Positions 1 through 62,795 of a stretch of DNA of 62,795 nt are shown here, in pieces. The notes beneath the pieces were generated by a model. The model searched no databases, was not told the origin of the DNA, and worked only from the letters and a program-made list of their open reading frames with translations. How positions within the stretch are numbered: position 1 is the stretch's first letter; every line of letters begins with the position of its first letter. The stretch is from Roseicyclus sediminis. Its GTDB lineage: Bacteria; Pseudomonadota; Alphaproteobacteria; Rhodobacterales; Rhodobacteraceae. The position numbers and the translations under genes are program-made. The stretch covers positions 1 through 62,795 of the forward strand of contig NZ_JAOPHT010000019.1 of the NCBI RefSeq assembly GCF_025515305.1, in the 5' to 3' direction.

Positions 1-63
1 GGGGGCTCTGCCCCCCGCGGCGCGGGCCGCGCCTCCCCCCGGAGTTTTCCACCAGGATGAAGA
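1..63 (-). repeat. Dispersed intergenic repeat, long form (copy 1)
   Basis: Read on the minus strand this begins CTTCATCCTGG, continues with GGAAAACTCCGGGGGG, a small GC hairpin, and a GGGGGCAGAGCCCCC hairpin tail. The same architecture recurs at 38441-38504 and in decayed form at 50376-50400. The window edge may truncate it. It lies outside coding sequence and resembles a REP-like element; its function is unknown. Confidence 0.7.
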
Positions 64-241
64 GATCGGCGCGGCGCCCCTGCCCGCCGGACGGCGGTCC
101 GAGGCCCGCGCCCGTCCCCGGACCTGACACATCGGATCACGCCGGGGCACCTCCACGCACGGTTGCGCGAGCGGACCCGCCCGTGCCCTTGCCCCGCGCC
201 GGGCCTGCGCCCATCCTCGGGGGACCTGAGGGAGACTGCCA

Positions 242-1474
242 ATGCCCACCGATCGCTTCACCTTCACCGGCCACGACGGCCACGATCTCGCCGCCCGGCT
301 CGACCTGCCGGAGGGGCCGCACCTCGCCACCGCGCTCTTCGCCCATTGTTTCACCTGCGGGAAGGACATCGCCGCGGCCCGCAGGATCGCGGCGCGGCTG
401 ACGGCGGAAGGCATCGCGGTCCTGCGTTTCGACTTCACCGGCCTCGGGCATTCCAAGGGCGAGTTCCAGAACACGTCCTTCACGTCGAACGTCGACGATC
501 TGCTGCGCGCGGCCGAGGCGCTCTCGGCCCGTGGCATGGCGCCCACGCTCCTGATCGGCCATTCGCTGGGCGGTGCGGCGATGCTGAAGGCCGCGGGCCT
601 GATCGCCTCGGCCCGCGCGGTCGTCACCATCGGCGCGCCTTTCGACCCCGGGCACGTCACCCATAATTTCGGCGACGCCCTGACCGAAATCCGGCGCGAT
701 GGCTCGGGCGAGGTCGATCTCGGCGGCCGCCCGGTGCGGATCGGCCGCGGCTTCGTCGAGGACGTGGAGGGCGCCGCGTTGGCCGAGGACATCGCCGGGC
801 TTGGCCGCGCGCTTCTGGTCCTGCACGCACCGCGCGACAGTGTCGTCGGCATCGACAACGCGACCCGCATCTTCACGGCGGCGAAGCATCCCAAGAGCTT
901 CGTGACGCTCGACGATGCCGACCACCTGATTTCCCGGCCCGCCGACGCGGAATACGCCGCCGGCGTGATCGCCGCATGGGCCGCGCGTTATCTCGACCTC
1001 AGGCCCCCCGCCCCACCCCCCGGCGCGCCCGAGGGCGTGACCCGCGTCTCGGAGGCCGATGCGAACGGTTTTCTGCAGGATGTCATGGCCGGACCGCTGC
1101 ACCACGTTCTCGCCGACGAGCCGAAGAGCTATGGCGGCACGGGGCGCGGCCTGACGCCCTACCAGTTCCTCGCCGCGGGGCTTGGCGCCTGCACCTCGAT
1201 GACGATCCGCATGTATGCGCGGCACAAGGGCTGGCGGTTGCGGCATGTCTCGGTCGACGTGACCCACGACCGCGTCCACGGGCAGGACGCGCGGGGGCAT
1301 CACACACCGCTCGAGACCTTCCGCAGGGTCATCCGCATCGAGGGCGACCTCGACGAGGCGCAGCGCGCGCGCATCCTTCAGATCGCCGACAAGTGCCCGG
1401 TCCACCGCACGATGGAGGCCGGCGCCCAGGTCGTCACCGAACTAGTTCCAACGGAAGAAGCGGCGACGACTTGA
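242..1474 (+). CDS. Bifunctional alpha/beta hydrolase - OsmC family protein
   Basis: A 410-residue fusion. The N-terminal half (about 1-260) is an alpha/beta hydrolase with nucleophile elbow GHSLGG at 106-111 (Ser108). The C-terminal half (about 275-405) is an OsmC/Ohr-like domain with the two expected redox cysteines, Cys317 in GACTSM and Cys385 in KCPVHR. OsmC proteins reduce organic hydroperoxides; the hydrolase substrate is unknown. This fusion order is a recognised family. The ATG follows GGGAGACTGCCA, a good ribosome site. The 3' end overlaps the convergent Lrp-type gene by 41 bases. A cytoplasmic peroxide-detoxification role is inference. Confidence 0.9.
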   Translation: MPTDRFTFTGHDGHDLAARLDLPEGPHLATALFAHCFTCGKDIAAARRIAARLTAEGIAVLRFDFTGLGHSKGEFQNTSFTSNVDDLLRAAEALSARGMAPTLLIGHSLGGAAMLKAAGLIASARAVVTIGAPFDPGHVTHNFGDALTEIRRDGSGEVDLGGRPVRIGRGFVEDVEGAALAEDIAGLGRALLVLHAPRDSVVGIDNATRIFTAAKHPKSFVTLDDADHLISRPADAEYAAGVIAAWAARYLDLRPPAPPPGAPEGVTRVSEADANGFLQDVMAGPLHHVLADEPKSYGGTGRGLTPYQFLAAGLGACTSMTIRMYARHKGWRLRHVSVDVTHDRVHGQDARGHHTPLETFRRVIRIEGDLDEAQRARILQIADKCPVHRTMEAGAQVVTELVPTEEAATT

Positions 1475-1907
1475 TCTCCTCCATGGAGAGCAGCGCGGTG
1501 ACGGTGTGGATCTTCACCTCGCCGATGAGCGCCTGGTAGAACGTGTCGTAGGCCCGCGCGTTCGGCACCCTGACCTTCAGGATGTAGTCGATGTCGCCCG
1601 CAAGCCGGTGCGCCTCCATCACCTCGGGGCGGGCGCGGAGCGCGGCGAGGAATTTCCCCTGCCACTCCGCCTCGTGCTCGGAAGTGCGGATCAGGACGAA
1701 GAAACAGGCGTCGAGCCCCAGCGCCTCGGCATCGAGCAGCACCGTCTGCCGCCCGATCACGCCCGCCTCCTTCAGCTTGCGAATCCGCGTCCAGACCGGC
1801 GTCTTGGACGAGCCGACATGCCGCGCGATCTCTTCGAGCGAGCGGCTCGCATCCTCCTGCAGCGCGGCGAGGATCTTCCGGTCGAGGGCGTCGATCTGAA
1901 CGGGCAT
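1434..1907 (-). CDS. Lrp/AsnC family transcriptional regulator
   Basis: A 157-residue protein. The N-terminal winged helix (about 1-60) starts MPVQIDALDRKILAALQ, the usual Lrp opening, followed by the recognition region SKTPVWTRIRKL. The C-terminal half is the RAM/AsnC ligand-binding domain with GDIDYILKV. The start was set at 1907 because upstream residues in the same frame do not resemble the family. The regulated genes are not clear: the gene overlaps the 3' end of the hydrolase/OsmC gene and diverges from fpr. A palindrome at 1957-1972 may be its own operator. Ligand (probably an amino acid) unknown. Confidence 0.9.
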   Translation of the reverse strand: MPVQIDALDRKILAALQEDASRSLEEIARHVGSSKTPVWTRIRKLKEAGVIGRQTVLLDAEALGLDACFFVLIRTSEHEAEWQGKFLAALRARPEVMEAHRLAGDIDYILKVRVPNARAYDTFYQALIGEVKIHTVTALLSMEEIKSSPLLPLELVR

Positions 1908-1956
1908 TCGCGGTCTCACGGGTTGCGGGAACGGGAAACGTGCTGGCGGCGTGATA

Positions 1957-1972
1957 CGGAACATATGTCCCG
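1957..1972. promoter_or_regulatory. Palindrome upstream of the Lrp-type gene
   Basis: CGGAACATATGTCCCG is a near-perfect inverted repeat centred on ACATATGT, 50 bases upstream of the regulator's start. Autoregulation by Lrp-family proteins is common, so this is a candidate operator. No binding consensus was compared. Confidence 0.35.
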
Positions 1973-2118
1973 TTTCGCAAGAGATATCTGCCATTTGTCG
2001 GGAAAGTGTCCTACAGTGAGCGTCGATACGCCCTCTGGAGTTCGTCAAGATGTGCCGCGCCACTACCCTTCCCGCCAGGTTTCAGGCCCGGGAAACCACA
2101 TCGCCGGTGCAGGCAGGC

Positions 2119-2150
2119 CCACCGTCCGGCGGCGTGAAGGCGGACGGTGG
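2119..2150. other. Strong hairpin in the Lrp-fpr divergent region
   Basis: A perfect 10-bp stem (CCACCGTCCG at 2119-2128 with CGGACGGTGG at 2141-2150) encloses a 12-base loop. No gene reads into it on the plus strand and there is no T-run, so it is not an obvious terminator. It could belong to a small RNA or a long 5' leader; this is only structural evidence. Confidence 0.4.
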
Positions 2151-2205
2151 ACGGCGCGGCCCCTTCGCGGCAGGGTGACGCCCGGGGCTTGCGCCGGCCG
2201 CGCCC

Positions 2206-2219
2206 CTGATCCAGATCAA
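2206..2219 (+). promoter_or_regulatory. Candidate Fnr/FnrL box upstream of fpr
   Basis: CTGATCCAGATCAA matches the Fnr/FnrL consensus TTGAT-N4-ATCAA at nine of ten defined positions. It lies about 100 bases before the fpr start codon, a sensible distance for an activator. FnrL is the oxygen-responsive regulator of Rhodobacter-type bacteria. Oxygen control of fpr is inferred from the match alone. Confidence 0.5.
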
Positions 2220-2260
2220 GGCCGGCGCATCGGGGGAAGGGCAAGGTCCCCCGAACCCAT

Positions 2261-2286
2261 GGCCAGCCACCAGGGCCAGCCACCAG
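2261..2286 (+). repeat. Perfect 13-bp tandem duplication in the fpr leader
   Basis: GGCCAGCCACCAG occurs twice head to tail (2261-2273 and 2274-2286), between the Fnr-type box and the fpr start. It is probably part of the 5' untranslated region; a role is not evident. Confidence 0.6.
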
Positions 2287-2317
2287 AGCCCGAGACCACA
2301 GAACGAGGCCCGGACCC

Positions 2318-3157
2318 GTGAAAGACACCGATGCGAGCGCCGCCAAGGCGACCCCGACCCTTCCCGACGCGCAGACCGTGACGGAGGTGCAGCACTACAC
2401 CGACCGGCTGTTCCGGTTCCGCTGCACCCGGCCCGCGAGCCTGCGCTTCCGCTCGGGCGAGTTCGTGATGATCGGACTGATGGACGAGCCCGATCCGAAG
2501 ACGGGCAAGGCCAAGCCGCTTCTGCGGGCCTATTCGATCGCATCGCCCGCCTGGGACGACGAGCTGGAATTCTACTCGATCAAGGTTCCCAACGGCCCGC
2601 TGACCTCGCGGCTTCAGCACATCAAGCCGGGCGACGAGATCATCCTGCGACCGAAGCCCGTGGGAACGCTGGTCCACGACGCGCTTCTGCCCGGCCGGCG
2701 CGTCTGGTTCTTCGCCACCGGCACCGGCATCGCGCCCTTCGCCTCGCTCCTGCGCGATCCGCAGACCTACACCGACTATGACGAGGTCATTCTCACCCAT
2801 ACCTGCCGCGAGGTGGGGGAACTGACCTACGGGGCCGAACTGATCGAGAGCATCAGGGGCGACGAGATGCTGGAGGAGCTGATCGGCGAGGGCTTCGCGG
2901 ACAAGCTGCGCTACTACCCCACGACAACCCGCGAGGAGAGCCCGAAGATGGGGCGGATCACCGACCTGATCCGCTCGGGCGAGGTCTATGCCGATCTCGG
3001 CGTCGCGCCGCTCTGCCCGCAAAACGACCGGGCGATGATCTGCGGCAACCTCGCCTTCAATCTCGAGCTGAAGGACATGCTGGAGGAAGCGGGGCTGACC
3101 GAGGGCGCGAATTCCAAGCCCGCCGAATACGTGGTGGAGAAGGCCTTCCTCGACTGA
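2318..3157 (+). CDS. fpr: Ferredoxin--NADP(+) reductase
   Basis: A 279-residue flavoprotein of the bacterial FPR family that passes electrons between NADPH and ferredoxin or flavodoxin, often tied to oxidative stress. The FAD-binding half contains RAYSIASP (about 68-75). The NADP half contains GTGIAPFASLLRDP and the C-terminal MICGN motif, and the protein ends in the expected aromatic/acidic tail AFLD. Translation starts at GTG 2318 with GAGG nine bases upstream. An Fnr-type box precedes it and a bidirectional terminator follows, so it is probably transcribed alone. Confidence 0.93.
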   Translation: MKDTDASAAKATPTLPDAQTVTEVQHYTDRLFRFRCTRPASLRFRSGEFVMIGLMDEPDPKTGKAKPLLRAYSIASPAWDDELEFYSIKVPNGPLTSRLQHIKPGDEIILRPKPVGTLVHDALLPGRRVWFFATGTGIAPFASLLRDPQTYTDYDEVILTHTCREVGELTYGAELIESIRGDEMLEELIGEGFADKLRYYPTTTREESPKMGRITDLIRSGEVYADLGVAPLCPQNDRAMICGNLAFNLELKDMLEEAGLTEGANSKPAEYVVEKAFLD

Positions 3158-3179
3158 CAAGCGCGTGGGCGAGGAACGA

Positions 3180-3214
3180 AAAACCCCCGGACGCCAGAAG
3201 GCGCCGGGGGTTTT
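3180..3214. terminator. Bidirectional intrinsic terminator after fpr
   Basis: The arms AAAACCCCCGG-A-CGCC and GGCGCCGGGGGTTTT pair around an AGAA loop with one bulged A. Flanking A and T runs make it usable from both strands. It sits between the convergent ends of fpr and the Ala/Glu-rich protein gene. Confidence 0.85.
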
Positions 3215-3244
3215 CCTTTCGGCCTGAAGGCTCCGCCGTGGGGA

Positions 3245-3982
3245 TCACTCGAGCCCGAGCAGACCCCGAACCTGCGCCAGCGCGCCGGGCAGAAGGTCGG
3301 GGTTGCCCCGGGCCCCTTCGAGCGCGGTCCGAGCCGAGCGTTTGGCCAGCGCCGACATTTCCGACGCCTCGATCGCGGCGATCGCGGCATCGTAGTCGAA
3401 GCCTTCCGGCGTGAAGAGCGCCGAGAGCGGCGCCTCGCCGGCCGCTTCCACGGCGCCGGACGCGGTCTCGGCCGTGTCGGACACGGCATCGCCCGCGCCT
3501 TCAACGGCTTCGGCAGTCGCCTCGGCGGCATCCGCGGCGGTCTCCGCGGCGGTGCCCGTGGCTTGCTCGGCGGCTTCTTCGGCGCCGGTCACGGCTTCTT
3601 CCACGGCGGTTGCAGCCTCGCCCGCGGCCTCGGTCGCGGCATCGACGGCCTCGGCGACCGTCTCGCTGCCTGTCTCCGCCGCGCCGGTCACGGCCTCCTC
3701 GACCGCCTGAACGGCCTCGCCGGCGGCGTCGACCGCGGCTTCCACGGCCTCCGATGCCGTTTCGGCGGCATCTTCCAGCGCGCCCTCGGCCGCTTCGGCG
3801 GCGTTCTCCAGCGCCTCGCCCGCGCCTTCGGCCGCGTCCCCGGCGGCTTCCGCGGCGTCGCCGGCGGCCTCCTCTGCGGTTCCGACCGCGTCGTCCACGG
3901 TCTCCGGCCCGCTCTGGCTCAGGAAGTACCCGCCGAGCCCGAGGGCGGCGAGAATGACGATAACGATCAGGATACGATTCAT
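3245..3982 (-). CDS. Membrane-anchored Ala/Glu-rich low-complexity protein
   Basis: A 245-residue protein. Residues 4-23 form one hydrophobic segment (IVIVILAALGLGGYF type) that would act as an uncleaved anchor or signal. Residues about 28-185 are almost entirely Ala, Glu, Gly, Thr and Asp in degenerate EAA/DAA heptad-like repeats, predicted helical and strongly acidic. The last 60 residues are ordinary sequence beginning PLSALFTPEGFDYD, which may be the functional domain. No family recognised. It converges on fpr and diverges from infC. A periplasmic spacer or apolipoprotein-like helical protein is possible; function unknown. Confidence 0.75.
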   Translation of the reverse strand: MNRILIVIVILAALGLGGYFLSQSGPETVDDAVGTAEEAAGDAAEAAGDAAEGAGEALENAAEAAEGALEDAAETASEAVEAAVDAAGEAVQAVEEAVTGAAETGSETVAEAVDAATEAAGEAATAVEEAVTGAEEAAEQATGTAAETAADAAEATAEAVEGAGDAVSDTAETASGAVEAAGEAPLSALFTPEGFDYDAAIAAIEASEMSALAKRSARTALEGARGNPDLLPGALAQVRGLLGLE

Positions 3983-4101
3983 GATGGTCCCACCTTTGAA
4001 TGTTCGTTGCGAACGTCGGTTGCGCTACACCATCACGTGCCGCGCGTGCAATGCGACGGCGGCAAAGTGCACACCTCCGGCGGATGCACGCCCAAATCGC
4101 C

Positions 4102-4130
4102 TTGAAAGACAGGGGGTCAGGCGATAGGTT
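4102..4130 (+). promoter_or_regulatory. Candidate sigma70-type promoter for infC
   Basis: TTGAAA (4102-4107) and TAGGTT (4125-4130) are separated by 17 bases. Transcription would start near 4137, giving a leader of about 30 bases before the infC start. Found by eye only. Confidence 0.4.
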
Positions 4131-4167
4131 ACACGCTCGCAATCCAGGCTACAGAAGGACGCATCCC

Positions 4168-4710
4168 ATAGCCCGCAGACCCCACAACGCGCCGCCGACC
4201 CGCGACACCGGCCCGCGCGTGAACGACCGCATCCGCGCCCCGGAAATCCGACTGATCGGACCGGAGGGCGAAAACCTCGGTGTGTTGCACCCCGCCAAGG
4301 CCATGGACCTCGCCGTCGAGGCCGGGCTCGACCTGGTGGAAATCTCGCCCAACGCCGAACCCCCGGTCTGCAAGATCATGGATTTCGGCAAGTTCAAGTA
4401 CGAGACCCAGAAACGCGAGAGCGAAGCGCGCAAGAAGCAGAAGACGATCGAGGTCAAGGAAGTTAAGTTCCGTCCCAACACGGATATCCACGACTACGAA
4501 GTCAAGATGCGCAACGTCACGCGCTTCCTGGAAGGCGGCGACAAGGTGAAGGTCACGCTCCGCTTCCGCGGCCGCGAGATGGCGCACCAGAACCTCGGCC
4601 GCGACCTGCTGGAGCGGGTGGCCGCGGATGTCGAGGGCCTCGGCAAGGTCGAGAACATGCCCAGGATGGAAGGCCGGCAGATGGTCATGATGATCGGCCC
4701 GGCCAAGTAG
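4168..4710 (+). CDS. infC: Translation initiation factor IF-3
   Basis: A 180-residue IF-3, which binds the 30S subunit and rejects wrong start codons and initiator tRNAs. The N-domain begins [19 protein letters not shown] and carries the helix [14 protein letters not shown]; a lysine-rich linker and the C-domain with HDYEVKMRN follow. The family's N-terminus points to codon 4168, which is ATA, not ATG. An AAGGA at 4155-4159 lies eight bases before it, and the nearest in-frame ATG (4000) would add 56 unrelated residues. Rare AUU/AUC/AUA starts on infC permit autoregulation by IF-3 itself. A strong terminator follows. Confidence 0.93.
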
Positions 4711-4734
4711 GTCAGCCGCTCATCCGATGCCACG

Positions 4735-4762
4735 AGGCGCGCCGCTCTGGCGCGCCTTTTTT
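4735..4762 (+). terminator. Intrinsic terminator of infC
   Basis: AGGCGCGCC and GGCGCGCCT form a perfect 9-bp stem around a GCTCT loop, followed directly by six T residues, 25 bases after the infC stop codon. Confidence 0.9.
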
Positions 4763-4927
4763 GTCTGGCCTCTCCCCTTCGCGGGTTGGCACGGGGGGGC
4801 ACGCCCCGGCGCGACGAAGGCTGGAACGGCCTTGCGCATTACCGGAAATGGACTGTTTCGAGCCCGCCCCCGCCTCCGGCGCGGCCGCAGGCTTGGCCGG
4901 ACGGCCCTGGCGCGCTAGGCAAGCAGG

Positions 4928-5533
4928 ATGATCGTGCCCTTTTTGCTGTTGCTCCTGTCCCTTGCCGGTGTCGCTGCGGCGTTCGTCCTGCCCGGCATGT
5001 CCGACCTCCTTCTCATCGCAGCCCCCGCCGGTGTCGCGAGCCTTCTCCTGCTCGGCCGGGCCTGGCTGGCCGCACGGCGCGAGCGGGCGACCCCGGCGTG
5101 GATCGTGATCGACGGGTCCAACGTGATGCACTGGGCCGACGAGACGCCGCGGATCGAGCCGGTGCGCGAGGTGGTGCGCCGCCTCGAGGGCCTGGGGTTC
5201 ACGCCCGGCGTCGTCTTCGACGCCAACGCGGGCTACCTGCTCGAAGGACGCTACCGTCACGACCATGCCTTCGGACGGATGCTCGGCCTGCCCTCCGATC
5301 GCGTCATGGTGGTGGACAAGGGCACGCCGGCCGACGCCACCATCCTCGAGGCGGCGCGGGACATGGGCGCGCGCGTGGTGACGAACGACAGGTTCCGCGA
5401 CTGGGCCGAGCGGTTTCCTGATGTCCGGAAACCCGGTTTTCTCGTGAAGGGCGGCTACCGCGGCGGCCGCCTCTGGCTCGACCTCGACCAGGGCGCCGAG
5501 GTGCCCGCGACGGGACGCATGGAAGCCGACTGA
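4928..5533 (+). CDS. Membrane-anchored NYN/PIN-like domain protein (putative RNase)
   Basis: A 201-residue protein. Residues about 3-48 contain two hydrophobic stretches, suggesting an N-terminal hairpin in the membrane. From about residue 58 there is a NYN (Zc3h12a-type) nuclease-like domain. The acidic motifs expected for metal binding are visible: VIDGSNVMHWAD, VVFDAN, DKGTPADATILEAA and VVTNDRFRDW. The domain is predicted to face the cytoplasm and cleave RNA, by family analogy only. The gene stands between the infC terminator and the convergent Mo-hydroxylase cluster. The ribosome site before ATG 4928 is weak (GCAGG), so the start is a little uncertain. Confidence 0.75.
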   Translation: MIVPFLLLLLSLAGVAAAFVLPGMSDLLLIAAPAGVASLLLLGRAWLAARRERATPAWIVIDGSNVMHWADETPRIEPVREVVRRLEGLGFTPGVVFDANAGYLLEGRYRHDHAFGRMLGLPSDRVMVVDKGTPADATILEAARDMGARVVTNDRFRDWAERFPDVRKPGFLVKGGYRGGRLWLDLDQGAEVPATGRMEAD

Positions 5534-5563
5534 AGCAGGGCGCCCTGCCCCCGTGAAAACGAA

Positions 5564-5585
5564 GCGGCCCCGCTTCGGGGGCCGC
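5564..5585. terminator. Hairpin between the NYN gene and coxM-like gene
   Basis: GCGGCCCC and GGGGCCGC pair around GCTTCG. It lies between two convergent genes. There is no T-run, so termination efficiency is doubtful. Confidence 0.45.
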
Positions 5586-5630
5586 CGGGTCGTGGGCGCC
5601 CGGCCAGCCGGACGCCCTGCTTCGGGACAT

Positions 5631-6422
5631 TCAGCCGGCGGCGGCGACCGCGCGGCCGGTCAGGACCTTGACCAGGTGCGCCCGGTAGGCGGCCGAGCCG
5701 TGCAGGTCCGCGATCATGTCGCCATCGGGCGGCGAGAGCGCGTCAATGGCATCCTTCGTGAAGGAGCCGTTCAGCGCCTCTTCCGCCTCGGTCCAGCGGA
5801 ACACGCCGTCAGACGAAGCCCCCGTCACCGCGACGCGCACGCCATCGGCGTATTTCGCCACGAAAACACCCACCAGCGCGAAGCGCGAGGCCGGCTGCAG
5901 GAACTTCTGGTAGTTGGCCTTCTCCGGCACCGGGAAGCGGACCTCGGTGATGATCTCGCCCTCGTCGAGCGCGGTCGTGAACATCCCCTGAAAGTAGTCG
6001 TCCGCCGCGATGTCGCGCGCGTTGGTCTTGATCGTCGCGCCCGAGGCCAGAGCCGCCGCCGGGTAGCAGGCCGAGGGATCGTTGTTGGCGAGGCTGCCGC
6101 CGATCGTGCCCCGGTTGCGCACCGCCGGGTCGCCGATCCGGCCGGCGAGCGCGGCGAGCGCCGGGTAGTGCGCCGCCGCCTCTGCCGCGACCGTCGCATG
6201 GGTCGTCGCCCCGCCCACGCAGACCTCGCCCGCATCCGACAGGCATACGCCCTTCATCTCGGAAATGCCGGTGAGGCTCACGAGGGTCTCGGGCGCGGCC
6301 AGCCGCTGTTTCATGGTCGGCAGAAGCGTCTGCCCCCCGCCCAGCGCCTGCGCCCCTTCGGACGACAGCGCCGACACGGCCTCCCCGATCGTGGCGGGCT
6401 TGGCGAATTCGAAATTGTACAT
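5631..6422 (-). CDS. coxM: CO dehydrogenase-like medium (FAD-binding) subunit
   Basis: A 263-residue subunit of the xanthine oxidase/CO dehydrogenase family that carries FAD. The FAD-binding motifs are seen early, ALGGGQTLLPTMKQRL (about 31-46) and, near residue 100, RNRGTIGGSLANNDP. The C-terminal CoxM-type domain follows. It is the third of the three catalytic subunit genes, read small-large-medium, rather than the medium-small-large order usual for form I CO dehydrogenases. AGGAGG precedes the ATG by eight bases. Electrons would go from the large subunit through the small subunit's clusters to this FAD. Confidence 0.9.
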   Translation of the reverse strand: MYNFEFAKPATIGEAVSALSSEGAQALGGGQTLLPTMKQRLAAPETLVSLTGISEMKGVCLSDAGEVCVGGATTHATVAAEAAAHYPALAALAGRIGDPAVRNRGTIGGSLANNDPSACYPAAALASGATIKTNARDIAADDYFQGMFTTALDEGEIITEVRFPVPEKANYQKFLQPASRFALVGVFVAKYADGVRVAVTGASSDGVFRWTEAEEALNGSFTKDAIDALSPPDGDMIADLHGSAAYRAHLVKVLTGRAVAAAG

Positions 6423-6447
6423 CTCGGTTCCTCCTGAAGGGATCGCC

Positions 6448-6469
6448 CTTCATCTTTCCTGAAATACGC
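6448..6469 (+). repeat. Dispersed intergenic repeat, short form (copy 2)
   Basis: CTTCATCTTTCC is followed by TG and AAATACGC. It lies between the large and medium subunit genes, so it would be transcribed within the operon. Identical or near-identical copies occur at five other intergenic sites in this window. Confidence 0.75.
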
Positions 6470-6511
6470 AGACCCGGCCCCGCCGACATGCGGCGGCGCC
6501 GGAATATCGCC

Positions 6512-8890
6512 TCAGCCCCGCATCGCGGCCCAGACGCGCGACGGCGTCAGGGGCATGTCGATATGGGTGACGTGGGCATAGCCTCCGCGCTGCAGCGCAT
6601 CGATCACCGCGTTGACCACCGCCGGCGGCGAGCCGATGGCCCCCGCCTCGCCGCAGCCCTTCACGCCAAGCGGGTTGTGCGTGCAGGGCGTGGCGCAGGA
6701 ATGGTCCACCGTCACCATGGGCACGTCGTCGGCCCGCGGCATGGCGTAGTCCATGTAGGACGCGGTCAGAAGCTGCCCGGTCTCGTCATATGCGGTGTGC
6801 TCGATCATCGCCTGTCCGATACCCTGGACCACCCCGCCATGCACCTGCCCCTCGACGACCATCGGGTTCATCACGTTGCCGAAATCGTCGGCGCAGGTGA
6901 ACGAGAGGATATCGACGCTCCCGGTATCGGGATCGACCTCGACCTCGCAGAGATAGGCGCCCGCGGGATAGGTGAAGTTGTTGGGGTCGTAGAAGGCGGT
7001 CTCCTCCAGCCCCGGCTCCAGCGTCTCCAGCGGGTAGTTGTGCGGCACGTAGGCCGAGAAGGCGATCTCGCCGAAGCTTTTCGCCTTGTCGGTGCCCGCG
7101 ACCGCGAAGCTGCCGTTCTCGAAGGTGATGTCGCCTTCCGAGGCCTCCAGCATGTGCGCCGCGATCTTCTTGCCCTTGTCGATGATCTTGTCCATCGCCC
7201 GGTCGATGGCCGAGCCGCAGACCGCGAGCGACCGCGACCCGTAGGAGCCCATCCCGAACGGGATCTTCGAGGTGTCGCCATGGACGATCTCGACGTTCTC
7301 CTCCGGAATGCCGAGCTTCTCGGCCACGACCTGCGCGAAGACCGTCTCGTGCCCCTGCCCGTGGCTGTGGGCGCCGGTCATGACCTGGATCGTGCCGGTC
7401 GCGCTGACCCGCACGGTGGCGGCATCATAGAGACCCACGCGAGAGCCGAGCTGCCCCACGAGGTGCGAGGGCGCGATGCCACAGGCTTCGATCCAGGTGG
7501 AAAGGCCGAGGCCCCGCAGCTTGCCGCGCGCCTTGCTCTCCGCCGCCCGCGCCTCGAACCCGGCCACGTCGGCCATTTCCAGCGCCTTGTCGAGCGTCGC
7601 CTGGTAGTTGCCGGTGTCGTATTGCAACGCCACGGGCGTGGTATAGGGGAACATGTCCGGCGTGATCAGGTTCTTCCGCCGCACCTCGACGGGATCGAGG
7701 CCCAGTTCCCGCGCCATCTTGTCGATCGCGCGCTCGAGGCTGTAGGTCGCCTCGGGCCGGCCCGCGCCACGATAGGCGTCGACCGGCGCGGTGTTGGTGA
7801 AGACCGCCTTGAGGTTCACGTAGACGTTCGGGACCTTGTAGGGCCCGGCCATCAGCGTGCCGTGCAGGAAGGTCGGCGTCGCCGTCGAGAAGTTCGACAG
7901 GTAGGCGCCGACATTGGCAAGCGTCGTGGTGCGGATGGCGACGATCTCGCCGTCCTTCTTCGCGCCCACCTCGATCTTCGTGACGTGGTCACGGCCATGG
8001 GCATCGGTCAGGAAGCTCTCCGTCCGCTCCGCCGTCCAGCGCACCGGCCGGCCGAGCTTCTTGGCCGCCGCCAGCACCAGCGCCTCTTCGCCGTAGTGGT
8101 AGATCTTCGAGCCGAAGCCGCCGCCCACATCGGGCGCCACGACCGTGAGCTTGTGCTCGGGAATGCCGAGCACGAAGGCGCAGACCAGCAGCTTCGTCAG
8201 GTGCGGGTTCTGGCTCGTCGTGGTCAGCTTGTACTCGCCCGAAGCCGGATGGTACTCGCCGATCGAGGAGCGCGGCTCCATCGCGTTCGGAACCAGCCGG
8301 TTGTTCACGAGCTCCAGCACCGTGACGTGCTCGGCCGACTTCATGGCGGCATCCACCGCCTCGCGGTTGTCCTCGATCCAGCCCCAGTCGAAACAGAGGT
8401 TGTCGGGGATCTCGTCATGCACGCGGTTGTCGGCATTGGCGACGGCCGCGGCGAGGTCGACGATGGCGGGCAGTTCCTCGATGACCGTGCCCGCGGCCAC
8501 CGCCTCGGCGGCGTCCTTGGCCTGGGCATAGGTCTCGGCCACAACGGCGGCATAGGCGTCGCCCACGTGACGCACCTTGCCATGGGCCAGCACCGGGCGC
8601 TTGGGCTCGCGCATCGGGCTGCCGTCACGCGAGTGGATCAGCCAGCCGGCGGGGTTGCCGCCCACCTCGGCGAAATCCTCGCCGGTGAAGATCGTCAGAA
8701 CGCCGGGCATCGCCGCGGCTTCGGACGTGTCGATCGACACGATCTTGCCGTGCGCCACGGTCGAACGGACCATGACCGCGTAGGTCTGTCCCTGCATCGC
8801 CATGTCGTCGGTGTAGTGGCCGGTTCCGGTCAGGAAACGGACGTCCTCGCGGCGCTTGGACCTTGCGCCAATCCCATGATCTTTCGGCAT
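6512..8890 (-). CDS. coxL: Form II CO dehydrogenase-like large (molybdopterin) subunit
   Basis: A 792-residue molybdopterin cytosine dinucleotide-binding subunit of the molybdenum hydroxylase family. The active-site loop reads AYRGAGR at about 372-378. True (form I) CO dehydrogenase has AYRCSFR there, whose Cys carries the S-Cu bridge; this enzyme lacks that cysteine and belongs to form II. Form II enzymes have unproven or non-CO substrates. A glycine-rich GGGFGSK motif and a C-terminal [14 protein letters not shown] segment with the usual catalytic Glu are present. The start at 8890 follows GAGGAACCCC; 27 further in-frame residues upstream are not family-like. Confidence 0.92.
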
Positions 8891-8965
8891 GGGGTTCCTC
8901 CCTTGGGTGTGATCGCCCCGGCCCGCCACCATAGGGGGCCTCGGGGTTCGGGGCCTCCTCCGCCC

Positions 8966-8987
8966 CTTCATCTTTCCTCAAATACGC
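8966..8987 (+). repeat. Dispersed intergenic repeat, short form (copy 3)
   Basis: CTTCATCTTTCC, then TC, then AAATACGC, in the 132-base gap between the small and large subunit genes. Confidence 0.75.
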
Positions 8988-9022
8988 ATCCGCGGCCTCT
9001 CACCCCGCGGGCGCGCCGGGCC

Positions 9023-9508
9023 TTACTCGGCGGCGATGGCCGAGACGTCCTGGCCGGACGCGGCCATGATCGCCTTCACGATGTTGTGATATCCCGTGCA
9101 GCGGCAGATGTTGCCCTCGAGATACTCGCGCACCTCGGCCTCGGTCGGCTTGGGGTTCTCCTTCAGGAGTGCCGCCGCAGACATCACCATGCCCGGTGTG
9201 CAGAAGCCGCACTGAAGGCCGTGATGGTCCTGGAAAGCCTGCTGGATCACGGAAAGCGAGCCATCGGCATTCGCCATGCCCTCGATCGTGCGGACCTCCG
9301 CGCCCTCGGCATCAAGCGCCAGCATCGTGCAGGATTTGACCGCTTCGCCGTCGACATGCACCACGCAGGCGCCGCACTGGCTGGTGTCGCAACCGATATG
9401 CGTGCCCGTCAGCCTAAGGCCCTCGCGCAGGAATTCAGACAGGAGCGTGCGCCCCTCGACATCGCCGGAAACAGTCTTGCCGTTCACCGACATGCTAACC
9501 TTGGTCAT
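9023..9508 (-). CDS. coxS: CO dehydrogenase-like small (2Fe-2S) subunit
   Basis: A 161-residue electron-transfer subunit with two [2Fe-2S] clusters. The plant-ferredoxin-type cluster is bound by Cys40, Cys45, Cys48 and Cys60. The second domain has Cys100, Cys103, Cys135 and Cys137 in CGFC and CRC motifs. It carries electrons from the molybdenum site to FAD. ATG 9508 follows GGGAGGACATGG. It is the first catalytic subunit gene, separated from the upstream hydrolase-like gene by 164 bases containing a hairpin, so its promoter is probably in that gap. Confidence 0.92.
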
Positions 9509-9633
9509 CCATGTCCTCCCTAGGTTTTCCCTTGGTTCTTGGGAGGTATCCAAACAAGGGATCGGCCGAAAATCAAATGGGATTTGCCGTTGACGGCGCT
9601 TTGCCGCGCGCGGGTCCCGGCAGAGGCCGCGCA

Positions 9634-9660
9634 GGCGGGCCGCGAAGGATGCGGCCCGCC
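9634..9660 (-). terminator. Hairpin after the dienelactone hydrolase-like gene
   Basis: GGCGGGCCGC and GCGGCCCGCC form a perfect 10-bp stem around a 7-base loop, 12 bases past the upstream gene's stop codon on the minus strand. No T-run follows. It may separate the accessory genes from the catalytic subunit operon. Confidence 0.5.
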
Positions 9661-9672
9661 CGCCAGAAAACT

Positions 9673-10425
9673 TCAGAGCGTTTCGTCGAGGAAGTCCAGC
9701 AGACCCGCCCAGCTGTCGGCATCGGGGCCTTCGAGATAGTCGTTCGAGCCCGGCACCGTGAAGCTGTGCCGCGCGCCGCCGTAGATCTCGGCGAGATGCG
9801 GGATGCCGGCCTCGTTCAGCTCGGCCATCACCTGCGCGAGATCGCCGATGCCCGAGACCGGATCGGCCGAGCCGTGGAAGAACATCAACGGCGCGCCCAC
9901 GGCCGCCGACCAGTCCTGCCCCTCGGGTGTCGGCAGCCCGCCGTGGAAGCTGACGAAACCGTCGAGATCGGCACCTGCGCGCGCCGCCTCCAGAACCGCC
10001 GCCCCGCCGAAGCAGTAGCCGATCATGACCACGTTTTCCGTCGCGCCCGGCAGATCCGCCGCCGCCGCGATGGAGCCGAGCAGCCGCTCGCGGAACGTCT
10101 GCCGGTCGCCGTAGAGCGCGCCCGACAGCGCGCGGTATTCCTCGAACCCCTGCGGGTCGGTGTCGGCGCCGTAGACGTCGATGGCAAACGCGGTATAGCC
10201 CGCCTCGGCCAGCATCCGGGCGCGCGTCTCCTCGTAGTCGGTCATGCCGTCCCAGTCGTGGACGATCAGGATGGTGCCGAGGCTCTCCCCCTCGGGTGTC
10301 GCAAGGTAGCCTTCGAAATCCATGCCACCCACGGTGTAGGTGACGTAGTCGCCCGTGACCTCCGCCGAGAGCGGCAGGGGCGCGAGGGCGATAAGGGATG
10401 CGGCGAGTGTGCGTTTGACGGACAT
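9673..10425 (-). CDS. Secreted dienelactone hydrolase family protein
   Basis: A 250-residue alpha/beta hydrolase of the dienelactone hydrolase family. The nucleophile is Cys138 in GYCFGG. An Asp follows in HGSADPVSG and the catalytic His is in GARHSFT. Residues 1-20 are a clear signal peptide ([18 protein letters not shown]), so the mature protein should be periplasmic, unusual for this mostly cytoplasmic family. ATG 10425 follows GGGAGTAACC. It lies inside the molybdenum hydroxylase cluster, which suggests a linked substrate pathway, but the substrate is not known. Confidence 0.85.
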
Positions 10426-10482
10426 GGTTACTCCCTGGGTTTCTGTTCGCATGCCCGGGAAGATAGCGCGCAATCCCAACGT

Positions 10483-11508
10483 TCAATCCGGCGCGCCCGG
10501 CGCGCGGCGCGGGCCGTCGCGGGGCTGTGGCCGGGTCGGGATTTCCTTCAGGAGGCCACCGACCCCCATCGCGGCGATATCCTCGTGGCTCACCTCGACG
10601 CCGCAGACCACCCGCTCCAGCACCCAGTCCGCCCCGTTCAGCGCCGGTGAACGCGCGCAGCCCGGAAGCCCGATGACCGGACGGCCCCCGATCTCTCCGA
10701 GAAACAGCAGGTTTCCGGGATCGACCGGCATTCCGAAACGGATCAGCCGCCCGCCCGCCCGCACCATCCCCTCGGGCGCGACGTCATGGGCGTCCGACGT
10801 CGCCGACGCCGTCAGGATCAGCGACAGGCCCGAGCGATGGCGCACGAGCGCCGCGGCCACCGCGCCCGCTTCGTGATCAACGATCTCGACGCCCGCCAGC
10901 GCCACGCCGAGCGCGGCAAGACGCCCCTCGACCGCGGCGATCCCCTTGTCGTCACGCCGCGCGGGCGCGCCGGGAACCTGCGTCACGATCAGCTCCGCCG
11001 CGGAAATCACGGGCGGCAGGCGCCGGAGCGCCCCGCGACCAGCCGCACAGGCCGCCTCCAGCGCCGCCTCGGGTACCGCGTAGGAGATGATCTTCACCGT
11101 CCCGACCATCGTGCCCTCGGTCACCCGCTGCCATTCCGGAACGGTGGCGAGCGTTATCATCGGGTCGACGGCATTCAGCCGCGAGATAGCCGCGGCGTCG
11201 AGCGCGACGATCCCCGCCCCCGTGGCGCGGATGTTGACCCGGCCGGTGAAGGCGGGGTCGAGCCGCAGGCCCGCGGCCTGCCCATCGCCCACCAAAGCCT
11301 CGGCGAGCCGCAGCGCGGCCGCGTTCTCGCCCACGTCGCCGGGGTCGAGGCGGGCGACCGTCACCTCGGCGATCCCCGCCGCGGCGAGGGCGGCGAGGTC
11401 GTCCGCCGTCAGGACATGGCCCTTTTTCAGAAGCCCTCCCGGCACGCGCAGCGCGTAGGCCAGCAGCCCGCCCTCCGCCTCCGACAGGGGAACCGGGCCG
11501 AAGCGCAT
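10483..11508 (-). CDS. Molybdopterin-binding (MoCF/MogA-like) protein
   Basis: A 341-residue protein with a MoeA/MogA-like molybdopterin-binding fold in its second half, including [17 protein letters not shown] and a C-terminal [28 protein letters not shown] stretch. In many related bacteria this domain is fused to a MocA-type CTP:molybdopterin cytidylyltransferase; here it ends before that domain and shows no sign of truncation. It probably helps make or load molybdopterin cytosine dinucleotide for the hydroxylase encoded downstream. Only seven bases separate it from the XdhC-like gene, so the two are co-transcribed. Confidence 0.82.
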
Positions 11509-11515
11509 GGCGGCC

Positions 11516-12496
<981 letters not shown>

Positions 12497-12563
12497 GGCG
12501 ACATCCTCCCTCGGGCCGAGCCTACGCCGGTCGTGGCCATGCGCAAGGCCCGAGGGTGACGCG

Positions 12564-14645
12564 TCAGTTCGCGCGCGCCACCGCCAGCAGGTCCGTGATC
12601 CGGCGCACGGCGACGCGGCGGTTCAGGCGCTCGGCCTCCAGCGTGGGGATGCGCAGGTCTGCCTCTCCGTACCCCTGGATGACCATGTTCTCGGGCGGAA
12701 CCCCGAAATACTCGGACAGGGCCAGCGCCACCGATTCCGCGCGCCGGTCCGACAGCGCGAGGTTGTAGGACGCCGACCCCACCGCGTCGGTATGACCCTC
12801 GATCAGGAAGATCTCGCCGGGGTTGCGGGCGATGGTGTCGGACATGATGCGACCGAGCGACAAAAGCTGCGCCGCCTGGTCCGGCGCGATCGCGGCCGAG
12901 CCCGAGGCGAAGGTTATCGCGTCGAGATCGACCACCGGCGCAAGCGCGCGCACCGCGCCGATCTGGCGAATCTGCGCCAGCGAGAAGCCCCGGTCGAGCC
13001 CCGCCTCGCGCGCCAGCGCACGCGCCAGGGCGTCGGCATCCGCCGCCGATGCGGAGGGTCCGGGCGCGGCGGGAAGGGCCGTTACGGAGACCGGCGCGAG
13101 GGCGCGGGTATCGTCGATCAGCGTGGTCACCGTCCCGTCGGGCGCGATGACGCTGCGGCGCAGGATGCGCAGGTCGGCATCGCGCAACGTCACCACGCGG
13201 GTGCCGTCGGGCCGGGTGATCGTGGTCCGGGACGAACCATCGCGGAAGCTTTCGGTGACGACCCCGTTCCCCGGCCGGCGAAGAAGCACGTCGTCGTCCC
13301 GGATCACCTGGTAGTCGCCCTCGGGGCGCAGCACCACGATCCGGTCGTCGGAGCGGTTCACCACCTGCCGGTTGCCCGAGATGAGCGAGCCGACGAGCAG
13401 GCCGGCCGCGCCCGCGATCAGCGCGGTCTCCAGGTTGCTGAGCCCCCCCTCGCGCCGACCGCTCTCGACCGTGACGATCGGGGCGAACTCCTCGTCGGGT
13501 GCGCGCGCGGTCTCCTCGGTGATAAGCTCCTCGGTCACGACGGGGACCGGGGTTTCGGCGGCCTGGGTGGCGGTTTCGGTAGCGGGATCGGTTGCAAGCG
13601 CCATGGATTGCAGGCGCTGTTCCTCCTCGGACGCCAACCGCGCCACCTCGGCCTCGGCCTCGGCCATGGGATCGGCAGGCGCGACCTCTTCCTCCGCGGC
13701 GGCGGCGATCGCCTCGGCCTCGGCCACGGTCTCGGCCTGTTCGGCGGTGATCTCCTCGGGGGCGGTCAAGACGGAAGGCTCGGGCGCGACCTCGGCGGTC
13801 GAGGGCACCGTTTCTTCGGAAGCGGCGGGCGTTTCGGCGGCTTCGGCCGCGGCGGCTTCGGCCGCGGCGGCTTCTGCCGCGAGGCGGGCGGCCTCTTCGA
13901 CGGCAGCCGCCTCCTGCGCTGCGGCGGCCTCCGCTGCAGCAGCTTCCTCGGCCACGCGGGCGGCTTCTTCCGCCGCAGCGGCTTCGGATGCGGCGGCCTC
14001 CTCTGCGACAGCGGCTTCAGCGGCAGCCGCTTCCTCCGCGGCGACCGCTTCGGCGGCGGAGGCTTCTTCCGCTGCACGCCTTGCCTCTTCGGCTGCGGCC
14101 TCCTCGGCGGCGGCAGCAGCTTCCTGCGCGGCAGCTTCTTCGGCCGCAGCGGCTTCCTGCGCGGCAGCTTCTTCGGCGGCAGCGGCAGCCTCAGCAGCGG
14201 CGGCGGCCTCGACAGCGGCAGCTTCCTGTGCGGCGGCCTCGGCGGCAGCAGCAGCCTCCTGCGCGGCAGCTTCTTCAGCCGCAGCGGCGGCCTCGGCAGC
14301 AGCGGCAGCCTCGGCGGCGGCGGCTTCCTCGGCAGCGGCAGCTTCCTGTGCGGCAGCTTCTTCGGCGGCGGCAGCCTCCTGCGCGGCAGCTTCCTCGGCC
14401 GCAGCGACGGCCTCGGCAGCAGCAGCCTCAGCGGCAGCGGCCTCAGCGGCAGCGGCCTCAGCGGCAGCGGCCTCAGCTGCGGCGGCTTCTTCTGCAAGAA
14501 TCCGCGCCAGGCAGCTTTCCTCATCCTCGCCGTCGAGGCAGCGCGCGGGATCGATCGCCTGGGCGAAGGCCGCGGACGGAACCTGCGCCAGAACGAGGGC
14601 GAGGCTCGCGGCAAGGGCCGTGGTGGAGCGGAAGGTGCGGCGCAT
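12564..14645 (-). CDS. OmpA family protein with long Ala/Glu-rich linker
   Basis: A 693-residue envelope protein. Residues 1-29 form a signal peptide ending in SAAFA. Residues about 50-285 are near-continuous EAAAA-type repeats. After a middle region with one hydrophobic stretch (TALIAGAAGLLVGSLIS) come paired beta-like VxxDGTxxT motifs. The C-terminal 110 residues are an OmpA peptidoglycan-binding domain with FASGSAAI, IEGHTDAVG, NLALSDRRAESV and LNRRV. It should bridge membrane and cell wall, the repeats acting as a rigid helical or flexible spacer. It stands between the molybdenum accessory genes and the coxE-like gene, in the same direction. Confidence 0.88.
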   Translation of the reverse strand: MRRTFRSTTALAASLALVLAQVPSAAFAQAIDPARCLDGEDEESCLARILAEEAAAAEAAAAEAAAAEAAAAEAAAAEAVAAAEEAAAQEAAAAEEAAAQEAAAAEEAAAAEAAAAAEAAAAAEEAAAQEAAAAAEAAAQEAAAVEAAAAAEAAAAAEEAAAQEAAAAEEAAAQEAAAAAEEAAAEEARRAAEEASAAEAVAAEEAAAAEAAVAEEAAASEAAAAEEAARVAEEAAAAEAAAAQEAAAVEEAARLAAEAAAAEAAAAEAAETPAASEETVPSTAEVAPEPSVLTAPEEITAEQAETVAEAEAIAAAAEEEVAPADPMAEAEAEVARLASEEEQRLQSMALATDPATETATQAAETPVPVVTEELITEETARAPDEEFAPIVTVESGRREGGLSNLETALIAGAAGLLVGSLISGNRQVVNRSDDRIVVLRPEGDYQVIRDDDVLLRRPGNGVVTESFRDGSSRTTITRPDGTRVVTLRDADLRILRRSVIAPDGTVTTLIDDTRALAPVSVTALPAAPGPSASAADADALARALAREAGLDRGFSLAQIRQIGAVRALAPVVDLDAITFASGSAAIAPDQAAQLLSLGRIMSDTIARNPGEIFLIEGHTDAVGSASYNLALSDRRAESVALALSEYFGVPPENMVIQGYGEADLRIPTLEAERLNRRVAVRRITDLLAVARAN
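13790..14500 (-). repeat. Coding minisatellite: degenerate 15-bp repeats for EAAAA
   Basis: Within the OmpA family gene, GCGGCAGCGGCCTCA is repeated perfectly three times at 14431-14475. Degenerate versions of the 15-base unit continue for about 700 bases. It encodes the Ala/Glu linker and could change length by slippage or recombination. Confidence 0.8.
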
Positions 14646-14715
14646 CGGGGCCTCGAATCATGTTGCGTGCCAGAAGTGGCACTCTGCAGTAGAGCCCCCC
14701 CCCGACGCTTGCAAC

Positions 14716-15996
14716 TCACGTCCGCGCGCGCGTCTCCCCATCGGCAAGCAACCGCATCAGCCGCGCCTTCTCGCCGGCGTCGTCCGGCCGACTGACCGCC
14801 TCGGCCAGGCCCGCGAGGGCGGCGATGTTGTGGCCCGCCCGGAACGAATCGACATGCGGCAGCATCGCCCGGATGCCCGCCGCGCGCGGCGCAAACCCCT
14901 CCCAGCGCAGCAGCGGATTGACCCAGATGAGCCGCCGGGACGAGAGCTGAAGCCGCTCCATCGCAGCCGAAAGGCGCGCGGGCTCGTCGCGGTCGAGGCC
15001 GTCCGTGATCAGGAGCACGATCGCCCCCTGCCCCAGCACCCGCCGCCCCCAGTCGCGGTTGAAGGTCTCGAGGCAGGCGCCGATCCGGGTTCCCCCCTCC
15101 CAGTCCTGCGCCTCGGCCCCGGCGGCGGCAAGCGCGGCATCGACGTCGCGCTGCGCGAGGTGCCGGGTGATGTTGGTCAGACGCGTTCCGAAGGTGAAGG
15201 CATGGACCCTGGACCAGCCCGCGCCCTTGTGGTTCGCGACCGCGTGCAGGAAATGCAGGACCGCGCGGGAATAGGAGGACATCGACCCCGAGATGTCGCA
15301 AAGCGCCACGAGCGTGGGCCAGCGCGGGCGCGGCGCCTTCAGCTCGAAGCCGGTGAGTTCGCCCCCCTGGCGGAGCGACCGGCGCATCGTCCGCCGCCAG
15401 TCGGGTCGCCGCCCCGACAGCGCCGGCGCCGCGCGGCGGCTGGGGATCGGGCGCACGGCGAGCGACATGGTGGCCAGCACGCGCCGGGCCTCGGCCATCT
15501 CCTCGATGGACATCTGCTCGAAATCGAGGGTCTTGAGCCGTTCCTCCCGGCTCATCGTCAGGCTTGCGTCGATCTCGATCTCGGTCGCGTCCTCATCGGC
15601 CGGCGGCGGCTGCGGCAGGTCGCGGGTCTGTCCGTCCAGAAGCGCCTCGGCCGCGCGTTTCTCGGCGGCGACGGCGGGACGTTCCTCGGCCACGCCCGAC
15701 AATGCGGGCAGCATCAGCGACATCATGTGTTCGAGGAACCGCGGATCGCGCCAGTAAAGCCGGAAGACCTGCGCGAAGACCGCCCGGTGCTCGGGCCGCG
15801 AGGTGAAACAGGCGCGCAGCGTGTAGAAGAAGTCGTCGCGGTCGGTGAAACCCGCGGCCTCGACCGCGCGGATCGCGTCGGCCACGCGTCCCGGGCCCGC
15901 GGGCAATCCGGCCTTGCGGAGCGCGCGGGCGAAATGGGTGATGTTGCGGACGAGCTGCGGATTGTCCGGCAGCTCCAGCTGGGCGAGCGCGACCAT
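14716..15996 (-). CDS. coxE: CoxE-like VWA domain protein
   Basis: A 426-residue protein. The N-terminal half matches the CoxE family. A von Willebrand A domain follows, with MIDAS motif DISGSMSSYSR near residue 234 and the later GGTRIG and LLITDGLDRDEP metal-site segments. CoxE works with the MoxR ATPase CoxD in maturing the active site of form I CO dehydrogenase; here the partner hydroxylase is form II. The probable CoxD partner is at 17652-18575, separated by two genes for secreted proteins, whereas the pair is normally adjacent. Confidence 0.88.
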   Translation of the reverse strand: MVALAQLELPDNPQLVRNITHFARALRKAGLPAGPGRVADAIRAVEAAGFTDRDDFFYTLRACFTSRPEHRAVFAQVFRLYWRDPRFLEHMMSLMLPALSGVAEERPAVAAEKRAAEALLDGQTRDLPQPPPADEDATEIEIDASLTMSREERLKTLDFEQMSIEEMAEARRVLATMSLAVRPIPSRRAAPALSGRRPDWRRTMRRSLRQGGELTGFELKAPRPRWPTLVALCDISGSMSSYSRAVLHFLHAVANHKGAGWSRVHAFTFGTRLTNITRHLAQRDVDAALAAAGAEAQDWEGGTRIGACLETFNRDWGRRVLGQGAIVLLITDGLDRDEPARLSAAMERLQLSSRRLIWVNPLLRWEGFAPRAAGIRAMLPHVDSFRAGHNIAALAGLAEAVSRPDDAGEKARLMRLLADGETRART

Positions 15997-16082
15997 GCGC
16001 GCGAGACTAGGCGCGGTGCCGTCCCTTGGCCAGCCGCTTCGGGAGTCCCCGACCCGGAGTTATTCCATTTCGTTCGCAAGAA

Positions 16083-16096
16083 TTGATATAAATCAT
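16083..16096. promoter_or_regulatory. Fnr/Crp-like palindrome between coxE and a secreted protein gene
   Basis: TTGATATAAATCAT matches TTGAT-N4-ATCAA at nine of ten positions and lies in an AT-rich island. It is 70 bases before the gene at 16166 and 87 bases before the divergent coxE-like gene, so it could serve either. The AT-rich context raises the chance of a coincidental match. Confidence 0.35.
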
Positions 16097-16165
16097 TGTT
16101 TCACGAGACAATCGCAGAGCTCCTTCAGTCAGGGCGGCACGATCCCCGCCTGACTGGAGGCATTC

Positions 16166-16999
16166 ATGACATATCGACGGCAGATTTCACTGGGCGTGGC
16201 TGCCCTGATCGGCGGCCTTTCCGCGCTCGCTGCGGCTCCGGCCACGGCGCAGCTCTACAACCCATGCCCCTACACCAACGACGGCGACTGCGACGAGCCG
16301 AACGGGCTCAACCTCTGCGCCTGGGGCACCGACACCGCGGACTGCTCGAACCCGAATTCCAATTTCGGCAACGGCACGGGTTATGGCGGCGGGGCCAGCA
16401 CGACGGGCGGCGGGGGATCGGGCCTCTACAACCCCTGCCCCTACACCAATGACGGCGATTGCGACGAACCGAACGGGCTCAACCTCTGTGCCTGGGGCAC
16501 CGACACGGCGGATTGCTCGAACCCCAATTCCAACTTCGGCAACGGTCCGGGTTACGTGGCGGGGTCGAGCGCGGGCGGCGCCACGCACCAGCCGGGCGCG
16601 AGCCCCTCGTCCTATTCGCCCTGGACCCGCATCACCAACGACCAGCGGCAGTACATCGCCCAGCCGGGCGGCGTCTTCCCGCTGTCGGTGACGAATGGGA
16701 TGTTCTTCGAGCCCGGCAACTACGTGATCTACCACGGGCTGACCGACGGCTCGGGTCCGACCTCGCCGATCTGGAACGTGCAGGCGGTCTCGGTCACGCT
16801 GATGCCCGACGAGCGCTACATCGCGCGGGCCTCGGCCTACGGGATCGAGTCCTTCCAGCCGGGCGGCGGCGCGCTCAACATGTACAGCCCGCCGGAGCGG
16901 GGCCGCGCCATGATCTATGCGCGCAACGACGATTCGTCGAACTGGCGCGCGATCTGCGTGCTTCCGGCCAGCTGGCCTCAGAGCTATTGCGGCCAGTAG
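16166..16999 (+). CDS. Secreted protein with two Cys-rich LNR/LDLa-like repeats
   Basis: A 277-residue protein. Residues 1-28 are a signal peptide ending PATA. Two near-identical 42-residue repeats follow (about 30-71 and 87-128). Each has four cysteines and an acidic NDGDCDEPNG core followed by CAWGTDTADC. The spacing resembles calcium-binding LNR or LDL-receptor class A modules. The C-terminal 130 residues (starting SPWTRITNDQRQ) are beta-rich with two further cysteines. Function is unknown; calcium-dependent adhesion or protein binding is a guess. The gene stands alone on the plus strand between the coxE- and coxD-like genes and ends at a convergent terminator. Confidence 0.8.
   Translation: MTYRRQISLGVAALIGGLSALAAAPATAQLYNPCPYTNDGDCDEPNGLNLCAWGTDTADCSNPNSNFGNGTGYGGGASTTGGGGSGLYNPCPYTNDGDCDEPNGLNLCAWGTDTADCSNPNSNFGNGPGYVAGSSAGGATHQPGASPSSYSPWTRITNDQRQYIAQPGGVFPLSVTNGMFFEPGNYVIYHGLTDGSGPTSPIWNVQAVSVTLMPDERYIARASAYGIESFQPGGGALNMYSPPERGRAMIYARNDDSSNWRAICVLPASWPQSYCGQ
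16253..16379 (+). repeat. Intragenic direct repeat, unit 1
   Basis: This is the first of two about 127-base units that encode the Cys-rich modules of the secreted protein. The second, at 16424-16550, differs mostly at third codon positions, indicating an internal duplication kept under protein-level selection. Confidence 0.85.
16424..16550 (+). repeat. Intragenic direct repeat, unit 2
   Basis: Second unit of the Cys-rich module duplication; the period is 171 bases and the spacer is glycine- and serine-rich. Confidence 0.85.
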
Positions 17000-17024
17000 G
17001 CTCGCGACGGCCCGCGGAAACGAA

Positions 17025-17057
17025 ACGGCCTCCGGCGCTGCGGCGTCCGGAGGCCGT
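17025..17057. terminator. Convergent hairpin terminator
   Basis: ACGGCCTCCGG and CCGGAGGCCGT form a perfect 11-bp stem around an 11-base loop, between the two convergent secreted-protein genes. A-rich sequence on each side is short. Confidence 0.75.
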
Positions 17058-17077
17058 CCGCTGGGAAAACCCGTGCC

Positions 17078-17563
17078 TCAGTAGTTCAGTTCGGTCACAA
17101 TGAGCTGGGCGGGGTTGTTCGACGACAGGTAATAGCTGCCGGTCCAGATGTCGTACTGGCCCTGCAGCGGATTGTAGAACGTGATCGCGGAGTTGGTGCC
17201 GCGATAGTCGTCGTTGTAATGCCAGGTTCCGTCGGGCGCGTTCACCAGAAGGATGGTGTCGACGTTCGACCTCGCCTCGATGGCGATGGTCAGCTGGCCG
17301 GTCGGCGAGACGCCGGAATACTGGAACCGGAAATCGGGACGCGACACGACGTAGCCCGGCCAGTTGAAGCCGCAGCTCTGCAGGTTGACGGTGCCGCCTG
17401 CGGTCACGTTGCGGACCCAGGGATCGGGCATGAAGTTCGCGGGGATGTTCGCAGACCCGAACACCGTGGGGTTGTTGTAGCTGGGGCAGGCCATCGCGGC
17501 GGGCGCGGCGAGGGCCGCGACGGCGAGGCCCAGCGCGACGAAGGCGCCTTTGAAGAAGTTCAT
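17078..17563 (-). CDS. Small secreted beta-rich protein, paralogue of the 53379 gene
   Basis: A 161-residue protein with a signal peptide (about 1-25, ending AAMA). The mature part shares a pattern with the product of 53379-53897: a GG(T/N)(V/I)(N/D)L...CG block, an RPDF/APDF block with SG, VDTILLVN(A/D)..G.W...DD, and YDIW.G.Y. The predicted fold is an all-beta domain like bacterial pre-peptidase C-terminal modules, but this is not certain. It is convergent with the Cys-repeat protein gene and lies just downstream of the MoxR ATPase gene. Function unknown. Confidence 0.8.
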   Translation of the reverse strand: MNFFKGAFVALGLAVAALAAPAAMACPSYNNPTVFGSANIPANFMPDPWVRNVTAGGTVNLQSCGFNWPGYVVSRPDFRFQYSGVSPTGQLTIAIEARSNVDTILLVNAPDGTWHYNDDYRGTNSAITFYNPLQGQYDIWTGSYYLSSNNPAQLIVTELNY

Positions 17564-17651
17564 CTTGTCTCGTCTCCTGAAGTATTTGGCACGCGGGATC
17601 AGTGTAGACCGACGCTGGCCCGATTTGTGGAGAATCTGCGACCCTTTTTGT

Positions 17652-18575
17652 TCAATCGGCCGCGGCCGCCATCTCGTCGAGGATGCGCCGCGCCGCCGAG
17701 CCCTGAAGCTTCTGGATGTCGTCCTGGTATTTCAGGATCGCCCCGAGGGTGTCGGCGATGACCTCCGGCGACAGTTCGATCACGTCGAGCGCGAGCAGAC
17801 ACTTGGCCCAGTCGATGGTCTCCGCGACGCCCGGACGCTTGAACAGGTCCTCCTCGCGCAGCTTCTGCACGAAGGCCACGACCTGCCGGCTCAGCGTCTC
17901 GGAGGCCTCCGGCACGCGGGCCGCGAGGATCGCCATCTCGCGCTCGATGTCCGGGTAATCGACCCAGTGATAGAGGCAGCGCCGCTTGAGCGCGTCATGC
18001 ACCTCGCGGGTGCGGTTCGAGGTCAGCACGACAATGGGCGGCTCGGGCGCGGCGATGGTGCCGAGCTCAGGGATCGTCACCTGGAAGTCGCTCAGCGCCT
18101 CGAGGAGGAAGGCCTCGAACGGCTCGTCCGTGCGGTCGAGTTCGTCGATCAGGAGGACGGGCGCGCCCGCCGGATCGGGGCGCATCGCCTGCAGCAGCGG
18201 ACGCTCGATCAGGTAATCGGCCCCGAAAAGCTCGGCGCGCAGGACGTCCTTGTCGGCGCTGCCCTCGGCCTCGGCGGCGCGGATCGCGACCATCTGGGCG
18301 GCGAAGTTCCACTCGTAGACCGCGGAGGCCGCATCCAGCCCCTCGTAGCACTGGAGCCGGATCAGGCGCCGCCCCAGCCCCGAGGCCAGAGCCTTGGCGA
18401 TCTCGGTCTTGCCGGTCCCCGCGTCGCCCTCGAGAAACAGCGGCCGGCCGAGGCGCAGCGACAGGAAGACTACCGTGGCAAGCGAGCGCCCGCAGATGTA
18501 ACCCTGCCCGCGCAGCATCTCCTGCACGTCGCCGATGCCGGCGGGTGCCGCCCGGGCGCTCTCCGATGGGGCCAT
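17652..18575 (-). CDS. coxD: MoxR family AAA+ ATPase (CoxD-like)
   Basis: A 307-residue AAA+ ATPase. Walker A is GDAGTGKT at 50-57, Walker B is VLLIDELDR near 146, and sensor 1 is VLTSNRTREV, followed by an arginine-finger region DALKRRCLYHW. CoxD-type MoxR ATPases act as chaperones with VWA proteins such as CoxE to mature molybdenum hydroxylases. GGAGGGACGGC precedes the ATG. The partner coxE-like gene lies 1.6 kb downstream on the same strand, with two unrelated genes between. Role in this locus is inferred from family and position. Confidence 0.9.
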   Translation of the reverse strand: MAPSESARAAPAGIGDVQEMLRGQGYICGRSLATVVFLSLRLGRPLFLEGDAGTGKTEIAKALASGLGRRLIRLQCYEGLDAASAVYEWNFAAQMVAIRAAEAEGSADKDVLRAELFGADYLIERPLLQAMRPDPAGAPVLLIDELDRTDEPFEAFLLEALSDFQVTIPELGTIAAPEPPIVVLTSNRTREVHDALKRRCLYHWVDYPDIEREMAILAARVPEASETLSRQVVAFVQKLREEDLFKRPGVAETIDWAKCLLALDVIELSPEVIADTLGAILKYQDDIQKLQGSAARRILDEMAAAAD

Positions 18576-18703
18576 GCCGTCCCTCCTTGCCTTCCGCGCA
18601 ATGAAGGCCGCCGCCCCGCGCGCGGTCAACCCCCCGAGACGGCCCACGAAAAGCCGCAAGCGCTCCACAGCTTTGCAAAACTCCCTGTTCAGGGGTATGC
18701 GGT

Positions 18704-19711
18704 ATGGCCGACTCTCTGCACCGGCCAGCTGCCCGAGGATACCGACACCACATGCCGCCCGAGGCCCCTCCTCCCGGCCCCGAACACGGGCTCGACCGCG
18801 ACGCCTGGATGCGCCGTCTGGCGCAGATCGGCGCCGACCACGGACTATTCGACCGAATCGGCGCCCATCACCTCGGCCTCTTCATCGAGGAAGGCGAGAC
18901 CCTGCTGATCGCCTTCGACCGGGCCGAGCGCGCCTGGCGCGAGACATCGGACGGGTTGCCCGCGGGCTTCGACATGGTCCGGCGCCGGTCCTGGTCGCTC
19001 CTGTCTATCATGGCCGAGGGCGAGACCTGGTTTCGCGGCGCCCCGCTCCTGCGCTTCTTCCGTACCCTGAAGGACAGCGGAATCCTCGCGGGATACCATC
19101 GCGTGATCTTCTACGGCGTAGGACCCGATTGCGGGTTCGCGGCCTGTGCCTTCGCCGGGCTGGTGCCGGGCGCGCGCGTGCTGGCCGCCGCGCCGGTGGC
19201 GACGCTGAACCGGGCCGAGGCCCCGTTCGAACGCCGCTTCCGGGCGGCGCGCAGGCTCGACTTCCACGGGCCGGTCGGCAACGGCCCGCGCGGACTTGCG
19301 AAGTCAGACGGCGCGCTCGTGCTCTACGACCCGACCGATGTGGCCGAGGCGGCGCAGGCCGCACTCTTTTCGGGGCGGAACACGCTGAGGGTCGGCCTGC
19401 CCTACGCGGGCCGCGACTTCGCCCGCATCCTGCTGAACGGCGAGGCGGCGGCGCCGCTCCTGCGCATGCTGGAACGCGAGATGCCCACGGCCGCCGCCGT
19501 GCGTACCGCCCTGAAGGAGCCGATCCGCGAGAACCCGGGCACGATGATCCGCTGGTCCCGCGCGGCGCTGGTGCAGGGGCATGCGCGCCGCGCCGCGAGG
19601 ATCGCGCGCGACGGGCTCGCGGCGACGGGCGACCGGAGGCTTCGCGCGCTTCTGGCCGAAACACGGGCCGAGGCGGAGTTGAACGGCAGGGCCGAGGCCG
19701 AGACCGTCTGA
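18704..19711 (+). CDS. Conserved hypothetical protein (alpha/beta fold, TPR-like tail)
   Basis: A 335-residue cytoplasmic protein without signal peptide or membrane segment. The sequence WSLLSIMAEGETWFR and FYGVGPDCGFAACAFAGLVPGARVLAAAP suggests an alpha/beta domain with a GxGxxxGxxA-like turn. The last 60 residues are helical (RAALVQGHARRAARIARDGL). Similar proteins in Rhodobacteraceae are, as I recall, often labelled phosphoadenosine phosphosulfate reductase, but the PP-loop SGGxDS motif is absent and I do not accept that name. The start could be 18704 (AGGGG eight bases upstream) or 18752. It diverges from the MoxR gene and converges on ureG. Confidence 0.7.
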   Translation: MADSLHRPAARGYRHHMPPEAPPPGPEHGLDRDAWMRRLAQIGADHGLFDRIGAHHLGLFIEEGETLLIAFDRAERAWRETSDGLPAGFDMVRRRSWSLLSIMAEGETWFRGAPLLRFFRTLKDSGILAGYHRVIFYGVGPDCGFAACAFAGLVPGARVLAAAPVATLNRAEAPFERRFRAARRLDFHGPVGNGPRGLAKSDGALVLYDPTDVAEAAQAALFSGRNTLRVGLPYAGRDFARILLNGEAAAPLLRMLEREMPTAAAVRTALKEPIRENPGTMIRWSRAALVQGHARRAARIARDGLAATGDRRLRALLAETRAEAELNGRAEAETV

Positions 19712-19727
19712 GGCGCGCGCGCCGTTG

Positions 19728-20339
19728 TCAGAGCCCGCCGGCCTCCTCGAGGAAGGCCACCACCGCGTCGAGGCCCTGGCCCGTCCTGAGACTGGCCATC
19801 ACGAAGGGGCGCCCCGCCCGCGCCGCCGCCGCGTCGCTTTCCAGCAGGTCGCAGTCGACGCCCACGTGGGGCGCCAGGTCCACCTTGTTGACGATCAGCA
19901 GGTCCGAGCGCGTGACCCCCGGCCCCTTCTTGCGCGGAATGTCCTGCCCCGCCGCGGTGTCGATGACGTAAAGCGTCAGGTCGGCCAGTTCCGGCGAGAA
20001 GGTCGCGGCGAGGTTGTCGCCGCCCGACTCGATGAAGATGATGTCGAGGTCCGGGATGCGGGCCCGGAACTCGGCCACGGCGGCGAGGTTGATCGAGGCA
20101 TCCTCGCGGATCGCGGTATGCGGGCAACCGCCGGTCTCCACGCCCTTGATGCGGTCGGCGGGAAGGACCTGCTTGCGCAGCAGATACTCGGCATCCTCGG
20201 CGGTGTAGATATCGTTCGTGATAACCGCGACGGAGTATTTCCGCGACATCGCGCGCGCCAGCCCTTCGGTCAGCGTGGTTTTTCCCGCCCCGACCGGCCC
20301 GCCGATGCCGACCCGCAAGGGTCCGTTTTCGCTTGGCAT
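19728..20339 (-). CDS. ureG: Urease accessory GTPase UreG
   Basis: A 203-residue SIMIBI-class GTPase that powers nickel insertion into apo-urease. It has the P-loop [10 protein letters not shown] (13-22), the nickel-binding CPH motif in [22 protein letters not shown] and the NKVDLA base-recognition motif. It is the last gene of the ureC-ureE-ureF-ureG unit, 13 bases after ureF. The start was placed at 20339 because the upstream part of the frame is ureF antisense-like and not conserved. Confidence 0.97.
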
Positions 20340-20352
20340 TCGCCCTCTCCCA

Positions 20353-21003
20353 TCAGGTGCGGAACAGCCGCACCTCCTGCGTTTCATGTTCCATCGCGGC
20401 AAGGTCGGCGCCGAAGGCCGCGCCGCCCAGCGCGTCGGCCACCTCGCCCGGGGCGAGCCCGGCGGCCCCCCGCGCGACCGTGCCGATCGACGGGGCGAGG
20501 CCCGCGAGCACCCGCTGTCCCTCGGCCTGTCCGAGCGGCACGAACCGCACGGCGACCGAGACGAGCGCGGCCGCGACCGCCTGAAGGTAGAGCGACGCCA
20601 CGGTTTCGGACGGAACGCGCAACGCGCGCGCCGCCTCGCCCACCGCGACCGGATAGGGCCGGTCGGGCGCGTCGGCCCCCATGGAGCGCCGCGTCCCGGC
20701 AAAGGCCGCACCCTGCGCGCGCGTCTCCTCCCAGCGTTCGGCGGACCCCGCCAGCGCCCGCGCCATGTCGGAAAGCGCCGCGAGGTCGGCGCCAGGCCGC
20801 ATCGCGGCGGCCAGAAGGATCGCGTCCGTCCGCCCGCTGCCGACCTCCAGCACGGTTGCGATCCAGGATGCGACGCCCGCCCCGTCCGTCACCCGGCCGG
20901 CCGCGATCTCGGCCTCGAGCCCGTGGGAATAGGCGTAGGACGAGACCGGGAAAGCCGGCGACAGCCATTGCGTCAAGGCCAGGAGATCGGCGGCGTCGGT
21001 CAT
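20353..21003 (-). CDS. ureF: Urease accessory protein UreF
   Basis: A 216-residue all-helical protein that bridges UreD and UreG in the nickel-loading complex. It shows [21 protein letters not shown] near the N-terminus (the family's SPAFPVG-type motif) and RRSMGAD later. Only four bases separate it from ureE. The start is at 21003; the upstream codons are the reverse-frame reading of the ureE histidine tail. Confidence 0.95.
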
Positions 21004-21007
21004 CTGC

Positions 21008-21592
21008 TCAATGGCCGGAGCCGTGGTCGTGACCGTGCGGATGGGAATGGTCATGGTCATGGTCGTAGCCGTGGTCGTGGCCATGCCCGTGCCCGTGCCT
21101 GTGCCCGTGGTCATGATCGTGACCATGATCGTGGCCCGGACCATGCGAATGCCCGTGCGTACGCCCGTGGCCATAGGCCCCGCCCTCCGGCGTGAAGGGC
21201 CCGGTCACTCGCTCCACCCCTGCGCCGAGGCGGGCCAGCATGTCCGACAGGACATGGTCGTCCCGGATCAGCAGATGCCCCTCCAAGACCTGGCAGGGCG
21301 TGTGGCGGTTCCCGATATGCCAGGCCAGCCGGGGCAGATCGCCCGTGATCCTGAGCAGAGGCTCCGGTGCGGCCTCCACCGCGACGAGGCCGCCCTCTTC
21401 CGTTTCCAGCGCATCGCCCGCGTCGAGCGACACGGTCTCGGGCAGATCGACGAGGACGGCGCGCCCCGAGGCACAGACCACGCGCTTGCGGCGCAGGAAC
21501 CGGCCCTCGTAGTCGAGGATCAGCCGGTCGAGCGGCGCCCCGGTCCAGGCGCCGGCGCGGTGCAGGCGCGATGCGCGCAGGGTCTCGGTCAT
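21008..21592 (-). CDS. ureE: Urease nickel metallochaperone UreE with His-rich tail
   Basis: A 194-residue nickel carrier. The N-terminal peptide-binding domain (about 1-75) is followed by the metal-binding domain with WHIGNRHTPCQ, holding the interface His. The C-terminal 50 residues are a long His-Asp-Gly tail with more than 20 histidines, a nickel store. GGGAGG lies four bases upstream of ATG 21592, preferred over the ATG at 21604, which has no ribosome site. The tail's DNA is a simple alternating repeat. It precedes ureF by four bases. Confidence 0.96.
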   Translation of the reverse strand: MTETLRASRLHRAGAWTGAPLDRLILDYEGRFLRRKRVVCASGRAVLVDLPETVSLDAGDALETEEGGLVAVEAAPEPLLRITGDLPRLAWHIGNRHTPCQVLEGHLLIRDDHVLSDMLARLGAGVERVTGPFTPEGGAYGHGRTHGHSHGPGHDHGHDHDHGHRHGHGHGHDHGYDHDHDHSHPHGHDHGSGH

Positions 21593-21634
21593 CGTGCCTC
21601 CCATGGATGCGGCCGGGCGGGTCCCCGGCCACGG

Positions 21635-21856
21635 TCAGAGCGTGAAGAGATCGCGGAACACGATACGGGGGATGTCGGCGCGCGCAATCCCCATCTGCCG
21701 CAGCGCGGCGTCAGGCAACCGGTCGAGCGCCACGGCAAGGGACAGCCTGGCCCCAGAAAGGTCGCGCGCGCCGAGCCCCTGCCCCAGGAGGCAGAAATAG
21801 GCGTCGAAGCGGATTCCGAGGGCGGGCGAGTAGTTGCAGTTCGCAGGCGAAGCCAT
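21635..21856 (-). CDS. DUF1127-like small protein
   Basis: A 73-residue protein. Its second half, ALDRLPDAALRQMGIARADIPRIV, matches the short DUF1127/YjiS helical motif; the N-terminal part is CNYSPALGIRFDAYF. Such proteins are mostly uncharacterised small regulators, some linked to phosphate/carbon metabolism and RNA turnover. It lies 42 bases before ureE on the same strand, separated from the hypothetical secreted protein by 168 bases. It may be a passenger with its own promoter. Confidence 0.65.
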   Translation of the reverse strand: MASPANCNYSPALGIRFDAYFCLLGQGLGARDLSGARLSLAVALDRLPDAALRQMGIARADIPRIVFRDLFTL

Positions 21857-22024
21857 TGGTGGACCACCTTTTTCGCGGCGACCAGCCACCGCGCGGCGGC
21901 GATGTCCGGGGCCTTGCGGCTCCTCCCCTGAGGCTAGAGCCTAACAGCGAATCCTCCCCGGTCGATGGACCCGGACGCGTCCGGGCAGGGACTTTCGCCG
22001 CATTGCGGCATCAGCGCCACAGGC

Positions 22025-22666
22025 TCAGGGCGCGGCCTCGCCCAGGGCGATGGCGCGGGGCTCGGACAACTGAGGCTCGACCCCCACCACATCCCCGCCG
22101 AGGAACATCGAGAAGCCGAGCTCTCTCAGATGCAGGTATCGGTTTATCGAGGGCGCCTCGGCGGCCGGCGCATCGGCAGACGCACGGGTCTCGTAGATCG
22201 GTATCGCCCGGTATCGACAGGCGCCGATCATGACCTCGCGCTCGGAGCCAAAGGTCCAGGCGACGAGGTTTTCCTCCGTGCTCCCGTCGGAAAGAACGGC
22301 TGTCTCGCGCCCGATCGCATTCGTTCCGGACATCGGCGCGGGGTATCCGCCGCCGATGAATACATAGCTGTAGCTCTCGCGCGTGGTGTCGTCCGGCATG
22401 CCGCCCGGACCCTCCATCCAGCTTTCGAAGATCAGGCCGGTCGGCAGGCTGACATAGACCCAGGTCTCGTCGTCGGCCGGATAGCGTTCCGTCTCGCGCA
22501 GCCTGCCGTCCGCTGTGCTGCGGTAGGTGATGGACATGTCGTCGAACCGCACCGTCACCCCGGACGCCAGCGCCGAGGGATCGCGTGGACAGTCGGACTG
22601 GGCCTGCGCGGCGTCGGCGATCAAGAAGACCACCAACCCCAGACCGCTACTCACGATGCGTCGCAT
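22025..22666 (-). CDS. Hypothetical secreted protein in the urease locus
   Basis: A 213-residue protein with a signal peptide (about 1-22, ending AQA). The mature part has two cysteines (Cys26-type in SDCPRDP and Cys in GACRYRAIP), is rich in beta-like stretches such as VTVRFDDMSITYRST and WVYVSLPTGLIFESW, and has no family I recognise. It starts 24 bases after ureC in the same direction, so it is probably co-transcribed with urease. No urease role is implied. Confidence 0.75.
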   Translation of the reverse strand: MRRIVSSGLGLVVFLIADAAQAQSDCPRDPSALASGVTVRFDDMSITYRSTADGRLRETERYPADDETWVYVSLPTGLIFESWMEGPGGMPDDTTRESYSYVFIGGGYPAPMSGTNAIGRETAVLSDGSTEENLVAWTFGSEREVMIGACRYRAIPIYETRASADAPAAEAPSINRYLHLRELGFSMFLGGDVVGVEPQLSEPRAIALGEAAP

Positions 22667-22690
22667 CCGGTTTCCTCCCCCGGCCTTCGG

Positions 22691-24451
<1,761 letters not shown>

Positions 24452-24702
24452 GGGTCTTTCTCGGCTCCGGCGTCGACGGCGTTCGCGAAAGCCTAGGACG
24501 CGGCGCCGGTCGAGGCCAAGGACAAAGACACGGCGCCCCCGCTCCGCGCCCGGGACTGCCACGAGTTTGAGCAGATCGCGCGCAACGGGCAGGCCCCGAA
24601 GGGGATTGGACGCGCGCGAAACGCGGAATCCTGCTATCGTGATGCTCTGGCGCGGGACGGCAACTGAACCATTTGAACCGCGCCGCTGGGAGGGAGAACA
24701 TC

Positions 24703-25542
24703 ATGAAAGTATGTGTTCCGGCCGCAGTTGCGGTCTCTCTGGTCGTTTCCATGGCCCATGCCGAGCCGAGCGTCGAACGGGGCGAATACCTCGTGCGCGG
24801 CATCGCGGGATGCGGGAACTGTCACACGCCCATGGGTCCGGACGGCCCTGTCATGGGAATGGAGCTTGCCGGGCAGGTGGTGGAGGACGGCGAGGCGTTC
24901 CGCGCCGTCGCGGCGAACATCACGCCGGCCAGCGAAATCGCGGACTGGTCCGACGCTGAGCTTGCCCGCGCCATCCGGGAAGGCATCCGCCCGGACGGGA
25001 GCCTCATCGGCCCGCCGATGCCCTTCGCGATGTATCGTGGCCTCGGGGACGACGACCTCATGTCCATCGTCATGTTCCTGCGCACAGTGCCCCCGGTCGA
25101 GAACGATCCCGGCACGTCCGAGTACCGCATCCCGCTGCCGCCCGCCTATGGCCCGCCGGTCGAGAGCGTCGCGGCCCCCGCGGCCGGCGTCACGGTCGAA
25201 TACGGCGCCTACCTTGCCGGGCCGGTGGCCCATTGCATGGAATGCCACACGCCGATGGGGCCGCAGGGGCCGATGGTCGGCACCGACCTCGGCCGGGGCG
25301 GGTTCGAGTTCCACGGCCCGTGGGGAACCTCGGTCGCGCCGAACCTGACCAGCCACGAGGATGGCCTCGCCGGCTACAGTGACGCCGAGATCGCGACGAT
25401 GATCACGCAGGGCGTGCGTCCCGACGGCTCGCGCATGCTGCCGCCGATGCCCTACGGCTATCTTGCGGGCATGACGGAAGACGACCTCGCGGCGATCATC
25501 CTCTACCTGCGCAGCCTCCCGGCTCTGCCCGACGCGGGCTGA
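24703..25542 (+). CDS. Secreted diheme cytochrome c
   Basis: A 279-residue periplasmic cytochrome. The signal peptide (1-20, ending AHA) precedes two homologous class I heme domains. Heme motifs are CGNCH (37-41) and CMECH (178-182), each followed by a conserved TPMGP and, about 65 residues later, a PPMP axial Met (residue 106 in the first). The layout resembles cytochrome subunits of membrane alcohol or aldehyde dehydrogenases. GGGAGGGAGAACATC precedes the ATG. It is the only plus-strand gene in the urease region and splits that locus. Its redox partner is unknown. Confidence 0.9.
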   Translation: MKVCVPAAVAVSLVVSMAHAEPSVERGEYLVRGIAGCGNCHTPMGPDGPVMGMELAGQVVEDGEAFRAVAANITPASEIADWSDAELARAIREGIRPDGSLIGPPMPFAMYRGLGDDDLMSIVMFLRTVPPVENDPGTSEYRIPLPPAYGPPVESVAAPAAGVTVEYGAYLAGPVAHCMECHTPMGPQGPMVGTDLGRGGFEFHGPWGTSVAPNLTSHEDGLAGYSDAEIATMITQGVRPDGSRMLPPMPYGYLAGMTEDDLAAIILYLRSLPALPDAG

Positions 25543-25605
25543 GGCCCAGGCGCGGTCCGGGTCGCGTCAGGTCACCATGGGGGGCGGTGTGTCATCGCCC
25601 CCCGA

Positions 25606-26133
25606 TCAATCCAAGGGCGGCCCGGAAAGATCGAGCCGCATGAGGATGACGCGGCTGTTCCCGGCATCGGGATCGATCGGGTCGGGCACCCTGCGAAACC
25701 CGAAGGATTCGTAGAGCGGGATCGCCTCGACATGGCGGTCGAGCGCACCGAGCCGGATCGCGGGATACCCAAGCGCGCGCGCCGTCTCGATCGCCCCGGC
25801 ACAGAGCGCCCGCCCCGTTCCCGTGCCACGCGCGGCGGCGCGCACATACATGCGGTTCAGCTCGGCGTCGCCGTCCGGACGCGGCCGCACCATCACCATG
25901 CCGACCGGGCTTCCGGCGTGGCGCGCCAGCAGGCATTCGCCGTACGGCGGATTGTAGTTCGCCGCGAAATCCGCAAGCCGTGCCGCGACCTCCTGCCTCT
26001 CGATATAGGTGTCGATGTCCTCGACCATCTCGGGGTAACGCCCTTTCAGGAAATCGAAAAACTCCCAGACGAGGGCGGCCGTGGCCTCGATGTCGGCCCC
26101 GTTTCGGACCTTGGCAATCTCGACCTCGTTCAT
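25606..26133 (-). CDS. GNAT family N-acetyltransferase
   Basis: A 175-residue acetyltransferase with acetyl-CoA motif A in LNRMYVRAAARGTGTGRAL (the R-G-x-G-x-G/A signature) and motif B-like LYESFGFRRV near the C-terminus. The acceptor is unknown. Its start overlaps the preceding gene's stop (ATGA), so the two are translationally coupled, and it ends the ureDAB-containing unit. Confidence 0.88.
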   Translation of the reverse strand: MNEVEIAKVRNGADIEATAALVWEFFDFLKGRYPEMVEDIDTYIERQEVAARLADFAANYNPPYGECLLARHAGSPVGMVMVRPRPDGDAELNRMYVRAAARGTGTGRALCAGAIETARALGYPAIRLGALDRHVEAIPLYESFGFRRVPDPIDPDAGNSRVILMRLDLSGPPLD

Positions 26134-26525
26134 GCCTTGAACATCTCGTCCACCTCGACGCCGAGGCCTTGCACCAACCCGTTGGTCTGCATCGCCATCC
26201 CCACCACGGCGAGAAGTTCGGCGTGCATTTCGGGCGTCATCCCCTTGCCCTTCGCCGCCGCCGTGTGGCTGTGGATGCAGTATTCGCACCCGTTCGCCGT
26301 CGAGACCGCGACGTAGAGCATCTCCTTGACCACCGGGTCGAGCGCGCCCGGCGCCATCACGACCTTCAGCCGGTCCCAGAGCGCGCGCAGCCCCGCTGGA
26401 TCATGCGCCATCGCGCGCCAGAAGTTGTTGACGTAGTCGGTGCCCCTGAGGGCCCGGATCTCGGCGAAGACCTCGGCCGCCTCGGGCGAGAGTTCTTCAT
26501 CCCTCAGCAGGCGCACGGTTCCCAT
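26130..26525 (-). CDS. Carboxymuconolactone decarboxylase/AhpD family protein
   Basis: A 131-residue protein with the AhpD core: Glu in KEMLYVAVS, then CEYC and the His in IHSH, forming the redox-active CxxC-x3-H site. Proteins of this type act as alkylhydroperoxidase partners or general disulfide reductants. ATG 26525 shares bases with the stop of the small upstream reading frame (TGATG), and its own stop overlaps the acetyltransferase start. Confidence 0.88.
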   Translation of the reverse strand: MGTVRLLRDEELSPEAAEVFAEIRALRGTDYVNNFWRAMAHDPAGLRALWDRLKVVMAPGALDPVVKEMLYVAVSTANGCEYCIHSHTAAAKGKGMTPEMHAELLAVVGMAMQTNGLVQGLGVEVDEMFKA

Positions 26526-26680
26526 CAGACCGGCGCCACGACAGGCACGGCCCGGCCCCTGCCGCCCCTGACCATTGGCGCACCCGCGATCGGCGTCGCG
26601 CCTTTGGCCGCGCCCCCGACGCGGTCGCGGCGCGACGGCATCCGCTCCTCCACGCCGTTCATCATGCACTCATCGTTCAT
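26525..26680 (-). CDS. Possible 51-residue small protein
   Basis: A short frame reading MNDECMMNGVEERMPSRR and ending RAVPVVAPV. A GGGAGA lies nine bases before its ATG and its stop TGA overlaps the next gene's ATG (TGATG), typical of translational coupling. The protein is rich in Gly, Arg and Val with no recognisable domain. It may be a real small protein or a leader peptide that opens the AhpD-like gene's start. No homologue search was possible. Confidence 0.45.
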   Translation of the reverse strand: MNDECMMNGVEERMPSRRDRVGGAAKGATPIAGAPMVRGGRGRAVPVVAPV

Positions 26681-26739
26681 CTATCGAAGTCTCCCGGTTG
26701 CCGACCTGTTGCCCGACGGTTCCCCGCAGGCCTCCGCCC

Positions 26740-27111
26740 CTAGCCACCCGCCATCGCGGCGAGGTCCTGCGCCCGCCGCTCCGTCAGGCGCGCAAGGCAG
26801 CCGTTGCGCAGCATCGCCTCGCCAGAACCGCCCCGCATCTCGCCGGCCTCGACCTCGCAGGTGAGGTCCCGGTAGGTGACCCATGCAAGCTGCGCGGCGC
26901 GCATCCGCACCTCGTCCTCTTCCGGCAGCCGCGCGAGAACGGCGGCGTAGGCGCGCTCCATCTCGTCCTGCCAGCCGAGGTATCTCTGCCCGAGGCAGAA
27001 GTTGATCTGCTGCTGCGGCATCATCGATATGTCGCCAGCGCAATCCCAGTCCTGCGCCGCCGCCGGCGCGGCGAGGACGGCGAGGAATGCGATGACCCTC
27101 ACGCCTGCCAT
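26740..27111 (-). CDS. LprI-like (DUF1311) secreted protein
   Basis: A 123-residue protein with a signal peptide (1-17, ending AAA) and the LprI/DUF1311 domain. Conserved features are the four cysteines, the early CAGDIS and NFCLG, LGWQDEMERAYAAVLARL, and the later QLAWVTYRDLTC and NGCLARLTERRAQ. Family members inhibit lysozyme or have unknown periplasmic roles. The start overlaps the end of the 27099-27416 gene by 13 bases, so it is in the urease transcription unit. Confidence 0.85.
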   Translation of the reverse strand: MAGVRVIAFLAVLAAPAAAQDWDCAGDISMMPQQQINFCLGQRYLGWQDEMERAYAAVLARLPEEDEVRMRAAQLAWVTYRDLTCEVEAGEMRGGSGEAMLRNGCLARLTERRAQDLAAMAGG

Positions 27112-27416
27112 CGCCGCCGCCCCCGTTCTTCCAGCCGCGTGCGGTTGTCGCGTGCATGCCGGGCCAGGGGATCGACCGCGGCCGAGACGACCTGCGCCGC
27201 GCCCTGTCCGCGTATCGCGGCCTCCGTCGCGCGCCCCAGCGCCTCGGCAAAGGCGCCCGGTTTCTCGCGCATCGCGCGCCAGCCCTCGTCGAAGGGCGTG
27301 TTCCAGGCCCCCGCCGCGCCCAGTCCGCGAAGCCAGATGACGCCCTGGGCCTCGATCCCCAGACGGGCCAGGTCCAGCCCCGCGCGCCAGGCATCGAAGG
27401 GCGTGACGAACCTCAT
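27099..27416 (-). CDS. Small conserved hypothetical, urease-linked
   Basis: A 105-residue protein, largely amphipathic helix, beginning [18 protein letters not shown]. The tryptophan/leucine-rich first half resembles small phasin-like proteins, but I cannot assign a family. It overlaps ureB by four bases (ATGA), evidence for translation as part of the urease operon. Function unknown. Confidence 0.7.
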
Positions 27417-27718
27417 AGCTTTCCCATGACCCCCTTGTTGAAGCCCCAGACCTCGCGGTCGCCACCGTAGGGCACAAGCTGTACCTCGCGGGTCTGGCCC
27501 GGCTCGAAGCGGACGGCGGTGCCGGCGGCGATGTCGAGCCTGTGGCCGCGCGCGGCCTCCCGGTCGAAGTCGAGGGCGGAGTTCGTTTCGGCGAAATGGT
27601 AATGGCTGCCGACCTGAACCGGGCGGTCGCCGGTGTTCGACACCGTCAGGGTGATCGCGTCGCGGCCCGAGTTCAATTCGATCTCGCCGGGCGCGGCCAG
27701 GATTTCTCCGGGGATCAT
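27413..27718 (-). CDS. ureB: Urease subunit beta
   Basis: A 101-residue structural subunit of urease that packs around the alpha subunit. It opens with the typical [16 protein letters not shown], has the conserved [11 protein letters not shown] segment and ends [13 protein letters not shown]. It overlaps both neighbours by four bases, and is encoded apart from ureC by about 3 kb. Confidence 0.97.
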
Positions 27719-27996
27719 GCGTCGTCCTCCTTTTCAATCGTACGGCCCTGGATGGCGGCTAGGATGCGCTTGCCGAAGATACCCGCCAGCGCGCCGATCA
27801 GAAGCGCGAAAGCCGATCCGCCGCCGCTCAGGATCGCCGCCGCCAGAAGAAGCAGCACAAGCGTCAGGAGGTCCATCTCCGTCTTCGCGACCGGGATCTT
27901 CGACAGGGCGACGTTTTCCAGGGCCTGCCGCACGAAAGGCTCGGCAAAAGGCGTCAGCGCGCCTGCGGCCACCCCCAGAAGAAAGCTGAAGATCAT
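27715..27996 (-). CDS. Small membrane protein between ureA and ureB
   Basis: A 93-residue protein with two or three hydrophobic stretches: residues 1-17 and about 42-72 ([18 protein letters not shown] and [15 protein letters not shown]). It begins 15 bases after ureA and overlaps ureB by four bases, so it is in the operon and its translation is coupled to ureB. I do not recognise the family; possible nickel or urea transport assistance is only speculation. Confidence 0.75.
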
Positions 27997-28011
27997 CGCA
28001 CAACCCCTTGA

Positions 28012-28314
28012 TTACCGGATCGGATGATGGACCGTCACAAGCTTCGTTCCATCGGGAAAAGTCGCCTCGACCTGCACGTCGTGGATCATCTCGGGCACGC
28101 CCTCCATGCATTGCGCGGCAGTCACCACGTGGGCGCCCGCCTCCATCAGGTCGGCCACGGAGCGGCCGTCGCGCGCGCCCTCGACCACGAAATCGGTGAT
28201 GAGCGCGATCGCCTCGGGGTGGTTCAGCTTCACGCCGCGCGACAGGCGGCCACGGGCCACCATCGCGGCGAGGCTGACGAGGAGCTTGTCCTTTTCTCGG
28301 GGGGAGAGGTTCAT
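28012..28314 (-). CDS. ureA: Urease subunit gamma
   Basis: A 100-residue structural subunit. It starts [20 protein letters not shown] and carries the conserved [21 protein letters not shown] and [19 protein letters not shown] ends. It follows ureD by 21 bases. Confidence 0.98.
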
Positions 28315-28335
28315 CGTTTCATTCTTCCATGGATG

Positions 28336-29151
28336 TCAGACCTGCCAAACGCGCGGCAGGGGCAGTTGCGTGAGCGCCTCGACCGCGGCGGCGACGGCAC
28401 GCCTGAGCGGAAAGGCCTGCGGCGAGAGAAAGCGGACGGTCAGGCGCCCGTCCCAGGCCGACGCCGCCGCGCGGACGGGGCCATCGGCGGAAAGGACGGC
28501 GCGGATCGCGGCCAGGCGGTCGGCGGCGTCGGCCGACAGCAGCGTCAGGCTTGCCTGCGCCCGGGCACCGTCGAGACCGGCTGGACCCGCGCGCGCAAGG
28601 TCTGCCTCGCCGAGAAACACGCCCTCGATCAGGACTGGCCGCCCGCCCCGCGTGACGCGGCGCCGGTCGGCGAGGTGCACATGGCTCAGCGTCTCGCCCA
28701 TCGCCGCACGACCGAGCACGATCGTCTCCAGCATCACGAGCGTCGCATCCTCGGCCATCTCGACCTCGAGCCGCCGGTCGAGCGCCGCGCCCTCGAACAG
28801 GATCAGTTCCTGCGGCAGCCAGTGAAGCCGCGCCCCCGGCCCGAGCGTCAGGCGCGTCTCGACCCGCGCCGCGCCGCCCGCGCTGCGATAGGCCCGTTCC
28901 GCCGTCTGCGTCGTGGCGACCGCCATGCACCCCTGAAGCTCCACGGCGTAGTCCAGCCGGTCGCCCCCGGTCAGGCCGCCCGCGGTATTGAGAAACACGA
29001 TCTCCGGCGCGCGACCATGCATCCGCGGCAGAATCGCCTTTGCCGCGCCCGCCTGCGCAAGGCGCGAAAGCCGCCCCTCCGGCGAGAACTGCACGGCGGC
29101 ACGGCCCTGGACGCGCTGATGGCGGGGATCGCTGGCGGCGAGGTCGAACAT
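28336..29151 (-). CDS. ureD: Urease accessory protein UreD
   Basis: A 271-residue scaffold protein that binds apo-urease and recruits UreF and UreG. Family features are [14 protein letters not shown] (about 53-66), [25 protein letters not shown] and the C-terminal [14 protein letters not shown]. It is the first gene of the urease unit, diverging from pyrC. Confidence 0.95.
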
Positions 29152-29276
29152 GTCGGGATCGAGCCTAGGCCCGGCCCCGCGCCGCTGGCAAGCGTGCTCG
29201 CGCGCCCCGCCCTCCGGCGAAGCCCGGCACCGCCCGCCCTGCCCAAGAATGAGGCACCGCGCGGCCTCGCGCCCTC

Positions 29277-29294
29277 TTGGCCTCTGCGGGCCAA
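29277..29294. promoter_or_regulatory. Inverted repeat just upstream of pyrC
   Basis: TTGGCC and GGCCAA are separated by six bases, ending 18 bases before the pyrC start. It could be an operator or RNA hairpin. Evidence is symmetry and position only. Confidence 0.25.
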
Positions 29295-29312
29295 TGGGTG
29301 TAGCGGAGGGAC

Positions 29313-30356
29313 ATGACCCAACGCCTCACCCTCCGCCGCCCCGACGACTGGCACCTCCACCTGCGCGATGGCGCCATGCTGGAGGGCGTCCTGCCCGAAA
29401 CCGCGCGCCATTTCGCCCGCGCCATCGTCATGCCGAACCTCGTCCCGCCCGTGGTGACGGGCGACGATGCCCGCGCCTACCGCGACCGCATCCTCGCCGC
29501 CCTGCCCGACGGCATGGACTTCACGCCGCTGATGACGCTCTACCTGACCGAGACGACGGACCCCGCCGATGTGCGCGCGGCCCATGCCGACGGCCTCGTG
29601 ACGGCGGTCAAGCTCTACCCGGCCGGCGCCACGACCAACTCCGCCTCGGGGGTGCGCGACCTCGGGCGCGTCCGCGGCGTGCTCGAGACGATGGCCGAGA
29701 TCGGCCTGCCGCTCTGCATCCACGGCGAGGTGACGACGCCCGAGGTCGACATCTTCGACCGCGAGCAGGTCTTCCTCGAAACGGTGCTCGATCCGCTGCG
29801 CCGCGACCTGCCGGACCTCAAGGTGACGCTCGAACACATCACAACGTCGCACGGCATCGACTACGTGGCGGACGCGCCGGGCGACATCGCCGGCACCATC
29901 ACCACGCATCACCTGATGATCAACCGCAACCACATGCTCGTGGGCGGGATCCGGCCGCATTACTACTGCCTTCCCGTGGCCAAGCGCTCGACGCACCAGC
30001 TGGCGCTTCGCCGCGCGGCGACCTCCGGCAACCCGCGTTTCTTCCTCGGCACCGACAGCGCACCCCATGTCGACGCCGCCAAGGAAACCGCCTGCGGCTG
30101 CGCGGGGGTCTTCTCGGCCACCAACACGCTGTCCTGCCTCGCCCATGTCTTCGAGGAGGAGGACGCCCTCGACCGGCTGGAAGGCTTCGCCTCGCTGCAC
30201 GGCCCCGCGCGCTACGGGCTCGCCCCCAACACGGCGACGATCACGCTCGAGAAGCGCGGGACGCCCGTGCCGGTTCCCGCGAAGATCGAGACCGGTGCGG
30301 GCCCCGTCACCGTCTTCGATCCGGGTCATCCGCTCCATTGGCACGTGATCGCCTGA
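29313..30356 (+). CDS. pyrC: Dihydroorotase
   Basis: A 347-residue class II dihydroorotase, third step of pyrimidine synthesis. The binuclear zinc site is visible: HLHLRD (12-17 region), the lysine to be carbamylated in [26 protein letters not shown], and the flexible-loop plus Asp region [10 protein letters not shown] repeat element and a short gap separate it from pyrE, so the two are probably co-transcribed. Confidence 0.96.
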
Positions 30357-30357
30357 C

Positions 30358-30379
30358 CTTCATCTTTCCCCAAATACGC
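30358..30379 (+). repeat. Dispersed intergenic repeat, short form (copy 4) with hairpin tail
   Basis: CTTCATCTTTCC, CC, AAATACGC begins right after the pyrC stop. It is followed by a GC hairpin (GGCGCGGC with GCCGCGCC) enclosing GGGGGC-GCCCC, like the tail of the long form. It sits between pyrC and pyrE. Confidence 0.75.
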
Positions 30380-30454
30380 CCGCCGGAGGCACGGCGCGGC
30401 GGGGGGCTCGGATGCCCCACGCCGCGCCACCCCGATCGCCAGAGGAGACGCCAG

Positions 30455-31135
30455 ATGATCCCCAGCACATATCCCGACGACGCGACCATGGCGCGGATGA
30501 CCGCGCGCATGCTGCTCGACATCCGCGCGGTGCACTTCAACACCGAGACCCTCTTCACCCATGCGAGCGGAAAGCAGGCGCCGACCTATCTCGACTGCCG
30601 CAAGATCATCTCGCACCCGCGCGTGCGCTCCACCACGATGGACTTCCTGACCTGCAAGGTGATGCGCGACGCGGGCCTGGAGGCCTTCGACAACATCGCC
30701 GGCGGCGAGACCGCGGGCATCCCCTTCGCGGCCCTCGTGGCCGAGCGGATGGGCCTGCCCATGTCCTACGTGCGCAAGAAGCCCAAGGGCTACGGCCGCG
30801 CCGCCCAGATCGAGGGCGACATGCCCGAGGGCGCGCGGGTCCTCCTCGTCGAGGACCTCACCACGGACGGGGGATCGAAACTGAAATTCGTGGACGCGAT
30901 CCGGACCGCAGGGGCAAGTTGCGCACACACCGCGGTGGTCTTCTACTACGGCATCTTCGAGGACACGCTCGACCGGCTGGCCGGCCACGGGCTGACGCTG
31001 CACTGGCTCACCACCTGGGCCGACGTGATCGCCGAGGCGCGCCGCGGCGGCGATTTCGACGACGCGACGCTCGCCGACGTGGAGCGATTCCTCGCCGATC
31101 CCGAGGGCTGGCGGGCGGCGCGCGGCCTGTCGTGA
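30455..31135 (+). CDS. pyrE: Orotate phosphoribosyltransferase
   Basis: A 226-residue enzyme that joins orotate to PRPP. Features are [22 protein letters not shown], the [14 protein letters not shown] loop, and the PRPP-binding motif [17 protein letters not shown] 30455 follows AGAGGAGACGCC. It is in the same direction as pyrC. Confidence 0.96.
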
Positions 31136-31280
31136 CGCATCTTCCGCGCGTCACGCTTGGGCCGTGGCGAATCCGACACATTCCTGTTACGCTACACGCC
31201 AGATGATGCGGCGGGGCGAGTGAAGTGGACCACATCTGGTAGCCGGAACGGCTAACAGGATACTCACAGGACACCCGCGA

Positions 31281-31311
31281 TTGACGCCGCCGCAGTCGGT
31301 GAGGGTATACC
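31281..31311 (+). promoter_or_regulatory. Candidate promoter of dnaB
   Basis: TTGACG and TATACC are separated by 19 bases, slightly longer than ideal. A CCCTCCGC/CGGAGGG hairpin follows in the leader before dnaB. The rest of the 234-base gap after pyrE shows nothing further. Confidence 0.35.
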
Positions 31312-31369
31312 CGCCGACACACCCTCCGCGAGACGCGGACGGAGGGACGGACAGGCCAGGGGTGAGATC

Positions 31370-32866
31370 ATGAACGAGCAGTTGCCCGTACCGGCGGGCC
31401 AGGCGTCGAGTACCGACGAGACCTTCGCGCTTCCGCACAATCTCGAGGCCGAGCAACAGCTGCTCGGCGCGATCCTCACCGCCAACGACGTGCTCGACCG
31501 GGTCGAGGACCTGGTCAAACCCGCGCATTTCTTCGATCCCGTGCACCGCGAGATCTTCCAGCTCGCCGCCTCGCGCATCGCCAAGGGGCTCGCCACGGAC
31601 GCCACGACGCTGAAGAACTTCGCCTCCGACATCGCCGGCCTGAAGGAGCTTGGCGGCGCGGAATACCTCGTGAAGCTGCAGCTGTCGGCCATCGCCACGA
31701 GCGCGGCGCGCGACTATGCCCAACTGATCCACGACCTCGCGCTGCGCCGGTCGCTCATCGACCTCGGCGCCTCGATCTCGGACCGGGCGCGCACGATGCG
31801 CGACGACCTGAGCCCCGACGACCAGATCGTCAGCGCCGAGAGCGACCTCTTCAAGCTCGCCTCCAGCGGCACGACCAACCGCGGCTTCCAGTCGTTCCTG
31901 TCGGCGCTGCACGAGGCGGTGCAGACCGCCAACGCCGCCCATAACCGGCAGGGAAAGCTCGCTGGCCTGTCCACGGGCCTGATCGAGATGGACCGGATGC
32001 TGGGCGGCCTGCACCGCTCCGACCTCCTGATCCTCGCCGGGCGGCCTTCGATGGGGAAGACCTCGCTCGCCACCAACATCGCCTTCAATGTCGCCAAGGC
32101 CTGGAAGGAGGGAAGGCGCGAGGACGGCACGGTCGGCACCGTCGACGGCGGCGTCGTGGGCTTCTTCAGCCTCGAGATGTCCTCGGCGCAGCTTGCCCAG
32201 CGGATCCTGTCGGAGGCCGCCGAGATCCCGTCGGAACTGATCCGCAAGGGCGACCTGACCGAGGAGGAGTTCCGCCGCTACCTCCGCGCCGCCGGCGAGC
32301 TGGAGCATTGCCCGCTCTACATCGACGACACCCCCGCCCTGCCGATCAGCCAGCTTTCGGCCCGCGCGCGGCGCCTCAAGCGCTCGCCAAAGGGCCTCGA
32401 CCTGCTGATCATCGACTACCTGCAGCTGGTGCGCCCCGCGACCGCCAAGGACAGCCGCGTCAACGAGGTCTCCGAGATCACGCAGGGGCTCAAGGCCATC
32501 GCCAAGGAGCTCGACATTCCCGTCATCGCGCTCTCCCAGCTCAGCCGCCAGGTGGAAAACCGCGAGGACAAGCGCCCTCAACTTTCGGACCTGCGAGAGT
32601 CGGGGTCCATCGAGCAGGACGCGGACGTGGTGATGTTCGTCTACCGGGGCGAGTACTACAAGGAACGCGAGAAGCCGGGCGAGGACAACCTCGAGGCCAT
32701 GACCAAGTGGCAGCAGGACATGGAGGCGCTGCACGGCAAGGCCGAGGTCATCATCGGCAAGCAGCGCCACGGGCCCGTGGGCAACATCGAGCTGAGCTTC
32801 GACGGGCGCTACACGCGCTTCGGGAACCTCGTGAAGCCCTGGCAGCAGGGGGCGGGCGAGTATTGA
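31370..32866 (+). CDS. dnaB: Replicative DNA helicase DnaB
   Basis: A 498-residue hexameric helicase that unwinds DNA at the replication fork. The N-terminal primase-interaction domain (NLEAEQQLLGAILT) is followed by the RecA-like core with Walker A GRPSMGKTSLATN, FFSLEMSSAQLAQR, Walker B LLIIDYLQL and the conserved DLRESGSIEQDADVVMF. It is intein-free. The ATG follows AGGGGTGAGATC. Confidence 0.97.
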   Translation: MNEQLPVPAGQASSTDETFALPHNLEAEQQLLGAILTANDVLDRVEDLVKPAHFFDPVHREIFQLAASRIAKGLATDATTLKNFASDIAGLKELGGAEYLVKLQLSAIATSAARDYAQLIHDLALRRSLIDLGASISDRARTMRDDLSPDDQIVSAESDLFKLASSGTTNRGFQSFLSALHEAVQTANAAHNRQGKLAGLSTGLIEMDRMLGGLHRSDLLILAGRPSMGKTSLATNIAFNVAKAWKEGRREDGTVGTVDGGVVGFFSLEMSSAQLAQRILSEAAEIPSELIRKGDLTEEEFRRYLRAAGELEHCPLYIDDTPALPISQLSARARRLKRSPKGLDLLIIDYLQLVRPATAKDSRVNEVSEITQGLKAIAKELDIPVIALSQLSRQVENREDKRPQLSDLRESGSIEQDADVVMFVYRGEYYKEREKPGEDNLEAMTKWQQDMEALHGKAEVIIGKQRHGPVGNIELSFDGRYTRFGNLVKPWQQGAGEY

Positions 32867-32873
32867 GGGGGCG

Positions 32874-32901
32874 TCGGCCTTCGGCCTTCGGCCTTCGGCC
32901 C
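32874..32901 (+). repeat. Short tandem TTCGGCC repeats
   Basis: The heptamer CGGCCTT/TTCGGCC recurs three to four times just after dnaB, flanked by GTCGG and CCGAC that could close a small hairpin. The remainder of the 311-base gap to the next gene is lower in GC and holds a palindrome at 33149-33162; I see no gene in it. Confidence 0.6.
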
Positions 32902-33148
32902 CGACCGCGCCTTCGATGACCATCCGGAGACCGACGTATTCGGGTCCCGCAGCCGCCGTCGGGATCAGGCACGGCAGTCCGCGCCCCGGGCACAGGCAGA
33001 CCCTCGCCGGACCGTTTAGCAACGTCCGTTTTGCCGTCGCCTCCGGGTTTGGGGTTCCTCCAACCCGTTAAAACCGTTGCAAAACGCGGAACTGTTGTTT
33101 CTTCTTGTCTGGCCCGGTGGCCATTTCGCTCAGCTTCCATTTCAGAGC

Positions 33149-33162
33149 ATTGGCAAGCCAAT
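33149..33162. promoter_or_regulatory. Palindrome abutting the ribosome site of the TPR regulator
   Basis: ATTGGC-AA-GCCAAT is a perfect 6-bp inverted repeat that ends three bases before the GGAG ribosome site. It could be an autoregulatory DNA operator, or a leader hairpin that limits ribosome access. Confidence 0.45.
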
Positions 33163-33177
33163 CCTGGAGACGGCGCG

Positions 33178-34839
33178 TTGACCTACTACCGCTTCGGCGA
33201 ATTCGTGCTGGCCCTGGACGAGCGCATGCTGACCCGGAACGGAGAGGAAGTGAACTTGGGGGCGCGGGCCTTCGACCTGCTGCGCCTGCTCGTCACACAC
33301 CGGCACCGTGTCCTGACGAGGGAAGAGCTTCTCGATGCGGTCTGGCCGGATGTCGCCGTCGAGGAAGGCAATCTCACCGTTCAGGTCTCGGCCCTGCGAA
33401 AGGCGGTCGGTCCCAAGGCGCTCGCCACGATACCGGGGCGGGGATACCAATTCGTGCTTTCGGTGGAGGAAGGCGCGGCCGTTGCCGCGCCCCGGGCCGG
33501 GACACCCGCCAACCCGAACCCGAGAATACTCGTGCTTCCTTTCGTGAATACCTCGAACGACCCCGACCAGGAGTATTTCTCGGACGGGATCACCGAGGAC
33601 ATCATCACCGATCTCTCCAAGGTTGCCGCCCTGTCCGTCGTGGCCCGAAACACGGCCTTCACCTTCAAGGGCCGCGCCATCGACGTGGCGGAGGTCGCAC
33701 AGCGCATGAACCTGACCCATGTGGTCGAGGGCAGCGTCCGGAAGTCCGGCAGCCGCCTGCGCATCAGCGCCCAGCTGGTCGATGGCGCGACCGGGCACCC
33801 GATCTGGGCGGATCGCTTCGACCGCGACCTCACCGAAATATTCGCGCTTCAGGACGAGATCGCCCAGGCCGTGGTCGCCGCGCTCAGGATCAGGCTGATC
33901 CCGTCCGAACGCGAGGCGATCACGTCGCGGCCGACCGACAATCCGGCAGCCTTCGAATTCTACATGCAGGCCCGCTACCACCACGCGCGACTGGACCGCA
34001 GCAACTACGCGATTGCCAGCCGCCTGGCCCGACAGGCGCTGGAAATCGATCCCGAGTACGATCGGGCCTGGGCGCTTCTTGCGATCAGTCTGACCGGGCT
34101 CCACGGTCTGTCGGCCTCGGACGATCACGGGCTGGAGGCGGCGGAGCGGGCGCTCGCGCTCAACCCCGATCTTGCAGATGCGCTGGCGGCCAAGGCCCGT
34201 GTCCTCGCCGGTCTCGGGCGCTTCGACGAGGCGTTCGTCCTGCACGAACGATCCCTGGAACTGGACCCGGATTCCTACGACGTGCGGTTCCTCTACGGCC
34301 GTTCCTGTTTCCAGACCGGACGCCACCACGACGCGATCGTGCATTGGGAACGCGCCACCGAGCTTTCGGAAACGGCGCTTTCTGCGGTCACCAACCTGGA
34401 CATGAGCTATGTCGCAACCGGGCAAGAGGAAAAGGCGCTGGAGTCGAACCGGCGCACGCTCAGCCGGGCGGAAGCCATCCTCGCGGAGAATTCCTCGGAT
34501 ACCTATGCATTGATGTGCGGGGTGCTTGCCCTGGCGCGACTGGGCGAGGTCGAGCGCGCGAAGCAATGGGCCATTCGCGTCAAGGCGGTCGACCCTGACG
34601 ATCCCAGCATCGACTTCAACATAGCTTGCGCGATGACGAACCTCGGCGAGCACGAGACGGCGCTCGACATGCTCGAGGTTTGTCTTCCCCGGGTGGATGC
34701 GGCGGTATTCTCGGTCTGGATGAAACGAGACACCGACCTCGACCCCCTGCGCGAAATCCCGCGTTTTCAACGCCTCATGTCCGATCTGGAGGCCCGTGCG
34801 GCGGCCGTGCGGCCCTTGCCGAGACCAACGGGGTCATAG
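33178..34839 (+). CDS. Winged-helix transcriptional regulator with TolB-like and TPR domains
   Basis: A 553-residue protein. Residues 1-95 are an OmpR/CadC-type winged helix (AFDLLRLLVTHRHRVLTREELLDAVW, then VSALRKAVG and GRGYQF). Residues about 118-240 match the adenylate-cyclase-associated TolB-like/FlgO-type domain (ILVLPFVNTSNDPDQEYFSDGI, VEGSVRKSGSRLRI, GHPIWADRFDR). The rest is several TPR-like helical pairs. No transmembrane segment is seen between them, unlike CadC. The start is placed at TTG 33178, because LTYYRFGEF begins the domain and GGAG lies eight bases upstream; an upstream ATG (33031) would add unrelated residues. Target genes unknown. Confidence 0.83.
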   Translation: MTYYRFGEFVLALDERMLTRNGEEVNLGARAFDLLRLLVTHRHRVLTREELLDAVWPDVAVEEGNLTVQVSALRKAVGPKALATIPGRGYQFVLSVEEGAAVAAPRAGTPANPNPRILVLPFVNTSNDPDQEYFSDGITEDIITDLSKVAALSVVARNTAFTFKGRAIDVAEVAQRMNLTHVVEGSVRKSGSRLRISAQLVDGATGHPIWADRFDRDLTEIFALQDEIAQAVVAALRIRLIPSEREAITSRPTDNPAAFEFYMQARYHHARLDRSNYAIASRLARQALEIDPEYDRAWALLAISLTGLHGLSASDDHGLEAAERALALNPDLADALAAKARVLAGLGRFDEAFVLHERSLELDPDSYDVRFLYGRSCFQTGRHHDAIVHWERATELSETALSAVTNLDMSYVATGQEEKALESNRRTLSRAEAILAENSSDTYALMCGVLALARLGEVERAKQWAIRVKAVDPDDPSIDFNIACAMTNLGEHETALDMLEVCLPRVDAAVFSVWMKRDTDLDPLREIPRFQRLMSDLEARAAAVRPLPRPTGS

Positions 34840-35068
34840 ACACCCCGGTGCAAGTCCCGAGGTTCTCGACACCCTCGGAACGATCGGGATTGGTTCACGC
34901 ATGGCACCTTCGCCCGATGCCGTTCCGGTCACCGCAAAAGGCCGGTGCCTCCGCATGTGGGCGTCAGGCCCTCTCGCGGCGAATGACTGCTGCCGACCTT
35001 CGCCGGCCCCCTGATATTCCCCCCAATCCCGCTTGACCCCGCCCCGGCGGCGTCCCAGACAGTCCTCC

Positions 35069-36109
35069 ATGGGAACCGGAACCCTCCACATCGACCTCGA
35101 CGCGCTCGCCGCCAACTGGCGCGCGCTCGATGCCATGACCGCCTGCGAGACCGCCGCCGTGGTCAAGGCGGATGGCTACGGTCTCGGCGCCGTCCCCGTC
35201 GCCCGGCGTCTGGCCCGTGAAGGCGCGCGGCGTTTCTTCGTCGCCGTCGCCGAGGAAGGCGCCAGCTTGCGCAATGCGCTCGGCGAAGGCCCCGAGATCT
35301 GCGTCTTCTCCGGCCACATGGAAGGCGACGCCGCGATCCTCGCCGGCGCCCGCCTGACGCCGATGCTGAACAGCCCCGAGCAACTCTCTCGCCACCGCCA
35401 CGCGCTCCCCGGTGCGCCCTACGGCGTGCAGCTCGACAGCGGCATGAACCGGCTGGGGATGGAGCCCGCCGACTGGGCCGCCGTCCGCGCCGAGGCCGAG
35501 GCCGGCCCACTGCGCATCGTGATGAGCCACCTCGCCTGCGCCGATGAGCCAGGCCACCCGGCCAACGAGGCGCAGCTGCGCCGGTTCCGCGAGATGACCG
35601 AGGGTGCCGGTGCCCCCCGCTCCCTCTCGGCCACGGGCGGCATCCTCCTCGGCGCCGACTACCATTTCGAGCTGACGCGTCCCGGCGTCGGCCTCTATGG
35701 CGGGCTGCCCTTCGCGGACGCCACGCCGGTGGTGAGCCTGTCGCTTCCGGTGATCCAGGTCCGCGACCTCGCCCCGGGCGAGACGGTGGGCTACGGCTGC
35801 AGCTTCACAGCGACGCGGCCGACGCGGATCGCGACGGTCGCGGCCGGCTATGCCGACGGTCTGATCCGCGCCATGTCGGGCCGCGCGACCCTGTTTGCGG
35901 GCGCGACGCCCTGTCCGCTGGCCGGCCGCGTGTCCATGGACCTCCTGACGGTGGACGTGACAGACCTCGCCGAGGTGCCCGGATCGCTCGACATTCTCGG
36001 GCCGTCGCAGGGCGTCGACGACCTCGCCGGGGCGGCCGGCACCATCGGCTACGAGATCCTGACCTCGCTCGGATCCCGCTACGACCGCCGCCACACGGGC
36101 GAGGCATGA
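35069..36109 (+). CDS. alr: Alanine racemase
   Basis: A 346-residue PLP enzyme that makes D-alanine for peptidoglycan. The PLP lysine is in [13 protein letters not shown] (about 28-40). The C-terminal catalytic Tyr is in VGYGCSF and the domain interface contains [14 protein letters not shown]. It starts [17 protein letters not shown]. Its last four bases overlap the MlaE gene, the start of a seven-gene run. A possible promoter (TTGACC) lies just upstream. Confidence 0.95.
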
Positions 36110-36894
36110 TCCGCGCCGCGACACGCCCCCTCGCCTTTGTCGGCCGCACCGTCCTGGGCCTGCTCGGCGCGATCGGCCGCGTCGCGATCTATTTCGGGGC
36201 GACGCTCGGCCATGTCCTTCGCCCGCCCTGGTATCCGCGCGAACTGCTGCACCAGCTTCTGCACATCGGCTGGCTCTCGCTCCCCGTCGTGGGACTGACG
36301 GCGCTCTTCACCGGGGGCGCGCTCGCGCTGCAGATCTACGCCGGCGGCTCGCGGTTCAACGCCGAGGCGGTGGTGCCCTCCATCGTCGCCATCGGCATGA
36401 CGCGCGAGCTTGGCCCCGTCCTTGGCGGGCTCATGGTCGCGGGTCGGGTCGCCGCCGCCATCGCCGCCGAGATCGGCACGATGAAGGTGACCGAGCAGAT
36501 CGACGCGCTGGTGACGCTGTCCACCAACCCGATGAAATACCTCACGGTCCCGCGCGTCCTCGCGGCCACGCTCTCGCTCCCCGTCCTCGTCGCGGTGGGC
36601 GACTCGATCGGCATCTTCGGCGGCTACCTCGTGGGCACCACGCGGCTCGGCTTCGACCCGGCGACCTACATCCGCAACACCGCCGACTACCTCGAAGCCT
36701 GGGACGTGATCTCGGGCCTCGTGAAGGGGGCGGTCTTCGGCTGCATCGTCGCGGTGATGGGTTGCTATCACGGGATGAATTCCGAACGCGGCGCGCGCGG
36801 CGTGGGACGCGCCACGACCCGCGCCGTGGTCTCCGCCTCGATCCTGATCCTCGCGGCGAACTACCTCCTGACGGAAGCGTTCTTCTCGGCATGA
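36106..36894 (+). CDS. mlaE: MlaE/YrbE-type ABC transporter permease
   Basis: A 262-residue integral membrane permease of the lipid-trafficking MCE transport family (about five to six membrane segments). The hallmark is [33 protein letters not shown], followed by EQIDAL. It normally works with an ATPase and a periplasmic MCE protein to move phospholipids across the periplasm. It overlaps alr and the ATPase gene by four bases each. No MCE gene follows. Confidence 0.92.
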
Positions 36895-37637
36895 TCCGGC
36901 TCGAGGGCGTCACAAAGGCCTTCGGCGCCAAGCAGGTCCTCCGGGGCATAGACCTCGATGTCGAGACGGGCGAGAGCCTTGTCGTCATCGGCGGGTCCGG
37001 CACCGGCAAGTCGGTCCTCCTCAAGTGCATCCTCGGCCTCGTCCGGCACGATGCGGGCCGCATCCTCCTCGATGGCGAGGACGTCACGCGCACCGACCGG
37101 GACGCCTTCCTCGCGCGCTTCGGGATGCTGTTCCAGGGCGGCGCGCTCTTCGATTCGATGCCGGTCTGGCAAAACGTCGCCTTCCGCCTCCTGCGCGGTC
37201 CCGGCCGCCTGCCGAAAGCCGAGGCGCGCGCCGTCGCCATCGAGAAACTCGCCCGCGTCGGCCTCGACGCCGACACCGCCGAGCTCTATCCCGCCGAGCT
37301 CTCGGGCGGCATGCAGAAACGCGCGAGCCTCGCCCGCGCCATCGCCGCCGAGCCCGACATCATCTTCTTCGACGAGCCCACGACGGGCCTCGACCCGATC
37401 ATGTCGGGCGTCATCAACGCGCTGATCCGCGAGATCGTGACCGAGATGGGCGCGACGGCGGTGACGATCACCCATGACATGAGTTCCGTGCGGGCCATCG
37501 CCGACCGCGTGGCGATGCTGCACGCGGGCAAGATCCGCTGGCACGGGCCGGTCTCGGAGATGGACGCGGCCGGGGACTCCTATCTAAGGCAGTTCATCAC
37601 CGGCGCCGCGGACGGCCCGATCGGAACGCTCCGGTGA
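36891..37637 (+). CDS. mlaF: MlaF-type ABC transporter ATP-binding protein
   Basis: A 248-residue ATPase. Walker A is GGSGTGKS (near 38-45), signature LSGGMQKRASLARAIA, Walker B IIFFDEPTTGLDPIMS and H-loop ITHDM. It pairs with the permease just upstream. Start ATG 36891 overlaps the permease stop. Confidence 0.94.
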   Translation: MIRLEGVTKAFGAKQVLRGIDLDVETGESLVVIGGSGTGKSVLLKCILGLVRHDAGRILLDGEDVTRTDRDAFLARFGMLFQGGALFDSMPVWQNVAFRLLRGPGRLPKAEARAVAIEKLARVGLDADTAELYPAELSGGMQKRASLARAIAAEPDIIFFDEPTTGLDPIMSGVINALIREIVTEMGATAVTITHDMSSVRAIADRVAMLHAGKIRWHGPVSEMDAAGDSYLRQFITGAADGPIGTLR

Positions 37638-38056
37638 CGGCCGGGCTACTCATCGGCTCGCTTTTCGCGGTCTGCCTCTTCCTCCTGCCGCTCAGCACGC
37701 TGGCGGCGGGGGCGCTGCGCTGGCGCAACGGGGCGCGCGGCCGACCGCTGCACATCGCGACCGCGGTGTTCTCCGCCGTGGCGCTCGCGGCCCTCGCGGC
37801 GCTGGCCCTGGGCTCCCATGCGGCCGCGGCGATCCTCGCGGTCCCGCTGGCTGCCCTGGTGGCCGGGCCCGCCTGGCTTGTCGGCGCGCTGCTCGCCCGC
37901 GCCCGGCCGCCGGCCGCGGATCTGGGGGTGATCGCCGCGACGCTCCTCTTCGTGGCCGCCTCGGCGCTCGTCACATCGACACCGGGCGCCAGGATGCCCG
38001 GTTTCTTCGCGATGACGATCCCCGGACCCGACGATCCGCCCGGGCAGACCCGATGA
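37634..38056 (+). CDS. Small polytopic membrane protein in the mla-pqi operon
   Basis: A 140-residue protein with about four hydrophobic segments (residues 4-28, 42-60, 64-88, 97-113) and a short proline-rich C-tail. It starts at GTG 37634, overlapping the ATPase stop (GTGA), and ends overlapping the next gene (ATGA). Coupled translation argues it works with the transporter. Family not recognised. Confidence 0.8.
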   Translation: MTAGLLIGSLFAVCLFLLPLSTLAAGALRWRNGARGRPLHIATAVFSAVALAALAALALGSHAAAAILAVPLAALVAGPAWLVGALLARARPPAADLGVIAATLLFVAASALVTSTPGARMPGFFAMTIPGPDDPPGQTR

Positions 38057-38421
38057 CCCCCATCGCCGTCGTCGAGGCCGTCGCCACCCTGTTCTGGACC
38101 TATGCGGGCCTCGCCGGGATCGAGTGGGCCGTCCGCCTCGCCCGGACCGAGCGGCGCGAGCATATCCCGCTTGTCGCCGAACTGACCGGCCACCTCGTGC
38201 CCGCGATGATCATGCTTCTCGTCGTGGTCCTCGCCGGCGCCTTCTTCGGGTTTCCCACCGTCGTCGTCGTCATCGCCATCCTCTTTCCCGCGGGCCTCGC
38301 CGTCGGTCTGCACATGGGGCTGAACGACCTGCGCGAGGCGACGTGGCGCGGCGAGGCGACGCGCTTCGCCCTCACCGCGCTGATCGGCGGCGCGGTGATC
38401 TGGATGCGGCAATTCGGGTGA
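38053..38421 (+). CDS. Small membrane protein, paralogue of the 39020 gene product
   Basis: A 122-residue protein with three hydrophobic segments. The segment LAVGLHMGLNDLREATWRGE and the WM close to the end (AVIWMRQFG) match the protein encoded at 39020-39400 (LAWGFHQGLSEVRQANWRST and YLWMSG). The two genes flank the PqiA-like gene. Overlaps of four bases with its upstream neighbour indicate one operon. Function unknown. Confidence 0.82.
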   Translation: MTPIAVVEAVATLFWTYAGLAGIEWAVRLARTERREHIPLVAELTGHLVPAMIMLLVVVLAGAFFGFPTVVVVIAILFPAGLAVGLHMGLNDLREATWRGEATRFALTALIGGAVIWMRQFG

Positions 38422-38440
38422 AGCCCGTTTCCTCCCGACC

Positions 38441-38504
38441 CTTCATCCTGGCAGGAAAACTCTCGGGGGGCGCCGCCCTTGGCGGCGGGGGGCAGACAGC
38501 CCCC
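38441..38504 (+). repeat. Dispersed intergenic repeat, long form (copy 5)
   Basis: CTTCATCCTGGC, AGGAAAACTC, CGGGGGG, a CGCCGCC/GGCGGCG hairpin, then GGGGGGCAGACAGCCCCC. It interrupts an otherwise gap-free operon, between the 122-residue protein gene and the PqiA-like gene, and matches the element at the window's left end in opposite orientation. Confidence 0.75.
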
Positions 38505-38555
38505 CTGCTCCGCCCGCCCCTTGCACCGGCCGGCGGCAGGTCACACCTGCTGCCG

Positions 38556-39023
38556 ATGCCCCGCTCGTCCATGCTCCGCCTGCTCTTCGGCCTGAACCTG
38601 TCGCTCCTGGTGCTCTTCCCGCTGGCCTGGGGCGCGCCGCTGATGCGCGCGGGCCTCCTGCCGCTCTTCGGGCTGTCGGAGGTGTCGGTCCTCTCGGGGC
38701 TTTCCGCCCTCTGGCAGGGCGGCGAGGCCGCGCTCGCGATCCTCGTGGCGCTCTTTGCGCTCGTGGCGCCGATGGCCAAGACGGTCCTGCTGGCGCTGAT
38801 CCACCTGTCCCGCGCGCCCACGCGCCTGTTGCCGGCGCTGCAGCTTCTGGGCAAGCTGGCCATGGCCGACGTCTTCTTGATCGCGGTCTACATCACGCTC
38901 GCCAAGGGCCTCGCCGTCGGCCGCGTCGAGACCGCCTGGGGCCTCTGGCTCTTCACGGCCTGCGTGCTGGCCTCGCTCGGGATCGGCATCGCCACGGCCC
39001 GCCACATCCGGAAACAGACATGA
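38556..39023 (+). CDS. pqiA: PqiA-like integral membrane protein
   Basis: A 155-residue protein with four membrane segments and the PqiA signature GKLAMADVFLIAVYI. PqiA proteins act with MCE-domain PqiB in envelope lipid transport. Starting at 38556 leaves the repeat element at 38441-38504 untranslated; an in-frame GTG at 38418 would place that repeat in the protein, which looks wrong. The 3' end overlaps the next gene (ATGA). No pqiB-like gene is present nearby. Confidence 0.8.
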   Translation: MPRSSMLRLLFGLNLSLLVLFPLAWGAPLMRAGLLPLFGLSEVSVLSGLSALWQGGEAALAILVALFALVAPMAKTVLLALIHLSRAPTRLLPALQLLGKLAMADVFLIAVYITLAKGLAVGRVETAWGLWLFTACVLASLGIGIATARHIRKQT

Positions 39024-39400
39024 CGACCTTCATGATCCCGCTCGCCGTCTTTCTCGCCGCCTTCGCAGCACTTGCGGGCCTGTCGTGGCTCCGCCGTGCC
39101 ATCGGCGAACCCGCGGCGCGGCGGAAGGGCATGGCGCTGAACCTCGCGCGCCGGTCCGGACCGCCGGTCATCGCCGGGATCGCGGTCCTTGCGCTCGGCG
39201 CGGCCCTCGGCGGTGCGGGCACGGGCCTTCCCGCCGCGATCCTTGTCGCGGGTGGCCTCGCCTGGGGCTTTCACCAGGGGCTTTCCGAGGTCCGGCAGGC
39301 CAACTGGCGGAGCACGGGGCTCCGCGCGCTTCTCGCGTTCGCCGCCGCCACCGCGTATCTCTGGATGTCGGGTCTGGCCGGGGGCGGACCCCCGGCCTGA
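39020..39400 (+). CDS. Small membrane protein, paralogue of the 38053 gene product
   Basis: A 126-residue protein with three hydrophobic segments (about 5-22, 50-62, 70-85) and a C-terminal LAWGFHQGLSEVRQANWRST...YLWM block shared with the 122-residue protein. It is the last gene of the operon, overlapping the PqiA-like gene by four bases and ending three bases before the convergent autotransporter gene's stop. Function unknown. Confidence 0.82.
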   Translation: MTTFMIPLAVFLAAFAALAGLSWLRRAIGEPAARRKGMALNLARRSGPPVIAGIAVLALGAALGGAGTGLPAAILVAGGLAWGFHQGLSEVRQANWRSTGLRALLAFAAATAYLWMSGLAGGGPPA

Positions 39401-39403
39401 GGC

Positions 39404-40810
39404 TCAGAAGCGGAACGCGAAGCGGAGCGAACCGCTCGTGCTGCGCAGGTCGCCGCCGAGGCCGCTCAGCTCCACCGAGGTGTCGAGAAGGACGCCGCCG
39501 CCGATCTCGGTCGAGAGGCCAAGCTCCAGCCGGCCCGTCCAGCCGTCGTCGATCAGGAGGTCCGAGACCAGCGCCGTATCCGACGAGGTGTCGAGCCAGT
39601 CGGCGTGGAGCCCCCCGAAGAGTTCGCCGCCGCCGATCGTCTGGCTGATCTCGGCACCGAACGAGGCCTGCGTGAAGCGCACCGTCTCGCGGCCTGCGCC
39701 GGCGAGCGTGCCGCTGACGCCCTCGATCCGCTCGACCCCGTGCACGAGGCCCAGCATCGGCGTGACCGTGACGCCCGGCTGCAGCGCGATGTCGTAGCCG
39801 CCGCTGAAGGTCAGGGCCGTCAGGCGCGTCTCGCCGGTGCCGTCGCCGCCGCCCGAGCTCTGCGAGAAATCGCCGTGTCCGTAGAGCAGCGACGCCTCGC
39901 CTGCCCATGCGCCGGAGCGATAGGCGAAGTAGGGCTGGAGGTAGCGCAGCACGCCGTCCTGGCTGACGGTGCCGACGCTGCCGTCGAGGTCCTGCACCCC
40001 GAAGGAGAGGCCCGCCACCATGTCGGGACCCAGCGCGATGTCGGCGCCGATCTGCAGGCCGCGGCCGGAATAGGCGCGGTTCGTGCCGTCATCCTCGGCG
40101 CGGAAGCCGGTGAGGTCGATCCAGGTGTAGACCTCGCCCATCATGCCTTCGTGCGCCATCGTGGACTGGGTCACCTGCAGTTCGCCGGTCTCGGGGTCGG
40201 CCACGCGGGTGAAGGAGAGCATCGCGTCGCGCGTGGTCAGGCTGTCCTGGCCGCGGTCGCCGGCGAGACCGCCTGCGTTGATCACGACAAGACGACCGGC
40301 GGCATTCGCGCCCGCGGCGAGGTTGGCGATTTCTTCGGTGACGGTGGGACCCCAGCCGAGTGTGGCGCCGACAAATTCGAACGCAAACGGCGCGGAGACC
40401 GGACACGCAAATACACAGCTGTAGGTCACAGTGGCCTGATCACCGTCTGTAAAGCCACCAACGCGAAAGGAAGACGCTGATGCCCCGAAATTGATGAAGG
40501 CAGTTCTGGACGACACCGTCTCGGTCGCTGGAACAGGTTGCGTCAGATCGGCATCCGTAAGGAAGAAAGCGACTCGGTCTTGAAATGACACGGCTGCAGG
40601 GTATTCGACACCAAAGACGCCAGAATTCGTGACTGTCACTCGGTAGACGAACCCGTTTCCATCCGCTGCGACACTTCCTGGCGTCGTGTAAAAAGGTGAG
40701 GCAGCAGAAAGGTCGCCGCTGACGGACGTCTGCCCCCACGCTGGCGCCACGATCGCCGTGCTGGCGAGACAAACTGCGGCAAACGTCTTTGTTTCGGGGA
40801 AAATGCGCAT
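39404..40810 (-). CDS. Autotransporter-type outer membrane beta-barrel protein
   Basis: A 468-residue protein. The signal peptide (about 1-26, ending AWG) precedes a roughly 170-residue passenger resembling a beta-rich IPTL/DUF11-like domain with SSRTAFINFGASASSFRVGG. From about residue 215 there is a series of alternating hydrophobic strands (GLQIGADIALGPDMVAGLSFGVQD and so on) ending in ...SGSLRFAFRF, the terminal aromatic typical of outer membrane barrels. The 5' third has noticeably lower GC than the rest, hinting at recombination in the passenger. Role (adhesin or autotransporter) inferred. Confidence 0.82.
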   Translation of the reverse strand: MRIFPETKTFAAVCLASTAIVAPAWGQTSVSGDLSAASPFYTTPGSVAADGNGFVYRVTVTNSGVFGVEYPAAVSFQDRVAFFLTDADLTQPVPATETVSSRTAFINFGASASSFRVGGFTDGDQATVTYSCVFACPVSAPFAFEFVGATLGWGPTVTEEIANLAAGANAAGRLVVINAGGLAGDRGQDSLTTRDAMLSFTRVADPETGELQVTQSTMAHEGMMGEVYTWIDLTGFRAEDDGTNRAYSGRGLQIGADIALGPDMVAGLSFGVQDLDGSVGTVSQDGVLRYLQPYFAYRSGAWAGEASLLYGHGDFSQSSGGGDGTGETRLTALTFSGGYDIALQPGVTVTPMLGLVHGVERIEGVSGTLAGAGRETVRFTQASFGAEISQTIGGGELFGGLHADWLDTSSDTALVSDLLIDDGWTGRLELGLSTEIGGGVLLDTSVELSGLGGDLRSTSGSLRFAFRF

Positions 40811-41009
40811 CTGTTCGATCCTCTTTGTCTTTCATTGGCGATTTTTCGCTTATTCCCTCCGTAGCAGCGGCTGCTCCATCGTCACAACGAAGATAACTAA
40901 AGTTTTCCAGAGGGATCGAGGCCGTGGCGCGCTGGCCACAGGGCCGCCCCGCCCCTCCTAAATGCCCGCACCGCTTGCCTTCACCGTCCGCTTCGCTACA
41001 CCCGCGAAC

Positions 41010-42377
41010 ATGGCCAAACCCGTCACCCGCTTCGTCTGCTCGTCCTGCGGCGCCGTCACCCAGAAATGGGCCGGCCGCTGCGAGAGCTGCGGCGAATGGA
41101 ACACCATTGCCGAGGAGGCGCCGCTGTCGGCGGGCCCCTCGAAGCAGAGCCTCGGCGCGGCCAAGGGACGGCGCATGGGGCTCAGCGACCTGCGCGCGGA
41201 CGAGGCCCCCCCGCCCCGACGCGCCTCGGGACTGGGCGAGCTCGACCGGGTGCTGGGCGGCGGCCTCGTGCCGGCCTCCGCCACGCTGGTGGGCGGGGAT
41301 CCCGGCATCGGCAAGTCCACCTTGCTGCTGCAGGCCGCGGCGAGCTTCGCGCGCAAGGGCCTGAAGGTCATCTACGTCTCGGGCGAGGAGGCGACGGCGC
41401 AGGTCCGGATGCGCGCCCGCCGCCTCGGTCTTGCCGATGCCGCCGTCTCGCTCGCCGCCGAGACGAACCTGCGCGACATCCTCACCACGCTCGACGCCGA
41501 GGTGCCGGACCTCGTCATCGTCGACTCGGTGCAGACCATGTGGCTCGACACCGTGGACAGCGCGCCGGGCTCCGTCAGCCAGGTGCGGGCCGCGGCGCAT
41601 GAGCTGACCACCTTCGCCAAGCGGCGCGGCGTGGCGGTGATGCTGGTCGGCCACGTCACCAAGGACGGGCAGATCGCGGGCCCCCGCGTGGTCGAGCACA
41701 TGGTCGACACCGTGCTCTATTTCGAGGGCGAGCGCGGCCACCAGTTCCGCATCCTGCGCTCGGTCAAGAACCGCTTCGGCCCGGCCGACGAGATCGGCGT
41801 CTTCGAGATGACCGGCGCGGGGCTGGCCGAGGTGCCCAACCCCTCGGCCCTGTTCCTCAGCGACCGCGACACGCCCGCACCCGGGTCGATCGTCTTCGCG
41901 GGGATCGAGGGCACCCGGCCCGTTCTCGTTGAATTCCAGGCGCTTGTCGCCCCTTCTTCACTTAGTCAGCCGCGCCGCGCCGTGGTCGGCTGGGACGGCG
42001 CGCGCCTGTCGATGATCCTCGCCGTGCTCGAGGCGCGGGCCGGCATCAGCTTCCAGGGGCTCGATGTCTACCTGAACGTGGCCGGCGGCATGCGCATCTC
42101 GGAACCGGCCGCGGACCTCGCGGTGGCCGCGGCCCTGCTGTCGGCGCGCGAGGACGCCGCCCTGCCCGCCGATACGGTCGTTTTCGGGGAATTGTCGCTC
42201 TCGGGGGCGCTGCGTCCGGTCACACAAGCGGAAAATCGTCTGAAGGAAGCGCTGAAACTCGGTTTTTCCGCCGCAATCCTGCCCAAAGGATGTAATATCG
42301 CGGAAAATGGCGGTGTCTCGATCCGCGCGATGGAGGATCTCCCCCGTTTCGTGGGAGAGGTATTCGGCGCAGGTTGA
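41010..42377 (+). CDS. radA: DNA repair protein RadA (Sms)
   Basis: A 455-residue RecA-like helicase that processes branched recombination intermediates. A C4 zinc finger (Cys10, 13, 24, 27) starts the protein. Walker A is GGDPGIGKSTLL, the RadA-specific KNRFG motif is in SVKNRFGPADEIG, and the C-terminal Lon-like domain follows (GLDVYLNVAGGMRISEPAADLAVA). Start 41010 gives MAKPVTRFVC. It diverges from the autotransporter across a 199-base AT-richer gap with no gene. Confidence 0.96.
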   Translation: MAKPVTRFVCSSCGAVTQKWAGRCESCGEWNTIAEEAPLSAGPSKQSLGAAKGRRMGLSDLRADEAPPPRRASGLGELDRVLGGGLVPASATLVGGDPGIGKSTLLLQAAASFARKGLKVIYVSGEEATAQVRMRARRLGLADAAVSLAAETNLRDILTTLDAEVPDLVIVDSVQTMWLDTVDSAPGSVSQVRAAAHELTTFAKRRGVAVMLVGHVTKDGQIAGPRVVEHMVDTVLYFEGERGHQFRILRSVKNRFGPADEIGVFEMTGAGLAEVPNPSALFLSDRDTPAPGSIVFAGIEGTRPVLVEFQALVAPSSLSQPRRAVVGWDGARLSMILAVLEARAGISFQGLDVYLNVAGGMRISEPAADLAVAAALLSAREDAALPADTVVFGELSLSGALRPVTQAENRLKEALKLGFSAAILPKGCNIAENGGVSIRAMEDLPRFVGEVFGAG

Positions 42378-42440
42378 CACGGGACGCGGACGACCGCGAA
42401 AGAACCGGCAGGCAAGAAACGGCAAGAGGCAAGGGCAGCG

Positions 42441-42998
42441 ATGGAAGGCTTTACCATCTTCGACGGAATCGTCGCGGGCGTCATACTGGTTTCGGCGGTG
42501 CTGGCCTATTCGCGCGGCTTCGTGCGCGAGGTCATGTCGATCCTCGGCTGGATCGGCGCGGCGATTCTCGCCTTCGTCTTCGCACCAAACGCGCTGCCGC
42601 TCATGAACGAGATCCCGTATCTCGGCGAGTTCATCGGCGGCTCCTGCGAGCTTGGCATCATGGCCTCCTTCGCGGCAGTCTTCGTCGTGGCGCTCGTGCT
42701 CATCTCGCTGTTCACGCCGGTCTTCTCGCAGGCGGTGCAGCGCTCGGCCATCGGCGGCGTGGATGCGGGCCTCGGGTTTCTCTTCGGGGTCGCGCGCGGC
42801 GCCCTGCTCGTCGTGGTCGCGCTGATCGCCTACGAACGGATCGCGGGCGACGAGCCCATCGCGGAGATCGCCGACAGCCGCTCGGCCCAGGTCTTCGCGC
42901 AGGCACAGTCCGCCATCGAGGCGGAGATCCCCTCCGACGCGCCCGGCTGGCTGATGGAGCGTTACGACCAGCTGACGGGAACCTGCGCGGCCGAGTGA
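42441..42998 (+). CDS. cvpA: CvpA family membrane protein
   Basis: A 185-residue inner membrane protein with four hydrophobic segments (7-25, 30-47, 66-90, 105-128) and the CvpA opening FTIFDGIVAGVILVSAVLAYSRGFVREVMSILGW. The family is associated with envelope and colicin V traits and, as here, often sits upstream of purF. Confidence 0.9.
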   Translation: MEGFTIFDGIVAGVILVSAVLAYSRGFVREVMSILGWIGAAILAFVFAPNALPLMNEIPYLGEFIGGSCELGIMASFAAVFVVALVLISLFTPVFSQAVQRSAIGGVDAGLGFLFGVARGALLVVVALIAYERIAGDEPIAEIADSRSAQVFAQAQSAIEAEIPSDAPGWLMERYDQLTGTCAAE

Positions 42999-43032
42999 TC
43001 CGGGCCCCGTCGGTACCGATCCGCGACATGAC

Positions 43033-43063
43033 GTGACAGGCATGTGACAGGCAGGGTGACAGG
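43033..43063 (+). promoter_or_regulatory. Three GTGACAGG direct repeats upstream of purF
   Basis: GTGACAGG occurs at 43033-43040, 43044-43051 and 43056-43063, spaced 11 and 12 bases apart, about one helical turn. They end 81 bases before the purF start. A regulator that binds in phase is plausible; no known consensus was matched. Confidence 0.4.
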
Positions 43064-43144
43064 GGCGCCCCGCTGCCCTATGTGGAGGTGCGAAGGGCCC
43101 CGAGGGGGAATCGGGGTCTCGCCAGCTGCCATGGATCACGCCCG

Positions 43145-44629
43145 ATGCGCGACGACGAGTCCGTCCCCTTCATCCATCCGTTCGATCCCGCCGACGGCGA
43201 CAAGCTGCGCGAGGAATGCGGCGTGTTCGGTGTCGTCGGCGTGTCGGACGCGGCCAATTTCGTGGCGCTCGGCCTGCATGCCCTGCAGCACCGGGGCCAG
43301 GAAGCCGGCGGTATCGTCACCCACCACCCGCAACTGGGCTTCAACTCGGCCCACCGCTTCGGCCTCGTGCGCGACACCTTCACCAGCCAGAAGGTGATGG
43401 AGACGCTGCCGGGCGAAATCGGCATCGGCCACGTGCGTTATTCGACCGCCGGATCCAAGGGCGCGACCCAGATCCGCGACGTGCAGCCCTTCTTCGGCGA
43501 GTTCGCCATGGGCGGCGCCGCCATCGCCCATAACGGCAACATCGTGAACGCCGACGAGCTGAGGCGCGAGCTGATCGAGCGCGGCTCGATCTTCCAGTCC
43601 TCCAGCGACACCGAGTGCATCATCCACCTGATGGCACGGTCCCTGCAAAGGACCATCCCCGAGCGGATGAAGGACGCGCTGCGACGGGTGGAGGGGGCGT
43701 TCTCCATCGTCGCCATGACCCGCACCAAGCTGATCGGGGTGCGCGATCCGCTGGGCGTGCGCCCCCTTGTGCTGGGGCAGCTCGGCGACGGCCACGTGCT
43801 GAGCTCCGAGACCTGCGCCCTCGACATCATCGGCGCGGACTTCCTGCGCGAGGTGGAGCCCGGCGAGATGGTCGTCATCTCCGGCGGCAAGGTCGAAAGC
43901 TTCCGCCCGTTCGAGCCGCGCCGGTCGCGGTTCTGCGTCTTCGAGCACGTCTATTTCTCGCGCCCGGATTCGATCATCGGTGGCCGCTCGGTCTACGAGA
44001 CGCGCCGCCAGATCGGGGTGGAGCTGGCCCGCGAGGCGCCCGCCGACGCCGATCTCGTCTGCCCCGTTCCCGACAGCGGGACACCGGCGGCCATCGGCTT
44101 CGCCCATGAAAGCGGCATTCCCTACGGCATGGGGATCATCCGCAACCAGTACATGGGCCGGACCTTCATCGAGCCGACCGAGCAGATCCGCAACATGGGT
44201 GTGCGCCTGAAGCTGAACGTGAACCGCGCCCTCATTCGCGGCAAGCGCGTGGTGCTGGTCGACGACAGCGTCGTGCGCGGCACGACCAGCCGCAAGATCA
44301 AGGAGATGATCCTCGACGCGGGCGCGGCGGAGGTCCATTTCCGCATCGCCAGCCCGCCGACCGCCTGGCCCTGTTTCTACGGCGTCGACACGCCCGAGCG
44401 GGAAAAGCTCCTGGCCGCGACGATGTCGGAAGAGGAGATGCGGCGCCATCTCGGCGTCGCGTCGCTCAGGTTCGTCTCGCTCGACGGGCTCTATCGCGCC
44501 GTGGGCGAGGCCCAGGGACGGAACGGCAAGTCGCCGCAATACTGCGACGCCTGTTTCTCGGGCGAATACCCGGTCCGCCCGGTGGACATGATCGCGAAGG
44601 GATTCGAACTGCCGCACGCGGCGGAGTAG
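43145..44629 (+). CDS. purF: Amidophosphoribosyltransferase
   Basis: A 494-residue enzyme for the first step of purine synthesis. The N-terminal 24 residues are a propeptide; Cys25 in EECGVFGV becomes the glutaminase nucleophile. The Ntn-amidohydrolase half includes HVRYSTAG; the phosphoribosyl half includes VVLVDDSVVRGTTSRK. Two cysteines near the end (CDACFSGEYP) may bind Fe-S as in related enzymes. Start 43145 was chosen over 43082 because the extra 21 residues are not part of the family. It ends four bases from the convergent BLUF gene. Confidence 0.96.
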   Translation: MRDDESVPFIHPFDPADGDKLREECGVFGVVGVSDAANFVALGLHALQHRGQEAGGIVTHHPQLGFNSAHRFGLVRDTFTSQKVMETLPGEIGIGHVRYSTAGSKGATQIRDVQPFFGEFAMGGAAIAHNGNIVNADELRRELIERGSIFQSSSDTECIIHLMARSLQRTIPERMKDALRRVEGAFSIVAMTRTKLIGVRDPLGVRPLVLGQLGDGHVLSSETCALDIIGADFLREVEPGEMVVISGGKVESFRPFEPRRSRFCVFEHVYFSRPDSIIGGRSVYETRRQIGVELAREAPADADLVCPVPDSGTPAAIGFAHESGIPYGMGIIRNQYMGRTFIEPTEQIRNMGVRLKLNVNRALIRGKRVVLVDDSVVRGTTSRKIKEMILDAGAAEVHFRIASPPTAWPCFYGVDTPEREKLLAATMSEEEMRRHLGVASLRFVSLDGLYRAVGEAQGRNGKSPQYCDACFSGEYPVRPVDMIAKGFELPHAAE

Positions 44630-44633
44630 GTCC

Positions 44634-45038
44634 TCAGACCTCCGGCAGCTGGCTCCGCAGCCGGGCGAAAATCGCCTGGAACGCCTCGGGCCCTTCGAGG
44701 TCGAGCGCGCCGTCGGCCACGGCCTCCCGGTCCCACATCCAGCTTTGCGCCGGGTCGTCGCGCATCGCCCAGCCCGCGAACATGCGGTGTGGCGCGGGCC
44801 CCTTGTGGCGCAGCGTCACCTCCACGTGCCGGTCGTCGCGGCGGATCCGGGCGTAGCAGGCCGCCACCTTGTCCGCCGGCCCTTCCAGAAGCTGAATGTA
44901 GAGATCCGCCCGGCAGATCAGCGCGCCGGTGATGTCGTCCTCGGCATTGTTGCGCCGCGCCTGCAGGAGGATGCCGTTGAGCATGCCCTGGTCGAAGCCG
45001 AAAGGCCGGGAGGTGTAGATCAGGCGTATCAGGTCCAT
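44634..45038 (-). CDS. BLUF blue-light sensor protein (short type)
   Basis: A 134-residue single-domain flavin photoreceptor. Tyr8 (in LIRLIYTSR), Asn31, Gln49 (in YIQLLEG), Trp90 and Met92 (in FAGWAM) occupy the positions of the photocycle residues known from AppA/BlrB. The short C-terminus after the domain holds a small cap helix but no effector domain. Blue light would alter a hydrogen-bond network and a partner protein. Start 45038 begins MDLIRLIY. Output partner unknown; the gene is between bioY and purF. Confidence 0.9.
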   Translation of the reverse strand: MDLIRLIYTSRPFGFDQGMLNGILLQARRNNAEDDITGALICRADLYIQLLEGPADKVAACYARIRRDDRHVEVTLRHKGPAPHRMFAGWAMRDDPAQSWMWDREAVADGALDLEGPEAFQAIFARLRSQLPEV

Positions 45039-45175
45039 GGCTGTGCGATCCCCTGGTTTGCGGCCTTTGCCGGATCGCGTGGAGCCGCAGGTGCCCACAA
45101 CGACTGAAGACATGGGCCGATCCGAGCGCCTGTCCAGCGGCCCGCGCGCGGACATGATACCATTCCGAAACGAAG

Positions 45176-45206
45176 ACGCCGCCCCGGGGCAACCCTGGGG
45201 CGGCGT
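45176..45206 (-). terminator. Hairpin terminator after bioY
   Basis: ACGCCGCCCCGGGG and CCCTGGGGCGGCGT pair with one mismatch around a 3-base loop, 23 bases past the bioY stop. The minus-strand sequence beyond the hairpin is TCTTCGTTTC, moderately T-rich. Confidence 0.7.
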
Positions 45207-45228
45207 TGGAAAAGCTGTGGCGACGCGT

Positions 45229-45801
45229 TCAGGCGCGGCGGCGGAAGGCCGCCAGACCGCCCGAGACCGCCAGCGCGGCGATCACCGACTTGATCGCGTC
45301 ACCCGCCAGGAACGGCGCCATCCAGCCGGCCCAGAGCGCACTCCATTCGGTGCCGAGGGTCACGGCGGGCCAGATCAGGCCGGGGATGTAGATGATCGCG
45401 GAGGCCACGAGCGCGACGAGGATCGCGGGCAGCGCGCGGCGCGCCAGCCCCCGGTCCGCGGCCCATCCGGCCAGCCATGCCATCGCGACGAACCCGAGAA
45501 GGAAGCCGCCCGTCGGCCCCATCATGTAGGCCACGCCCGCGCCACCGGCCGAGAAGACCGGCAGGCCCATGGCGCCCTGGCCGAGGTAGACGATCAGCGT
45601 CGCGGCGCCGAGCCGCGCGCCGAGCGCGAAGCCGACCGTCAGGATCGCCAGCGTCTGAAGCGAGAGCGGGACGGGTCCGATGAAGACCGAGAACTGCGCC
45701 GCCACGGCGATCAGCAAGCTGCCGGCCAGAACCAGCGCAGTCTGTTTCAGAAGGCTCAGATCGCCGAGGGCGGCCTGTGCAAGGGTGGTGTCGCGGCTCA
45801 T
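45229..45801 (-). CDS. bioY: Biotin transporter BioY
   Basis: A 190-residue, six-segment integral membrane S-component for biotin uptake. It shows LIVYLGQGAMGLPVFSAGGAGVAYMMGPTGGFLLGF, the BioY signature. Two starts have good ribosome sites: 45801 (GGAGGG five bases before) and 45831 (GGAGGG eight bases before, adding ten residues); the shorter is kept as it better fits the family. No BioR-type TTATCTATAA box is seen upstream. No bioM/bioN is nearby, so a shared energising module or solitary function is likely. Confidence 0.93.
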   Translation of the reverse strand: MSRDTTLAQAALGDLSLLKQTALVLAGSLLIAVAAQFSVFIGPVPLSLQTLAILTVGFALGARLGAATLIVYLGQGAMGLPVFSAGGAGVAYMMGPTGGFLLGFVAMAWLAGWAADRGLARRALPAILVALVASAIIYIPGLIWPAVTLGTEWSALWAGWMAPFLAGDAIKSVIAALAVSGGLAAFRRRA

Positions 45802-45946
45802 GTGAACCCTCCGGTTGTCATGGTCGTTCATCCTGTCGCCCTCCGGTATTCCCGTGGCTCCCGGCGAAGTCAAGCGCGCCCCGCGCCGCGCCCCCGTCTC
45901 GAGGCACCCTTGCCAATTGCCGCGCGGCAGGGCATTGCGCGCGGCC

Positions 45947-46627
45947 ATGAACGCTACGCACGCAAAACCGCTGGACGGAAAGATCGCGCTGGTCACCGGG
46001 GCCTCGCGCGGGCTCGGTGCGGCCTGCGCCGAATGGCTTGCCGCGAAGGGTGCCCACGTGGTCGCCGTCGCCCGCACGGTGGGCGGCCTGGAGGAACTCG
46101 ACGACCGCATCCAGGCCGCCGGCGGCCACGCGACGCTGGCGCCGATCGACCTGACCGACGAGGGCGCGATCGCCCATCTCTGCCGCTCGGTCCACGACCG
46201 CTGGGGCCGGGCCGACATCTGGGTCCATACCGCGATCCACGTGACCGCGCTGACGCCCGCGCCGCACATCACTGCCAAGGACCTCGACCGCAACATCACG
46301 ACGAACATCCGCGCGCTGGCGCGCCTGATCGCGATGATCGATCCGCTCATCGCGCCCGCGACGGCGCCGGTGGCGGTGTTCTTCGACGACGAATGGGACG
46401 AGAAATTCGCCGGTGCCTACGCCATGTCGAAGGCCGCCCAGCGCGCGCTGGTGCAGAGCTGGCAGGCCGAGACGGCGAAACACGGGCCCGACGTGCACCT
46501 GCTGCGCCCCGCGCCCATGCCGACCGCGACGCGCGCGCGCTTCTACCCCGGCGAGGACCGCTCGAAGCTCGCCAATCCGCGCGACGAGGCGGCGCGGCTT
46601 CTGGCGCCGATCCTCGGCGGCGCCTAG
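45947..46627 (+). CDS. SDR family protein lacking a normal catalytic Ser
   Basis: A 226-residue Rossmann-fold protein. The cofactor loop TGASRGLG (about 19-26) is intact and YAMSK (the YxxxK motif) is present. The usual NNAG is replaced by WVHTA and no Ser occupies the position about 13 residues before the Tyr (FFDDEWDEKFAGA is found). It may be an NAD(P)-binding protein with altered or no dehydrogenase activity. The gene converges on zapA and ends at a hairpin. Confidence 0.8.
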   Translation: MNATHAKPLDGKIALVTGASRGLGAACAEWLAAKGAHVVAVARTVGGLEELDDRIQAAGGHATLAPIDLTDEGAIAHLCRSVHDRWGRADIWVHTAIHVTALTPAPHITAKDLDRNITTNIRALARLIAMIDPLIAPATAPVAVFFDDEWDEKFAGAYAMSKAAQRALVQSWQAETAKHGPDVHLLRPAPMPTATRARFYPGEDRSKLANPRDEAARLLAPILGGA

Positions 46628-46639
46628 AACGGGACCGTT

Positions 46640-46662
46640 TCGCGCCGGAACCCCCGGCGCGA
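46640..46662. terminator. Convergent hairpin terminator after the SDR gene
   Basis: TCGCGCCGG and CCGGCGCGA form a perfect 9-bp stem around AACCC, 12 bases after the SDR stop. It lies just before a short-form repeat copy. Confidence 0.65.
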
Positions 46663-46664
46663 TT

Positions 46665-46686
46665 GCGTATTTCAGGAAAGATGAAG
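46665..46686 (-). repeat. Dispersed intergenic repeat, short form (copy 6)
   Basis: In reverse orientation: GCGTATTT, CA, GGAAAGATGAAG. It sits between the convergent SDR and zapA genes. Confidence 0.75.
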
Positions 46687-46711
46687 GCCCAGTCGGGCGC
46701 GCGTCCGGAGC

Positions 46712-47137
46712 TCAGGCCCCGCCGCTCGACGCCCTGCCCTCGAGTTCCTCGGCCAGCGCCTCGGCCCGCGCGGCCAGTTCGGCCAGCCCGTCCGTGACGC
46801 TGTCGGGCAATTCGGTGCGCGGCCCGGCCTCCTGCAGCTCCGCGATCCGGCGCGCGCGGTCCGCGAGACGTTCCTCGGCCGAGCGGAGCGCCTTTTCCTG
46901 CGCCGCGACCTTGGCCTGCAGGCCCTTTACGTCATCCTCCAGCGCGCCGGTCTTGTCAGCCAGCATCAGCCCCGCCATCAGGAGCATCTTGTCCGACGGC
47001 ATGCGTCCGATCTGCCCCAGGATCACAGCCGCCTCGGTGTCGAGAAGCTTCGCGGCGGCGCGCAGATAGGGCTCCTCGCCTTCCTTGCAGGCGACAGCGA
47101 AGGACCGTCCGCCGATCTCGATCTCGACCTCAGGCAT
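46712..47137 (-). CDS. zapA: Cell division protein ZapA
   Basis: A 141-residue FtsZ-ring stabiliser. The N-terminal ZapA domain starts [31 protein letters not shown] and includes MLLMAGLMLAD. A longer coiled-coil tail (about 62-135) follows. It overlaps the upstream coiled-coil gene by eight bases. The 6S RNA that often accompanies zapA in other bacteria was not seen. Confidence 0.93.
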   Translation of the reverse strand: MPEVEIEIGGRSFAVACKEGEEPYLRAAAKLLDTEAAVILGQIGRMPSDKMLLMAGLMLADKTGALEDDVKGLQAKVAAQEKALRSAEERLADRARRIAELQEAGPRTELPDSVTDGLAELAARAEALAEELEGRASSGGA

Positions 47138-48005
47138 GTCCGGCTTCCTCCTGGCTGGGCCCCTCGCCTTCGGTCAGTTCGGCGAGAATGCGGTCGAGCT
47201 CGGCCGCCTCGGCGCGGCGCGCCTCCGTGAGGGCGGCGACCTGCGCCTCGAGCGCCCGGGTGAGCGCCCCCTGCCCGTTCGTCCCCGCCTCGCCGTCCGC
47301 CACCATGGTCGTTCCGGCCCTCATCTCGTCGAGGCCCTGCGACATCTCGTCGACGACCCGCTTCAACCGGCGCACCTCGGCGCGCAGCGCCAGCGCGCGC
47401 GCGTCGGGCTCGAGGCCGGAGGTCTCGCCAAGCTCTTCGGCGAGGTCCTGGGCGGCGTCGCGGGCGGCCAGCGCCTCGGCACGTTCCTCGCGGGCACGTT
47501 CCACACGCCGCTTCAGCAGGCCGTTCTCGTGTTCGAGCTCCGCGATCCGCTCGCCATCGCCTGGGGTTTCTTCCGCCGCCTTCTGAAGGTCGGCCACGCG
47601 CGCCTCCAGCGCGTCGCGGGCTTCGGTCAGGGCGGATATCTGGGCCTCGCGGGCGGCGAGGTGCTCCTCGAGCTCGGCGATGCGTCCCGCGCCGGCATCG
47701 GCGGCGCTTCCGCTCTCGGCGAGTTTCGCTTCGGCGCCGCCAAGAGCGTCCTGCGTTTCGGCCAGGCGGGCTTCGAGCGCCTCGACACGCAGTGCAAGGT
47801 CCCGCGCGCGGGCCTCGGCCTCGTCCCGGGCCGCCTCGGCGGCTGCGAGCGCCGAGGAGGCCGGCGACGCGACCGGGGGGCCATCGGCCGTGAAGCCGAC
47901 ACCACCTACGGCGCCCGCGTCGAGGCCCCTGGCGATCCGGTCGAGTGCCGATGCCAGTCGCGCCTCGAGAGCGCCCAGTTTCTCGAATTCCGCGCTGTCG
48001 CCCAT
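47130..48005 (-). CDS. Coiled-coil protein coupled to zapA
   Basis: A 291-residue protein, predicted mostly as one long coiled coil (repeats of ALxxxxA/EARxAD with few prolines), starting [17 protein letters not shown]. There is no signal peptide or membrane segment. The overlap with zapA suggests a cell division or cytoskeletal role, which is inference. A TATAGT lies ten to five bases before ATG 48005, raising the possibility of a leaderless transcript. The 341-base gap upstream (48006-48346) holds the tkt promoter candidate and nothing else I can identify. Confidence 0.8.
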
Positions 48006-48258
48006 GGTTACTATACCGTTCCGGTCCTGCTTCGATCTGGATGCCCGGGTCCGGCCCGCACCTCCGATTTGCGCGCCCTCCTGCCGGTTCCGGTCTTGGA
48101 GGGGTCGTCGCGCCGGGCGGATGCCTCGGCCGCCCAACTCCACGCAATCCCAATCTGGCCGGATTTGCAAGTTTTTCCCGCCCGGTTGGCGCAAGATCGC
48201 CCATGGCGGGCCGACCTGCAGGGGCCCGGAACCGCCCCGACGGCGGCAACCCGCGCGC

Positions 48259-48286
48259 TTGCACTTCGCCCGCCACCTGCTATCAC
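48259..48286 (+). promoter_or_regulatory. Candidate tkt promoter
   Basis: TTGCAC and TATCAC are separated by 16 bases; transcription would begin near 48293, 54 bases before the tkt start. Manual match only. Confidence 0.4.
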
Positions 48287-48346
48287 GCCGCGACAGCCGC
48301 GCCGCCCGTCCGCGCCCCTGCAAAGCAAAGCCAAGGACCAAGCCAC

Positions 48347-50362
48347 ATGGACATCGCCGCCCTCGCCCGGAACCACCCCGACCACTGGCGCCGCGCCGCC
48401 TGCATCCGGACCCTGACGCTCGATGCGGTGGCCGCGGCGAATTCGGGCCATTCGGGAATGCCGATGGGCATGGCGGACGTGGCGACCGTTCTCTTCGACA
48501 AGCACCTGAGTTTCGACGCATCGGCGCCCGACTGGCCGAACCGCGACCGCTTCATCCTGTCGGCCGGCCACGGTTCGATGCTGCTCTATTCGCTCCTCTA
48601 TCTCACCGGCTCGCCCGACATGACGCTGGAGCAGGTCAAGGCGTTCCGGCAACTGGGCTCGATCACCGCGGGCCATCCGGAATACGGCCATGCCAAGGGG
48701 ATCGAGACGACGACAGGCCCGCTCGGCCAGGGCATCGCCAACGCGGTCGGCTTCGCCATGGCCGAGGAATTCCTGCGCGCCAAGTGGGGCCGGAAGATCA
48801 TCGACCACTACACCTGGGTCATCGCCGGCGACGGCTGCCTGATGGAGGGCGTGAGCCAGGAGGCACTGGCGCTCGCAGGCCGGCAGGAGCTGTCGCGGCT
48901 GATCGTTCTGTGGGACAACAACGGCATCACCATCGACGGCAAGGTGTCGATCGCCGACCGCACGGACCAGCTGGCGCGGTTCGCCGCATCCGGCTGGGAT
49001 GTCTTCGAGTGCGACGGCCACGATCCCGTCGACATCGACCGCGCGCTGACCGCGGCCAAGGCCAGCGCCCGGCCCGCCATGGTGGCCTGCAAGACGCACA
49101 TCGCGCTCGGCCATGCCGCGCAGGACACCGCAAAGGGCCACGGCGCGTTGACCGACGCGGCGCAGCTGGCGGCCGCCAAGGAAGCCTATGGCTGGCACCA
49201 CGGCCCCTTCGAGATCCCCGCCGACCTCAAGGCCGAGTGGGAGGCCATCGGCGCCCGCGGGCGGCCCGCGCGCGAGGAATGGGAGACGCGCTTCGGGCTT
49301 CTTTCCGACGGCAAGCAGGCGGAATTCAACCGGGCCTTCGCGGGCGAGATGCCGACGAAGCTTTCGGCCACGATCCGCGCGCTGAAAAAGCAGCTCTCCG
49401 AGGCACGCCCGAGTGTCGCCACGCGCAAGGCCAGCGAGATGGCGCTCGAGGTCATCAACCCGATCCTGCCGGAAACGATCGGCGGCTCGGCCGACCTGAC
49501 CGGGTCCAACAACACCAAGACCGCCGATCTCGGCACCTTCGAGCCGGAGAACCGCAAGGGCCGCTATGTCTACTACGGCATCCGCGAGCACGGCATGGCG
49601 GCGGCGATGAACGGCATGGCGCTCCATGGCGGCGTGCGGCCCTACGGCGGCACCTTCATGTGCTTCGCCGACTATGCGCGCCCGGCGATGCGGCTGTCAG
49701 CGCTCATGGGCGTGCCGGTGCAGTACGTCATGACCCATGACAGCATCGGGCTCGGCGAGGACGGGCCGACCCATCAGCCGGTCGAGCATCTCGCCATGCT
49801 GCGTGCGACGCCGAACATGCTGGTCTTCCGGCCCGCCGACGCGGTCGAAACCGCCGAGGCCTGGGAGGTCGCGCTGTCGCAATCCTCGACGCCGTCGGTC
49901 CTGGCGCTCAGCCGCCAGAACCTGCCGACCGTGCGGACCGAACACAAGACCAGGAACCTGACCGCGCAGGGCGGCTACGTGCTGGCCGATGCGGAGGGCA
50001 AGCGCCAGGCGATCCTGATGGCGACGGGCTCCGAGGTCGCGATCGCCATGGCCGCGCGCGACCTTCTGCAGGCCAAGGGGATCGGCACGCGCGTCGTCTC
50101 CATGCCCTGCTGGGAACTGTTCGAGGACCAGGACGAGGCCTATCGCAAGCGCGTCCTGCCCGGCGGGCCGGTGCGCGTGGCGGTCGAGGCCGCGATCCGC
50201 TTCGGCTGGGACCGCTGGCTTTTCGGCGAACGTGGCCGCCGCGAGAAATCGGGCTTTGTCGGGATGCACGGCTTCGGCGCGTCGGCGCCGTCCGAGGATC
50301 TCTACCGTCACTTCGGCATCACGGCCGAGGCCGTGGCGGAGAAGGCGAAGTCGCTTCTCTGA
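48347..50362 (+). CDS. tkt: Transketolase
   Basis: A 671-residue thiamine diphosphate enzyme linking glycolysis and the pentose phosphate pathway. The cofactor motif is [19 protein letters not shown]...DNN. The C-terminal half carries LSRQNLPT and GSEVAIAM, and the catalytic His segments are [10 protein letters not shown] and TGPLGQG. It begins [19 protein letters not shown]. It heads the carbon metabolism block. Confidence 0.97.
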
Positions 50363-50375
50363 ACCGGCTCCTGCC

Positions 50376-50400
50376 CTTCATCCTGGCGAAAAACTCCCCG
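50376..50400 (+). repeat. Dispersed intergenic repeat, long form, decayed (copy 7)
   Basis: CTTCATCCTGGC then GAAAAACTCCCCG, followed by a GC-rich region with a less regular tail. It lies between convergent tkt and the DUF2267 gene. Confidence 0.65.
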
Positions 50401-50464
50401 CCCGGAGGGCACCAGCCGCGGCCGAATGCTCCCGCAGGGGGCATGAGACCGCGGCTTTGCGGGA

Positions 50465-50482
50465 CGCCGCCCGAAGGCGGCG
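50465..50482. terminator. Hairpin between tkt and the DUF2267 gene
   Basis: CGCCGCC and GGCGGCG pair around a CGAA tetraloop, between convergent genes. No T-run. Confidence 0.5.
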
Positions 50483-50492
50483 ATGCGCAGTG

Positions 50493-50924
50493 TCAGCCGT
50501 CCGCGAAGAGCGCCCGGATCTCCCCCGTGAAGCTGGCCCGCACATGGGCCATTTCGCCTTCGGAGACATGGGCGTCGAGTACGTCGAAGACCGCACCGAT
50601 GGCGTGCTCCGCATCGCCCATTGGATCGCCCTGAAAGGCCGCCTGGACGCGCTCGATGAAGCCCGCCTTGCTGCGCTCGACCACCGGCGTCTTCGACGGG
50701 TCATAGCCTTCGTAGTAGATCCCGCGCACGAAAATCGGCAATTGCGCCGACAATTGCGCCGCCTCGTCGGGGGAAAGGTGGTCGCGCAGGGCCTGCAGGA
50801 CCGCGCGCATCAGCCGGTAGGCACGCTGCTTGTTGGCCCAGCCGGCCCGGTAGTCGACCTCGTTGATCCAGACGTTGGCCTGCTGCACGGATTCGTCGAT
50901 GATCTTCAGTCCCAACGCACTCAT
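50493..50924 (-). CDS. DUF2267 family protein
   Basis: A 143-residue soluble helical protein of the DUF2267 family, containing WINEVDYRAGWANKQRAYRLMRAVLQALRDHL, LSAQLPIFVRGIYYEGYDPSKTP and a second half with DAEHAIGAVFDVLDAHVSEGE. Function is unproven; the family is often found near stress or regulatory genes. GGGAGG precedes ATG 50924. Confidence 0.9.
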   Translation of the reverse strand: MSALGLKIIDESVQQANVWINEVDYRAGWANKQRAYRLMRAVLQALRDHLSPDEAAQLSAQLPIFVRGIYYEGYDPSKTPVVERSKAGFIERVQAAFQGDPMGDAEHAIGAVFDVLDAHVSEGEMAHVRASFTGEIRALFADG

Positions 50925-51023
50925 GGCGTCCTCCCTCGCTTGCCCCGGCGCCTCGTCCCGCGCCGCCTGTAATGAGAGCACGACGGCGCGTCGGGCGCCT
51001 TGACCTGCGTCAGAAGGCGGGAC

Positions 51024-51995
51024 TCAATGGGACGCGCCTTCCCCCCCGAGACCCACGGCCCGCAGCACGGGCGAGATCACCCGGCCGACGACCGGCATCA
51101 GGAGAAGACCGATCGCCAGGCCGAGAAGCCCGTCGATCACCGCCTTCGCCGCCCAGACCGCGAAGTCCCCCGCTCCGTCGGCCATCTGCGCGATCGCGTC
51201 GATGGCATCCTCCGGCACGTGCCAGCCGATCTCGGCCAGCGAATGCACGACGATCGAGCCGCCGACCCAGAGCATCGCGAGCGTGCCCACGAAGGTCAGC
51301 AGGCGCATGAAGCCCGGCATGCCCCTCACCACGCCCCGGCCGATGGCCCGCCCCAGCGCCGTGCGCCCCTGGCGGGCGAGGTGCAGGCCCATGTCGTCCG
51401 CCTTCACGATCAGGGCCACGGACCCGTAGACGAGCACGGTGATGCCAAGGCCCACCAAGGCCAGCGCAACCGCCTCGAACAGGAGCGAGTCGGTCTCGAT
51501 GGCGGCCAGCGCGATGGTCATGATCTCGGCCGACAGGATGAAGTCGGTCTTGATCGCGCCCTTCACCTTCTCCTCCTCCAGGTGCGCGCTGTCTTCGGCG
51601 GACATCTTCTTCCGGGCGGCTTCCTGGACGTCGTGATGCGCGGGCGAGAGCCAGTGAGCCACCTTCTCCGCGCCCTCGAAACACAGGTAGCCGCCCCCCA
51701 GCATCAGCAATGGCGCGATCGCCCAGGGCGCGAAGGCCGACAGCAGCAGCGCGGCGGGCAGCAGGATCACCAGCTTGTTGAAGATCGAGCCGCGCGTGAT
51801 CTTCCAGACGATCGGCAACTCGCGCTCGGCGGTGAAGCCATGGACGTATTTCGGCGTCACCGCGGCGTCGTCGATCACCGCGCCCGCCGCCTTCGCGCCG
51901 GCCTTGGTCGCCTGGCCCATCACGTCGTCGACGGAGGCCGCGGCGACCTTCGCGATTGCAGCGACGTCGTCGAGAAGCGCCAGCAATCCGCTCAT
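51024..51995 (-). CDS. DUF808 family membrane protein
   Basis: A 323-residue polytopic membrane protein of the DUF808 (YedI-like) family, starting MSGLLALLDDVAAIAKVAA. Characteristic segments are ITRGSIFNKLVILLPAALLLSAFAP, EEKVKGAIKTDFILSAEIMTIAL and a C-terminal GLLLMPVVGRVISPVL. It likely lies in the inner membrane with about seven to eight segments; function unknown. It diverges from the first gap gene across a 261-base region carrying two operator candidates. Confidence 0.9.
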   Translation of the reverse strand: MSGLLALLDDVAAIAKVAAASVDDVMGQATKAGAKAAGAVIDDAAVTPKYVHGFTAERELPIVWKITRGSIFNKLVILLPAALLLSAFAPWAIAPLLMLGGGYLCFEGAEKVAHWLSPAHHDVQEAARKKMSAEDSAHLEEEKVKGAIKTDFILSAEIMTIALAAIETDSLLFEAVALALVGLGITVLVYGSVALIVKADDMGLHLARQGRTALGRAIGRGVVRGMPGFMRLLTFVGTLAMLWVGGSIVVHSLAEIGWHVPEDAIDAIAQMADGAGDFAVWAAKAVIDGLLGLAIGLLLMPVVGRVISPVLRAVGLGGEGASH

Positions 51996-52127
51996 GGTTT
52001 CCCTCTCCAGACCCGTAGCGGCCGGAGCATAGCGGGCCACCCCCCGCAGACAACCCGCCTTCCCGAGGAAACGGTTTGCCCGGCGGCGCCCGTTTCGGAT
52101 GCGATCCGCGAACGACCGCCCAAAGCC

Positions 52128-52139
52128 GTTAGCGCAAAC
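52128..52139. promoter_or_regulatory. GTTAGCG operator candidate 1 (gap paralogue)
   Basis: GTTAGCGCAAAC fits the consensus GTTAGCGNWAAC shared with the site just downstream and the one before the second gap gene. It is about 120 bases before the start at 52257. Palindromes of this size suit a LacI-family regulator; Rhodobacter CceR, a LacI-type regulator of central carbon genes, is a natural candidate, but I could not verify its motif. Confidence 0.5.
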
Positions 52140-52144
52140 GGCGG

Positions 52145-52160
52145 ATGTTTTCGCTAACAT
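52145..52160. promoter_or_regulatory. GTTAGCG operator candidate 2 (gap paralogue)
   Basis: ATGTTTTCGCTAACAT is flanked by 5-bp arms ATGTT/AACAT. On the opposite strand its core reads GTTAGCGAAAAC, the same consensus as candidate 1, with centres 19 bases apart. Confidence 0.55.
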
Positions 52161-52256
52161 GCAGATAAATCGTGATTTTTCGTCTTCCCGGTCGCGGCAT
52201 GCTTTTGTATGCGGTGACGCAGAACGGGATTGCCGAATTCGGGAAAGGTGCATTTC

Positions 52257-53261
52257 ATGACGATCACGCTGGGTATCAACGGCTTCGGCCGCATCGGACG
52301 CTGCACGCTGGCGCATATCACCGAGGCCGCACGCAACGACGTCCAGGTGGTCAAGATCAACGCGACCGGCCCGATCGAGACGAATGCGCACCTCCTGAAA
52401 TACGACAGCATCCACGGCCGCTTCGGCGGGCAGGTCCGCGTCTCGGGCGACACGATGGACCTGGGACGCGGGCCGATGAAGGTCTTCTCGACCTACGACC
52501 CGGCCGAGCTCGACTGGGAGGGCTGCGACGTCGTCCTCGAATGCACCGGCAAGTTCAACGACCGCGACGCGGCCGCCGTTCACCTGACCCGCGGCGCCAA
52601 GCGCGTCCTCGTCTCGGCGCCCGCGAAGAACGCCGACAAGACCATCGTCTACGGCGTGAACCACCGCGAGCTTCTGGACAGCCATCATGTCGTCTCGAAC
52701 GGCTCGTGCACGACGAACTGCCTCGCACCTCTCGCCAAGGTCCTGAACGACGCCATCGGCATCGAACGCGGGATCATGACCACGATCCACAGCTACACCG
52801 GCGACCAGCCGACGCTGGACCGCCGCCACAAGGACCTCTACCGCGCCCGCGCCGCCGCCATGGCGATGATCCCGACATCGACGGGCGCCGCCAAGGCGCT
52901 GAAGGAGGTACTGCCGGAGCTGGAAGGCCGCCTCGACGGCACCGCGCTGCGCGTGCCGACGCCGAACGTCTCGGCCGTGGACCTGACCTTCGAGGCCGGA
53001 CGGGACGTGACCGTCGAGGATGTGAACGAGGTGGTGCGCGAGGCCGCCGCCGGCCACATGGGCGCTGTGCTGGCCTACGACCCCGAGCCCAAGGTCTCCA
53101 TCGACTTCAACCACACGACGCATTCCTCGATCTTCGCCCCCGACCAGACCAAGGTCGTCGGCGGGCGCACCGTGCGGGTGCTCGCGTGGTACGACAACGA
53201 ATGGGGCTTCTCGGCACGCATGGCCGATGTTTCGGCGGCGATGGGGCGGCTCCTGCACTGA
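52257..53261 (+). CDS. gap: Glyceraldehyde-3-phosphate dehydrogenase, Ala36 paralogue (NADP type?)
   Basis: A 334-residue GAPDH with the intact nucleotide-binding start [13 protein letters not shown], catalytic Cys in [11 protein letters not shown] and the phosphate-binding TPNVSAVDLTF. The residue that normally selects NAD (Asp in the INDL motif of the 54280 gene, position 36) is Ala here (KINATGPIETN), as in Bacillus GapB-type enzymes using NADP. It is 70 per cent or so alike to the downstream paralogue by eye. It may serve the gluconeogenic direction; cofactor use is inferred. Confidence 0.93.
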   Translation: MTITLGINGFGRIGRCTLAHITEAARNDVQVVKINATGPIETNAHLLKYDSIHGRFGGQVRVSGDTMDLGRGPMKVFSTYDPAELDWEGCDVVLECTGKFNDRDAAAVHLTRGAKRVLVSAPAKNADKTIVYGVNHRELLDSHHVVSNGSCTTNCLAPLAKVLNDAIGIERGIMTTIHSYTGDQPTLDRRHKDLYRARAAAMAMIPTSTGAAKALKEVLPELEGRLDGTALRVPTPNVSAVDLTFEAGRDVTVEDVNEVVREAAAGHMGAVLAYDPEPKVSIDFNHTTHSSIFAPDQTKVVGGRTVRVLAWYDNEWGFSARMADVSAAMGRLLH

Positions 53262-53378
53262 CGGGCCGCGCAGGCTGCGGGCTGGCGTGTTGACGCCGGT
53301 CAAGGCGCCGAACCCTGAAACGCGCGATCATCCCCGGGCGCCATCGTCACGGCGCGAGCACAGAGGGGAGATTTTCTC

Positions 53379-53897
53379 ATGCGAACGACTCAGAGCATCC
53401 GGTTTGCTGCCCGCCTCGGCGCGACCGCGCTTCTGGCCTGCGGCCTGTCCGGAGCGGCGATGGCCCAGTCCTGCCCCGATGTCGGGCTCGGCGGCGCGCC
53501 GCTCGGCTACGGCGCCGGACAACTCCAGGGCGGCCTTTCCTTCGACGTGATCGCCGGCGGGAACATCGATCTTGGTGCCTGCGGCAGCGCGCCCGGTTAC
53601 GGCTGGATCGTCGAGGCGCCCGATTTCGAACTCACCCTGTCGGGCGCGGCGGCCGACGAATCCCTCACCCTTTCGGTCTCCGGCGATTGCGACACCGTCC
53701 TTCTGGTGAACGACGCAACCGGCGAGTGGTTCTTCAGCGACGACGAAGGCGGCGGCCTCGACCCCGCAATCTCCATCGCGCCGGCCCGCAACGGGGTCTA
53801 TGACATCTGGGTCGGCACCTATGGCACCGAGACCTGCCCCTCGGTCCTGACGCTGCAGACCGGCGCCGGAAGCGGCGGCGCGGCGGCCAGCAAGTAA
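53379..53897 (+). CDS. Small secreted beta-rich protein, paralogue of the 17078 gene
   Basis: A 172-residue protein with a signal peptide (about 1-30, ending AMAQ) and at least five cysteines. It aligns with the protein at 17078-17563 through GGNIDLGACG, PDFELTLSG, CDTVLLVNDATGEWFFSDD and YDIWVGTYG. The predicted fold is an all-beta periplasmic or extracellular domain. It lies between the two gap genes, with GGGGAG before the start, and is followed by a hairpin. Function unknown. Confidence 0.85.
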   Translation: MRTTQSIRFAARLGATALLACGLSGAAMAQSCPDVGLGGAPLGYGAGQLQGGLSFDVIAGGNIDLGACGSAPGYGWIVEAPDFELTLSGAAADESLTLSVSGDCDTVLLVNDATGEWFFSDDEGGGLDPAISIAPARNGVYDIWVGTYGTETCPSVLTLQTGAGSGGAAASK

Positions 53898-53914
53898 CGG
53901 CACGGACCTCCGCC

Positions 53915-53955
53915 ACGCGGCGCGAAACGGGGCTTGGCCCGGTGCCGCGCCGCGT
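53915..53955 (+). terminator. Hairpin after the secreted protein gene
   Basis: ACGCGGCGCG and CGCGCCGCGT form a perfect 10-bp stem around a 21-base loop, 17 bases past the stop codon. It lacks a T-run. Confidence 0.45.
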
Positions 53956-54003
53956 GTCAGTGTGCGCCCCGGGGGCAGACCTGCGGAACCGGCGGAGCAT
54001 GAC

Positions 54004-54147
54004 ATGACAAACACCGTGGCGGCCTGGCTTGCCGCCGTCATCGTCGCGGCGGTCCTCGCCGATCTCGTCCTCAACGGGGGGCGTGTCCTGTTCTTCCTGG
54101 CGCTGGAATTCGTCGACCTGCTCGACTGGGCCGCCTTCTGGCGCTAG
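54004..54147 (+). CDS. 47-residue single-span membrane protein
   Basis: A small protein reading MTNTVAAWLAAVIVAAVLADLVLNG, then FFLALEFVDLLDWAAFWR: one hydrophobic segment and a short aromatic amphipathic end. It is located between the two gap genes. The ribosome site (GGAGC) is modest. The composition and the position argue for a real small membrane protein; function unknown. Confidence 0.6.
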   Translation: MTNTVAAWLAAVIVAAVLADLVLNGGRVLFFLALEFVDLLDWAAFWR

Positions 54148-54220
54148 GGCGCCGGGGCTTGTGCTGAGGCCACTGTCACCGCATTGTCGTTTGCAGAGGC
54201 CGCGCACGGCTGATACCACC

Positions 54221-54232
54221 GTTAGCGGTAAC
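54221..54232. promoter_or_regulatory. GTTAGCG operator candidate 3 (second gap gene)
   Basis: GTTAGCGGTAAC has 4-bp arms GTTA/TAAC and matches GTTAGCGNWAAC. It is 47 bases before the gap start, where a repressor could block the promoter. Confidence 0.6.
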
Positions 54233-54279
54233 ATTTCCCGCCCTGACAGGCGCGGAACGCAAAGCATTTCGGAGGAATC

Positions 54280-55284
54280 ATGGCCATCAAGGTAGCGATC
54301 AACGGCTTCGGACGCATCGGGCGCAACGTTTTGCGCGCCATTGTGGAATCGGGGCGCACCGATATCGAGGTGGTGGCGATCAACGACCTGGGCCCGGTCG
54401 AGACCAACGCCCATCTCCTGCGCTACGACAGCGTGCACGGCCGTTTCCCGGCGACGGTGACGACGACCGAAAGCACCATCGACGTGGGCCGCGGGCCGAT
54501 CGAGGTGTCGGCGATCCGCAATCCCGCCGAGCTGCCATGGAAGCACATCGACATCGTCATGGAATGCACGGGCATCTTCACCGACAAGGAGAAGGCGCAG
54601 ATCCACCTCGAGAACGGCGCGAGCCGGGTTCTGGTCTCCGCGCCCTCGAAGGGGGCCGACAAGACCATCGTCTACGGGGTGAACCACGGCGAGCTGACGA
54701 AAGACGACCTGATCGTCTCGAACGCCTCGTGCACCACGAACTGCCTCGCGCCGGTGGCCCATGTCCTCAACCAGGCGGTGGGCATCAAGCGCGGCTTCAT
54801 GACGACGATCCACTCCTATACCGGCGACCAGCCGACGCTCGACACGATGCACAAGGACCTCTACCGCGCCCGCGCGGCGGCGATGTCGATGATCCCGACC
54901 TCGACGGGCGCGGCCCGCGCCGTGGGCCTCGTCCTTCCCGAGCTGAACGGCAAGCTCGACGGCGTGGCGGTGCGCGTGCCCACGCCGAACGTCTCGGTCG
55001 TGGACCTGACCTTCGAGGCCGCCCGCGACACGAGCGTGGAGGAGATAAACGACGCGATCCGCGCCGCTGCCGGCTCGGGCCCGCTGAAGGGGATCCTCGG
55101 CTATACCGACGAGATGCTCGTTTCGATGGACTTCAACCACGATCCGCACTCGTCCATCTTCCACACCGACCAGACCAAGGTCATGGACGGCAATCTCTGC
55201 CGGATCCTGACGTGGTACGACAACGAGTGGGGCTTCTCCAACCGGATGAGCGACACGGCGGTCGAAATGGGCAAGTACCTCTGA
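54280..55284 (+). CDS. gap: Glyceraldehyde-3-phosphate dehydrogenase, NAD type
   Basis: A 334-residue GAPDH with Asp36 in [11 protein letters not shown], the canonical NAD-selecting residue, catalytic Cys in [11 protein letters not shown] and the usual [25 protein letters not shown] precedes the ATG. It is probably the glycolytic enzyme, transcribed with or before pgk, although an inverted repeat element lies between them. Confidence 0.97.
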
Positions 55285-55306
55285 GACAGGGCGGGCGTCG
55301 CGAAGT

Positions 55307-55373
55307 GCGTATTTGAAGAAAGATGAAGACCGCGGCAGCAGTCGTCCGCGGCTTCATCTTTCCCAAAATACGC
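55307..55373. repeat. Inverted pair of short-form repeats (copies 8 and 9)
   Basis: Copy 8 (55307-55328, reverse) and copy 9 (55352-55373, forward) face each other 23 bases apart, so the pair can fold as a long stem of about 22 bp. It lies between gap and pgk. The pairing is strong enough to act as an attenuator or terminator in the gap-pgk transcript. Confidence 0.75.
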
Positions 55374-55446
55374 CCGCCGGAGGCGCGAAAACCGCTGTCG
55401 CCGCGGCGAGGCTCTGCTATCACGACGCAGGAACCGGGAGGCCGCG

Positions 55447-56628
55447 ATGACCTGGAAAACCCTCGACGACTTGGACCTGGCGGGAAGGATCGTGCTGACC
55501 CGCGTCGACATCAACGTGCCGGTCGAGGATGGCCGGGTGACCGATGCGACGCGGATCGAGCGCATCGTGCCGACGGTGAAGGACATTCTCGCGAAAGGCG
55601 GACGGCCGGTCCTGCTCGCGCATTTCGGGCGCCCCAAGGGCAAGGTCGTGCCCGAGATGTCTCTGAGACAGGTCGTGCCCGCGCTCGAGGCCGCGCTCGG
55701 GCAGCCGGTGGCCTTCCTCGAGGCGCCTGACCGCGCCGCGCTCGAAGCGCTGCCAGCGGGAAGCGTCGCGCTTCTGGAGAACACGCGCTTCGATCCCGGC
55801 GAGGAGAAGAACGACCCCGACCTGGCCCGATCCTATGCCGCGCTCGGCGATGTCTACTGCAACGACGCCTTCTCGGCCGCGCACCGGGCCCATGCCACGA
55901 CCGAGGGGCTTGCGCATCTCCTGCCGTGCTGCGCCGGGCGGCTGATGGAGGCGGAACTGAAGGCGCTCGAGGCGGCGCTCGGTAATCCCGAGCGGCCGGT
56001 TCTCGCCGTGGTGGGCGGCGCGAAGGTCTCGACCAAGCTCGACCTCCTGGGGAACCTCGTCGAGAAGGTCGACATGCTGGTGATCGGCGGCGGTATGGCG
56101 AACACCTTCCTCGCGGCCGAAGGCGTGGACGTGGCGAAGTCGCTCTGCGAGCACGATCTGGGCGAGACGGCCCGCGACATCCTCGCCAGGGCGCGCGCCG
56201 CGGGTTGTGAGGTGATCCTGCCCACCGACGTCGTCGTGGCCGAGCAATTCGCCGCGAACGCCGACAACACCACGGTCGCCGTCACCGCCGTGCCGGCGGA
56301 CACGATGATCCTCGATGCCGGGCCGCAGAGCGTGGCGCGCGTCCGTGACGCCATCGACCGGGCGAGGACGCTGATCTGGAACGGCCCGCTCGGCGCCTTC
56401 GAGATCGAGCCGTTCGACGCGGCCACCAACGCCGCGGCCACCCATGCCGCCGAGCGCAGCGCGGAAGGCGCGCTGGTCTCTGTGGCGGGCGGCGGCGACA
56501 CCGTCGCGGCGCTGAACCGCGCGGGCGCGGCCGAGAAGTTCAGCTACATCTCGACGGCCGGAGGCGCCTTCCTGGAATGGATGGAGGGCAAGACCTTGCC
56601 GGGGGTGGCGGCACTCGAACAGGGCTGA
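55447..56628 (+). CDS. pgk: Phosphoglycerate kinase
   Basis: A 393-residue enzyme converting 1,3-bisphosphoglycerate to 3-phosphoglycerate with ATP formation. The N-domain has [22 protein letters not shown] and [13 protein letters not shown]; the C-domain has [13 protein letters not shown] and [13 protein letters not shown] 55447 follows GGGAGGCCGCG. Confidence 0.96.
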
Positions 56629-56737
56629 AGCCCTTCGTCGCCTCATGTTTGCGCCACCATGATGGACAGGTCCGTCGCGTCCCCCTATTGCTCGGGCCCG
56701 GGTGGGTCATTTGAGCAAAACATTGAGGGTGTGACAC

Positions 56738-57622
56738 ATGACGAACGCTGAGATGCGCGAGCAGATGGAAAGCGGCAATGGGTTCATCGCCGCGCTGGAC
56801 CAGTCGGGCGGCTCGACGCCCAAGGCGCTGCGCCTCTACGGGATCGGGGAGGACGCGTATGCCTCCGAGGACGAGATGTTCGATCTCATCCACCAGATGC
56901 GGACCCGGATCGCCACCGCGCCCGCCTTCACCGGCGAGAAGGTCGTGGGCGCGATCCTGTTCGAGAAGACGATGGACCGCGAGATGGGCGGCAAGCCTTC
57001 CGCGAAATTCCTGTGGGAGGAACGCGGCGTCGTCCCCTTCCTCAAGATCGACAAGGGGCTGGAGGCCGAGGAAAACGGCGTGCAGCTGATGAAACCGATC
57101 CCGGGGCTCGACGACCTGCTCGACCGGGCCGTGGCGCACGGCATCTTCGGCACGAAGGAACGCTCGGTCGTCTCGGCGGCGAACGCGGAGGGGATCGAGG
57201 CGATCGTCGCCCAGCAGTTCGAGCTCGGGCGGGCGGTGCTTGCCAAGGGCCTCGTGCCGATCCTCGAGCCCGAGGTCACGATCTCGATCGCCGACAAGGC
57301 CGAAGCCGAGGACATGCTGCTCGCCTCGATCCTGAAGCACCTCGAAGGCCAGGATCAGCCGGTCATGCTGAAGCTGTCGCTGCCGACCAAGGCCAACCTC
57401 TACGCGCCGCTGATCGCGCATCCCAAGGTGCTGCGGGTCGTGGCGCTCTCGGGCGGGTATTCCCGCGACGAGGCGAACGCGAAACTGGCCGAGAACCACG
57501 GGATGATCGCGAGCTTCAGCCGCGCATTGACCGAGGGGCTTTCGGCGCAGCAGTCGGACGAGGACTTCAACGCCACGATCGCCGAAACGATCGACAGCAT
57601 CTACGCCGCCTCGATCACCTGA
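56738..57622 (+). CDS. fda: Fructose-bisphosphate aldolase class I
   Basis: A 294-residue aldolase. The start has MESGNGFIAALDQSGGSTPKAL and ILFEKTMDREM, and the Schiff-base lysine is in VMLKLSLP. Class I does not need metal. A class II gene was not seen in this window. It follows pgk by 109 bases. Confidence 0.92.
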   Translation: MTNAEMREQMESGNGFIAALDQSGGSTPKALRLYGIGEDAYASEDEMFDLIHQMRTRIATAPAFTGEKVVGAILFEKTMDREMGGKPSAKFLWEERGVVPFLKIDKGLEAEENGVQLMKPIPGLDDLLDRAVAHGIFGTKERSVVSAANAEGIEAIVAQQFELGRAVLAKGLVPILEPEVTISIADKAEAEDMLLASILKHLEGQDQPVMLKLSLPTKANLYAPLIAHPKVLRVVALSGGYSRDEANAKLAENHGMIASFSRALTEGLSAQQSDEDFNATIAETIDSIYAASIT

Positions 57623-59213
57623 ATTCCGGGCCAAGGCGCGCGAGAAGCGCGGACATGTCGGGGGGGCCGAGGCTCCCGGCGACATGGCCGCGCGCGCCGT
57701 CGAGGCGGGTGGCGACGAAGGCATCCGCCACCGCCTCCGGCGCGGCCCGGACCAGCACGGACGCGGTCAGCAGAAGCGCCGTGCGTTCGGCGAACCAGCG
57801 CGCCTCGGCCTCGTCGGGCAGGCCGGGCCAGCGCGCCCGGTGGGCGGCAAGTGCAGCGTCATAGCGCCGATCCGCGCCGCGCGCCGCGTCGAGGTCGGCG
57901 GCGAGCAGCGCGCCAGCCGCGGGGTCCCGAGCGAGCGTGCGCAGGATGTCGAGGCAGATGACGTTGCCCGACCCTTCCCAGATGCCGTTCAGGGGCGCCT
58001 CGCGGTAGAGCATCGGCAGGGGCGTGTCCTCGACGTAGCCCATGCCGCCCAGCCCCTCCATCGCCTCGACGATGACGCGGGGGGCGAGCTTGTTGTTGAG
58101 GAACTTCGCCAGCGCCACCGCGATGCGGGCGAAGGGCGCGCGAGAGGGATCGTCGAAGGCGCGCGCGACGTGGAAGCCCAGCGCCGTTGCCCCCTCCCAG
58201 TCGAGGACGAGGTCGCACAGAAGCGCGCGCATCAGCGGCTGGTCGGCAAGCCGCCGCTGGAAGACGGTGCGGTGCCGGACCCAGTGCGACAGGTGGTCGA
58301 GCGCGCCCCGCATCAGGCCCGCGGGCGCCATCGCGGTGTCCAGGCGGGTGTGGTGCACCATGGTCAGGATGGTGCGCACGCCCTGCCCGTCCTCGCCGAG
58401 AAGATGCGCCAGCGCGCCGTGATACTCGATCTCGGCCGAGGCATTGGCCCGGTTGCCGAGCTTGTCCTTCAGGCGCAGCAGGTGGACCCCGTTGCGCGTC
58501 CCGTCCTCGAGCCAGCGGGGCACGAGAAAGCAGCTCAGCCCGACCTGCGTCTGCGCGAGCGTGAGAAACCCGTCCGACATGGGCGCCGAGCAGAACCACT
58601 TGTGCCCGGTGAGGCGCCAGCCCTCTCCCGCGCGCTCGGCCCGCGTCGTGTTGGTGCGCACGTCCGAGCCGCCCTGCTTCTCCGTCATCGCCATGCCCAG
58701 CGTCGCCGCGCGCTTGGCCGACAGGGGGGCGACCGCCGGATCGTAGTCGCGCGCCGTCAGCTTCGGCACCCAGTCGGCGGCAAGCGCGGGGGCCGCAGCC
58801 AGCGCGGGGACGGCGGCATAGGTCATCGTCATCGGGCAGCAGGTGCCGGGCTCCACCTGGCTGTGCAGGTAGACCATGGCCGCATGGGTCAGGTGGCTTC
58901 CCCCCGTCCAGGGCCCGCCGGCGTAGCCCGCCCCGAGGCCCAGCGCCATCAGCCGGTGATAGCCGTCGGTGAACCCCACCTCGTCGAGCCGTCGCCCGCC
59001 CGCATCGAAGAGCCGAAGCTCAGGCAGGCGGGTGTTCGCCTCGCGCGCCCAGGCGGCGGCCCCGACCGTGCCGAGGGCGCGGGCATGGTCCCCGACCCCG
59101 GCGCCCTTCGCGTGGGTCGCAAGCACCGGGTCCCCGCCCCAGAGGTCGCGGTTCCCGCGCGCGGGCGGCTGGTTCGTGACCTCATGGTCCGCAAGCGTCG
59201 ATGTCGGCTCCAT
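57615..59213 (-). CDS. AidB-like acyl-CoA dehydrogenase family protein
   Basis: A 532-residue flavoprotein of the acyl-CoA dehydrogenase fold in the AidB/isovaleryl-CoA branch. Features are AMTEKQGGSDVRTNTTRAE, GHKWFCSAPMSDGFLTLAQT, the later VIVEAMEGLGGMGYVEDTPLPMLYREAPLNGIWEGSGNVICLDILR and a C-terminal extension. AidB proteins protect DNA from alkylation or act as dehydrogenases of unknown acyl substrate. It overlaps the convergent aldolase gene by eight bases. Confidence 0.88.
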   Translation of the reverse strand: MEPTSTLADHEVTNQPPARGNRDLWGGDPVLATHAKGAGVGDHARALGTVGAAAWAREANTRLPELRLFDAGGRRLDEVGFTDGYHRLMALGLGAGYAGGPWTGGSHLTHAAMVYLHSQVEPGTCCPMTMTYAAVPALAAAPALAADWVPKLTARDYDPAVAPLSAKRAATLGMAMTEKQGGSDVRTNTTRAERAGEGWRLTGHKWFCSAPMSDGFLTLAQTQVGLSCFLVPRWLEDGTRNGVHLLRLKDKLGNRANASAEIEYHGALAHLLGEDGQGVRTILTMVHHTRLDTAMAPAGLMRGALDHLSHWVRHRTVFQRRLADQPLMRALLCDLVLDWEGATALGFHVARAFDDPSRAPFARIAVALAKFLNNKLAPRVIVEAMEGLGGMGYVEDTPLPMLYREAPLNGIWEGSGNVICLDILRTLARDPAAGALLAADLDAARGADRRYDAALAAHRARWPGLPDEAEARWFAERTALLLTASVLVRAAPEAVADAFVATRLDGARGHVAGSLGPPDMSALLARLGPEFR

Positions 59214-59345
59214 GGCAACACCTCCCCGGCGAAAGGATAGGGGCCGCGAATCATTCTGTCGCGGGGGGATTCCCTTTTACCCGACGTTATGCGAATCTCT
59301 TCCGACGAGACGCCCGTCAGAGGCGTCCGAGGCAGAGGCAGAGGC

Positions 59346-59639
59346 ATGTTCCGTTCGATCTCCTTCACCGGACTCGGGATCACCACCGCGCTCGTGCTGG
59401 TGGGCGCCTACTTCACCTTCACCGCGGTGCAGGGGAATTACGGCCTCTTTCGTCGCATCCAGATCGAGGCCGAGTCCGACCGCCTGTCGATCGAACTGGC
59501 CCGGCTGGAGGCCGAGAACGCGCGCATGGAAATCCTGACCCGGCGGCTCTCGGACGACTTCCTCGATCTCGACCTGCTGGACGAACGCGCCCGCGACGTG
59601 CTGGGCTACACCCGCCCCGACGAGATCGTCCTGCCCTGA
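59346..59639 (+). CDS. ftsB: Cell division protein FtsB (DivIC family)
   Basis: A 97-residue bitopic protein with one membrane segment (about 8-25) and a coiled coil (about 35-70) ending DERARDVLGYTRPDEIVL, the family's signature. ATG 59346 is preferred over 59289, since an extra 19 residues are Arg/Gly-rich and precede the membrane segment without homology. GAGGCA is repeated three times right before the start, supplying GAGG ribosome sites. Confidence 0.88.
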   Translation: MFRSISFTGLGITTALVLVGAYFTFTAVQGNYGLFRRIQIEAESDRLSIELARLEAENARMEILTRRLSDDFLDLDLLDERARDVLGYTRPDEIVLP

Positions 59640-59745
59640 CATCCCCCCGCCCGGGCATTATTGCACTGGACGCATGGCGGCCCGGCGGCCCTGCGTCACC
59701 TTATCAGGAAAACGGGGGGTGTCATCGCGCCCCGGCTTTGCTATG

Positions 59746-59767
59746 GATAGTTCAACGTTAAACTATC
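59746..59767. promoter_or_regulatory. Near-perfect 22-bp palindrome upstream of pdhA
   Basis: Arms GATAGTT (59746-59752) and AACTATC (59761-59767) enclose CAACGTTA, itself nearly symmetric, so 20 of 22 positions fit a perfect palindrome. It ends 27 bases before the pdhA ATG, overlapping where a promoter would be. A strong operator candidate for a regulator of pyruvate dehydrogenase expression. Confidence 0.6.
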
Positions 59768-59794
59768 TCATTGCACGGGGAGGTCCCGACAGCC

Positions 59795-60817
59795 ATGGCG
59801 ACCCGGAAAACCGCGTCCAGATCAGCCGCCAAGCCGAATGTCTCGGCCGATGAGCTGAAGGCCCACTACCGCGACATGCTGCTGATCCGCCGATTCGAGG
59901 AAAAGGCCGGTCAGCTTTACGGCATGGGCCTGATCGGGGGCTTCTGCCACCTCTACATCGGTCAGGAGGCCGTCGTCGTCGGCCTGGAGGCCGCCGCAAG
60001 CGAGGGCGACAAGCGCGTCACCTCCTACCGCGACCACGGTCATATGCTGGCCTGCGGGATGGACCCCCGGGGTGTGATGGCCGAGCTGACGGGCCGCGAG
60101 GGGGGCTACTCCAAGGGCAAGGGCGGCTCCATGCACATGTTCTCGAAAGAGAAACATTTCTACGGCGGCCACGGGATTGTTGCGGCCCAGGTGCCGATCG
60201 GCGCGGGCCTCGCCTTCGCGGACAAGTACCTCGGCAACGACCGGGTGACCTTCGCCTATTTCGGCGACGGCGCCGCCAACCAGGGCCAGGTCGCCGAGAC
60301 CTACAACATGGCCGAACTCTGGAGCCTGCCGGTCATCTTCGTGATCGAGAACAACCAGTACGCCATGGGCACCAGCGTCAAGCGCGCCACGAAGTCCCCC
60401 GACTTCTGGGAACGGGGCGCGGCCTATGGCATCGCGGGCGAGGCGGTCGATGGCATGGACGTGCTGGCCGTGAAGGCCGCGGGCGAGAAGGCCGTCGCGC
60501 ACTGCCGCGCGGGCAAGGGCCCCTACATCCTCGAGGTCATGACCTACCGCTACCGCGGCCACTCCATGTCCGACCCCGCGAAATACCGCACGCGGGAAGA
60601 GGTGCAGGAGATGCGCGAGAAGCGCGACGCGATCGAGCACGTGCGCCAGCTGCTGCTGACGGGCGGGCACGCATCCGAGGACGATCTCAAGAAGATCGAC
60701 AAGGAAATCAAGGATATCGTGAACGAGTCCGCCGAGTTCGCGAAGGAGAGCCCCGAGCCCGCACTCGAAGAGCTCTGGACCGATATCTACGCCGAAGTGG
60801 CGCCGCAGGACGCCTGA
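59795..60817 (+). CDS. pdhA: Pyruvate dehydrogenase E1 component, alpha subunit
   Basis: A 340-residue thiamine diphosphate-binding subunit. The cofactor motif is FGDGAANQGQVAETYNMAELW...ENNQYAMGTS. The serine-rich segment YRGHSMSDPAKYRT is also conserved. A basic N-terminal 20 residues (MATRKTASRSAAKPN) precede the fold. GGGGAGG is the ribosome site. Confidence 0.96.
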   Translation: MATRKTASRSAAKPNVSADELKAHYRDMLLIRRFEEKAGQLYGMGLIGGFCHLYIGQEAVVVGLEAAASEGDKRVTSYRDHGHMLACGMDPRGVMAELTGREGGYSKGKGGSMHMFSKEKHFYGGHGIVAAQVPIGAGLAFADKYLGNDRVTFAYFGDGAANQGQVAETYNMAELWSLPVIFVIENNQYAMGTSVKRATKSPDFWERGAAYGIAGEAVDGMDVLAVKAAGEKAVAHCRAGKGPYILEVMTYRYRGHSMSDPAKYRTREEVQEMREKRDAIEHVRQLLLTGGHASEDDLKKIDKEIKDIVNESAEFAKESPEPALEELWTDIYAEVAPQDA

Positions 60818-60832
60818 GGGGAGACGACGACG

Positions 60833-62209
60833 ATGGCAACCGAAATTCTCATGCCCGCGCTCTCCCCCACGATGGAGGACGGCACGCTGGCCAAGTGGCT
60901 GGTGAAGGAGGGCGACACGGTCTCGGCCGGCGACATCCTCGCCGAGATCGAGACCGACAAGGCGACGATGGAATTCGAGGCCGTGGACGAGGGCGTGATC
61001 GGCAAGATCCTCGTGGCGGAGGGCACCGAGGGCGTGAAGGTCAACAGCCCGATCGCCATTCTTGTAGAAGAAGGTGAGAGCGTCCCGGACGGAGCAAGCG
61101 CAGCCGCGCCCGCCGCCGAGGCCCCCGCCCCTTCCGCTGCGCCCGCGGCTCCGGCCGTTCCGGCGACCCCGGCCCCCGCCGCGCCTAAGTCGAACGCCTC
61201 GCCCGACTGGCCGGCCGATGCCGAGATGAAGAAGACCACGGTCCGCGAAGCGCTCCGCGACGCGATGGCCGAGGAAATGCGCCGCGACGAGACCGTCTTC
61301 GTGATGGGCGAGGAAGTGGCCGAGTACCAGGGCGCCTACAAGGTGACGCAAGGGCTGCTGGACGAGTTCGGCCCACGCCGCGTGATCGACACGCCGATCA
61401 CCGAGCACGGCTTCGCGGGCCTCGGCGTCGGCGCGGCCTTCGGCGGGCTGAAGCCCATCGTCGAGTTCATGACGTTCAACTTCGCCATGCAGGCGATGGA
61501 CCACATCGTCAACTCGGCGGCCAAGACGCTCTACATGTCGGGCGGTCAGATGGGCGCGCCGATGGTGTTCCGGGGTCCCAACGGCGCGGCGGCCCGCGTC
61601 GGCGCCCAGCACAGCCAGGACTACGCGGCGTGGTATTCCCATATCCCCGGCCTGAAGGTCGTGCAGCCCTACTCGGCGGCCGACGCCAAGGGCCTTCTCA
61701 AGACCGCGATCCGCGACCCCAACCCGGTGATCTTCCTCGAAAACGAGATCCTCTACGGCCGCAGTTTCGACGTCCCGCAGATCGATGACCTGACGATCCC
61801 CTTCGGCAAGGCGCGGATCTGGCGCGAGGGCACGGACGTGACCATCGTCAGCTTTGGCATCGGCATGACTTACGCGCTCGAGGCCGCCGAGGAACTGGCG
61901 AAGGACGGCATCGACGCCGAGGTGATCGACCTGCGCACGCTGCGCCCGATCGATTACGACACGCTGATCGCGAGCGTCATGAAGACCAACCGCTGCGTGA
62001 CCGTCGAGGAAGGCTTCCCGGTCTGCTCCATCGGCAATCACCTGTCGGCCTACATCATGACCCACGCCTTCGATTACCTCGATGCACCGGTCCTGAACTG
62101 CACCGGCAAGGACGTGCCGATGCCATATGCCGCGAACCTCGAGAAGCTCGCCCTGACTTCCACGGCCGAAGTGATCGAGGCCGTCAAGCAGGTGACCTAC
62201 CGCGGATGA
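60833..62209 (+). CDS. pdhB: Pyruvate dehydrogenase E1 component, beta subunit with lipoyl domain
   Basis: A 458-residue subunit. Residues 1-75 form a lipoyl domain with Lys43 in [10 protein letters not shown], as in E2. An Ala/Pro-rich linker (about 86-125) leads to the standard E1-beta domain ([31 protein letters not shown]-type [17 protein letters not shown] and [11 protein letters not shown]). A lipoylated E1-beta is known in several Alphaproteobacteria; the lipoyl region is nearly identical in DNA to that of pdhC. Confidence 0.95.
60926..61017 (+). repeat. 92-base identical copy in the pdhB lipoyl region
   Basis: This stretch is identical to 62594-62685, including third codon positions. 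The surrounding 120 bases differ at scattered silent sites. Confidence 0.9.
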
Positions 62210-62466
62210 TGCGCGTGCTCGGCAAGACGCAGGCCTCCGACGCCTACCGCATCGGCCTCGACATCGACGGGGCCGAGGTGGTTGCGCGGATCCCCGAGGC
62301 GCTCCTGTCCGCCGAGCACGGCACCGACGAGAAGGTGCCGCACCAGGCCGCTTATGAATGGATCGAGGCGCGCGCCCACGCGCTCGTGCACGCGATCCGC
62401 ACGCTTCATTCCGGCGCCCGCCCCCGGGCGCCCTTCGACCAGATCACGCTCGAACCCGGGCGCTGA
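62206..62466 (+). CDS. DUF5076-like small protein between pdhB and pdhC
   Basis: An 86-residue soluble protein starting [25 protein letters not shown] 62206 overlaps the pdhB stop (ATGA). The protein is of mixed alpha/beta type and no motif for catalysis is seen. Its coupling to pdhB and place before pdhC suggest a complex-linked function. Confidence 0.7.
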
Positions 62467-62500
62467 GGCCCCGGGACACCGAGAAGGGAGAGCCGCGACC

Positions 62501-62795
62501 ATGCCGACCGAAATCCTTATGCCCGCCCTGAGCCCGACCATGGAGGACGGCACGCTGGCCAAATGGCTGGTGAAGGAGGGCGACACGGTAAGCGCCGGCG
62601 ACATCCTCGCCGAGATCGAGACCGACAAGGCGACGATGGAATTCGAGGCCGTGGACGAGGGCGTGATCGGCAAGATCCTCGTGGCCGAGGGAACCGAGGG
62701 CGTGAAGGTCAACGCGCCGATCGCCGTGCTTCTGGAAGAGGGCGAAAGCGCGGACGCCATTGGCAGCGCGCCCGCCGCCGCCCCTGCCCCGGCCA
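62501..62795 (+). CDS. pdhC: Pyruvate dehydrogenase E2 (dihydrolipoamide acetyltransferase), 5' part
   Basis: The first 98 residues are visible before the window ends: a lipoyl domain with Lys43 in [10 protein letters not shown] and the start of an Ala/Pro linker (SAPAAAPAP). The catalytic domain must lie beyond the edge. GAAGGGAGAGCCGCGACC precedes the ATG. Confidence 0.93.
62594..62685 (+). repeat. 92-base identical copy in the pdhC lipoyl region
   Basis: Identical to 60926-61017 within the pdhB lipoyl domain; indicates recent gene conversion or duplication. Confidence 0.9.

Follow-up and report, generated by a model that had tools for sequence, protein, structure and literature searches.

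The Mla system of Escherichia coli consists of MlaA, MlaC, MlaD, MlaE and MlaF plus MlaB. Its inner-membrane genes form one operon, an arrangement that is not needed for the complex, and the MCE fold is a beta-barrel. According to the accessible portion of one report, MlaB is sparsely distributed (PMC10665443). Alphaproteobacterial single-MCE genes are described in the available part of Isom 2017 (PMC5561183) as adjoining NDUFA12 rather than ABC genes, and excerpts of another paper give an NDUFA12-mlaD neighbourhood in Thioclava (PMC9226611). A chimeric Mla-Pqi system, termed Mpc, has an MCE protein of 331 aa in the text at hand (PMC12436622).

The locus described here is within a 62,795-nucleotide stretch of Roseicyclus sediminis DNA (hereafter the window), where an MlaE-family permease and an MlaF-type ATPase are encoded side by side. 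We consider it very probable that this mlaEF pair supplies the ABC-transporter part of an otherwise normal Mla system, the genes of which are located at three loci.

A gene run with mlaE, mlaF and pqiA

Seven genes on the forward strand form the run. The first is alr (35069-36109), assigned to alanine racemase by Pfam Ala_racemase_N/C matches, gene order and spacing. It is followed by mlaE (36106-36894), which codes for the permease of an Mla ABC transporter; the product matches PF02405 (E 1.1e-76), exceeds the NCBIfam cut-off for TIGR00056, and has 7ch8_G as its closest solved chain (E 8.2e-44). The ATPase gene mlaF (36891-37637), whose start was set by the ATGA overlap with mlaE, carries a Pfam ABC_tran match, and its top NCBIfam model is MlaF PRK11831 (E 4.7e-57), albeit below that model's own cut-off. 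Two small proteins are encoded downstream: S140 (140 aa; 37634-38056), a membrane protein with four hydrophobic segments by hydropathy count, and S122 (122 aa; 38053-38421), which has a four-helix model and same-slot homologues in the Roseibacterium/Roseicyclus group. The run ends with a single-domain pqiA (38556-39023; PF04403, E 2.4e-17) and the gene for S126 (126 aa; 39020-39400), a paralogue of S122 as judged by single-sequence and profile-profile comparison.

As the original prediction stated, most neighbours overlap by four bases. This is the case at five of six junctions, with ATGA at alr/mlaE, mlaE/mlaF, S140/S122 and pqiA/S126, and GTGA at mlaF/S140. The sole non-overlapping junction is a GC-rich gap of 134 bp between S122 and pqiA, in which no consensus terminator or sigma-70-type promoter was found; a 24-base GC-rich stretch from this gap has one copy in the window. 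In 55 of the 57 MlaE loci compared (L010-L066, representing part of the genomes carrying MlaE), alr directly precedes mlaE in the same orientation, and the other two gave no alr match.

Mla genes elsewhere in the genome and their co-occurrence in the family

The operon had been described as MCE-less, and this holds for the locus, where Pfam detects no MCE domain from alr to S126, but not for the genome. The recommended genome search for MCE-domain proteins uncovered exactly two such genes, each with one MCE stretch, encoding a short MlaD (154 aa) on contig C1 and a 579 aa protein on contig C33. By Pfam, the MlaD gene is in the order NDUFA12-mlaD-DUF2155-aat, which recurs in all 14 loci compared (this genome and 13 others), and an MlaE match is absent from all 14. 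The best-matching solved complex is 7ch8 for both the window's MlaE and the C1 MlaD. A third contig, C31, carries mlaA and mlaC together (Pfam E 1.4e-65 for MlaA and 7.3e-35 for MlaC).

The resemblance to the Mla system is one of content: the genome encodes MlaE, an ATPase closest to MlaF, a short single-MCE MlaD, MlaC and MlaA, and for the most part these components occur, or are lacking, as a set. The differences are in arrangement, as the inner-membrane genes are not in one operon here (mlaEF is on C10 and mlaD on C1), and in the lack of a visible dedicated MlaB. No standalone STAS_2 domain above the cut-off was found in an Mla-like setting in the genome search. Three of five STAS_2 matches exceed the cut-off, of which one is fused to the C33 MlaE, one is by CheB/CheY-like ORFs and one by an anti-sigma-like ORF (neighbour names assigned by eye); the remaining two, below the cut-off, are on C35.

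The Mla set thus appears to be split among mlaEF beside alr (C10), mlaD between NDUFA12 and DUF2155 (C1), and mlaA-mlaC (C31). If these products act in accordance with the established Mla mechanism, MlaA would take misplaced phospholipid out of the outer membrane, MlaC would ferry it across the periplasm, and an MlaD hexamer would accept the lipid, with MlaEF driving its return to the inner membrane.

On sequence alone, cross-pairing is possible because the genome holds a second MCE system with its own MlaE and ATPase. Its run on C33 encodes a STAS-MlaE, an ATPase (43% identical to the window's MlaF), the 579 aa MCE protein and an ABC_trans_aux (PqiC-type) lipoprotein. These components correspond to those of Mpc as presented in the available text of PMC12436622, although the MCE protein is longer (579 versus 331 aa) and the C33 system is separate from that of the window. 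The genome search found no MCE protein besides MlaD and the 579 aa one, and the latter could in principle partner the window's MlaEF in place of MlaD. We regard this pairing as highly unlikely, however, since the C33 protein has transporter genes of its own in one run, and since, among the matches listed, its type is commoner in near-complete genomes without window-type MlaE (6 of 9) than in those with it (14 of 64).

The distribution of these genes was assessed in 80 genomes, one for each of 80 genera of the family, 73 of which are at least 90% complete. MlaE was considered window-type at 56% identity or above, a threshold set by eye, and is present in 69 of the 80 genomes with partial and broken copies included. 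Copies scored as present are partial in G019, G069, G022 and G033 and have an internal stop in G013, G059 and G064; MlaE was scored absent from nine near-complete genomes and from the incomplete G008 and G021. The presence lists used for the co-occurrence tests were typed by hand from the search tables.

Among the 73 near-complete genomes, MlaE and short MlaD are both present in 64 and both missing from nine, with no mixed cases (Fisher 1e-11). Over all 80 genomes, both are found in 67 and neither in nine, with two mismatches in each direction; the four genomes concerned (G008, G021, G033 and G068) are 74-82% complete. The suggestion that the MCE partner lies elsewhere in the genome is borne out by these counts, whereas the reading of an operon that works with no MCE gene is contradicted by them. 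MlaC follows a similar pattern in the near-complete set (with MlaE in 63, MlaE without MlaC in one, MlaC without MlaE in none, neither in nine), as does MlaA (62, two, one and eight, respectively), such that MlaC is missing from the same nine MlaE-less genomes and MlaA from eight of them.

Several individual genomes depart from the pattern. G071 retains MlaA without MlaC, MlaD or MlaE. G064 has MlaE and MlaD but neither MlaA nor MlaC, and G059 is without MlaA; in both, a stop is located within the MlaE match. The MlaA of G011, scored as present, is fragmentary and lies at the end of its contig.

Loss of Mla is repeated on the tree, with seven changes, at least six of them forced by starred branches, and a single clade is rejected. 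Over six independent pairs, MlaD changes along with MlaE in a mean of 5.7 and against it in none. This tree came from a quick search with 71 rows and four markers, of which DnaB is missing in 22 rows, Alr in two, RadA in one and CvpA in one. In the nine Mla-less genera, the stretch around radA gave no mlaE or mlaF match, and alr is still nearby. Among the matches listed, an MCE gene (PF02470) is present in 73 of 73 near-complete genomes, and all nine Mla-less genomes have an Mpc-type MCE or a PqiAB-type system, the latter comparison being post hoc.

Small membrane proteins and PqiA

S122 and S126 were proposed to be paralogues, and the comparisons agree: a genome search with a single sequence gave 30% identity at E 3.4e-8, and profile-profile comparison a probability of 98.6% (E 7e-16, 115 columns). 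The shared 'RxAxWR' and closing 'WM' that had been noted are not conserved among relatives, as the invariant columns of the ten-row S122/S126 alignment are A18, L44, P50, G85, H87, L90 and R104. S140 is not part of this pair by profile-profile comparison; a single homologue of it (43% across 108 aa) was detected, in the same slot at L125. Three of the 80 genera have confident members of the S122/S126 family and a fourth gave one weak match; the family is a duplicated one, almost confined to one genus group.

None of the three small proteins matches an NCBIfam model, or the MCE family PF02470 at E up to 1. In Pfam as a whole, S122 and S126 have no match at E up to 1, and S140 has matches only at E 0.56 or worse. 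Searches for more distant kin were likewise negative: the ten-row profile reached E 0.17 at best against Pfam, PHROGs gave no match at E up to 0.1, and solved structures gave none by sequence at E up to 1, while the fold search gave 64 matches with E of 10 or below, none of them at or below 0.001. Nor are S122 and S126 fragments of PqiA (profile-profile probability 0.2% for S122 and 0.4% for S126). In other genera, different small membrane proteins occupy the same slot, and comparison with two such types gave only 0.1 to 0.5%, although distant kinship could be missed because those alignments have only 3 and 7 rows.

It had been suggested that the small proteins replace the MCE partner, such that S122/S126 (or S140) would stand in for MlaD in an MCE-free lipid transporter. 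Their position within the mlaEF run, with four-base overlaps, is in keeping with such a role, and S122 appears to evolve under purifying selection (dN 0.14 and dS 0.55 against the G083 homologue). Yet the predicted structure of S122 (pLDDT 89.6) has four helices and no strand, unlike an MCE domain; the S122/S126 family is far rarer than window-type MlaE; no S126 was found in G083; and in the 9.9 kb around the lone S122 relative of G078, mla, alr, radA and pqiA genes are all lacking. Together with the short MlaD that accompanies MlaE here and in every near-complete genome, these observations make the substitution most improbable.

A more modest proposal is that, in the Roseibacterium/Roseicyclus group, MlaEF or PqiA has S122 and S126 as accessory or regulatory subunits. 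S122 adjoins pqiA in seven of seven loci compared, and mlaF is also upstream in six, with the provisos that L128 is cut by a contig end and that L122 and L124 are the G083 and G011 contigs again. Against this, the family is lacking in most genera with MlaE and PqiA, one of the alternative small-protein types (grouped by eye) also occupies the alr-radA slot of the Mla-less G050 and G067, and the G078 relative stands alone. We therefore judge this role to be doubtful. A related and similarly unlikely idea is that the four-helix S122 and S126, flanking a single-domain PqiA, form a new accessory module that might tune or couple PqiA or MlaE lipid transport, with the half-size PqiA working without PqiB.

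The window's PqiA matches residues 86-218 of YebS (LetA; 9n8w_A, E 6.3e-6). It differs from PqiA/LetA in having one domain rather than two, no multi-MCE PqiB was found in this genome, and neither genomic MCE gene adjoins pqiA as would be expected of PqiABC or LetAB. Locus-type PqiA, distinguished from PqiAB by score and, where the locus sequence was in hand, also by place, is present in 50 of 64 Mla-bearing and 4 of 9 Mla-less near-complete genomes (p 0.046). This association is weak, and some link is therefore possible, but PqiA is not an obligatory Mla part, as those four genomes keep it and 14 of the 64 with Mla lack it. Among the matches listed, it has no association with the C33-type MCE (p 0.77). 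PqiA, S140, S122 and S126 are separable neighbours in the mlaEF gene run, with PqiA loosely tied.

Biological meaning

This operon is no exception to the rule pairing MlaEF with an MCE protein, and its arrangement is ordinary save for the neighbouring small membrane proteins. A literature search on Rhodobacterales with mlaE and mlaF, confined to that combination, found nothing. The neighbourhood of mlaD and NDUFA12 is already in print, and the order seen here and in 13 other loci is the same as in the available portions of PMC5561183 and PMC9226611. Those portions do not name the ABC partner, whereas the present comparisons indicate that the NDUFA12-linked mlaD of alphaproteobacteria has the alr-side mlaEF as its ABC partner. 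Within one family, a near-whole Mla set has been lost jointly and repeatedly.

Gene run and reading frames

As originally predicted, the run at 35069-39400 reads as seven genes with their junctions in place. ATGA or GTGA overlaps join alr, mlaE, mlaF and the ORFs for two small membrane proteins of 140 and 122 aa (S140 and S122), and an ATGA overlap joins pqiA to the ORF for a third of 126 aa (S126), and therefore four-base overlaps occur at five of the six junctions. A 134-bp gap separates S122 from pqiA. In every one of the seven genes, G+C peaks at the third codon position (0.86 to 0.97). Matches in Pfam and NCBIfam back alr, MlaE and PqiA, and show an ABC ATPase whose closest relation is to MlaF; for the three small proteins these databases gave no useful match, nor did Pfam profile and PHROGs comparisons. 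The S122-pqiA gap (38422-38555) contains a GC-rich, inverted-repeat-like stretch, 24 bases of which are single copy within the window, and a consensus scan of the gap revealed no terminator or promoter. Directly after S126, on the minus strand, is a 468 aa ORF (39404-40810) whose C-terminal part appears autotransporter-like by eye.

Locations of the Mla genes

The original prediction asked whether an MCE partner is encoded elsewhere in the genome or whether the small proteins take its place. A PF02470 search uncovered two MCE genes in this genome, and the partner is very probably a short, single-MCE MlaD (154 aa) on contig C1, located between NDUFA12 and DUF2155, with aat next to DUF2155 on the opposite strand. 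Since mlaA and mlaC adjoin each other on C31 and mlaEF are in the window, the genes for MlaA, MlaC, MlaD, MlaE and MlaF lie at three places. No dedicated MlaB was seen among the STAS_2 matches on C11 and C31 (loci L129 and L131), and the system may work without one.

The order NDUFA12-mlaD-DUF2155-aat is present in all 14 fetched MlaD loci; none has an MlaE match near mlaD, and in four there are matches to ABC ATPases, all distant at 25 to 32% identity. Excerpts of published papers describe the mlaD-NDUFA12 neighbourhood for Alphaproteobacteria (PMC5561183) and for a Thioclava strain (PMC9226611), and a further excerpt places mlaC under CenR control in Rhodobacter sphaeroides (PMC9275681). Among 57 fetched mlaE loci, alr is immediately upstream in the same orientation in 55, the other two having no alr match in the fetched stretch, while radA and PqiA share the stretch with mlaE in 47 and 41, respectively. 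In other genera the region between pqiA and radA (L041, L042, L046, L047) repeatedly holds a protein of 250-300 aa that has one or two hydrophobic segments and, judged by eye, a similar charged tail; in Mla-less genera such a protein lies between alr and radA (L101, L106, L107).

Joint retention and loss across the family

The survey covered 80 genomes, one per genus: that of the window and 79 from the rest of its family. All were searched for window-type MlaE (at least 56% identity, set by eye), short MlaD, MlaC, MlaA, PqiA, S122/S126 and MCE domains. Among the 73 genomes that are at least 90% complete, MlaE and MlaD are both present in 64 and both missing from nine, and in none does one occur alone. 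MlaC is found in 63 of these 64 and in none of the nine; MlaA is found in 62 of the 64, including a contig-end fragment in G011, and is missing from eight of the nine, G071 being the exception. MlaE/MlaD mismatches among all 80 number four (G008, G021, G033 and G068), each in a genome 74 to 82% complete. The same search of G064 (L118) found MlaD and an MlaE match with an internal stop, and neither MlaA nor MlaC; perhaps this lineage, too, is on the way to losing Mla.

A 71-row tree based on DnaB, Alr, RadA and CvpA requires seven changes to account for the nine Mla-less genera, at least six of them on starred branches, and a single clade for these genera was rejected. All nine still have alr and radA near each other, and the stretch read around radA holds no mlaE or mlaF match. 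Because loss is joint and repeated across three loci, there is strong evidence that the three Mla loci form one system.

The single-domain PqiA of the window matches residues 86-218 of YebS/LetA. It is retained in four of the nine Mla-less genomes and missing from 14 of the 64 Mla-bearing genomes (association p 0.046), and no multi-MCE PqiB was found in the window's own genome. This PqiA is most plausibly a neighbour with loose ties to the Mla genes.

Small proteins and the Mpc-like system

A single-sequence genome search and a profile-profile comparison both show that S122 and S126 are paralogues, as proposed. A profile of the two has confident members in three of the 80 genera: the window's, G011 and G078, the G078 copy being solitary. 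G072 adds a weak match in a fourth genus. Among the relatives with named records are members of Roseibacterium and Roseicyclus; one further record is labelled Roseobacter, and three carry a name at family or order level only. Presence varies even within the window's genus: both were found in G080, S122 and not S126 in G083, S126 and not S122 in G082, and a partial S122 match plus an S126 in G081. Differences between S122 and its G083 relative are mainly at silent sites (dN 0.14, dS 0.55). The predicted S122 structure, made from a ten-row alignment, has four helices (mean pLDDT 89.6), and a comparison with solved structures gave no match at E 0.001 or better. One homologue of S140 was found; it occupies the same slot in L125. 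At S140's place in the G011 contig (L124, 7218-7937), between mlaF and S122, is an ORF that by eye is FkbM-type methyltransferase-like. In other genera the S140/S122 slot is taken by different small membrane proteins, and one type (grouped by eye) also occupies it in two Mla-less genera, G050 and G067. This narrow distribution, the helical model and the variation in the slot argue against the suggestion that the small proteins replace an MCE partner; a putative accessory role is possible. The original prediction describes the locus correctly; its stronger suggestion, of replacement, is wrong.

The product of the second MCE gene, on contig C33, is 579 aa long and has a single MCE domain. This gene belongs to a complete Mpc-like run (L121, 3825-8238) that also encodes an STAS-MlaE fusion, an ATPase and an ABC_trans_aux lipoprotein, the same layout as that of the Mpc system in excerpts of its description (PMC12436622). 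The organism therefore has a second, Mpc-like system in addition to its Mla genes. An Mpc-type MCE or PqiAB-type system is present in all nine near-complete Mla-less genomes (G006, G026, G037, G050, G055, G058, G066, G067 and G071) versus 35 of the 64 that have Mla (p 0.009 in a post hoc test). It is possible that envelope-spanning systems compensate for the absence of Mla in such lineages. In the window's own genome, mlaE and mlaF are part of an ordinary Mla system whose genes are dispersed and have lineage-specific neighbours.
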